Shown here one piece after another: positions 1 to 36,157 of a stretch of DNA of 36,157 bases. The stretch lies in the IMG/VR virus record IMGVR_UViG_3300037847_006395, positions 1 through 36,157 of that record. The stretch is one strand, 5' to 3'. This DNA is from a virus. Below the pieces are notes generated by a model, which saw only the letters and a program-made list of their open reading frames with translations, had not been told where the DNA came from and made no database searches. Numbering within the stretch: position 1 is the first letter of the stretch; each line of letters begins with the position of its first letter. The position numbers and the translations under genes are program-made.

Positions 1-1494
1 TACACCGCCACCGCCGCCGCCTCCATCATCATTAGTACTACCGGCACCACCACCTCCTCCGGAACCACCGGAACCACCGGAACCACTACCTCCGTCACCA
101 CCTCCAGCACCTCCATTACCAGAATATCCACCGGCACCACCACCAGCACCACCACCATCTGGAGCATTGGCGAAAAGTGCCGAAGAACCATCTCCACCAG
201 CACCACCATCTCCACCACCATCTCTTTCAGTTCCAGAAGATCCACCACCAGTTCCATTAGTATTATTAGTACCACCACCAGTTCCACCCGAACCCTGTAG
301 TAAAGTTGTAGCACTACGAACTATACTACTAGACCCACCAGAGGATCCTACTCCACCCCCAGAACCAACATTAACAGTCAAAGTTTCTCCCGGAGTAACT
401 GAGAATGTTCCATATGAAAGACCACCTGCACCTCCACCAGCACCTGAAGATTGACCAAAGAAGGATCCTGAACTATTTCCACCTCCACCTCCACCACCAA
501 TTACTACAGCAGAAACTTGAGTTACACCAGCAGGAACTGTGAATGTACCATTACTTGTAAATACTTGTTGCCCAACAGCTGCTGTGCCGCCAGTTCCAAC
601 TATATAACTTGATAATTCACTATTATAATGAAGTTCTAAATCGTCAGGTCGAATTGAATTAAAAACTTCTGTCTCGTCAATTATAGTTCCAACTTCACTA
701 GAACCATCACTATTTTGTCTTAATGGAGTGCCGATGTAGTGAAAACGCCTAATAATATTTTGATCATCTCCACTCCCAGTAAAATTAAATGATTTAGTAG
801 AACTTCCATCATTTTTTACATTAGAGAATGCAACCATTAAAGTTGAACCAGACCCAGACGTACCAGCATCTACTGCTCCCACAAATATTTGATTAGATAT
901 ATTTCCAGTACCAATTTCAATATCATTTTCAACTCTAACATCACCGGCAATAATATCATCGTCCAAGAAACCAAAAGAAAATAAATAAGATCCTATTGTG
1001 CTTTCATCTGTTGTGTAAGTACCACCTGGCATACCACTAGATGAACTAGAAGTTTGTTCACTGCCTGAATGTCTTGCTTCAACTCCAGAGACAGCAAACA
1101 TAAATTGTGCTGTGGCACCACTCGGAAACGTCATATTCTGAGCAGTCACAGAAGTTCCATCCGATACTTTAGTTGCTATAATATGACAAGGACCTTGACC
1201 AGAATTATAAATGGTTACTTCACTAAACCCTGTAGGAAGAGTGAAATTATGTGATTCTGAAGAATCACAACTGGCAACATAAAATACTAAATTTCCTGGA
1301 TTAATGCCAGTTAAAGTTAATGGGTCTGTTTTTGTGCTATTTGATATCGTATTGATTACAGAGACTTGTGGTTCTTTAAATTCATTTGAATATGCAATTG
1401 CATCGGAAGAAATACTAAATGATGACTTTGTATTATCATCAAAAGTTGAAGTAGACAATACTCCATCTTTTTTTAGTCGAGCAACATTTGACAT
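1..1494 (-). CDS. Glycine-rich adhesin / tail-fibre protein, C-terminus cut off by window edge
   Basis: An uninterrupted frame of 498 codons runs from an ATG at 1494 to the window edge, so the stop lies outside. The first 310 or so residues are Ser/Thr/Asn/Gly-rich and beta-like, with no family I can name. Around residue 315 comes a segment reading NGTFTVPAGVTQVSAVVIGG, the usual entry to phage glycine-rich domains. From there to the edge the protein is dominated by Gly-Gly runs broken by Ser, Asn and Asp. Known T-even adhesins such as gp38 use glycine-rich motifs packed as polyglycine helices to bind receptors, so a distal receptor-binding role is likely by inference. It starts 2 nt after the 863 aa fibre stop and has no clear Shine-Dalgarno sequence, so translation is probably coupled. 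An alternative is a general glycine-rich virion protein. Confidence 0.85.
   Translation of the reverse strand, partial: MSNVARLKKDGVLSTSTFDDNTKSSFSISSDAIAYSNEFKEPQVSVINTISNSTKTDPLTLTGINPGNLVFYVASCDSSESHNFTLPTGFSEVTIYNSGQGPCHIIATKVSDGTSVTAQNMTFPSGATAQFMFAVSGVEARHSGSEQTSSSSSGMPGGTYTTDESTIGSYLFSFGFLDDDIIAGDVRVENDIEIGTGNISNQIFVGAVDAGTSGSGSTLMVAFSNVKNDGSSTKSFNFTGSGDDQNIIRRFHYIGTPLRQNSDGSSEVGTIIDETEVFNSIRPDDLELHYNSELSSYIVGTGGTAAVGQQVFTSNGTFTVPAGVTQVSAVVIGGGGGGGNSSGSFFGQSSGAGGGAGGLSYGTFSVTPGETLTVNVGSGGGVGSSGGSSSIVRSATTLLQGSGGTGGGTNNTNGTGGGSSGTERDGGGDGGAGGDGSSALFANAPDGGGAGGGAGGYSGNGGAGGGDGGSGSGGSGGSGGGGGAGSTNDDGGGGGGGV
61..87. repeat. Three tandem 9-bp units inside the glycine-rich coding region
   Basis: On the plus strand GGAACCACC occurs twice and is followed by GGAACCACT. 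On the coding strand this gives Gly/Ser/Gly triplets. The in-frame 9-bp unit could expand or contract by slippage without breaking the frame, which would vary the length of the adhesin's glycine-rich part. Confidence 0.75.
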
Positions 1495-1496
1495 AA

Positions 1497-4088
1497 TTAA
1501 GAAGCAGAATAAGTGAAGTCTAGGGAATCGGTAGTTTCATTATATAGTATCTCAAATCTCTCGGTAGATCCTGAATTTTCGCACCTTACTGCACCTTTAA
1601 CAGCAACATCAGTAGTCTCTAATCTTTCGTTGCTAGAATCATATTTTAATCCAGAAGCATCAGTTTTTGCTGCTACTGACCCCGTAGCAGATGTAGCAAA
1701 TAATGGGAAGCATGTTGTATCTGAAGATTCATCAGCAGCATTAACACTAGTTACACCTTCACCACTAATAGTAATTGTTTTTGTTGCACCAGTTCCAGAA
1801 GCAACTACACCAGATCCTACGAAGTTGAGAGTGGTAGCATCAGTTGATAAAGAGACTCCCTCATCCTGAACTGTTATAGCACCACTAACTCCACTAATAG
1901 AAACTTCTGTAATACCAGTAATCCTACCATTGGAATCTACTACAATTTGAGCAACATTTGTTCCATCACCATAAGTAGCAGCAGAAGCTCCAGTTAGAGC
2001 AGTTAAGTTAACAGCAGATACTGCTGGTAATGTTGCAGGGAATCTAGCATCAGGAACAGTACCAGAACCAAGATTAGATGCATTAAGATCAGTTAATGAT
2101 GCACCAGAACCACTAAATGTTGTTGCTGTTAATGTTCCATTAGAAGAATTAAATGTAAGATTTGATCCAGTTTTTGGAGAAATACTTCCTGTTGCATCAG
2201 TTGAAAATAATGGGAAGCAAGTAGTATCAGTAGATTCGTCTGCAACTGTAATAGTGTTAGAACTAACATCTTGCCATGTAGGAGCACTGCCAGATCCATT
2301 AGAAGTTATTACCTGACCAGAAGTTCCATAGTTTGTTCCACTAAGACCAATCTGCCCTGAAGTTCCAAGGCGAAGTCTTTCTGATCCTCCGCCTGCCGCA
2401 AGTAGAAGATTTGATTCACTTCTTAGGACAAAATCATGTTGTGCTGCTGTGCTAGCAAATTGACCACTAGCTCCTGCTAAACCTAAGAATCCGCCGGACG
2501 TTCCCGAACTGTCTCTGTCTAACAATACGCCACAGAAATTAGAATTCGCGCCCTTTCTGATTCTTACGTAATCGTCTGTGGCATGAACAGTAAGTTTTGA
2601 AGCTGGACTATTGACACCAATTCCTACCCGTCCGGCGTTTGTAATCCTAAGCACCTCGCCAGTGCTATTACTACCGCTGGTAGTTTCAAAGGTCAGGTCT
2701 GTTGCTGAGTTAGCGCTTGCCATCCGAATCGATTTAATTGCCGACGCTGCGGTTGTTCCTGACCCGCCGGTTTTAAACTGCAACCTGGCATGAGATCCAA
2801 CAACAGCAGAATTATTTTCAACCAATGCAGTTGTGTTAGACGTTCCGAGAACGTGCAGTAACTCAGACGGATTGTTTGTCCCGAGACCTAATCGTCCAGT
2901 ATTTTTTAGGCGTAGATACTCAGTTCCACCCAACCTAAATCTCAAATCACTGTCCGAAGTAGCGCCCAAGATTGCAAATTTGCTTTCTGGATTATTTGGA
3001 CCGCCACCACCTCTGATGCCAAATTCTTGAGCACCAGCGCCAACGATATTGAGATAGGTGCCCGCTGTGCCAGGATCTCCTATCGTTACATCACCGTTAA
3101 CATTGAACGTAGACAGTGGACCTGCGGTTCCTACCCCCACCTTTCCATCAGATTTAACGGTGAGTCTTGCTGAACCGGCAGTTTTGAGTTCAATAGTATC
3201 ATCACTAGGGAATTTAATTTGAGTATCAGTATCACCAGTATGAACAATCTTCTCTGATATAGATATATCACCAGAGACTGTTAATGATCCTAATGTTCCA
3301 ACACTAGTAAGAGAAGATCCAGTAACACCTGACCCAAGTGTAGTTGCACTTAAAACAGAAGTATTGTTAATTTTATATTCTTTAGTATTCGCTAAATTTA
3401 AATTTTCAGAAGACCCTAAATTATCTCCCGTTGCTTCAAATTGGAATGTCTTATTTCCATCTCCAGATACAATAGTAATACCACCACCATCAGCTGCAGC
3501 ATCATTCGCAGCACCTGTACCTAACTCAATGTTTTTATCATCCACTGTCATCGTGGTTGAATTCACAGTTGTGGTTGTTCCATCAATTTGGAGATCACCA
3601 GCAATTACAACTGTGCCTGTATTATCTCCAACTGCTGCTGGATCAATTGTTAATGTTGATGGACCACTAATTGTATTTGTAGATATATTAATGCCGGTTC
3701 CACTTGCTCCAGTTGATAATGCTGTTGCTAATGCTGTTCCGGTTACAGTTACACCAGAAGCAGTAGTTTCAAATTTTACAGAGTTGTTATGATAAATTTG
3801 CACCCTACCATTTGAATTAAAGGCTTTCAAATAAGCATAAGAATCACTTTTGAGATTAAGTGTTCCATTATTACCTACAATATAATTGGCATTTCCATCA
3901 TGAAAAATCTTTAAATCATCACCATCACCAAGTAATATTTGATCGTTATCGCCCAATCGTATTCCATCTGCTGTGATGTTTCCCGTAAAGGTACTATTAC
4001 CAATAGTGGTTAATACTGTATCAGATTCGGTAATACCAGAGACACCGATATTAAAAGTTCTTACCCTATTAGAGAGATATTTTGCCAT
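1497..4088 (-). CDS. Modular tail-fibre protein, 863 aa
   Basis: This is a virion fibre expected to be a trimer reaching from the baseplate to the host. Residues about 38 to 75 contain the phage-fibre motif DGDDLKIFHDG. A module near residues 170 to 190 reads TTTTVNSTTMTVDDKNIELG, common in marine phage fibres. Residues about 300 to 570 hold three G-x-G-x-x-x-P repeats (VGVGTAGP, LGLGTNNP, VGIGVNSP), each followed by a beta strand. Two copies of ADES-[ST]-DTTCFPLF lie near residues 613 and 783. No chaperone or peptidase S74 end is visible; the protein simply stops after LDFTYSAS. It follows the 108 aa gene with 2 nt between stop and start; a GGAG lies about 13 nt upstream of the ATG, which is far. 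The DNA around 2380 to 3190 looks richer in CpG and GC than its flanks. Confidence 0.88.
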   Translation of the reverse strand: MAKYLSNRVRTFNIGVSGITESDTVLTTIGNSTFTGNITADGIRLGDNDQILLGDGDDLKIFHDGNANYIVGNNGTLNLKSDSYAYLKAFNSNGRVQIYHNNSVKFETTASGVTVTGTALATALSTGASGTGINISTNTISGPSTLTIDPAAVGDNTGTVVIAGDLQIDGTTTTVNSTTMTVDDKNIELGTGAANDAAADGGGITIVSGDGNKTFQFEATGDNLGSSENLNLANTKEYKINNTSVLSATTLGSGVTGSSLTSVGTLGSLTVSGDISISEKIVHTGDTDTQIKFPSDDTIELKTAGSARLTVKSDGKVGVGTAGPLSTFNVNGDVTIGDPGTAGTYLNIVGAGAQEFGIRGGGGPNNPESKFAILGATSDSDLRFRLGGTEYLRLKNTGRLGLGTNNPSELLHVLGTSNTTALVENNSAVVGSHARLQFKTGGSGTTAASAIKSIRMASANSATDLTFETTSGSNSTGEVLRITNAGRVGIGVNSPASKLTVHATDDYVRIRKGANSNFCGVLLDRDSSGTSGGFLGLAGASGQFASTAAQHDFVLRSESNLLLAAGGGSERLRLGTSGQIGLSGTNYGTSGQVITSNGSGSAPTWQDVSSNTITVADESTDTTCFPLFSTDATGSISPKTGSNLTFNSSNGTLTATTFSGSGASLTDLNASNLGSGTVPDARFPATLPAVSAVNLTALTGASAATYGDGTNVAQIVVDSNGRITGITEVSISGVSGAITVQDEGVSLSTDATTLNFVGSGVVASGTGATKTITISGEGVTSVNAADESSDTTCFPLFATSATGSVAAKTDASGLKYDSSNERLETTDVAVKGAVRCENSGSTERFEILYNETTDSLDFTYSAS

Positions 4089-4090
4089 TT

Positions 4091-4417
4091 TTAGTTAAGT
4101 GTCTCCAAGATAGAAATTACTGCTTCTAATGTAGTTGCTTCTCCAGTTAAAACTAACTGATCTCCAGATTGTAAAAACAATTTACCATCTACTAAATTTG
4201 CAGAATCTTTGCTACTAATTGGAAAATCTGTGACGATACTTGTATCGGAAGCACTTCTTCTATGCTCTAACGTAACTTTAAGTGTTCCCGTAGTAGGATT
4301 TGATATGTTTGCTAATAAAACAATACCAGTATAACCCGTAGGAGCAGTGTATACAACTGCTGCTGTAGTCGCAACTGATGGTGTAATTGTTTTGTATATG
4401 TTTAGTTTTAATGCCAT
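4091..4417 (-). CDS. Small beta-rich virion-type protein, 108 aa, function unknown
   Basis: I recognise no named family. The protein alternates hydrophobic and polar residues (TGIVLLANISNP, GTLKVTLEHRR, DQLVLTGEATTLEAVISIL), which suggests a small beta sandwich, and it has no signal peptide or membrane segment. Similar small proteins lie between fibre genes in cyanophages and are usually called virion structural proteins, so a fibre-joint or decoration role is a guess from position. It has a strong AGGAGG ribosome site. That site is encoded by the last codons (Leu-Gly-Gly) and stop of the 960 aa fibre upstream, so the two genes are tightly coupled. The start is therefore well supported. Confidence 0.82.
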   Translation of the reverse strand: MALKLNIYKTITPSVATTAAVVYTAPTGYTGIVLLANISNPTTGTLKVTLEHRRSASDTSIVTDFPISSKDSANLVDGKLFLQSGDQLVLTGEATTLEAVISILETLN

Positions 4418-4420
4418 GGG

Positions 4421-7303
4421 TTAACCTCCTAGTGCGATGATATACGGTGTTACTTGAGAAAATAGACTTTGGGAATATGATTGACCAGAAATTTGACCCA
4501 GAGCTTGATCTATAATTACTCCATCACCAATTTTAAAGTTTCCAGATTCATTAGTACTTGTGTATATAACTAATCCACCACTTTGACTAATAGTTTCATT
4601 TTCTGGAATTGCAACTCCCCCAGTTTGAGGGAGAGCAGTATTGATATTAGTACCTGATCCTATATATTGAAATGAATGACTTGATGCTAAAAGTCTACTT
4701 TGTTTGTAAAAATTAGCAACACTACTGGTTGTTAGTGCAATGGGAACTTCATTAGCAAATGTAATATCATATACATCTGTAGAAGTCTCAAGTGTTGACT
4801 CTACGATAAAATATGAAGGAACTAATTCTCCAGTTGCTGTTGCTGTAGTTCCAGAAGTTGGTGCCGCAATTGTTGGGTTTGCTATAGTAGATCCATAACC
4901 TCTACCACTAGAAGTAACAACAATAGCAGTCACTACTCCAGTGCTTGACACCTCTGCGACTGCCTCGGCATCAATACCCCAACTTTCTGGAGAACTTGCA
5001 AGTGTCACTGTAGGAGGATTATCTGGATCATATCCACTACCACCATTGGTAATATTAATTCTTACAACCTCATAATACAAAGTATCAAAGAACACTACTT
5101 GACCTGCAAACGGACGAACTGCTTCTATCTCAGCAGTTCCTCCAGATACATATGTATGAGGAATTGTGGATGTTCCTACATTTACGGTGAATTGTGTGGT
5201 GGATGGTGTAGATTCAACTTTAAATACATATCCATAATTACCTGATGGAAATGCAGCACTACCAGATGGACTTGTGCAACTGAATGTAAGATTTTCAATT
5301 TTTACATCCATTCCTACTTCAAATCCATGTGCTGCGGTTGTGGTTACAGTCAATACCCCAGTAGTTTCTGCATAAGATGCTGTAGAAACACTTCTTTGAG
5401 TAGTCGCAATATTTACTCTAATTGTATTATCTCCAGCACTTGATGCTTGTGATACTGCACCCGTATATTTTTTAGGACTTACTCCAGTGGCAACTAAACC
5501 TTTGTTTCCAAAAGATGAATTTGAGTTTGTTAGGTCGCAGCATCCACCATTTAAACACTCAACTGCAGTATCATTACAAATGGTAAACATGGAAACTAAT
5601 TGAGCATATCCTTCATTGCTAATTTTGCAACCATGACCACCAGAGTTAAATTGTGTAAAACTATCAACTACCATAGATTTAATATCTCCTATGGCATTAT
5701 CCCCATTAATATGAAGACCAGTGGATCCGTCAATAAAATTAGTGCAATTTTGAACGTATGGTGACTGATCTATAAATGGAGGATTATTAGGATTGAATGA
5801 AATTACATCACCGTTATTAGAAGATGAAGAATTGAAAGACAAATCAGAAATATAACAACCGTTATTCACATAGATAAAATCTGTATTTCCATTTTGTGGT
5901 TTAAGTGTAACTTCTCTTAAACTACTACCAACAATTGATGTTTGTACTGGCATTATTAGTGGGTTATCTTCTGTATATTCTCCTGGATAAACTCTAATAA
6001 CAGTTCCAGCAGTTGCAACTGATAATGCAGATTTGATTGTAGCTTTTGATGTTCCTAATGTAGTACCTGTATTTGTATCATCACCATCTTTACTTACATA
6101 TATGATGTTACTTTCGGGGGCAGTTACAGCGATTGATGATCCCTGTGCTCCTGTTAATTCTACAGAAACATTTTGTCTTAAATCTATCAGATTTACTAAA
6201 CGTGCCTTTGGAGCATTAGTGTAGGCGCTACTTGCTTGAAATGTTAATTTAAATAAAGGTCTTACATCATTACGAGGAAATTTTGGAGCATTTGTAGCAT
6301 CATCATTACCAAGATCTAAATCTTCAAACTCTGCATTCATTGCCTCCCCTTCAGTTGCAAAGTCTCCTTGTCCTTGAATAGAAACTATAGGAGCATCAAT
6401 ATCAGAAGTAGCAACTATAAAATAAACTGCATAATTTCCATCAGTTACTTGAGCAGAAGACCAAGAAGCACCAGAAACATTATATTCAATAAGATTACCT
6501 GCGGAAAACTTTACCGGATATGAAGTAGCAGTAGTTCTGGTCCATTGACCACCTGTTCCATTTCTATATAAAATTGGAAATTCTCCAGCATTAGATATAA
6601 TTTGTTCAAATAAATTTGACGGGGATGCAGAATGACTTATAGTTACTTTGTAATCTTCGTTATAAAATACTCCATCTGCACCTAAACCAAATTGTGCATG
6701 ACTATTTGTAGTACCATCACCAGTGGTTGAATAACTTAGTGCAGTAAATCCAGAAGCAACTACTGCACCTCTAGTTTTTTGTAGGTATTCGTGAGTCTGC
6801 CAATCTAAGGTAATTCCATGTCTAGTATCAAAAACAAAACTAGCAACACTACCGTTCCAATATAAAATTGCAGTTGGAACTTCTGTCTTATAATTTATGT
6901 CTGCAGAACTTGCTGCTTTATTTTGCAAAACTCCATTACCATCAAAATAAACATAATACAAACCATTCGTATTTGGTATTGTAGTTGATTGTGTTGAGGT
7001 GAATGCGAATCTAATACCTTGACACCAAACATCAAATCTAGTTGATGTTGGTGCAATTGAAAATACTCTAGTAGCATTTGTGAACGATATAGTACTTTCT
7101 GAGGCATCATTATGCCCCATAGGTTCATTTGCTTCAAGAGGTGCAGTGACATCTACAATTCTTTCTGTGCCACTTTGATTTCTCTTTAAAAATATTTTGC
7201 CATCGTGAGTATTAATCGCTACTTCACCTAAATCTATTTGAGAAGTAGTGGGAGCGTTTCCAGCTGTTGCTGAACGCCTCAAGCGTATTTTTGGTGCTGC
7301 CAT
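4421..7303 (-). CDS. Tail fibre with pectate-lyase-like beta-helix segment, 960 aa
   Basis: The N-terminus MAAPKIRLRRS followed by LGEVAINTHDGKIFLKR is a cap used by marine phage fibres and is shared with the 556 aa fibre. Residues about 400 to 560 begin with YVSKDGDDTNTGTT and continue as IRVYPGEYTEDNPL and short strand repeats. This is the entry and first coils of a right-handed beta helix of the pectate-lyase superfamily, a fold typical of tailspikes that bind or cut polysaccharide. I cannot point to catalytic residues, so enzymatic activity is unproven. Residues about 750 to 825 hold two G-x-GY repeats (GGSGYDPDNPPTVTL, SSGRGYGSTIANP) like those in the baseplate giant and gp8. The end is IALGG. 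It lies 18 nt after the 71 aa coiled-coil gene. Confidence 0.88.
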   Translation of the reverse strand: MAAPKIRLRRSATAGNAPTTSQIDLGEVAINTHDGKIFLKRNQSGTERIVDVTAPLEANEPMGHNDASESTISFTNATRVFSIAPTSTRFDVWCQGIRFAFTSTQSTTIPNTNGLYYVYFDGNGVLQNKAASSADINYKTEVPTAILYWNGSVASFVFDTRHGITLDWQTHEYLQKTRGAVVASGFTALSYSTTGDGTTNSHAQFGLGADGVFYNEDYKVTISHSASPSNLFEQIISNAGEFPILYRNGTGGQWTRTTATSYPVKFSAGNLIEYNVSGASWSSAQVTDGNYAVYFIVATSDIDAPIVSIQGQGDFATEGEAMNAEFEDLDLGNDDATNAPKFPRNDVRPLFKLTFQASSAYTNAPKARLVNLIDLRQNVSVELTGAQGSSIAVTAPESNIIYVSKDGDDTNTGTTLGTSKATIKSALSVATAGTVIRVYPGEYTEDNPLIMPVQTSIVGSSLREVTLKPQNGNTDFIYVNNGCYISDLSFNSSSSNNGDVISFNPNNPPFIDQSPYVQNCTNFIDGSTGLHINGDNAIGDIKSMVVDSFTQFNSGGHGCKISNEGYAQLVSMFTICNDTAVECLNGGCCDLTNSNSSFGNKGLVATGVSPKKYTGAVSQASSAGDNTIRVNIATTQRSVSTASYAETTGVLTVTTTAAHGFEVGMDVKIENLTFSCTSPSGSAAFPSGNYGYVFKVESTPSTTQFTVNVGTSTIPHTYVSGGTAEIEAVRPFAGQVVFFDTLYYEVVRINITNGGSGYDPDNPPTVTLASSPESWGIDAEAVAEVSSTGVVTAIVVTSSGRGYGSTIANPTIAAPTSGTTATATGELVPSYFIVESTLETSTDVYDITFANEVPIALTTSSVANFYKQSRLLASSHSFQYIGSGTNINTALPQTGGVAIPENETISQSGGLVIYTSTNESGNFKIGDGVIIDQALGQISGQSYSQSLFSQVTPYIIALGG

Positions 7304-7321
7304 TGGAATTACCTATTTAGG

Positions 7322-7537
7322 TTAATATGTTCCGGCGTCTCTATCTGTATTTACAGATTTTTTACGAGTTGCTGGTTTTTCTTTTTGAAGTTCTGAAACT
7401 TTATTTAAAGCTTCAGTAAGTTCTTTATCGTAAATTTTTAATTTTGCTTTTAATGCAATTAATTGACTTTGATAAGTGTTCAACTCAACAGTCATAACTT
7501 CAACAAGAGTTGCATAATCTACTGGAATATCATTCAT
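7322..7537 (-). CDS. Small coiled-coil protein with DAGTY end, 71 aa
   Basis: No family is recognised. Residues about 12 to 55 show heptad-like spacing of Leu, Val and Ile (LIALKAKLKIYDKELTEALN) and should form a coiled coil. A basic stretch (ATRKKS) and the end TDRDAGTY follow. The last five residues match the end of the 556 aa fibre just upstream, and the 93 aa protein before that ends in DYGTF. That suggests a shared docking or assembly end for this set. A trimeric or dimeric connector, or a fibre-assembly helper, would fit, but this is inference. There is no clear Shine-Dalgarno sequence. A GATAAATA late-promoter match lies just upstream, overlapping the previous stop codon. Confidence 0.78.
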   Translation of the reverse strand: MNDIPVDYATLVEVMTVELNTYQSQLIALKAKLKIYDKELTEALNKVSELQKEKPATRKKSVNTDRDAGTY

Positions 7538-7557
7538 AAAATTAATTCATGCTATAT

Positions 7558-7565
7558 TATTTATC
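7558..7565 (-). promoter_or_regulatory. Putative late promoter GATAAATA before the 71 aa gene
   Basis: The minus strand reads GATAAATA, one base off the T4 late consensus TATAAATA and a match to the relaxed NATAAATA form. It overlaps the TGA stop of the 556 aa fibre. Transcription would begin a few bases downstream and leave a short leader before the ATG at 7537. A functional element is inferred from sequence and position only. Confidence 0.5.
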
Positions 7566-9234
7566 AATATGTTCCCGCATCTACCGTAAGATTTTGAAGA
7601 TATCTACCAGCAGTTGTGCCATCAGGTGCATCACCTGCAAGAAGATAACTAACTATGAATTCATTAGTGCCAGCATCATCAGAAATCTTATATGAACCTG
7701 ATAAAAATGCAATTGGTGATGGAGCAACAGTGGTGCTCGATCCAGTTGCAGTTGTTTCTCCAGCAACAAATACTAAATCACCCTCATCATAACCAATAAA
7801 AATATTATCGTTATCACCACGCTCCAGTATTAAACCGATATCTCTAGTTGCAGCAGGAGTTCCAGTTGTACCAGTTCCTAATTCAAGTAAAGCATCTGAG
7901 ACTTGAGTATTGGTTGTTTGGACATTGGTAACCGTATTAGTACCAGTAACAGTTAAATTACCAGTAATAGTAACAGTGCTACCATCATCTACAATAGAAC
8001 TATTTACTAATTGTGTATTACCGTCATCCCATTTGAGGACTGTATTCGTGGTCAAGTTTGCAGCATTTTTAAATGCTAAATCTACAGTTTGAGTTTCACT
8101 TGCAGAAGAAGTTTTAGCAAGACCTTCACCTGCAGTTACATCAGCAACATAATTACCAGTGGTATCTGTGCCAAGTTCAACAGAGTTTGCTTGAATTGTT
8201 GCAACTCCGCTACTGTTGATTGTAACATCACCAGAAACTTTATCAAAAACATATGTGCTAATTGTCGAAACTTGTGCTTTACGATTAGCGCCACTTGCAT
8301 TATCATCAACAATAAATATATCTGCATCAGCAAGTGAAGTGAGTGCTGTACCACCATCAATGTTTAATGCAGAAAGTGAAACTTTATCTGCTGTTGAAAT
8401 TGTATCTAATTTGGTATCAACAATAGCAGCACCAGCATTAATATCATCATTAACAATCGTTCCGTTAAGGATCATTGCACTTGTAACTGTGCCATTATCA
8501 CCAGTAGTAATTACATTACCTGTAGTTGCTGGAAATGTAATTGTTGTACTTCCTGCTATTGCAGTAGTTATCAAATTTACAGTACCCGAAGTAGCGCCTG
8601 CAATACTAACACCGCTAGAACCTACACTGAGGGAACCAGATACATTTAAAACATCAGTATTTGGATTATATGAAAGTTCTCCATCTGTAAATACAGTCTC
8701 TAAAGTTGCATTAGTATTATTGCTATCAACAAATGTTAAAAAGAATGAGGAGTCAGTATTAGTATTTTGAGTCTCAACAGATTCTCCAGCAACAGATGGG
8801 ACGAATGAGAGAACTTCTGATCCTTGATCATATTCAAGAATATATGCACCAGCAACTCCCGGTTTATTTTGAGGTAAAGTTAAATCATATGATCCAGTTA
8901 AAGATGCAGGTGATTTTAACTCAACAGAATTTGTGCCATTATTACTACCTTCTACAAGAGTTATAATACTACCAGTAGTAGTAGTGCTTTCCGTTAAAAA
9001 TTCATCTACTCTGGAGGTATAAGAAGATCCTCCAACATGAACAAACGAAGTAGGACCGTCTGCAATATAAAAGTCACCAGTTCCAGTTCCAGCAGTGCCT
9101 GGAACTGAACCATTAGTATCAGAAAAAAATGGTTCACCAACAAGTGCAGGAGTAGTATTAAAAACTTGCCCCGAACCAGTTAATGTTTGGGGGTTGGATG
9201 TGCCCCTCCTTAACCTTAAGCGTGGTGCTGCCAT
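7564..9234 (-). CDS. Modular tail-fibre protein, 556 aa
   Basis: This is a virion fibre protein with the MAAPRLRLRRG cap shared with the 960 aa fibre, so both probably dock on similar baseplate sites. Residues 150 to 200 contain NTDSSFFLTFV followed by LSYNPNTDVLNVSG. This is a variant of the ADES-x-DTTCFPLF plus LTFNSSNGTL repeat of the 863 aa fibre. The middle is Thr/Ser/Asn-rich with regular beta strands. A later module reads LTVTGTNTVTNVQTTNTQVS and then LLELGTG, again like the 863 aa fibre. The C-terminus is LTVDAGTY. No catalytic motif is visible. A perfect TATAAATA lies about 30 nt upstream of the ATG in a 44 bp gap, so this gene probably opens its own late transcript. There is no clear Shine-Dalgarno sequence. 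Confidence 0.88.
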   Translation of the reverse strand: MAAPRLRLRRGTSNPQTLTGSGQVFNTTPALVGEPFFSDTNGSVPGTAGTGTGDFYIADGPTSFVHVGGSSYTSRVDEFLTESTTTTGSIITLVEGSNNGTNSVELKSPASLTGSYDLTLPQNKPGVAGAYILEYDQGSEVLSFVPSVAGESVETQNTNTDSSFFLTFVDSNNTNATLETVFTDGELSYNPNTDVLNVSGSLSVGSSGVSIAGATSGTVNLITTAIAGSTTITFPATTGNVITTGDNGTVTSAMILNGTIVNDDINAGAAIVDTKLDTISTADKVSLSALNIDGGTALTSLADADIFIVDDNASGANRKAQVSTISTYVFDKVSGDVTINSSGVATIQANSVELGTDTTGNYVADVTAGEGLAKTSSASETQTVDLAFKNAANLTTNTVLKWDDGNTQLVNSSIVDDGSTVTITGNLTVTGTNTVTNVQTTNTQVSDALLELGTGTTGTPAATRDIGLILERGDNDNIFIGYDEGDLVFVAGETTATGSSTTVAPSPIAFLSGSYKISDDAGTNEFIVSYLLAGDAPDGTTAGRYLQNLTVDAGTY

Positions 9235-9263
9235 ATCGTTAACTATTTACTCTTTAATAAAAT

Positions 9264-9271
9264 TATTTATA
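9264..9271 (-). promoter_or_regulatory. Putative T4-type late promoter TATAAATA before the 556 aa fibre
   Basis: This is an exact match to the T4 late consensus on the coding strand, in a gene-free gap between the 93 aa gene and the 556 aa fibre. The ATG at 9234 is about 29 nt downstream, which leaves a short leader. In T4 such sites are read by host RNA polymerase with gp55 and the sliding clamp. Confidence 0.75.
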
Positions 9272-9278
9272 AAACAAA

Positions 9279-9560
9279 TTAAAATGTTCCATAATCTATG
9301 GCATTATCTGATGGTCCAACGGGATCGTCACTGTCAGATCTATCGACAACTTCAAATGGAGGTACATATTCATGAATATTTCTAAGTTCATTCCACATCA
9401 ATACATAACCTTCTTGTCTATCTGTAGTATCTACATCACCTAATCCTCCTAGGGTATTAGCTTCTGTAGTAGTAGATACATCTACATTAATTTTAGATTT
9501 TTTTACTGCTTGGACAATTTTTTGATTGCCTAAATTTAATCTTACGTTGTATTTTGACAT
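9279..9560 (-). CDS. Small fibre-associated protein with LGDVDTTD module, 93 aa
   Basis: Residues about 38 to 66 read LGGLGDVDTTDRQEGYVLMW and then NIHEYVP. This matches the L-x-x-L-x-DVD-x-x-x-x-x-G-x-V-L-x-W/Y module that often occurs between shaft segments in marine phage fibres. Here it is a free-standing 93 aa protein, so a fibre joint or collar is likely by inference. The N-terminus is basic (QAVKKSKINV). The C-terminus, AIDYGTF, resembles the DAGTY end of its two downstream neighbours. It starts 2 nt after the 116 aa gene's stop (TAA AT ATG). A CATAAATA element overlaps this junction, but transcription from it would begin inside the gene. Confidence 0.8.
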   Translation of the reverse strand: MSKYNVRLNLGNQKIVQAVKKSKINVDVSTTTEANTLGGLGDVDTTDRQEGYVLMWNELRNIHEYVPPFEVVDRSDSDDPVGPSDNAIDYGTF

Positions 9561-9562
9561 AT

Positions 9563-9913
9563 TTATGTGACCGAAGGTTGAACTTCAATGACCCCAGTAA
9601 TAACCTTCTCTTTAATTGAAGAACTGTCAATTAACATGATATCATATACATATCTACCAAGTTTTAATGAATCAGTACCAGTAACCAGATTAGTAGTAAC
9701 ATCAGGCAATGATATTTGAATTAATCCGGTAGTTGCATTAATTACTTGAGCGTTTAAATTAATTTTACTTGTTGTAGTATAATTTCTTGCCATTTTCGCT
9801 TCTACTGTATAAGTGCTCAAATCTATAAGAGTATTATCAGAATTTCTTATATTGATAGAAACACTAAAGTCAGTATTTTTAAATATTGTAAAATTAATAG
9901 GAATCGCTGACAT
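9563..9913 (-). CDS. Small beta-sandwich virion-type protein, 116 aa
   Basis: The protein reads as a single immunoglobulin-like or baseplate-upper-protein-like beta domain. It contains FTIFKNTDFSVSINIRNSD, then YTVEAKMARNY, an asymmetric turn region, and YVYDIMLIDSSSIKEKVITG near the end. BppU-type N-terminal domains of other phages have this ordering (xFxKGDxFSxxIxIxxxDGTxxDLTGYTV), so a role in linking a receptor-binding protein to the baseplate is plausible but not proven. It follows a CATAAATA late-promoter match by about 25 nt and has a GGGAAG purine run ahead of the ATG. Confidence 0.82.
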   Translation of the reverse strand: MSAIPINFTIFKNTDFSVSINIRNSDNTLIDLSTYTVEAKMARNYTTTSKINLNAQVINATTGLIQISLPDVTTNLVTGTDSLKLGRYVYDIMLIDSSSIKEKVITGVIEVQPSVT

Positions 9914-9938
9914 GATCTTCCCAAGGGGTCTTATTGAC

Positions 9939-9946
9939 TATTTATG
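9939..9946 (-). promoter_or_regulatory. Putative late promoter CATAAATA before the 116 aa gene
   Basis: The coding strand reads CATAAATA in the 35 bp gap between the 76 aa gene's stop and the ATG at 9913. It matches NATAAATA, and the distance to the start codon is like that of the other late sites here. It probably drives the 116 and 93 aa genes. Confidence 0.55.
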
Positions 9947-9948
9947 AG

Positions 9949-10179
9949 TTATTTATTTGCAATTTTAAGTAAAAGATCTTTAATTTCAGTAATCTCAACC
10001 TTCAACTCTGACAATTCTTTAGCAGTATCTTCAACTTTTCTTTCTATATTTTTTCTTCTATCTCTTTCAGAAATATATTTTTCATAATCATTATTATCAG
10101 TGCTTATAATTGCATTAGTTTTAGGGTCACGTTTAAAATTACTGTGACCCTCAACAGGAATTAAGCTAGAGCTATGCAT
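9949..10179 (-). CDS. Small coiled-coil protein, 76 aa
   Basis: The N-terminal half is polar (SNFKRDPKTNAIISTDNNDY) and the second half is a strongly heptad-like, charged helix ending LKVEITEIKDLLLKIANK. The first half resembles the gp25 N-terminus in style (an FKRDPKTNAI stretch, compare NFTRHPVTGDI), a pattern seen in phage proteins that align on the baseplate, but the similarity is weak. No enzyme motif is seen. The gene overlaps the end of the 2061 aa gene by 19 nt in another frame, so it is translationally coupled to it. Proteins of this type lie next to DUF4815 genes in other cyanophages. A structural or chaperone role is a guess. Confidence 0.8.
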   Translation of the reverse strand: MHSSSLIPVEGHSNFKRDPKTNAIISTDNNDYEKYISERDRRKNIERKVEDTAKELSELKVEITEIKDLLLKIANK

Positions 10180-13100
10180 CGTAAATCTTTAATAAGTGGA
10201 GTAAAGGATTGATTTGTAGATCTCATTCTAATTTTTACTTGGAATGCAGTAAATGGTTTACCGTTGGGAGTAAGATCGGTAACATCAAAATCCCACCTTT
10301 GATCTTCAAAATCATCAACTCCTCCTGTGTTCGTATTACCAAATGTAGCATCATTAAGATCAATCCAGTTAACTTGAGTTGGATCAGATTCCTCACCACT
10401 TAATGTTTTAACTAATACATCAATAGTTGCAAGACCTTCAGGATTATATCCAGCAAGTTCAATTCTTAATGCAGTTGCTGGATTTTTTAAGGTTACTAAT
10501 TTTGTAACATAATTTGAACTATTATAATCTTTAACAGAACTCAATTGAACATTAGTAAATGTTTGTCCTGGATCATTGAGGAAATATTCTTTCGGATAAT
10601 TTCCAGTAATATTAGAAACTCTATTTGCAGTAGTAATTAAACTAATTCTTTGAGTATCAATAATTGGAGATAATTTTGTAGTATTACTCGACAATTTAAG
10701 TCTTAGATCTACAGAAGATCTGTTTTGCATAACATTTTCAGAGTTTGTACTTGATGCCACTAATTTTGGAGATTCAAAATAATTATTATCATTTAAATTG
10801 ACAGGAAAGAAGTTAGAATCTTTAATATACGATTTATCAGTTGGGACATTAGAATTACCTGGATTTGAGAAACTTGAATCTGATATTGAAGTTCCAGATG
10901 TAGTTCTGAGTTCTGCAGTTACAGAAGTTCCACCAAGTTCTTGATATGTAACCTGAGGTAACACACTTGTAAACATGACATTAGATGTAGCAGTTACATT
11001 AGAACCACCAAAAGAAATATTACTACTAGGATTATTTCTTGTAGTATTGATAAGAATTTGATACGAGTCTAAAGTTATCCATCTAAGATTAGTGTGGGTT
11101 TTATTAATCTCTGTAAGAGGAACTCCATCTACAATATAATATTCTGCAATTAAATTATCTTCAGAATTAAATTCCACATCTATAGTTGGACCTGAAATCT
11201 TTGCTGTCAAAGTAAGAGTGAATGCTCCATTTGAAGTATTAGTTGTCTGTGATGGATCATAAGAATATACCGAATCTTTAATTCTAATATATGCTAAATT
11301 AGTAGAACTTCCTACACTTCCATTAATATTGTCGCTATTTTTGAATAAACCCTCAACAGTAGAATCGCCAGTTAAAGGTAACGCTACAGCAACAGAACCA
11401 TTCCAGTTACCAGATAAAGTAGTGCCAACGCCAGACCTTACACCATCAATCTTAACAAAAGATGATGGATCATGCATGCCATGATTTGGATGGTTAACTT
11501 TAATATAACCATTATTTAGTGAAAGTTCAATAGGATCAATAGGTAATTTATTCATTGAATTTGATTCACTCGAAACATTTTCAAACTTAATTACAGGAGT
11601 TTCAGAAATATCAAATTCTGCACGATATAATTTAAATTTAAGGTCTTCTAATTGATTAGCAGTCCAAGTAGATGCATTTTGGGACTTAAATAAAACACCA
11701 GCATATGGTTGAGCGGTGATACGATTTCCATCTAAATCATTTTGTCCCATAACAGAAATCCACATCTTATAATCATTAGATGATGTCAATAGTGCAAAAC
11801 AATATTCTTGAAGTCCTTCAACGTATACAGGAGTGTCAAACGTAAAGGTTGTTACTGCTGAACCATCATCAGAAATATTAACATCATCTGGTAATAATGT
11901 TGCTTCTCCAAGAACATCTGGTGACGGATAACCATTAACCATGGTTCTAATTTCCATTGTAATAGGAAGACCTGAAGTGTCCTTTGTTTGGAAATACGTA
12001 TCAACTTTCGTGACAAACATTCCTTCCTCTTCAGGAACTAAGAATGATTGTGCTAATGGATCTCTCCATGCAGTTGCTCTGGTTCGAGTGGTTCTACGTC
12101 TAATTACTCTCCTGGTATTTACGACATCTCTTCTTACGGTTGCGTTTCTAACTAAAAGAACATCAGTTTGCCTTGATAGAATTGTTCCAGTTGCAGTGAA
12201 TGTTCCTTCTGCAGAACTATCAACAATGCCTGAGATTCTACTATCAGTTTCAGAATCAGTAAATCTAACAACAGATTCACCAACATTCCATCTTGGATTT
12301 CCCTCAACACTAGGTTCTGGAAGGAAAAATCCTGCTACAAGATCTCCATTTTCATTAGTGACATACCGTTTTTCTGTAATTCGTGCCCTTGCACCACTAG
12401 TTTCACCTACAATAACATCACCTTCAATTAAATAACCTCCACGATCGTTACCGATTGCTGTAGTATCAAATACATTCCAATTCAAAAGAGTTGAATTTGC
12501 CGTATAATTATCGGGAATATTTTGATTTGTATAAGGATTTTTAGTTATTGTTCTAGATTGAGAATACGGATAACTTCTTATAGGAGCACAACGTGCTCTA
12601 AAAAATCTTCCATTAATATTACTTCGGAGACTGAAAAATTCATTTGGTTGAAATGGGTTGTTATTTAACATTTCAATCTCAAGAAGTTTTGGAGTCGTAT
12701 ACGTAGAAATATTCCTTTGATCAAAAAATGGATACAATCTAACAAAAGGCTTTAATCGTCTACCAGCAAATCTAATATTTCTTGAACGCTTCCATCTTGA
12801 TTGTGTTACATCAACCACTCTATCTCCAAGAACTTGTCTATCAATTCTTGGAGTGACCGTAGTTCTAATTCCTCTCCTAACTCTTCTAAAAGTTGTAACC
12901 CCAAATATTCTTGTAACATTTCTTACAAATGGCCAGAAATTTCTTCTTTCACGGTCAACGTTTTGAGTAAATCTTCTAGAAACCCATGTAGTTTGCCAAG
13001 CATTCCACTCTGTACGACCAAAACCTCCAGTTCTAAAATTGGTAACACCTGCTGCTCGCGCCTCTGCTAAGAAATTACCTTCAACATTTGTTACTCTTTC

Positions 13101-16100
13101 TGGAAGTCTTATTTCATCTGTCCAATCATCGGTCGCTGGATTTACAATAATATCTCCAACCCAAGAAACAACTGCAAATGGATTTACATTTTCTACTCCA
13201 GAAGCAAACGGTTGATCTACTACAACAACATCAGAATAATTAAGTAATATAAAATCATTTCTTACATAATTGGAAGGTTCTACCTCATTCTCATATTGAA
13301 GTGGGACATTAGTTGTATAATGTTGAGGTCTTAACTCCCCCTCGCCAAAATCCATAGAACATGAATAATTAGGATGACGGGTTTCTCCAATGTCGTGGGA
13401 AGTGAAATTGTCTACAATAAAACCATTTTTAAGTCTGTTATTACCATTAGAATCTGGAATGAATAAATTTTTAGTATCAGATTCTAACAAGGATAATTGA
13501 GTATAATATTCGACATTTTCAACTCTAGTTTCAATATTACCAATATCTTTCATGGTATATCTGTTATTCTTATACCTTTCAAATATAACATCTTCTAAAT
13601 CTCTAGTATATGCCGGAATAGAAATATCAATCAATGGCATTGCATCTTTCAACATAAATACCTGATCAGAACTACTGGTCGAAGAACTTTCAAGAGATTT
13701 AACAATAAAATCACCAGTTTTTGATAAATATAAAGTATTTTTTGATGGCAGATAATATTCTATGGTATTACTTTGTATATTACCCTCAGGGAGAACTTGA
13801 TTGTCTGGTAAGAATTTATAATTATTATTACCAAAATTTGACAAATTTGTATTTGCAATAATTTCACTTGCGTTTATTAAATATGGAGAAACTGGATTTC
13901 CATCGCCGGTAACAGCACTGTCTTGATCAAGTCTAAAATCAATTATATCAGACAGATAGATTTTTTCACCATCAACCTCATATGATGGTATATTGTCAAG
14001 ATTTGAATTATAGAAAGAATTTACAGTAGTGTATGTCCCTGTTCCAGGAGTAACATCTGCAAAATAATCGTAAACAGCATAAACTTGCTTAGTACTTCCG
14101 ATTAATAATCCGGAGTTTAATTTTTCTATAGAAGAAAATTCAAAAGTGTGTAAATTTTGACCATCATTTAATTTAAATTTACTCCCTACATTCTCTACCC
14201 CATTAGAAACTGTAGATACGGTTCCAGTTAATTGTGTCTTAAATGATTTAACTCCTTCGTTTGGAATAAATTGAATCTCAGATTCATATACAAAATAAAC
14301 CTTTGAACTATTAACATGAATTACACGACCCTTAGCACCACTACTAACACCTTCAATTATTTCACCTTTCTTAAATTGCACATTACCACTTAATGTGATA
14401 TTTGGAATTACATTATCCACAGTTTCTGTAGATTCTGCAATATAAACTCCTCTAAGTTTACATGCTCTAGTAACCCCAAGACTTAAAATATCTTCATTGA
14501 TATCATACTTAGTTGCAATATTTGTCAATTTTGAAACTGACATTGGTAAATAATTTATCAGTCTCTCAGTTGGACTTGCAATAGTTTGTGGACCAAAGAC
14601 TATAATATCACCGATATTATTTGTATTACCTACATCTACTGTGAGTGTTTTGGCAGCAAGATCAGCATCAAAAGTAACAGTACCTACATTGCTAGTATCA
14701 GATAAAACAAACCCATAATCACCTGCAGTATCACTGTTAAATGGAACATTATTAATAGTAACAGCACCTAAAGTCAAAGTCTGCACACTAGTGAAAGATC
14801 TAATATCAGTTAAAGTAATGTCGTCTACAGATTTAATTACATTATCTTGATATAATTTAAAAAATCTTGCTGAAGATGAACCTGAGGTAGAGGATACGTC
14901 CCTATTTGATCCACCTGTTAATGTGTTATTTGTATAATCTATAGTAGCATTAACAACAACGTCATCAAGATCGTTAATTGACTTTCCATCCAAATATTTA
15001 ATTCCTGTTAATCTTAGATTATTACCTTGAATTGATACAAAAAGTCCATAACCTATAATAGCATTACTATTATCCCTTAATGCTACAACTCTATCCCCCG
15101 ATAAACTAGAGGTTACATCTCCAATGGCCGGAGGACTAGCAAGTGTAATTACAAATCCTCTTGCATCGGTGTTCGTGATATTATCTTCAATAGATTTAAA
15201 ATTTCTTGCCTTTTCAATATCAACATATTCAGTTGATAATGTAGTTAATTCATATCCAAGAACATAAGATTTTCCAGGACTTACAGCAATTTCAAATAAA
15301 TTATCAGATGAAATATTACCATCTGATGTGGTAGAATTAAATGGATATACTCCGTTATTTACACCATCATCTAAACATTCTTTTTTATTAAACGTATATG
15401 GATTTACTTCATAGTTTCCAGATTCATCAAAAGTTCTTCTAGCAAGAGTATTTTCAAGCGTATTGTCAAGTTGATTAAGATTACCATTTTTAATTTCAAA
15501 CAGTTCCCCATTTTCAATCCTAAGCAATTCAATAAAATCTGTAACTGAAGTGTCAGATAAAGACTTCTTGACTAATTTTGCGTCCAGTTTAAATCTATCC
15601 GCTCCTGGAGCAGCAAAATTAGAGAATCCCTGCGATGGATCATTTAAACTACTATCAGTTGATGAACTTACAATAGTTTCCAGTACTTGTAGTCCAACTT
15701 TATAAGAAGGAGTATTAGTGAATTGATCAAGAATGATTTCTTGAGGTTCTACTGTTACAAAATAACCTTTTGTAAAGTAAACTCCGGATGTGATTGCAGC
15801 AGAACATCCTACGTTTGTGGCATTTTCAGTAATGCATTTTGCAAAATCAGTATTTTCTAAAACTACACTTGCGCCAATACTAAAAGATTCATTTGCTATT
15901 AAAATTTCATCGTCTTGGAACGATGAAGAGGTATAATCACTTGCTGCAGAAATGTATTTAATGAATAATGTAGTAAATCCTTTTTCTGATTGTTCCCCTG
16001 TAATAGCATTAACAACCTTTGCCTTCACCCCTGAAGTTTGCCCCGTTATTGTCTTACCTACTATGAAATCAACTAATTGTGAAGATGGTAACCCAAAATA

Positions 16101-16346
16101 TTCATCTTCAATTAAAACAGAAGTATATGAAAGGTCATATGAAATTTGACCAGGAAAGACCATAGCACCTTCTTTGTAGATGCTTGATCCTAACTTTTCA
16201 ACCTGATCTTGTAGAATAGATTGAAGTGTAGTTAATTCCCTTGCTTGTAATGGAACTCCAGGTTTAAATAATACCTTGTTGAATTTTTTATTTGGATCAA
16301 AATCTTCAAAATATGGAGGTGTGTTGAAGTTAGTTGACTGGGGCAT
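10161..16346 (-). CDS. DUF4815-type giant baseplate/fibre protein, 2061 aa
   Basis: The N-terminus reads NTPPYFEDFDPNKKFNKVLF and then KPGVPLQARELTTLQSILQD, the hallmark of the DUF4815 family of marine T4-like phages. The middle has many beta segments. Residues about 1120 to 1205 are unusually arginine-rich and lead into RLKPFVRLYPFFDQRNIS, a family motif. A second arginine cluster lies near 1395 to 1427. Residues about 1430 to 1590 form a further domain that starts PLAQSFLVPEEEGMFVTKVD and includes MEIRTMVNGYPSP and QPYAGVLFKSQNASTWT. The position after gp8 is where T4 keeps gp9 and gp10, so a peripheral wedge or fibre-anchor role is plausible. No enzymatic site is visible. It starts 1 nt after the gp8 stop, so expression depends on the gp8 transcript. 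Confidence 0.92.
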   Translation of the reverse strand: MPQSTNFNTPPYFEDFDPNKKFNKVLFKPGVPLQARELTTLQSILQDQVEKLGSSIYKEGAMVFPGQISYDLSYTSVLIEDEYFGLPSSQLVDFIVGKTITGQTSGVKAKVVNAITGEQSEKGFTTLFIKYISAASDYTSSSFQDDEILIANESFSIGASVVLENTDFAKCITENATNVGCSAAITSGVYFTKGYFVTVEPQEIILDQFTNTPSYKVGLQVLETIVSSSTDSSLNDPSQGFSNFAAPGADRFKLDAKLVKKSLSDTSVTDFIELLRIENGELFEIKNGNLNQLDNTLENTLARRTFDESGNYEVNPYTFNKKECLDDGVNNGVYPFNSTTSDGNISSDNLFEIAVSPGKSYVLGYELTTLSTEYVDIEKARNFKSIEDNITNTDARGFVITLASPPAIGDVTSSLSGDRVVALRDNSNAIIGYGLFVSIQGNNLRLTGIKYLDGKSINDLDDVVVNATIDYTNNTLTGGSNRDVSSTSGSSSARFFKLYQDNVIKSVDDITLTDIRSFTSVQTLTLGAVTINNVPFNSDTAGDYGFVLSDTSNVGTVTFDADLAAKTLTVDVGNTNNIGDIIVFGPQTIASPTERLINYLPMSVSKLTNIATKYDINEDILSLGVTRACKLRGVYIAESTETVDNVIPNITLSGNVQFKKGEIIEGVSSGAKGRVIHVNSSKVYFVYESEIQFIPNEGVKSFKTQLTGTVSTVSNGVENVGSKFKLNDGQNLHTFEFSSIEKLNSGLLIGSTKQVYAVYDYFADVTPGTGTYTTVNSFYNSNLDNIPSYEVDGEKIYLSDIIDFRLDQDSAVTGDGNPVSPYLINASEIIANTNLSNFGNNNYKFLPDNQVLPEGNIQSNTIEYYLPSKNTLYLSKTGDFIVKSLESSSTSSSDQVFMLKDAMPLIDISIPAYTRDLEDVIFERYKNNRYTMKDIGNIETRVENVEYYTQLSLLESDTKNLFIPDSNGNNRLKNGFIVDNFTSHDIGETRHPNYSCSMDFGEGELRPQHYTTNVPLQYENEVEPSNYVRNDFILLNYSDVVVVDQPFASGVENVNPFAVVSWVGDIIVNPATDDWTDEIRLPERVTNVEGNFLAEARAAGVTNFRTGGFGRTEWNAWQTTWVSRRFTQNVDRERRNFWPFVRNVTRIFGVTTFRRVRRGIRTTVTPRIDRQVLGDRVVDVTQSRWKRSRNIRFAGRRLKPFVRLYPFFDQRNISTYTTPKLLEIEMLNNNPFQPNEFFSLRSNINGRFFRARCAPIRSYPYSQSRTITKNPYTNQNIPDNYTANSTLLNWNVFDTTAIGNDRGGYLIEGDVIVGETSGARARITEKRYVTNENGDLVAGFFLPEPSVEGNPRWNVGESVVRFTDSETDSRISGIVDSSAEGTFTATGTILSRQTDVLLVRNATVRRDVVNTRRVIRRRTTRTRATAWRDPLAQSFLVPEEEGMFVTKVDTYFQTKDTSGLPITMEIRTMVNGYPSPDVLGEATLLPDDVNISDDGSAVTTFTFDTPVYVEGLQEYCFALLTSSNDYKMWISVMGQNDLDGNRITAQPYAGVLFKSQNASTWTANQLEDLKFKLYRAEFDISETPVIKFENVSSESNSMNKLPIDPIELSLNNGYIKVNHPNHGMHDPSSFVKIDGVRSGVGTTLSGNWNGSVAVALPLTGDSTVEGLFKNSDNINGSVGSSTNLAYIRIKDSVYSYDPSQTTNTSNGAFTLTLTAKISGPTIDVEFNSEDNLIAEYYIVDGVPLTEINKTHTNLRWITLDSYQILINTTRNNPSSNISFGGSNVTATSNVMFTSVLPQVTYQELGGTSVTAELRTTSGTSISDSSFSNPGNSNVPTDKSYIKDSNFFPVNLNDNNYFESPKLVASSTNSENVMQNRSSVDLRLKLSSNTTKLSPIIDTQRISLITTANRVSNITGNYPKEYFLNDPGQTFTNVQLSSVKDYNSSNYVTKLVTLKNPATALRIELAGYNPEGLATIDVLVKTLSGEESDPTQVNWIDLNDATFGNTNTGGVDDFEDQRWDFDVTDLTPNGKPFTAFQVKIRMRSTNQSFTPLIKDLRCIALA

Positions 16347-16347
16347 T

Positions 16348-17751
16348 TTAGAACTCTAATATAATTTTAAAATCTTCTGATTGGTCGTCTGCTCTTGTGA
16401 CTGGGGGTCTGTTATCTATATAGATGATTTGCCCAGACCCTCTAGTGATTTCTGGTACTTTAATAGCATCAGAATTACTACTAATATTGCCACTAAAACC
16501 TGATCCAGAAATTGTCGAAGCTGGAACAAATGCAATTTTTTCATTTGAACTATTCAATCCCTCCTCAACCACATTTTCTTGTGTATACCAAATATAATAA
16601 GGACCGGTGTTATTAATTTGTCCGTATTCAATTACTTTACCAGTCGCACCATTATCAACACTTGTTATAAGTGAATCTGGCGCTGGTGCTGTTGGTGTAA
16701 TTGCACTATCCAATTCCATTCTATATGTTCCAATTGCAATATCAGAGGAACTTGAACTGATCGTAGGATTATAGAGTAATCCAACTACCGAAAAATCATT
16801 TCTAAATGGGAAATCATTAGCACCAAATTTTGCGTTTAACGCAAGTCTATATGCCCCTAACTCTAATGCAATATCCTTGGCAATACCTTCTTTTGGAGAA
16901 AATATTGCTTGGAGTTGAGCATTATTTCCTGAATTGTTACCAGCAACAGGAACTAATTCACCAAAAGTATAAGATTGTCCCGGATTAATAACCCTAACAG
17001 AATTAATTTCACCCACACTACCAACAGAAGTTACTTGAACTTGAGCATTTTGACCATCTCCTTTAACCTCAAAAAGATCATCAATATCATAGTTTGAACC
17101 TTTTGCTTCAATTTCTACATTATAAACTGCTCCTCCAAAATTTGCAGAGGGATCGATTGCATTATTAGGATCAACAGTTTGAGGTATTGGTACATAATCA
17201 TCAGTTTTAAATTTTTCAAAATCAGATGCATTTATACTATACATGTATTTCCACACATAACCATCATCCTCTTTAAATGGAGCACTTGATATTGATGTTG
17301 GTTCTTTAGTAGAAATTCCTCGATTATTGTTATCCAAACATTTATATACTTTAAACTCAGAAGTAACAACGTAAAAATCAGTTTCGTATAGTTTAATTTC
17401 AGAATTTATTCCTCTAACAAGTTCATTTGTAGCATATTCTGAACCATAATCATGCCTATAAACGTCATACTGCCTCCCACTTACCCAGGTGTTATTGCGA
17501 ATAACACCTCGAATGCTAGAAGATTCTATCTTTTTCAATCCAAGCATTTGATCGTATATATTAAATGCTTGTTCTTGATTATCAATAGGGTCTGGAGTAG
17601 CACCAGTCCAAGTATCAGATCTAGCAAAGAATAAGTATAGATCAATTGGAAACTGAGTTGCTAAACTTTCTCCAAGCTGCACCCTACTTCTAAAATTTTC
17701 CGCCAAAAGTACGCGGAACGTATCTGTTAATAATGCTCTTGACTGTGACAT
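16348..17751 (-). CDS. gp8: Baseplate wedge subunit gp8, 467 aa
   Basis: In T4, gp8 is a dimer in the baseplate wedge that joins gp7, gp10 and gp6. The match is visible at three places. The N-terminal pattern (FRVLLAENFRSRVQL, then DLYLFFARSDTW) recalls T4 gp8's start. A DDGYVWKYMYSI segment matches the T4 GDGYVWEYLFEI. The C-terminus GQIIYIDNRPPVTRADDQSE closely follows the T4 ending GEMIYMENRPPI. The protein is about 130 residues longer than T4 gp8 (334 aa). Part of the excess is a repeat near residues 215 to 275 with G-S-N-Y and GQSYTFGEL units, like the G-x-GY repeats of the upstream giant. An exact TATAAATA late promoter lies 18 nt before the ATG, so gp8 and the following giant probably share a late transcript. 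Confidence 0.94.
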   Translation of the reverse strand: MSQSRALLTDTFRVLLAENFRSRVQLGESLATQFPIDLYLFFARSDTWTGATPDPIDNQEQAFNIYDQMLGLKKIESSSIRGVIRNNTWVSGRQYDVYRHDYGSEYATNELVRGINSEIKLYETDFYVVTSEFKVYKCLDNNNRGISTKEPTSISSAPFKEDDGYVWKYMYSINASDFEKFKTDDYVPIPQTVDPNNAIDPSANFGGAVYNVEIEAKGSNYDIDDLFEVKGDGQNAQVQVTSVGSVGEINSVRVINPGQSYTFGELVPVAGNNSGNNAQLQAIFSPKEGIAKDIALELGAYRLALNAKFGANDFPFRNDFSVVGLLYNPTISSSSSDIAIGTYRMELDSAITPTAPAPDSLITSVDNGATGKVIEYGQINNTGPYYIWYTQENVVEEGLNSSNEKIAFVPASTISGSGFSGNISSNSDAIKVPEITRGSGQIIYIDNRPPVTRADDQSEDFKIILEF

Positions 17752-17769
17752 TGTGAAGCAGTTTTTTAC

Positions 17770-17777
17770 TATTTATA
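17770..17777 (-). promoter_or_regulatory. Putative T4-type late promoter TATAAATA before gp8
   Basis: This is an exact consensus match on the coding strand in the 29 bp gap between the 3245 aa gene and gp8. The predicted start site lies about a dozen bases upstream of the ATG at 17751, giving a very short leader. It would allow gp8 and the DUF4815 gene to be made without reading through the 9.7 kb gene upstream. Confidence 0.78.
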
Positions 17778-17780
17778 GTG

Positions 17781-20700
17781 TTATGTGGTATAATAAAAAG
17801 AATCACCAACTGTTAATGATTGATACTCTGCAATTAAATCATCATCATCAATATCAAAAGTATTAGTAAGGGGTCCCAATGATTCTACAAAATCAAACCT
17901 TACAGTGCCATCTTGAATATTTTGACCCGTTCCAGATGGACCATTACCCTCTTCACTGGAAACTCCATCCTCACCGGTAGAACCAGTACGTCCATTTACC
18001 ACTTTGTATATATTAGTTTCAGTACGGACTAATTGATTTCTAGAGTATCTCCTATTATTTTCATACTTAAGAGTAGTTCCAATGGTAATAATTTTAATTT
18101 TATGAGTTGTAAGAGGTGGATTTGAAGTATCATCTAATTTTAGATATAATTTACCCCCAACATTATCATTATCTGGTTCCCATTTAATTACATCTGCCCC
18201 AAATTCATCATACGTTGATGGACCATAAGTAATTCTTGCAATTTTTGCAACCACATCACCATATGTATAATTATCAAATATAGTAGGAGCACCATCTAAA
18301 AGATGAATAATATTATTAAACGGTAAATCGTATCCAATAATAACACCTTGAAGTGTGTCATTGTCAGTTGAAGTTGCTCCAAACGATGCAGTCGTGTAGG
18401 TTGAATTTACATATCTTTCAGGGAAATTGGTAGAGGAAGCAAGTTTAAACGTAAATTCTCTATTTCCTGGATCTGGAACTGCTGGAATAAAATCTTCAAT
18501 TGGTTCAATTTCAACGTTATACGCAGAAGTAGATGCAACTTTTCCCGTCAATGGGAACCCTGTTAAACCTCCGGTTGCAATTGTGGAAGATATTAATCTT
18601 CTAGCTCGCAAACTTTCTCGTACAGGTTGAAGTTGTATGAGATCTGTAAATTGATATCCGGGTGGTTCCGTAAGAGCTGATTTATCAGTTGCAGCTAAAG
18701 TATTTGAACTTATAACATTAGTAACAATTCTTGGTCGTACTTCATTATCTTGAATGATAATATCACCAGATTCTACAGGTGGATCAATATCAATATTAAT
18801 ATAGTCTGAATCTGCTCCAACATAAATAAATCCTGAAAATTCTGCTCCATTTCTAGGAGGTGAAGAGAATTCAATTAAACTACCAAATAATTTATAAGAT
18901 GCTAAGGAATCTGGATATGCAGGAGTTCTACCTGGAGAAGATACGGATGGTATTTGATAAACTCCATCAATGAATAATATCAAGTTTGCAGATATATTTG
19001 CATCTGGTTTTCCTTTAGCACTGAAACTGAAAATTTCACCTAAATTATCGCGAAGTTCAAACACTCTGCGTGAACCATTAAATTGATTAGATATATCATT
19101 AATCGATATGGTCTGCCCGAGATAAAACACATTGCAAGGACTTCCAAATTTTGGTGCTTCTGTAAAGTTTACTAAGGTTTTAATATTAGGTGCAGTGCCA
19201 GTTTGAGATAATGTATAAGATTTGCTAGGACCTAGTTCTTGTTGAACACCATTTAAAATAACAAATATATCAGAATCAATCGCAATATCTACTGATTGGA
19301 ATTGTTCTGTTAATTCAAATACAGTTTTATTTCCATCAAATCCTCTTCTAAATGACTTACATGTAACTTGATATGGAATAACTTTTCTAATAGGTGTAGT
19401 CTTTATATAAAAATCATTCACATCAGTCAATAATTGACCTCTGTCTACCGTTAAATCATCTGAAGATATATTAGTAATTTGCACAACTTCAGATTCATTT
19501 ATTAAAATATAATCACCATTAGCAAACGAAGCACCATCTCCAGTAGGAACCTCAATAATACTACTAGGTGGTCCATCAATTACCAAATTAGGTAAATTAG
19601 CAGAATCATAACCAGTTCCACCACTTAAAGCGATTTGAGTAATTACCCCGCCCGCAATAGTTGGAGTAGCAGTTGCTCCGCTACCAGAACCTCCAATAAT
19701 TTTAATTTCTGGTAATGGTGAAGCAGCATATAAGACACCTCCATTAACAATATTTGCGTTACCAGTTAAACCACCGCCCGAAACATTACTTGCTTGAACA
19801 TTTGCAATAGCAGTATCTAATCTAAGACCAAAAGCATTATCAATACTACTATTAACATTAGTTGATTGAATACTTCCAGTACCACTCAATATAATGTCAT
19901 TATCTACGAAAGCTTCATCTCTATTAGCAACTGTTGTCTCTAAGTTTGATATTTCAAGAGTATTATGTTTGAAATTAATTAAAGTATTAGCTGGAATATT
20001 AATCGATAAAGTGCTTCCCGATACATTTTCAAAAGTTATAGTATTTGTGCTGCGATTAATTGAAGTAATTTCAATTTCATCGTCATCTGAACTGGTTAGT
20101 CCTAAAGAAGAGTTAAACTCAAATCTATCACCAACAAATATATTTTTAATTGTGTTGAGGATTAAAGTTCCGGTATTACCATCAAGAAAATTTGAGTTTA
20201 CGAATGCATTTTGAGTTTCAACCTTAGTTACAACAGTCTTTTTATTCGTAATCAACGCAAAAGATTCATCATTGTTTTTACTAATTACATCTCCAATAAT
20301 AAAATTATCTAAATTTTCTCTAACATGAATTATATTTTGACTAATATCATCAAATTGATAATTTCTAGGATCACTTGTCAATGTTCCAGAAGGATCACTT
20401 CTTTGATATAATAAACCTACAAATTGTCTTCCTACAAAAACATCATCAGTATTAATATTAGGATCATTCTCTTCAACTAGAATTCTATCAGGAGGTTCAG
20501 TGAAATTTATCTTTCTTTGACCACTAAAGTTAACAGTGTAAACTATATTTGGAGTTTGCACTACTCCGGCAATATCTACAATATACTCTTTTGCATTCAT
20601 TACCATTCCTACCGGAATATCAACTTGACCATCTTCAATTTTATAAGAATATTTTTCTGCAGTTATATCATCTTCTTGTGTAGGTAACGATACTCCTTTA

Positions 20701-23700
20701 GAATCTATAATTACAATTAATGAATCATAATTAAAACTTACAGTAAAAATGATGTTTTTATTAACATCAATATCATAAATGCTACCAGTTCCACTAGTCA
20801 TCAAAACGCCATCTACGAAAACAAAATAACTATCCTTACTAGTCGCAACCGTAGGAGTATTTGATAGAGTGACAGGAGTATTAGCGGTAACAGACCCTGA
20901 AGAAAATTCATTTTTTAATAAATCAGAAACATATCTTACAGATAGTTCAGTACCAATTGGTAGAACATCTGATCCAAAATCAATTTGACCACTATTAGTA
21001 TTTGATATTGTAAATGCAGAATTACTCTGGCAAATACCATCAACAAATACAAAATAATTATCCTCATCAATAGTATTAAAGATTGCGGATGGCCAAGCAT
21101 TACCATCCAAATCTCTTATTGCAAAAGTTGATCCTGCCGCAGATATAGTTTCTGAATATTCAAGTATGGTTAAATCATCATTTAATTTTCTGTAAACTAA
21201 TAGTTCTCCCTCAGGTAATAGTTCTCCGTCTAATTGACTTGAAATGAATCTAATGTTTTTATCAGATTCCGTTACAAACCAAGACGTACCATATGTTTGT
21301 ATTACATTGTCAAGAATAACAATCATTTGATCTACATCATAATCTTCAATATAATTAGGTTCACCGGTCTCAAAATTTGTAGGATCTAATGGATTTACTA
21401 CTTTAAGAACAAACGAAGTATTTACACCATTAAATTCTTCTGAAAAATCTTCAAAAACTGCAACAACTGCTTGTTCTGTTTCTTTAATGTCTGTAAGTCT
21501 TCTATTTAAAACGTCAACTTCCTCTATTCCTACATTTCTAGTTGAAAGATAATTATACTTTCTTCTAAATGAAACTTCTTTAGCAATAGTAGTAGAAATA
21601 ACTGAAATACTACTGGTCTTGGTGTCAACATCAACTTTGTTATCAATTGTTGCTCTGGCAAATAAATTATATCCAGTAGGATGAACTGTTTGTTTATAGT
21701 TTTCTTTCCACTCACTTAATGGAGTCTCCACACCAATTTCGTAAGCAAACCTTTGATATTTAAAACTATCTTGAATTTTTTCAAAGTTTGATCCTAAGAA
21801 AGAATTTTTAGTCAAGAATTTCTTTGGTTTAGTAACTTTTACTCCAAGTTTACCAGTAGAGACAGAACCATCAACACTTTGAATAACACCAAAAGAATTG
21901 CTGGTCTCTCCGGAAATAGTATCTCCGATTTTAAACTGGTAATTAAATTTTTCAACCCGTAATGTTGCATTTGAAGGTTGCCATCCTAAATTAGTTGCTA
22001 CAAACCCAAATTTTTCTATTCCATCTTCTACATTAAATATAATTTTTTCTGCAGGAAGAAATGTAGATTCACCTACAATTGCAGTAGCAGTAGCAACTCT
22101 AGATTCTGATATAAATTCATATCGTAAAATATTTTCAGTTACCGATCCAAGATCCCCAGAAAGTCTTGGATCAACATCAGTGGTAGATGCAGCAGTTTCT
22201 CGACAAGTAATGCTAGTTGTTTGTAAATTTGCAAAGAATACGTCACTTTCAGCAAATTTTTCTTGATCAGTATTATCTAAATAATAACCTCTAATTTTAA
22301 ATTTATCATTTTGAAAAATATACTGATTAAATGGGAATTTAAATTTTAAATTTCCAGATCCATCAATTTCGATAAAATAATACTTTTCAATATTAATATC
22401 TGGTGCAGATGTATATTTTTGACCATTAAATTCGATATTTAAATCTAAAATATTTCTAGATCCAGTTTTTGCAAATTCTGCATTAATTATGGCATGTGAA
22501 GGATCTCCATCTGCTAAACCGCCACCAGTTACAACAACCCTCGGCGTAAATAGATAATTGCTTCCTCCAGAAGTAAGACTTACAGAAGACAGTGTAAAAA
22601 TACTACCTACTTTTAAAATTTGAGGAAATTGAACAATTGGTTTTTGTCTAAAATCTGAATTAAATCCATATCCAGAAAAATTATTATTAATATTAGTAAT
22701 AAGACCAATACTATTAGTTTTTGGACTTAAAATTGCACCAACTCCTTCATCTGAAATTATATTTGAAATTCCAGGAGGAGTGATATAAGAAAAACCTCCA
22801 GAAGTTAAGGTAACAAAATTAATTGGACCTTTTGCATTCTTTGAAGTTGTAGTATAACTTATGGTATTTGAATTATAATTTGATATAAAATTAGTTTGAG
22901 GGTCATCTTCTGTATAAATTATAAAATCAGTGGCAGATGACTTAAGAACTTTATACTCTCCATTTATAGGTTCACTAATAGTTTTTACTAATATATTTTT
23001 AGTAATTTGTGAACTTTGAGTAGTTGTATCTATGAGAACCAAGAAATATTCTGTTAAATCCGATGCTTTAGGTTCAATAATAAATTTCGACAATGCATTT
23101 TGATCAGTATATTCTTCCTTTACATCTATATCAAAATATTTTTTACCTGGAATTTTATTATTATTTTCTGTAGAGATACCATAAAAATCGAATCTTATAT
23201 CTGGAGTAACAAACGTATATGAATATCCTTCATAAAGTTCTAACTCACTTACACTAACACCATCTATAAGAATAGCACCATTTGATACTGTAATTTCTTT
23301 TTCTTCCTGACTATTCAAAGATGCACTAATGGTAATATCATCGCCAGGAATTAGCAAATTATCATTTGCACCAATAGTAGTTAAAATTCTACCTTCTTCA
23401 TATTTTTTCACAACTGCAGAAGTAAAGTTCTGCTTTATTACCCTAGTTCCAAAAGAATGTGGTGCTGCTACGCTACCGAACAGAGTTCTTTCTGCTACAA
23501 TAGTATGGAGATACCTCGATCCCCTAATATCAACATCTAAGAAATTAGCTGCTGAATAAGTAGAACTATCTCCGATTTGTATATTGGGATTATCGAATAT
23601 ATTAGTATTATTACTATCAAATGTTAATCCTGTAACAGAACCATTTGCAATAGTGACGGTTCCTACATTATTACCACCAGTTACCTGCAACTCTCCATCA

Positions 23701-26700
23701 AAATACAAGAAATATGTTCCTGCAGGAATACTACTTCCTCCATCAACAATATCAATTCCTTGAATATTAGATAACCTATCAATTTTTATATCAACTATTT
23801 TAAAAAGTTCACTATCAATTTTAACAACATCACCAGTAACAAATTGAATAGAACTGAATAGTGTAATTTCATTTAAAATTTTTACAGAAGTTCCAGAAGT
23901 ATAAGATTGTTTTGTTGTACCATTAACACCTCTAATAACAAATAATTCAGTTCCAGTTTTTCTAATAACTTTTAAATATTCTTCACCAATTTTTATAAAA
24001 TCTCCTTCATCAATATTAGTAACACTGTTTACGTCTATTAATGAATCCGTGGCAGTGATAGAGCTAGACAACACAGTTGTAAATAAGTTGCTATTAAGAG
24101 TTGCGGATAATTTTTCCTCTTCAAAAGCATCTGTTAAATTTTGATCATCAAAAATTTGAGCACCTTCAGGAATTGCAGAACCGGCAGTTTTAGTAATATA
24201 AATTTGTTTTTTGTCTAGGTCTACATTAAATACATTTCCTATAAACCCATCAACGGTTTTAAAGATTGTACTTTCAGTTATAGTAGCAGTTTCCTGATCA
24301 TATTCTATATAATCGTAAGTTTGTTTTGAGGTATTTGAAATACTCCTTCCATTCAATACGCTGACAATTGCAGTTGCACCAAATCCATTAGTTTGAGAAT
24401 TATCAAATACCAACTTATCTCCAAATTTATACAAATCTCCACCAGAATCAACTGAAATTGAAGATAATTTTGAATCAGTTGATTCTGGAATTGAACTAAC
24501 AGTAAATAATCCGGGATCTATTGGTCTAACTGATATTGTATCCCTTAAACTTACAAATTTAGTTAAATTTTCTTCTAAAAGGATGCGAGTTTCTTTGGCA
24601 TTGAATTCATTAAAAGTAGATCCTTTATATTGACTACCTACAAAGTATGGAAATCCTGCTTTGTTTTTATCCGGACCATCTGGTTCAATAGTTGCGAAGT
24701 ATGCATAAACACCATCAGGAAATTCTGGAGTTACGCAGAATCTACCATTTTCTCTATCTAAATTTGATGGGTCTGGTATCCATTCCCAGTCTTCGGCAAA
24801 ATATCCTTTTTCAAATTCATTAAGACCTATTCCACCTACTTGTTCTCTAATTTCGTCAAAAACAAGTTTTTTACGATATCCACTAGTCATTCTAACAATG
24901 TCAGATCCAGAATCTAACGCTTCTCGGAATCCAAAGGGTCCATAAATGGGTGCTCCATCAAATGCCCAACCAATAATCGGAGAATGTGGTTTTCCGTTTC
25001 CATCACCAATAAAATCTACATCCAAATATTGTCCCGATACTTTATCATAATGCTTTAGATGCAATGGAGTTCCTAAAGTATTATAGGTATAAATTTGATT
25101 ATCGCTGTCAATTAATTCATAAAAAGATCCATCCTCACCCTTAATGGTTTGGAAATAATTATTAACTGGCGTCCAAATTTGTGCAGTAAGGTTTATGACA
25201 TCTCCTGCGCCAGATTCTTCAACCACTACCCTGGTTGAATTAAAATTGTAATTAATTCCTGAATTAACTATGACAAAGTTAATTACCTTTGCTCCAATAC
25301 CAGCGCCGGAATCATCTATAATATGAACTCTTGGAGGTGAATTATAATCTTTTCCAGGGTTAATTAAAGTAATATTTGTTAACTTTCCATTAGAAACAGT
25401 TGGTAGAGCAGTGCAACCAGAACCTTTCTGTAGTTGATATACTGGATTTTGGGTATATTTTTTACCTTTAATCGGATTACCATTGTCATCGAGTTTATAA
25501 TCAACCTTATAAATGCTACCTTCAACTACTGCTGAAATGACTGCATCAGTACCTACAGTAGATGATATTACAATTGTTGGGGGAGCGGTATATCCCGTTC
25601 CAGGGTCAATAATTTTAACTCTAGTAATTTCCCCATTAACAACTATACAAGAAAGAACTGCTTCCCTAAATGTAACATTTGGATCATTGTCAACAGATTT
25701 TTCTACAATAATTGATGTATTACTTGGATATAAAGTTCCACCAGATTCTATATTTACTTCGGTAATACTACCACTAACTTTTAATTCTAATTCTGCTGTT
25801 TGCTTTCCATCCTCTGTTGTAGTTGGATCACTAACTTTTATTATTGGCGGAGAATTTATATTGAATTCAGATCCTCCATTTTGAATATCAATCGCAGATA
25901 ATTCCCCACGAGTTATTGTATTATTGTTCTTCCAATTTAACAACGGAGTTCCATCAATCAAAAGACCTACTGGGAATTGACGAATAGTATCTTCTCTGTT
26001 TTCAAGGATTCTTTGATTAAAATTCCTTGGAATTCTGACAAAACGATCAGTCATCAATATGTTTTTATGACCAAGATCAATATCAGGGATTGTTGGAGAT
26101 CCTTCTCCAGGATATTTTGCAAATGGTAGTTTTGAGACAGTTAAAAATACAGAATCATCCGAATAATATAAATTTGTTACTGATGCAAGAAAATGAGAAT
26201 TTCTTCTTGCAGGTAAAATGTCATTATATACCCAAGAAGTTAAAATTGGATCTTCTAATAAAGTAAATTCGGTAACAGTTCCAATATCTCCAGGAATATA
26301 TCCAATATTTTTTGTAGGAGTTACTTCTACAATACCAGTATATACGGCAAAATAAAACTCTGGGGCATCTTTTATTGTACAAAGTGTTTCTAGATCATAA
26401 ACAGTTTGACCAACTGATTTGCTTATATTTCCACCAAAAAAAGTAGAGATACTATTAATAGAATCATCACAAATAAAATAATTTGATTGTTTTGACGTAT
26501 ATTTAATATAAAAATCTCTATATCTTAAAGATCCTGATTCTGGAAAACCCTCAGTGCTTTCAACGTAAAGATATTTCTTTTCTAAATTGGGTTCTGTTAT
26601 AATTTTTGTAATCTTTGTAGGTAATAACTTATTTGCATTTGAAATTTCATACTCAAGTGCCAGTGTTTTATTGGAATATAAACTTTCAAAAGATAAGACT

Positions 26701-27518
26701 GTAAAAGTCTCTTCCTTTTGAACAAACTCTTTTAAAATTATATCTGAAACAGAATATGAATCTAAATTTTCTAATCTAACAACTACTTTATCTTCATAAA
26801 CTGCATCTGAAGGAGTAAAGATAGAATCTCTATAATTACGAATTTCTGAGTTTTGTTGAAATAAAAATTTAAAGTAAAACTCAATGCCTTTTGGAGTTCC
26901 TTTACTTAAATAAAAATCTTTAATCTTTTTTAAAAGATTATTAATATTTAATCCTTTTTCTAAATTCTTCTCTAAAATTCCTTTTGGAAAATCTGACAGA
27001 TATTGCTCTCTAAGTTGCTCTAAGAAATAAAGCAAATATACATATGATTGATTCTCTACAGTCGCTCCAGTATCATGAGCGGACGGTGTAGTTTTAATGT
27101 TTGATTTAAACCCTTCCTCAATGGTTAGTGTATTATATGTGTAACCTCTAATGCAATCAGTAAATTTTGTAACTTTATTTCCATTTAATACATCAGGTTC
27201 AAGTAATCTATAAAAAATTACCTCATCATTAATTTTAAGAAGTCCATTAGTTAATGGATAGTTAACATGTCCATCAACTACAATTTCAGTATCGTCAAGA
27301 TCTACAGATTCTGTCAATACTGCAGAATAATCTATCCCTGTATAGGTCTCAATATCAATTAAATCCTGAATACCATTTAATAAATCTAAAGAATTACCAT
27401 TAGTTTCTAAAAACCTATAATAATCTTTTAAGAAATTTACAAAATTTGGATATTCTTGAGAAAAGTACTTTGGTACTTGACTAGAAATAGAATTTGATAC
27501 TCTTAAATCGTTAAACAT
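17781..27518 (-). CDS. Giant baseplate protein in gp7 position with YHYH domain, 3245 aa
   Basis: This gene lies between gp6 and gp8, where T4 has gp7 (1032 aa), so it is probably the gp7 counterpart or has absorbed that role. The first 230 residues (SQEYPNFVNFLKDYYRFLE, then KIKDFYLSKGTPKGIEFYFK) resemble the conserved start of cyanophage giants. Residues about 825 to 970 form a YHYH domain with IGWAFDGAPIYGPFGF, VYAYFATIEPDG and FPYFVGSQY. G-x-GY beta repeats occur near residues 549, 593, 643, 726, 756, 1026, 1576, 1653, 2596 and 2636. A second repeat type, V-x-x-DG-V-x-Q, lies at about 2069, 2156, 2233, 2313, 2751 and 2849. Residues 3153 to 3213 hold a YKVVNGRTGS module. The frame is clean throughout. 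It starts 2 nt after gp6. I did not see an enzyme active site. Confidence 0.92.
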   Translation of the reverse strand: MFNDLRVSNSISSQVPKYFSQEYPNFVNFLKDYYRFLETNGNSLDLLNGIQDLIDIETYTGIDYSAVLTESVDLDDTEIVVDGHVNYPLTNGLLKINDEVIFYRLLEPDVLNGNKVTKFTDCIRGYTYNTLTIEEGFKSNIKTTPSAHDTGATVENQSYVYLLYFLEQLREQYLSDFPKGILEKNLEKGLNINNLLKKIKDFYLSKGTPKGIEFYFKFLFQQNSEIRNYRDSIFTPSDAVYEDKVVVRLENLDSYSVSDIILKEFVQKEETFTVLSFESLYSNKTLALEYEISNANKLLPTKITKIITEPNLEKKYLYVESTEGFPESGSLRYRDFYIKYTSKQSNYFICDDSINSISTFFGGNISKSVGQTVYDLETLCTIKDAPEFYFAVYTGIVEVTPTKNIGYIPGDIGTVTEFTLLEDPILTSWVYNDILPARRNSHFLASVTNLYYSDDSVFLTVSKLPFAKYPGEGSPTIPDIDLGHKNILMTDRFVRIPRNFNQRILENREDTIRQFPVGLLIDGTPLLNWKNNNTITRGELSAIDIQNGGSEFNINSPPIIKVSDPTTTEDGKQTAELELKVSGSITEVNIESGGTLYPSNTSIIVEKSVDNDPNVTFREAVLSCIVVNGEITRVKIIDPGTGYTAPPTIVISSTVGTDAVISAVVEGSIYKVDYKLDDNGNPIKGKKYTQNPVYQLQKGSGCTALPTVSNGKLTNITLINPGKDYNSPPRVHIIDDSGAGIGAKVINFVIVNSGINYNFNSTRVVVEESGAGDVINLTAQIWTPVNNYFQTIKGEDGSFYELIDSDNQIYTYNTLGTPLHLKHYDKVSGQYLDVDFIGDGNGKPHSPIIGWAFDGAPIYGPFGFREALDSGSDIVRMTSGYRKKLVFDEIREQVGGIGLNEFEKGYFAEDWEWIPDPSNLDRENGRFCVTPEFPDGVYAYFATIEPDGPDKNKAGFPYFVGSQYKGSTFNEFNAKETRILLEENLTKFVSLRDTISVRPIDPGLFTVSSIPESTDSKLSSISVDSGGDLYKFGDKLVFDNSQTNGFGATAIVSVLNGRSISNTSKQTYDYIEYDQETATITESTIFKTVDGFIGNVFNVDLDKKQIYITKTAGSAIPEGAQIFDDQNLTDAFEEEKLSATLNSNLFTTVLSSSITATDSLIDVNSVTNIDEGDFIKIGEEYLKVIRKTGTELFVIRGVNGTTKQSYTSGTSVKILNEITLFSSIQFVTGDVVKIDSELFKIVDIKIDRLSNIQGIDIVDGGSSIPAGTYFLYFDGELQVTGGNNVGTVTIANGSVTGLTFDSNNTNIFDNPNIQIGDSSTYSAANFLDVDIRGSRYLHTIVAERTLFGSVAAPHSFGTRVIKQNFTSAVVKKYEEGRILTTIGANDNLLIPGDDITISASLNSQEEKEITVSNGAILIDGVSVSELELYEGYSYTFVTPDIRFDFYGISTENNNKIPGKKYFDIDVKEEYTDQNALSKFIIEPKASDLTEYFLVLIDTTTQSSQITKNILVKTISEPINGEYKVLKSSATDFIIYTEDDPQTNFISNYNSNTISYTTTSKNAKGPINFVTLTSGGFSYITPPGISNIISDEGVGAILSPKTNSIGLITNINNNFSGYGFNSDFRQKPIVQFPQILKVGSIFTLSSVSLTSGGSNYLFTPRVVVTGGGLADGDPSHAIINAEFAKTGSRNILDLNIEFNGQKYTSAPDINIEKYYFIEIDGSGNLKFKFPFNQYIFQNDKFKIRGYYLDNTDQEKFAESDVFFANLQTTSITCRETAASTTDVDPRLSGDLGSVTENILRYEFISESRVATATAIVGESTFLPAEKIIFNVEDGIEKFGFVATNLGWQPSNATLRVEKFNYQFKIGDTISGETSNSFGVIQSVDGSVSTGKLGVKVTKPKKFLTKNSFLGSNFEKIQDSFKYQRFAYEIGVETPLSEWKENYKQTVHPTGYNLFARATIDNKVDVDTKTSSISVISTTIAKEVSFRRKYNYLSTRNVGIEEVDVLNRRLTDIKETEQAVVAVFEDFSEEFNGVNTSFVLKVVNPLDPTNFETGEPNYIEDYDVDQMIVILDNVIQTYGTSWFVTESDKNIRFISSQLDGELLPEGELLVYRKLNDDLTILEYSETISAAGSTFAIRDLDGNAWPSAIFNTIDEDNYFVFVDGICQSNSAFTISNTNSGQIDFGSDVLPIGTELSVRYVSDLLKNEFSSGSVTANTPVTLSNTPTVATSKDSYFVFVDGVLMTSGTGSIYDIDVNKNIIFTVSFNYDSLIVIIDSKGVSLPTQEDDITAEKYSYKIEDGQVDIPVGMVMNAKEYIVDIAGVVQTPNIVYTVNFSGQRKINFTEPPDRILVEENDPNINTDDVFVGRQFVGLLYQRSDPSGTLTSDPRNYQFDDISQNIIHVRENLDNFIIGDVISKNNDESFALITNKKTVVTKVETQNAFVNSNFLDGNTGTLILNTIKNIFVGDRFEFNSSLGLTSSDDDEIEITSINRSTNTITFENVSGSTLSINIPANTLINFKHNTLEISNLETTVANRDEAFVDNDIILSGTGSIQSTNVNSSIDNAFGLRLDTAIANVQASNVSGGGLTGNANIVNGGVLYAASPLPEIKIIGGSGSGATATPTIAGGVITQIALSGGTGYDSANLPNLVIDGPPSSIIEVPTGDGASFANGDYILINESEVVQITNISSDDLTVDRGQLLTDVNDFYIKTTPIRKVIPYQVTCKSFRRGFDGNKTVFELTEQFQSVDIAIDSDIFVILNGVQQELGPSKSYTLSQTGTAPNIKTLVNFTEAPKFGSPCNVFYLGQTISINDISNQFNGSRRVFELRDNLGEIFSFSAKGKPDANISANLILFIDGVYQIPSVSSPGRTPAYPDSLASYKLFGSLIEFSSPPRNGAEFSGFIYVGADSDYINIDIDPPVESGDIIIQDNEVRPRIVTNVISSNTLAATDKSALTEPPGYQFTDLIQLQPVRESLRARRLISSTIATGGLTGFPLTGKVASTSAYNVEIEPIEDFIPAVPDPGNREFTFKLASSTNFPERYVNSTYTTASFGATSTDNDTLQGVIIGYDLPFNNIIHLLDGAPTIFDNYTYGDVVAKIARITYGPSTYDEFGADVIKWEPDNDNVGGKLYLKLDDTSNPPLTTHKIKIITIGTTLKYENNRRYSRNQLVRTETNIYKVVNGRTGSTGEDGVSSEEGNGPSGTGQNIQDGTVRFDFVESLGPLTNTFDIDDDDLIAEYQSLTVGDSFYYTT

Positions 27519-27520
27519 CT

Positions 27521-29383
27521 TTAACTTGATACTGGAATTTGTCCTACACCCGTTGATCTAGATGATGATGATAATTCATCTAAAATTACGTTTACATTTA
27601 CATTAGAAGAATCAAATAATAAGTATAAATCTCTCAAACCTAAAATATCATTTGATGCTGGAGTGACTGATAAAGAAATATAATCAGCATCCCCAACCAC
27701 ACTATTAATGTTGATGTTATTGATATTTATTTCACCTTTTTCATAGTCAATATTTCCTATTGAAGTGCTGAAATATTTTTTCACATTTCCTTCACTTCTA
27801 AAAACAGCAATAGTACCATTATCATCATATTTTTCAAAAAAGTAAACATATGTACTTGGTTCACCAGTTATTTTAAACCCATTAGATATTAAAGTAGTAT
27901 TTGGTGAAATCCTATTACCATAACAAATTTCATAAGAAGCAAAAATATTTGATAAAGTCTCTAATCTCTTTTCCATTCTGACCCTTGTAATATTTGAAGT
28001 TATACCAGGATCAACTTCATCAATAAATGATACTAGTTTACTGTATTTAAATTTACTATTAAACTTATTAAGTTCTTGAGTATTACCAAATTGTAATATA
28101 GAATTTCTAACAGCAGTTGCAATTTGTTGAGGTGTTTTTTTAGTTAATTTGGAATTATAATAAACGTAACTATCAATATCAATATACAAGAAAGAAGGAT
28201 CAACAATTTCTGGTACAACCGTTAAAATAGTAAACTGTCTTAAATCTTTAATAAGATTTAATTTAGCGGTGGTTGTTAATTTACTGGCTCCGAATGGTTT
28301 TGCTGCTACAAATACCTTGCCATATTGTGGAGGGGATGCATCTTCACCACCAAAAACAGTCAAAGATTCCAATCCAGGAAGTTTAGTATTAACCAAAAAC
28401 TCATAATCATTAACTGTAACTGCTCTATTTTGTGCCGAATAACTTCTTGGAGCAAGATACTTAATGGATGTTACAGACTCTGGATCCGATCCTCCAGAAG
28501 ATGAACTTACTACTGTAATTTGAGGAGTTGTTGCTGAATATGCATTATTTGATTGATCAAAAAGTCTACCAGTGAAGTTAAAATTATTACAATCATTACC
28601 TAATGCTTTATCGGTGATAAAGTAAGTAATCGTAACTATATCATTATTTTTTAATTTTCTACCAAAAGTGTCATCTCCAAAAATTATCTCGTACTGTTCG
28701 TTTTTATTTTCTTGAATAAAATAAGATCTTTGGGTGCTTGTTAACGTAGTAATATCCGTTACTGGTTTGTAAGTTTGAATTGCCGTATTATTTTCACTAA
28801 CTTCATTTACTTTGACTTCAATTAAATTTAAATCTGCATTACTATCGGGAATAATAAATTTTTGAACTGTCGAATTGTTTACAGTGTAAGTAAGTGAAAG
28901 TGGTGTAGCTTGAAAAATATCTAAATTTTCAAATACTATTTGAGAAAATCCAGTCGTACTTTCTGATCTTTGTTTAGTAACATCATCACTAGGCGTAAAT
29001 ACGAAAGAACCTTCATCATTTTTTCCAATTAATGCACTTCCACGCTTTAAAGTCAGTTGTGTGACAGATGAATCAATTGATAATGGAACAGTAAGAGTTA
29101 CTGTTGCTTTTGGTGCTGTAGCACCTCTTGGAACATATCCAAGACTTTTTGCAAGAGAGACAACGTTTTCTCTAATTGATGCAGAATCTAAAAATACCTC
29201 ATTGGCAACTAAATTTGCATTTAATGCACTGTAGTAAGTATTATATGCAAGAACATCAATAAATTGTGATAATACAGACCCCTCAAAGTTATAATCAGTA
29301 AAAGTTTCTGAAGAGCGCATAAACTCTCGTAAACTTTGCTTTACGTCCTCAAAATCTAAATTAGTAACTTGATTGAATGCCAT
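27521..29383 (-). CDS. gp6: Baseplate wedge subunit gp6 (baseplate J-like), 620 aa
   Basis: In T4, gp6 dimers form the inner ring that joins six wedges. The length (T4: 660 aa) and pattern fit well. The N-terminus reads FMRSSETFTDYNFEGS, then SQFIDVLAYNTYYSALNANL and SIRENVVSLAKSLGYVPRGA. These are the signature segments of marine gp6 and baseplate J-like proteins. Further on, LAPRSYSAQNRAVTVNDYEF is the core J-domain segment. The C-terminal region has VRMEKRLETLSNIFASYEIC and ends with a Ser-rich tail. The start overlaps the gp25 stop by one base (TAATG), so the two are coupled. Nothing is missing from the expected architecture. Confidence 0.95.
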   Translation of the reverse strand: MAFNQVTNLDFEDVKQSLREFMRSSETFTDYNFEGSVLSQFIDVLAYNTYYSALNANLVANEVFLDSASIRENVVSLAKSLGYVPRGATAPKATVTLTVPLSIDSSVTQLTLKRGSALIGKNDEGSFVFTPSDDVTKQRSESTTGFSQIVFENLDIFQATPLSLTYTVNNSTVQKFIIPDSNADLNLIEVKVNEVSENNTAIQTYKPVTDITTLTSTQRSYFIQENKNEQYEIIFGDDTFGRKLKNNDIVTITYFITDKALGNDCNNFNFTGRLFDQSNNAYSATTPQITVVSSSSGGSDPESVTSIKYLAPRSYSAQNRAVTVNDYEFLVNTKLPGLESLTVFGGEDASPPQYGKVFVAAKPFGASKLTTTAKLNLIKDLRQFTILTVVPEIVDPSFLYIDIDSYVYYNSKLTKKTPQQIATAVRNSILQFGNTQELNKFNSKFKYSKLVSFIDEVDPGITSNITRVRMEKRLETLSNIFASYEICYGNRISPNTTLISNGFKITGEPSTYVYFFEKYDDNGTIAVFRSEGNVKKYFSTSIGNIDYEKGEININNININSVVGDADYISLSVTPASNDILGLRDLYLLFDSSNVNVNVILDELSSSSRSTGVGQIPVSS

Positions 29384-29775
29384 TATACTTTTTCCAGGAT
29401 GAGACTAATTGATTGTTGATCTAAGGGAGAACCAATAATAGTAAAATTTACATTAAATTTAATAGAGTTGTTTTTAACATCTTCAAAAATATCAATATCG
29501 TCAAAGGTAACTCTAGGTTCATAAAATTTAATAGCATCTTCGATCTCTAATGCTAATCTATCAGAGACTATACTATTAAAATTTTCAAATAATAAACCAT
29601 TCGATGACGTACCAAATAAAGGATCAAAGAATTTTTCACCTAATTGGGTCATGACAATATTTTTTACTGACTGTTTAATGGCATCTTCATTTTTTAGCAC
29701 CCCAATATCACCAGTAACGGGATGTCTGGTAAAATTGGGGTTAACATCAACAAATTTTTTAGATATTGATGGCAT
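29383..29775 (-). CDS. gp25: Baseplate wedge subunit gp25, 130 aa
   Basis: gp25 is a small wedge protein of the gpW/gp25 family that closes the gp6-gp53 region and primes sheath assembly in T4. The protein has the family layout. It contains NPNFTRHPVTGDIGVLKNED, then VKNIVMTQLGEKFFDPLFGT, and later KFYEPRVTFDDIDIFED with the diagnostic E-P-R triad. The length of 130 aa is typical (T4: 132 aa). The older label of gp25 as a lysozyme is not supported by its structure. An AGAG purine run precedes the ATG. It lies 27 nt after the 42 aa gene and is followed directly by gp6. Confidence 0.95.
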   Translation of the reverse strand: MPSISKKFVDVNPNFTRHPVTGDIGVLKNEDAIKQSVKNIVMTQLGEKFFDPLFGTSSNGLLFENFNSIVSDRLALEIEDAIKFYEPRVTFDDIDIFEDVKNNSIKFNVNFTIIGSPLDQQSISLILEKV

Positions 29776-29802
29776 TTTCAGTCTCTTTATATTGTATATA
29801 TC

Positions 29803-29931
29803 TTACTTTTTCTGATCTTTTTTCATCTTAGATGACTTTTTTAGATAATAATCCGATTTAGGGTCAGTGATTAGCACCATTCCGGATTTTTTGAAATCTT
29901 CACTTTGATCTGGTACAGGATTTACTGCCAT
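29803..29931 (-). CDS. Small lysine-rich protein, 42 aa
   Basis: This short gene reads M-A-V-N-P-V-P-D-Q-S, passes through a stretch SGMVLITDPKSDYYLKK, and ends in KKSSKMKKDQKK before a TAA at 29803. Support comes from a good GGAG ribosome site 6 nt upstream of the ATG. The gap between the 217 aa gene and gp25 would otherwise be unexplained, and the gene has the same strand and spacing as its neighbours. The basic tail could bind nucleic acid or an acidic partner. I do not recognise a family and infer no function. An AATAAATA late-promoter match lies about 36 nt upstream. Confidence 0.7.
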   Translation of the reverse strand: MAVNPVPDQSEDFKKSGMVLITDPKSDYYLKKSSKMKKDQKK

Positions 29932-29966
29932 TTTAACTCCAAAAAAGAACAAGTTTGCCCAAATTA

Positions 29967-29974
29967 TATTTATT
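29967..29974 (-). promoter_or_regulatory. Putative late promoter AATAAATA before the 42 aa gene and gp25
   Basis: The coding strand reads TGAATAAATA, where TGA is the stop of the 217 aa gene and AATAAATA matches the NATAAATA late form. It lies about 36 nt before the 42 aa gene and is the only such match upstream of gp25 and gp6. It could start the baseplate transcript. Confidence 0.5.
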
Positions 29975-30623
29975 CACTCTTTTCTTCGGGTGTTTTCCAA
30001 AAATAATCATCAGTATCACCCAATCTACCCCATCGTACACCCTGCTCAACCTGATAATACTCAGTAGAAACCTTAAAATCTGGCATTTTAGGTTCTTGAG
30101 GGGTAATTGACAGGTCGAAAATTCTAATTCTGTTGTTTGGATACAGTGCAAACTGTCCATTTTCCAACAAAATGCAATTATGGGACTTATGTTCCTCTGG
30201 AACTTCACTAACATTAGTATTTGTAATGTCTATATCAGGATGAAAATTGTCTAATGTGAACAAATACTCTCCAGACATTGCCCCAAAATTACGAGTTCGA
30301 CATACAATGTCCATAGAACCGATGAATTGCTTCTCAATACAACGCACTCCATAGTCCATACAATTCCAAAATTGAAGGTTAGGTAGGTCTAAGTCATGTT
30401 CAGGCAGTTCAGGGCGACTCAGGAAGGCACTGATGGGCAATTTATCGAACATTGCAGCGTACTCTGGTAAGTACGTCTCAAAATAAAAAGCACGTCCAGG
30501 TATCGATTTTGCCGACACCCAAACGCCTTCTACGAATTCTCCATGACCGTCAATATGATCTCTAAGATATTCTTTACGAACCCATACCTTCTGTGCTGGT
30601 AAGTTGACGACTAATTGACTCAT
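29970..30623 (-). CDS. Conserved-looking phage protein of unknown function, 217 aa
   Basis: I cannot name a family. The protein is compact and not repetitive, with a mix of beta and helical character and three cysteines. It has several specific-looking segments: VWVRKEYLRDHIDGHGEF, GRAFYFETYLPEYAAMFD, and WNCMDYGVRCIEKQFIGSMD. This suggests a folded globular protein rather than a fibre. It sits between a run of tiny genes and gp25, a place where cyanophages keep a protein of similar size. A baseplate-assembly or virion role is guessed from position. The ribosome site AGAGGA lies about 8 nt before the ATG and overlaps the end of the 51 aa gene upstream. Confidence 0.85.
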   Translation of the reverse strand: MSQLVVNLPAQKVWVRKEYLRDHIDGHGEFVEGVWVSAKSIPGRAFYFETYLPEYAAMFDKLPISAFLSRPELPEHDLDLPNLQFWNCMDYGVRCIEKQFIGSMDIVCRTRNFGAMSGEYLFTLDNFHPDIDITNTNVSEVPEEHKSHNCILLENGQFALYPNNRIRIFDLSITPQEPKMPDFKVSTEYYQVEQGVRWGRLGDTDDYFWKTPEEKSE

Positions 30624-30626
30624 GTA

Positions 30627-30782
30627 CTATTCCTCTTTATAAGTAGGTGGATGAAAGTTGCAATACTCGTTAAAAGTAATCTTCATCTCTTTTACTGACA
30701 AATTGCAATTTGCTGCTGCTTTTGGAAGGTTCCATTTAGCACTCCACAGCATCTCCATTGATTGTCTAGTCTCAGGTCTCAA
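30627..30782 (-). CDS. Small protein of about 51 aa (43 aa if ATG start)
   Basis: The protein continues ETRQSMEMLWSAKWNLPKAA, then NLSVKEMKITFNEYCNFHPP, and ends TYKEE before a TAG at 30627. The balanced composition and a predicted helix-turn-helix-like pair of helices make it look real. The start is uncertain. A TTG at 30782 overlaps the upstream TGA as TTGA and has AAGGA just before it. The ATG at 30758 has no ribosome site. The frame stays open back to a TAA at 30818. A helix-turn-helix regulator or a small virion factor are both possible; I claim neither. It lies between a 49 aa basic gene and the 217 aa gene. Confidence 0.65.
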   Translation of the reverse strand: MRPETRQSMEMLWSAKWNLPKAAANCNLSVKEMKITFNEYCNFHPPTYKEE

Positions 30783-30928
30783 CGTCCTTGCCCCCTGTAA
30801 CGCTTTTTCTTGCCATTACGAGAGGTAGCAGACAATTTTGTATGTTCAGAACTACCTTGGCGAGTTTTTTTGGGTTTTCCGGGTATGAAATCAACACCAG
30901 TCATACCAATTTTAGAACGCATTGCCAT
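30779..30928 (-). CDS. Small basic protein, 49 aa
   Basis: The gene runs from ATG at 30928 to TGA at 30779. It reads MAMRSKIGMTGVDFIPGKPK, then TRQGSSEHTKLS, and ends NGKKKRYRGQGR. The strongly basic, Gly/Arg-ended tail resembles small nucleic-acid-binding or ribosomal-type extensions. I recall similar KKYRGQGR ends among cyanophage hypotheticals but cannot verify this. The leader is AT-rich with TTTAAATA, one base off the late consensus, and has no good ribosome site. Its stop overlaps the TTG start of the next gene. A second ATG three codons in is also possible. Confidence 0.65.
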   Translation of the reverse strand: MAMRSKIGMTGVDFIPGKPKKTRQGSSEHTKLSATSRNGKKKRYRGQGR

Positions 30929-30973
30929 AGATTTAATATTTAAATAAGAACGAAGTGAGCATAGCAGATATTA

Positions 30974-30999
30974 ATTCTCCTGTCAATAGTTAGGAGAAT
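30974..30999 (-). promoter_or_regulatory. 8-bp inverted repeat at the PAAR stop codon
   Basis: ATTCTCCT and AGGAGAAT are perfect complements separated by 10 nt. One arm covers the last codons and stop of the PAAR gene. The other contains an AGGAG that could act as a ribosome site or, in T4-like phages, a RegB-type GGAG cut site. No run of T follows on the coding strand, so it is not a typical intrinsic terminator. An mRNA stability or processing hairpin is more likely. Confidence 0.45.
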
Positions 31000-31346
31000 A
31001 ATCCTGCAAAGACATTTGGACTTCCTTGAGCAATCCTGTCTCCGCAGGCAATAAAATCACCAATCCTACCTGGAGGACGAAAATTAAAATAAACATTTAG
31101 AGGACCCTGTGAGATAGGTCTAATAAGGTGTGGAGGGGGCGGATTAGTGCCGGGGCATGCATGTGGTGCAAACAGGTCTCCTACACGCCCTGCAGGACCT
31201 CCTATCCCTGCGAAAGTTGCTCCTGGAGCAAGAGATGCAGGGGATGGGCAATTGATGAAAACGTTTGGTGAACCTTGAGTTAGTGCTGTTGGTGGATAAC
31301 AGATATGTCCAGTACTCAATGCACCCATATATGTACAACCTCTCAT
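30990..31346 (-). CDS. PAAR-repeat spike tip protein, 118 aa
   Basis: PAAR proteins cap the central spike of contractile tails and help pierce the outer membrane; T4 gp5.4 is the known example. The protein has the family traits: high Gly/Pro content, GRVGDLFAPHACPG and GRIGDFIACGDRIAQGSPNV, and 118 residues. The short motif QGSPNVF occurs at residues 24 to 30 and 107 to 113, with a degenerate QGPLNVYF at 80, which fits a three-fold beta cone. Likely metal ligands at the tip are among His14, Cys16, His62, Cys64, His73 and Cys101. It has a good AGGAG site and follows the 253 aa gene by 11 nt. The absence of a recognisable gp5 hub in this window suggests that it is encoded elsewhere. Confidence 0.92.
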   Translation of the reverse strand: MRGCTYMGALSTGHICYPPTALTQGSPNVFINCPSPASLAPGATFAGIGGPAGRVGDLFAPHACPGTNPPPPHLIRPISQGPLNVYFNFRPPGRIGDFIACGDRIAQGSPNVFAGLFS

Positions 31347-31357
31347 AAATTAATCTC

Positions 31358-32119
31358 CTATAATGTTATTTTGCGTGGATTGGGAAACTGTAATGGATTT
31401 CTCCCTAATTGAGTTTGCACTTTAGTCACAAACCTTTGTGCAGCGATATCCTTATCGTCATACACAATTTGTTTAATTGTATATGTACCAGCACCAATTC
31501 CACAAGAACTTGTAATGACAAGAGTATATTGCACAACAATAACATATCTTGGATCCGGAAAATAATGAATCATATGATCCACTGCTGGTAAATCAGCAAT
31601 TAATCCAGCAACTGGATCCCCAGCAATAGGTTTTGAAATAACCGGATTTAGGAAAGGTTGTCGTATTGCAGGTGTTGCTGTTAATTGATTTACTGTACCA
31701 TAGTTTGATGAATATCCAGAAGGACCTACAACTGGCACAGGTGCATGTACGGGAACTGTTGAAAGATCACTGCGATATTTATATTCTTTATTGGGAAATA
31801 AGTAATCAGTATAACCACCTGGAGCATCTATACTTAATGTTGCTGTTACTGGTCCGGTTAAAACTCCAGTTGTGATAACACCAGCACCAAGAACTGTGGC
31901 AGTTCCAGGTGTCAATCGTAAAGTAATACCAGGATCACCGTTATAGGGTGCAGGTGCAATAATTGGTGTGAAATTAGTTACAGTAATACTCCATATCTCT
32001 GGTACTGGTGGATTCCCAGGACAAAAGGTTCCGGTCCAAACATTTGGAGTCCATACCGCAGGTTTACCAACAATACTTGGTAATGGTTGTATGGGTGTGT
32101 ATACGGTGGGTATTGGCAT
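31358..32119 (-). CDS. Beta-rich virion-type protein related to the 590 aa neighbour, 253 aa
   Basis: No named family is recognised. The protein opens with a Pro-rich stretch (MPIPTVYTPIQPLPSIVGKP), continues as beta strands, and has a segment near residues 95 to 125 with GGYTDYLFPNKEYKY. The same arrangement (GNYTRFLFPNEEWDYYFD) occurs in the 590 aa protein just upstream, so the two share a domain. The C-terminus is more helical and basic (AAQRFVTKVQTQLGRNPLQF) and ends KITL. The gene lies just before the PAAR tip, so a spike, hub or decoration role is inferred only from position. It begins 8 nt after the 590 aa stop, with no strong ribosome site, which suggests coupling. Confidence 0.83.
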   Translation of the reverse strand: MPIPTVYTPIQPLPSIVGKPAVWTPNVWTGTFCPGNPPVPEIWSITVTNFTPIIAPAPYNGDPGITLRLTPGTATVLGAGVITTGVLTGPVTATLSIDAPGGYTDYLFPNKEYKYRSDLSTVPVHAPVPVVGPSGYSSNYGTVNQLTATPAIRQPFLNPVISKPIAGDPVAGLIADLPAVDHMIHYFPDPRYVIVVQYTLVITSSCGIGAGTYTIKQIVYDDKDIAAQRFVTKVQTQLGRNPLQFPNPRKITL

Positions 32120-32127
32120 AAGTTTAA

Positions 32128-33900
32128 TTAAAATCCATCCTGACGACCAGGTTCTGCTAATGTGATACTTTTTGCTTCTCTTCGAGAAGGTAATGCTGCA
32201 ATTATATTACCATATCTTTCAGTACCAGACAAGTAATTATTAATTACGTTCTGTCTAATCTGTACAGTGGCAGCACCATACTCTGTACCACCCATATCAG
32301 GAACATAGCGAAAGACTGCTCCGGTTGCTACTGGTGGTTCTCCTGATGTTCCTTGGAAATTGCCTGTACCTGTGGGAGCAGTATCTGATGCACCTGCTAC
32401 TACCACACGATACAAATTACCACCGCTAGTGACGTAAGTACCAACGGTATAGGACCCTATTGTCCATGGAGAACTATTCCAGGCAGGTATACTACTAGTC
32501 ACAGTAAAAGTATAAGTGATATCACGATTAGTCACTGGATCCTGTAGATATCTCAAGATAAATGCATCCGAAGGAAATTCTAATGATAAATCAAGAACAT
32601 TTCCATTAATAGCAGTCTGAGAAGAATTACCCTGCCTAATACGATAGGCATCAAATTTATCATTAGGATCTCCACCACGCTGTGGTTTGTCCGTCGCATC
32701 TAAATTTAAAATTGCATCTTCAAACTGAGTATCAGTAACAAACGTAGGCAATTCACCTTCGGCATTTAAAATAGAACTATTGTTAAATCGTTTCTGCTCA
32801 TTAGGAAAGTCAATACTCAAATGCTGAGGAATAACTGTATAATCTTCATTCTTATCAAAGTAATAATCCCATTCTTCATTAGGAAATAAGAATCTGGTAT
32901 AGTTACCTTCTACATGAATTGTAATAGTGTCTGGATAGGTTGCGCTGACACTGATATTGCTGAGATTATTCTTATCACATGTGGTAGTACTAATGACTGT
33001 ACCACTTCCATTTCTTTTAATTAATTGTACTACGATGTCTTCATCGATGAAAGGAGTATTTTCTAAGATGTTTGGACTGAAACTATCAAAGGTCACCGTA
33101 ATCGTTTCTTCCCTTTCAATTGTAAGTAACGCGGGGTTTTTACCTGTTGACGTACCCTGACTCGTATAATAGTCATTCGGTTGACTATACCAGTCCGGAC
33201 GACCATCAATATCAAAACCTAAAGTATCAAATCGTACATCTAACCACCTCACAAACCCTGCATCATCCGTCTGAGTCAGATCATCATCATAATAGACGTA
33301 TCGATCTGTTGCAGTGGTATATCCAGTAATACTGAAATCTACACTGACAAACTGATCAACATTCATAAATGTTTCTGAGTCATTACTGTATGCATTCGGT
33401 ACATATTGTTGTACTCGAAATACTCCGCCATAATCTTTCAGTGCTGCAGTATGGGCAGGATATGCCGGAGGTGCTGGTGTAACTGTCGGATCAACATACT
33501 CTGCAGGAAAGGTCACGGCAGCATCCTCCGTACCAATCTCATGTTTTATAAACAATCCCGTAATCTGTCCGGCATTATATGTGTACGTTGATAGAATTAC
33601 CCCTTGATATACGGTATTTCCTTCACTGTCCGTACCTTCAACGACGAATACGAAAGTCTTTTCATCATCTGGATTATTAATTGCCCAAGTAATCGCACCA
33701 CTACTACTGTTAATATTGAAACTACTTGCATCAGTTCCACTGAGAGCATAACTGACTGCATTTGGTATACTTCCAGACCAATTGACACTATCTCCAATGG
33801 ATTCTGTTCCACTGAAGGTTAGTGTCTCTGCTACTGATGTTCCTGCTGCTGGTACTGATATATTACCAAATTCTTCAATAATACTTGGATAGTATGGCAT
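32128..33900 (-). CDS. Multi-domain beta virion protein with cadherin-like start, 590 aa
   Basis: Residues about 20 to 105 resemble a cadherin-like or Ig-like repeat (YALSGTDASSFNINSSSGAI, then FVFVVEGTDSEGN). The middle has further beta domains. Around 330 to 360 it has GNYTRFLFPNEEWDYYFD, shared with the 253 aa protein. Residues about 477 to 533 contain WTIGSYTVGTYVTSGGNLYR followed by a Gly/Thr-rich loop and VFRYVPDM. This looks like a small carbohydrate-binding-type module, and a similar module ends the 3245 aa protein. The last 45 residues are more basic. Surface attachment or host-surface contact is plausible; a neck or spike role is not excluded. The upstream gene's stop sits 3 nt before the ATG and forms part of a GAAGAA ribosome site. 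Confidence 0.85.
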   Translation of the reverse strand: MPYYPSIIEEFGNISVPAAGTSVAETLTFSGTESIGDSVNWSGSIPNAVSYALSGTDASSFNINSSSGAITWAINNPDDEKTFVFVVEGTDSEGNTVYQGVILSTYTYNAGQITGLFIKHEIGTEDAAVTFPAEYVDPTVTPAPPAYPAHTAALKDYGGVFRVQQYVPNAYSNDSETFMNVDQFVSVDFSITGYTTATDRYVYYDDDLTQTDDAGFVRWLDVRFDTLGFDIDGRPDWYSQPNDYYTSQGTSTGKNPALLTIEREETITVTFDSFSPNILENTPFIDEDIVVQLIKRNGSGTVISTTTCDKNNLSNISVSATYPDTITIHVEGNYTRFLFPNEEWDYYFDKNEDYTVIPQHLSIDFPNEQKRFNNSSILNAEGELPTFVTDTQFEDAILNLDATDKPQRGGDPNDKFDAYRIRQGNSSQTAINGNVLDLSLEFPSDAFILRYLQDPVTNRDITYTFTVTSSIPAWNSSPWTIGSYTVGTYVTSGGNLYRVVVAGASDTAPTGTGNFQGTSGEPPVATGAVFRYVPDMGGTEYGAATVQIRQNVINNYLSGTERYGNIIAALPSRREAKSITLAEPGRQDGF

Positions 33901-33903
33901 TAC

Positions 33904-34119
33904 TTATTCTTCGGTGCTGTGATCCTCTTTAAAATTTAACATCCAAAAATCTTCTGCCCCTTCATAATCTCTGAAATAATAAGTTTCATTATTTGGAGCA
34001 TCTAGTATGAAACGATCAATAAATGAATCGTAACTGATCATAGGTTCATCTTTTAACATTTTGTCTCCATCTTGAGTATACTCCAAATAACTTAAATAAT
34101 CATCCATATCAATGGACAT
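33904..34119 (-). CDS. Small acidic protein, 71 aa, unknown function
   Basis: The protein is strongly acidic, with clusters of Asp and Glu, and has several aromatic residues (SYLEYTQDGDKMLKDEPMI, then FRDYEGAEDFWMLNFKED). It has no signal peptide, membrane segment or enzyme motif. The leader is AT-rich with no Shine-Dalgarno sequence. It is the last member of the small-gene cassette before the structural block. Many phage inhibitors of host enzymes are small and acidic, but nothing here identifies a target. Confidence 0.75.
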   Translation of the reverse strand: MSIDMDDYLSYLEYTQDGDKMLKDEPMISYDSFIDRFILDAPNNETYYFRDYEGAEDFWMLNFKEDHSTEE

Positions 34120-34145
34120 AAAATATATAACTGCTTAGGTATATA

Positions 34146-34286
34146 TTAGTTTATGAATGGTGATGGAATGGGTGTATTTTCTTTATACCAAGACATAGAG
34201 CGCTTTTCTTGAGTGAAGTTTTCCCAAAGTTTTTGAGTTAGTCTTCTCTTCTTGATGTGTTCAATTTCTTCTGGTGTAAGTTTCAT
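34146..34286 (-). CDS. Small protein of 46 aa with helical basic start
   Basis: The protein reads MKLTPEEIEHIKKRRLTQKL, continues WENFTQEKRSMSWYKEN, and ends PIPSPFIN at a TAA at 34146. The start overlaps the previous gene's stop as ATGA, the same coupling used elsewhere in this cassette, which supports it. The pattern of a TPEEI cap followed by an amphipathic helix is typical of genuine small proteins. No function can be assigned. The gap between the 70 and 71 aa genes would be unexplained without it. Confidence 0.72.
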   Translation of the reverse strand: MKLTPEEIEHIKKRRLTQKLWENFTQEKRSMSWYKENTPIPSPFIN

Positions 34287-34495
34287 GGTTCATCGTAGAA
34301 AAGTTTCAATGTTCTCCCCTCATCTTGAATTGATACTGTAACTCTAGACGTACCATAGTTAACTACTTTTCTACCTTTAGGGGAAGTTATTACCTCTACT
34401 CTGGTAACATCATCAAAATCAAATTGTTCCCATCCAGGTACATCATCTGTCATGATATAACTTGGATTTTTACTCAGTGGGTTTTGATAAGTCAT
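34283..34495 (-). CDS. Small protein of 70 aa, unknown function
   Basis: The protein begins MTYQNPLSKNPSYIM and continues as alternating strands (RVEVITSPKGRKVVNYGTSR, then VTVSIQDEGRTLKLFYDEP), so a small all-beta fold is likely. The ribosome site AAGGAGAACAACTC lies immediately before the ATG. That site is inside a decayed-looking leader which carries one of the HPLT repeats. The stop overlaps the next start as ATGA. I do not recognise a family. Confidence 0.8.
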   Translation of the reverse strand: MTYQNPLSKNPSYIMTDDVPGWEQFDFDDVTRVEVITSPKGRKVVNYGTSRVTVSIQDEGRTLKLFYDEP

Positions 34496-34508
34496 GAGTT
34501 GTTCTCCT

Positions 34509-34529
34509 TGTTAGTGGGTGTTCAGTCAT
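34509..34529 (-). repeat. HPLT start-codon repeat, copy 3 (divergent)
   Basis: Starting at an ATG on the coding strand, this stretch encodes M-T-E-HPLT and then diverges into the ribosome site of the 70 aa gene. The frame stops after 19 codons. It resembles the two copies near 35.1 and 35.4 kb but is shorter and less similar, and it is not the start of a full-length gene. Confidence 0.55.
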
Positions 34530-34538
34530 AGCATTTAG

Positions 34539-34928
34539 TCATATCCACATAGGTTGAACGGAGCAAAGGTCACATGCCATTATATTAGCTCTAATTCTAC
34601 CTATTCTCATATAATCTGGATGGTAAGAGTATTTGCCATCTTTCTCTATCGGTCTGAAACAATCAGGAGCAGGACCTTCGGGGTCTGTTCTTAACCAGTT
34701 TTCACAACCGTTTTCTTCACAGATGGCATCAATCTCCTGCATCAATTTTTCCTTTTTGTCCATAAGTTCTTGATGATGCAATTCCAATCTTTCTAACCTC
34801 TCCTCTTCGGGCAGTTCGTGTGGACGCACAAGACCCTGTTCCCTGCATCCCTTGTCTGTCTCCTCAGCAAGTTGAACGAGACCGGGGATGATGGATCTAA
34901 TAATACACTCTTCATTTTCATTAGTCAT
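34539..34928 (-). CDS. Charged helical protein of 129 aa, unknown function
   Basis: Residues about 40 to 70 (EEERLERLELHHQELMDKKE) form a strongly charged helix, likely a coiled coil. Six cysteines and a Pro-rich stretch (RTDPEGPAPDCFRPIEKD) follow, and the end reads MACDLCSVQPMWI. Cysteines 8, 28, 70 and 75 are followed by a C-x-x-C pair in the last 15 residues, so metal binding is possible, but the spacing does not match a named zinc finger. The ribosome site GGAGGATAACTC is strong, and the start overlaps the upstream stop as ATGA. No family is recognised. Confidence 0.82.
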   Translation of the reverse strand: MTNENEECIIRSIIPGLVQLAEETDKGCREQGLVRPHELPEEERLERLELHHQELMDKKEKLMQEIDAICEENGCENWLRTDPEGPAPDCFRPIEKDGKYSYHPDYMRIGRIRANIMACDLCSVQPMWI

Positions 34929-35155
34929 GAGTTATCCTCCTGTGGGCGCATTGCTTTTTTAAGGTCATCGGTGTAGAGAATTTTGTTATGCCAGTATTGG
35001 TCATACTCTGTTTCTTCAAGCCACTCAATCACCTGCTCCAGCTGCCAATCAGCACCTTCATCGTAAGCAGAGCGTATGTCATCGAAAATTGACTGTCCAC
35101 TCTCAAAGATTTTTTTTTCGATGATCTCATCAGTCAGTGGGTGTTGTTTAGTCAT
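34925..35155 (-). CDS. Acidic protein of 76 aa with MTKQHPLTDEI start
   Basis: The protein begins MTKQHPLTDEIIEKK and continues SIFDDIRSAYDEGADWQLEQ, WLEETEYDQYWHNKIL, and ends DDLKKAMRPQEDNS. It is acidic and helical. The HPLTDEI start followed by an acidic helical body recurs among short cyanophage hypotheticals in my recollection, which I cannot verify here. A GGAG lies 8 nt before the ATG, and the gene is coupled by ATGA overlaps on both sides. Its first 30 bases are nearly repeated at 35424 to 35453, where the downstream frame is cut short. Confidence 0.82.
   Translation of the reverse strand: MTKQHPLTDEIIEKKIFESGQSIFDDIRSAYDEGADWQLEQVIEWLEETEYDQYWHNKILYTDDLKKAMRPQEDNS
35126..35155 (-). 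repeat. HPLT start-codon repeat, copy 1 (intact gene start)
   Basis: The first 30 bases of the 76 aa gene (ATGACTAAACAACACCCACT and on) match the stretch at 35424 to 35453 at all but about three positions. Similarity ends sharply after the GATGAGA part. A shared start and ribosome cassette fused to different downstream sequence is the simplest reading. Confidence 0.7.
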
Positions 35156-35412
35156 AAGTCTTTCTCCATTTTTAATATTTGATCGGCAGTAAACTCTTTA
35201 CAGGTTAAAGTTCTTCGTTTCACTTCTGTAGAAAAAGCGAGTCTCAATGCGTCATCGTAATGAGTAAAGCGCGTCTGTTCACGAATGCGGCATGGGATCC
35301 ATTTAAAAGAACGCTTAGGTTTGTAATCGACTACGTAGTATTTGTGTACATCATAGATGTCCTCATAGCGGGTTAAAATTCGATATTTTGCTGTAAAGAA
35401 ATGCTTAATCAA
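35152..35412 (-). CDS. Basic protein of 86 aa with TTG start, unknown function
   Basis: The frame opens after a TGA about 15 nt upstream. Its first start-type codon is TTG at 35412, and no internal ATG occurs until the last few codons, so the TTG start is well supported. The protein is basic and aromatic (FFTAKYRILTRYEDIYDVHK, then FKWIPCRIREQTRFTHYDDA) and has a mixed alpha/beta look. No family is recognised. A tiny HPLT-type frame ends 2 nt before the TTG, so re-initiation after that frame could be how this gene is translated. It overlaps the 76 aa gene downstream as ATGA. Confidence 0.72.
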   Translation of the reverse strand: MIKHFFTAKYRILTRYEDIYDVHKYYVVDYKPKRSFKWIPCRIREQTRFTHYDDALRLAFSTEVKRRTLTCKEFTADQILKMEKDL

Positions 35413-35414
35413 GA

Positions 35415-35462
35415 TTACGAAGTCTCATAAGTCAGTGGATGTTTTTTAGTCATCTTAGTCAT
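35415..35462 (-). pseudogene. Truncated HPLT-type frame, 12 to 15 codons
   Basis: From ATG at 35462 or 35453 the frame encodes MTK-MTKKHPLTYETS and stops at TAA. The part from 35453 is nearly identical to the start of the 76 aa gene. It has no ribosome site and stops 2 nt before the TTG start of the 86 aa gene. It could be the remains of a deleted gene or a working leader peptide that couples translation; the sequence does not decide between them. Confidence 0.5.
35424..35453 (-). repeat. HPLT start-codon repeat, copy 2 (truncated frame)
   Basis: Thirty bases starting at an ATG match the start of the 76 aa gene with about three differences. The match then breaks and a stop follows within a few codons. 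Confidence 0.7.
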
Positions 35463-35466
35463 ACGG

Positions 35467-35664
35467 TCAATAGTGGTAGTCTCTGAACATTTCATCTACA
35501 ATGCCTCTAAAATAAATCCATTGTTTTTTACTGAAACTAATCTTAGATACTTTGAGCACTTCAGGTTCACATGAAACATGTTTATCGTATTTGTCCCATC
35601 CAACTATAACTTTGTTGTCATCGAACCCTGCCCAATAATTTTTGGACTTCATTTTTCTTTTCAT
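35467..35664 (-). CDS. Basic small protein of 65 aa, unknown function
   Basis: The protein begins MKRKMKSKNYWAGFDDNKVI, continues VGWDKYDKHVSCEPEV and ends KQWIYFRGIVDEMFRDYHY. It is basic and Trp/Tyr-rich with one cysteine. The ribosome site ATAGGAGAATAACC precedes the ATG directly, and this site also forms the end of the 28 aa gene upstream, so both starts support each other. No family is recognised. Confidence 0.8.
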   Translation of the reverse strand: MKRKMKSKNYWAGFDDNKVIVGWDKYDKHVSCEPEVLKVSKISFSKKQWIYFRGIVDEMFRDYHY

Positions 35665-35667
35665 TGG

Positions 35668-35754
35668 TTATTCTCCTATAAGTTGAACATTAGACTCAAT
35701 AAAACTGTAACCCTTTAGTTCACGAATACGATGTAAGTATTCTACCATATCCAT
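35668..35754 (-). CDS. Very small protein of 28 aa
   Basis: The frame from ATG at 35754 reads MDMVEYLHRIRELKG, then YSFIESNVQLIGE, and ends in TAA at 35668. The likely helix (VEYLHRIRELKG) and an AAGGA site 6 nt before the ATG support translation. The stop region of the gene doubles as the ribosome site for the 65 aa gene. It fills the gap between two well-supported genes. No function is inferred. It is short enough that chance cannot be fully excluded. Confidence 0.55.
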   Translation of the reverse strand: MDMVEYLHRIRELKGYSFIESNVQLIGE

Positions 35755-35763
35755 AGTTGTTCC

Positions 35764-36048
35764 TTACCCTTGTGTGTTTGATGACCAAAAGTCCCTATGT
35801 TCTTGGACTACCTCTTCACTCGCTAGTGCGATTTTCATGATATGTTCTGGGTTAAATTCGACTGGTTGTCCGTCATACAACGACATATACTTATGGGTCC
35901 AATGATTCTTGCAAATTACTCGATGGGCAATTATGCTACCTTCTAGTTTGAGTACTTTACCCAACAGACCAATGCCGCCAGCGACAAGACCGATATAAGT
36001 ATTTCCTTTACTGTCGTCAATAATCATTAATTTGTAATAATTGTCCAT
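35764..36048 (-). CDS. Small protein of 94 aa, unknown function
   Basis: The protein reads MDNYYKLMIIDDSKGN, then YIGLVAGGIGLLGKVLKLEG, HRVICKNHWTHKYMSLYDG, and ends FWSSNTQG. A glycine-rich hydrophobic stretch near residues 18 to 33 could be a short membrane-touching segment or simply the core of a beta hairpin; it is too short for a confident transmembrane call. No clear ribosome site is seen before the ATG. It is the first gene of the cassette in the window, and its own upstream gene lies beyond the edge. Confidence 0.75.
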   Translation of the reverse strand: MDNYYKLMIIDDSKGNTYIGLVAGGIGLLGKVLKLEGSIIAHRVICKNHWTHKYMSLYDGQPVEFNPEHIMKIALASEEVVQEHRDFWSSNTQG

Positions 36049-36157
36049 TGGTTTAGTTTGCTACTGTGATGAAAAAAGGTTTTGGTGAAATTTTTTTCTG
36101 GGGATTTTTTTTAATACTCTTGGGGGGACCTTTGTAGGTTAGGAGGGACCCATGCAT
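36049..36157. other. Gene-free edge with homopolymer runs and two GGTCCC copies
   Basis: I see no gene here. The coding strand contains GGTCCCTCC and GGTCCCCCC about 20 nt apart, followed by long A runs. No -10/-35 pair or late-promoter motif is clear. It probably holds the leader of the 94 aa gene. Confidence 0.4.

Follow-up and report, generated by a model that had tools for sequence, protein, structure and literature searches.

Collars of the T5 p132/LtfC type are dodecameric rings in which strands of the fibres are received. In DT57C, the LtfC ring accommodates two short strands from the N-terminus of LtfA, the fibre protein (PMC10713586), and in the assembly of T4 trimeric gp36 binds gp37 at its N-terminal region (PMC3004832). 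Gene 36 lies directly before gene 37 in the T4 genome, and gp36 ends in ...VQDFGYY. Among cyanophages, the myocyanophage Pam3 has a tail fibre with a dedicated assembly protein (PMC9608196). Fibre segments set which hosts can be adsorbed, and little is known of the way in which cyanophages and pelagiphages join them.

We analysed IMGVR_UViG_3300037847_006395, a record of 36,157 bases (the window, at its full length). It belongs to a T4-like marine phage of the Kyanoviridae type and covers a portion of its tail region, with gp6, gp25 and gp8 homologues and a series of fibre genes. Pam3 is among the closest known systems; unlike here, no such C-terminal tag as that reported below is described for Pam3 in the available part of that source (PMC9608196). 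Three consecutive genes of the window encode proteins with the same five-residue end (the tag), most likely because it plugs one fibre segment into the front of the next one. Judging from the sequences, we put at roughly 85 % the probability that segments of the long tail fibre are connected by plug-and-socket joints in which the tag is the plug, of the same kind as the joint of T4 gp36 and gp37. The gp36-gp37 type of joint was known, and we explain the end with good confidence as the tag of such a joint, which in marine phages has come to lie on several unrelated proteins. With an end of five residues and a partner domain that can be recognised, the order of fibre segments would become readable from sequence, hundreds of 'hypothetical' small proteins could be named as adaptors, and the T4 gp36-gp37 joint would be testable at the residue level in a laboratory phage.

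The shared C-terminal end

Translation of the minus strand gave ...NAIDYGTF as the end of a 93-aa adaptor (9279..9560; tag DYGTF and stop codon, 9279..9296), ...LTVDAGTY as that of the 556-aa fibre F1 (7564..9234; tag DAGTY and stop codon, 7564..7581) and ...NTDRDAGTY as that of a 71-aa coiled-coil protein (7322..7537; tag DAGTY and stop codon, 7322..7339). The DNA pattern for D-x-G-T-[YF]-stop, GAYNNNGGNACNTWYTRA, had three matches in the 36,157-base record, all on the minus strand and solely at these three gene ends, while its reversed control had none in the same record, which bears out the original prediction that three consecutive genes share this end. The pentapeptide had also been called identical, which is true of the two DAGTY ends, the 93-aa protein having Y at the second position. 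The rest of the proteins is unrelated in the window, as had been stated, but in some cyanophages adaptor and F1 share a longer C-terminal stretch (...LTT...PVWTxT[IL]DGG). We found no paper naming the D-x-G-T-[YF] motif.

In loci around related modules, 28 of 487 nonredundant predicted proteins stop exactly with D.GT[YF], where the frequency of the motif at internal positions (7 in 199,348) predicts 0.017 and shuffled tails predict 0.015, so the C-terminal enrichment is real; the looser D.G.[YF] ended 44 proteins of this set, as compared with 0.17 expected. A chance origin of the tag was ruled out by the pattern search together with the enrichment of 28 over 0.017. Since these loci had been picked via the module, a second sample of 80 contigs was drawn by the fibre N-terminus pattern alone. 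The tag was found on 80/80 upstream adaptors and 63/63 complete fibres of these contigs, which were taken among the matches listed and are mutually related (P-HM2-like, N-terminus 69-97 % identical to the query). Relatives at 38-50 % identity have kept the tag, as have cultured cyanophages and the phages of Pelagibacter and Methylophilales. The F1 N-terminal pattern occurred in at least 600 stretches of the viral_contigs collection, the fibre family being very abundant in marine viral contigs.

The three tags differ in detail. Across 15 loci of the window type, one of them the window itself, the consensus was [D/S/N]-Y-G-[TS]-[YF] for the adaptor, D-[ACG]-G-x-[YF] for F1 and mostly D-[AG]-G-x-[YF], with a few decayed copies, for the coiled-coil protein; the second position was Y in 15/15 adaptors, A, C or G in F1, and A, G or S in the coiled-coil protein. 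In named phages, with partner classes assigned by hand once the data had been seen, tags predicted to be directed at the terminal fibre F2 had D in 13/13 cases and those directed at F1 had N in 5/7 (p 0.0014). As a general rule this D/N assignment was rejected, since it fails in window-type phages, where the role shows at the second tag position. The tag can also carry one extra residue (DCGTYP, DGGTYS, DFGYYS), a point against its acting as a plug.

A shared DNA element or gene conversion might have copied the ends, given that the window's F1 and coiled-coil ends have GGAACATAT in common and that the late-promoter-like sequence TGATAAATA overlaps the F1 stop codon in 13/14 window-type loci, TGA being followed directly by TAAATA (7558-7566, minus strand). 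However, this promoter-like sequence begins at the stop codon, past the tag, and T4 gp36 carries the same end in a distant genome. Synonymous codons of F1 and coiled-coil tags were identical in 29/55 cases when both tags came from one genome and in 351/675 when they came from different genomes; the codons of matching tag residues are as different within as between genomes, and therefore selection acts on the protein and not on a DNA element. The DNA-based origin for which the original prediction had allowed is already contradicted by this evidence, and we regard it as scarcely credible.

Collar protein and adaptor

The gene directly preceding that of the adaptor encodes a 116-aa protein (9563..9913, minus strand) whose sequence profile matched 7qg9_R (E 0.005) and whose AlphaFold2 model (pLDDT 85.5) had 7qg9 (8.8e-7) and 8hqz (6.6e-6) as top Foldseek matches. 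On both sequence and predicted fold it is a collar protein of the T5 p132/DT57C LtfC type, and it is the presumed anchor that would hold the 93-aa adaptor. The collar fold matches tail-tip collars and the Sf14 neck region alike (Foldseek; PMC11821841), and many cyanophages have the module next to the neck genes gp13-gp14; on the virion it may sit at the neck or at the baseplate. The window resembles T5 and DT57C in having a protein with the LtfC fold and adaptors that start with strand-like segments, comparable to the N-terminal strands of LtfA (PMC10713586). Whereas the long fibre of T5-like phages docks on the collar itself, here a small C-tagged adaptor would stand between the two, strand donation being putative.

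The adaptor, recognised from its relatives and its translation, combines an N-terminal strand-like segment (K-Y-x-V...), a central G-Y-V-L-M-W hairpin motif and the C-terminal tag, and is related to small proteins after the collar gene in many Kyanoviridae. Members of the family follow the collar gene in S-T4, S-CAM9, Sf-CH5, S-SKS1, S-SRM01, ACG-2014f, P-HM2, S-8S56, Mosig (Pelagibacter) and Melnitz (Methylophilales), and the adaptors of these ten phages all end in [DN]-x-G-x-[YF]; a tagged adaptor is also present in P-SSM2. Adaptors of named phages belong to PHROGs 13853/3384, of unknown function, while the window's own had no PHROG match. Its AlphaFold2 model was poor (mean pLDDT 56), and PDB sequence searches with adaptor, F1 and F2 returned nothing useful. 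A 127-aa adaptor (L055:10345-10728) has the central hairpin motif twice, and S-B43 and B23 have two tandem adaptors, both tagged (L010:11385-11947 and L009:11668-12524, respectively).

Elsewhere in the window, a gene of a PHROG 'ferredoxin' family (29970-30623) and one for a PAAR-motif-like protein (30990-31346) adjoin the baseplate wedge genes, and two further proteins among the tail genes, of 253 aa (31358-32119) and 590 aa (32128-33900), had no PHROG matches.

The socket domain and the order of the fibre segments

The N-termini of F1 (MAAPRLRLRRGT) and F2 (MAAPKIRLRRSA) are one domain, which we named the socket and which reads h-R/K-h-K/R-R-[SGT]...GE. F2 (960 aa, 4421..7303, minus strand; PHROG 17885/3442) ends in ...PYIIALGG, without a tag; its socket (MAAPKIRLRRSATAGNAPTTSQIDLGEVAIN..., 7148..7303, minus strand) was matched at 8.7e-11 by a profile built without window-type rows and is the domain found at the N-terminus of T4 gp37. 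F1 (PHROG 15769) starts with a socket-like domain (MAAPRLRLRRGT...GEPF, 9100..9234, minus strand). Profile-profile comparison of 11 window-type F1 N-termini with the socket profile gave a probability of 95 % (E 3.9e-8), and a sequence profile alone gave no match to the window's F1 socket; that this socket is detectable solely by profile-profile comparison counts against the plug function. A PDB search with the socket profile yielded nothing useful.

Across the whole T4 genome, the socket profile had a single match, to residues 7-49 of gp37 (8.2e-11), which is the distal protein of the long tail fibre. The end D-F-G-[YT]-Y was present in 24/24 gp36 sequences (T4 and 23 relatives at 40-91 % identity), six of which had an extra serine and one of which (L200) ended in DFGTY, the exact motif of the window, and it is among the best-conserved pentapeptides of gp36. 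The tag was absent from T4 gp34, gp35, gp37 and gp38, and gp35 ends were likewise without it. In this type of joint, D-x-G-x-[YF] lies on the proximal segment, as in the window ends and the 24/24 gp36 relatives, and a gp37-type N-terminal domain on the distal one, as in T4 gp37, the window's F2 and, by profile-profile comparison, F1. The original prediction knew of no described function for such an end; its match is the conserved C-terminus of gp36, a protein already described as a binder of gp37 at the N-terminal region (PMC3004832).

As in T4, then, the tagged protein ends in D-x-G-x-Y, its partner starts with the same domain (IQFKRS...GELAIN) and the genes are adjacent. In contrast to T4, the marine tag is carried by an adaptor of 70-95 aa, a fibre of 500-750 aa and sometimes a coiled coil of 70 aa, none of them detectably gp36-like. 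Neither the adaptor profile nor the F1 N-terminal profile matched gp36, only the C-terminal end being common, and as far as full-length sequence homology tells, the window's tag-bearing proteins do not belong to the gp36 family. Because adaptor and F1 are not gp36 homologues outside the end, the link to T4 rests on the short tag and the socket. Marine joints also differ in that they can be serial, and the chain probably begins at the LtfC-like collar and not at gp9/gp34/gp35.

Synechococcus, Prochlorococcus, Pelagibacter and Methylophilales phages showed a regular division: adaptors, the start pieces, have a tag and no socket, F1, the middle piece, has a socket and a tag, and F2, the end piece, has a socket and no tag. 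Apart from a coiled-coil protein in some phages, only start and middle pieces bear the tag. P-SSM2, P-HM2, S-CAM9, S-8S56, Mosig, Melnitz and AG-345-F15 had two tags and two sockets each, and S-T4, Sf-CH5, ACG-2014f, S-SKS1 and S-SRM01 had one of each. All 16 tag-bearing genomes gave a strong socket match (E <= 2.6e-8), as compared with 0/13 tagless genomes, where the best score (6.8e-6) came from a different, YadA-type fibre. Tag and socket occurred together in 16 genomes and were both missing in 13 (Fisher p 1.5e-8, with kinship ignored and the genomes non-independent), and among 16 genomes sampled through gp8 alone, 3 had both and 13 neither (p 0.0018, kinship ignored). This distribution is the one predicted by a directional chain of start, middle and end pieces. 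The segments would be ordered collar-adaptor-F1-F2 in the virion, the adaptor would plug directly into F2 in phages without F1, and the last five residues themselves would form the contact.

The terminal (or only) socket gene was distant from the adaptor in ten genomes, among them S-T4, Sf-CH5, ACG-2014f, S-SKS1, S-SRM01, P-SSM2, S-CAM9 and S-8S56, and in nine it encodes an F2-like fibre and has behind it a small gene such as that after the window's F2. The latter encodes a 108-aa protein (4091..4417, minus strand, from translation and comparison with other phages), and similar proteins (end SILETLN or similar) follow the F2 gene in other phages even with F2 distant from the adaptor. Tags outnumber sockets in S-B43, B23 and the window, which speaks against a plug, and in S-B43 and B23 this is because each of the two tandem adaptors is tagged. 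S-SM2 has a collar-type gene (L034:29491-29880) whose annotation is L-shaped tail fibre assembly, and adaptor, tag and socket fibre are all absent from this phage.

Adaptor and F1 form a single protein in five cases, Synechococcus phage DSL-LC03 and four viral contigs, with the joint consensus ...VTNE[VI]DGQ[VI]NP[TK]IKIKR... (for example, ...KWVVTNE-IDGQVNP-TIKIKRTT...). An alignment of 100 aa between the DSL-LC03 joint and P-SSM2 spans the gene boundary of the latter, INGGNF(stop) / MASIIRIKRSS, and in the fused proteins only a few residues separate the position of the tag from the socket's first strand. A single fusion event probably gave rise to all five fused genes; adaptor-F1 fusions were found in the freshwater DSL-LC03 lineage only, with none among the 80 P-HM2-like contigs, and the loci fetched contained no F1-F2 fusion. 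B23 has another fusion, of collar and adaptor, with the tag again at the end.

These results bear on the functions that the original prediction had offered for the end. A trimerisation or folding cap, closing the C-terminus of each fibre-like protein without any partner, would agree with the position of the tag at the very end, behind beta-rich sequence, and with several cyanophages in which it closes a recurring stretch, ...PVWTxTIDGGxF. We consider it unlikely because F2, T4 gp37 and T4 gp34 are without the tag, the first two being fibre end pieces, and because in the coiled-coil protein it sits on a basic tail; moreover, the tag co-occurs with the socket domain across genomes and runs into it in the fusion. 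Recognition of the tag by one shared assembly factor, a chaperone of the gp57A/gp38/TFA type, is very improbable, even though neighbouring genes have the tag in common, the tagged proteins include a small coiled coil, and fibre chaperones are common (PMC9608196, PMC3004832). The listed clients of T4 gp57A are gp12, gp34 and gp37, and gp38 acts on gp37 (PMC3004832), whereas the tag is on gp36, and co-occurrence with a socket is not predicted by this explanation. A docking tag, also among the functions offered, is favoured by the division into pieces, the tag-socket co-occurrence, the fusion and the T4 counterpart.

The coiled-coil protein

The 71-aa coiled-coil protein, which had no PHROG match and resembles a gp57A-like chaperone in its size and coiled-coil character alone, has a basic tail, RKKSVNTD, ahead of its tag. 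Since this tag resembles that of F1 and the gene directly precedes F2, the protein possibly targets the F2 socket, in which case its tag would aim at the same socket as the F1 tag. To judge by sequence, it may provide a second anchor there, or act as a cap or as a helper. Some coiled-coil proteins have decayed tags (SDSESF, VDGNEF, QSSDI), a point against the plug, and similar coiled coils in P-SSM2, DSL-LC03 and L030 lack the tag. As a tentative extension, which we hold to be possible at best, T4-like phages may use a transferable joint code in which any protein gaining D-x-G-x-[YF] would become pluggable into gp37-type fibres, with the free 70-aa coiled coil of marine phages capping, guarding or second-anchoring the socket of the terminal fibre. 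The last residue was the same in the F1 and coiled-coil tags in 14/15 cases (permutation p 0.009, kinship ignored).
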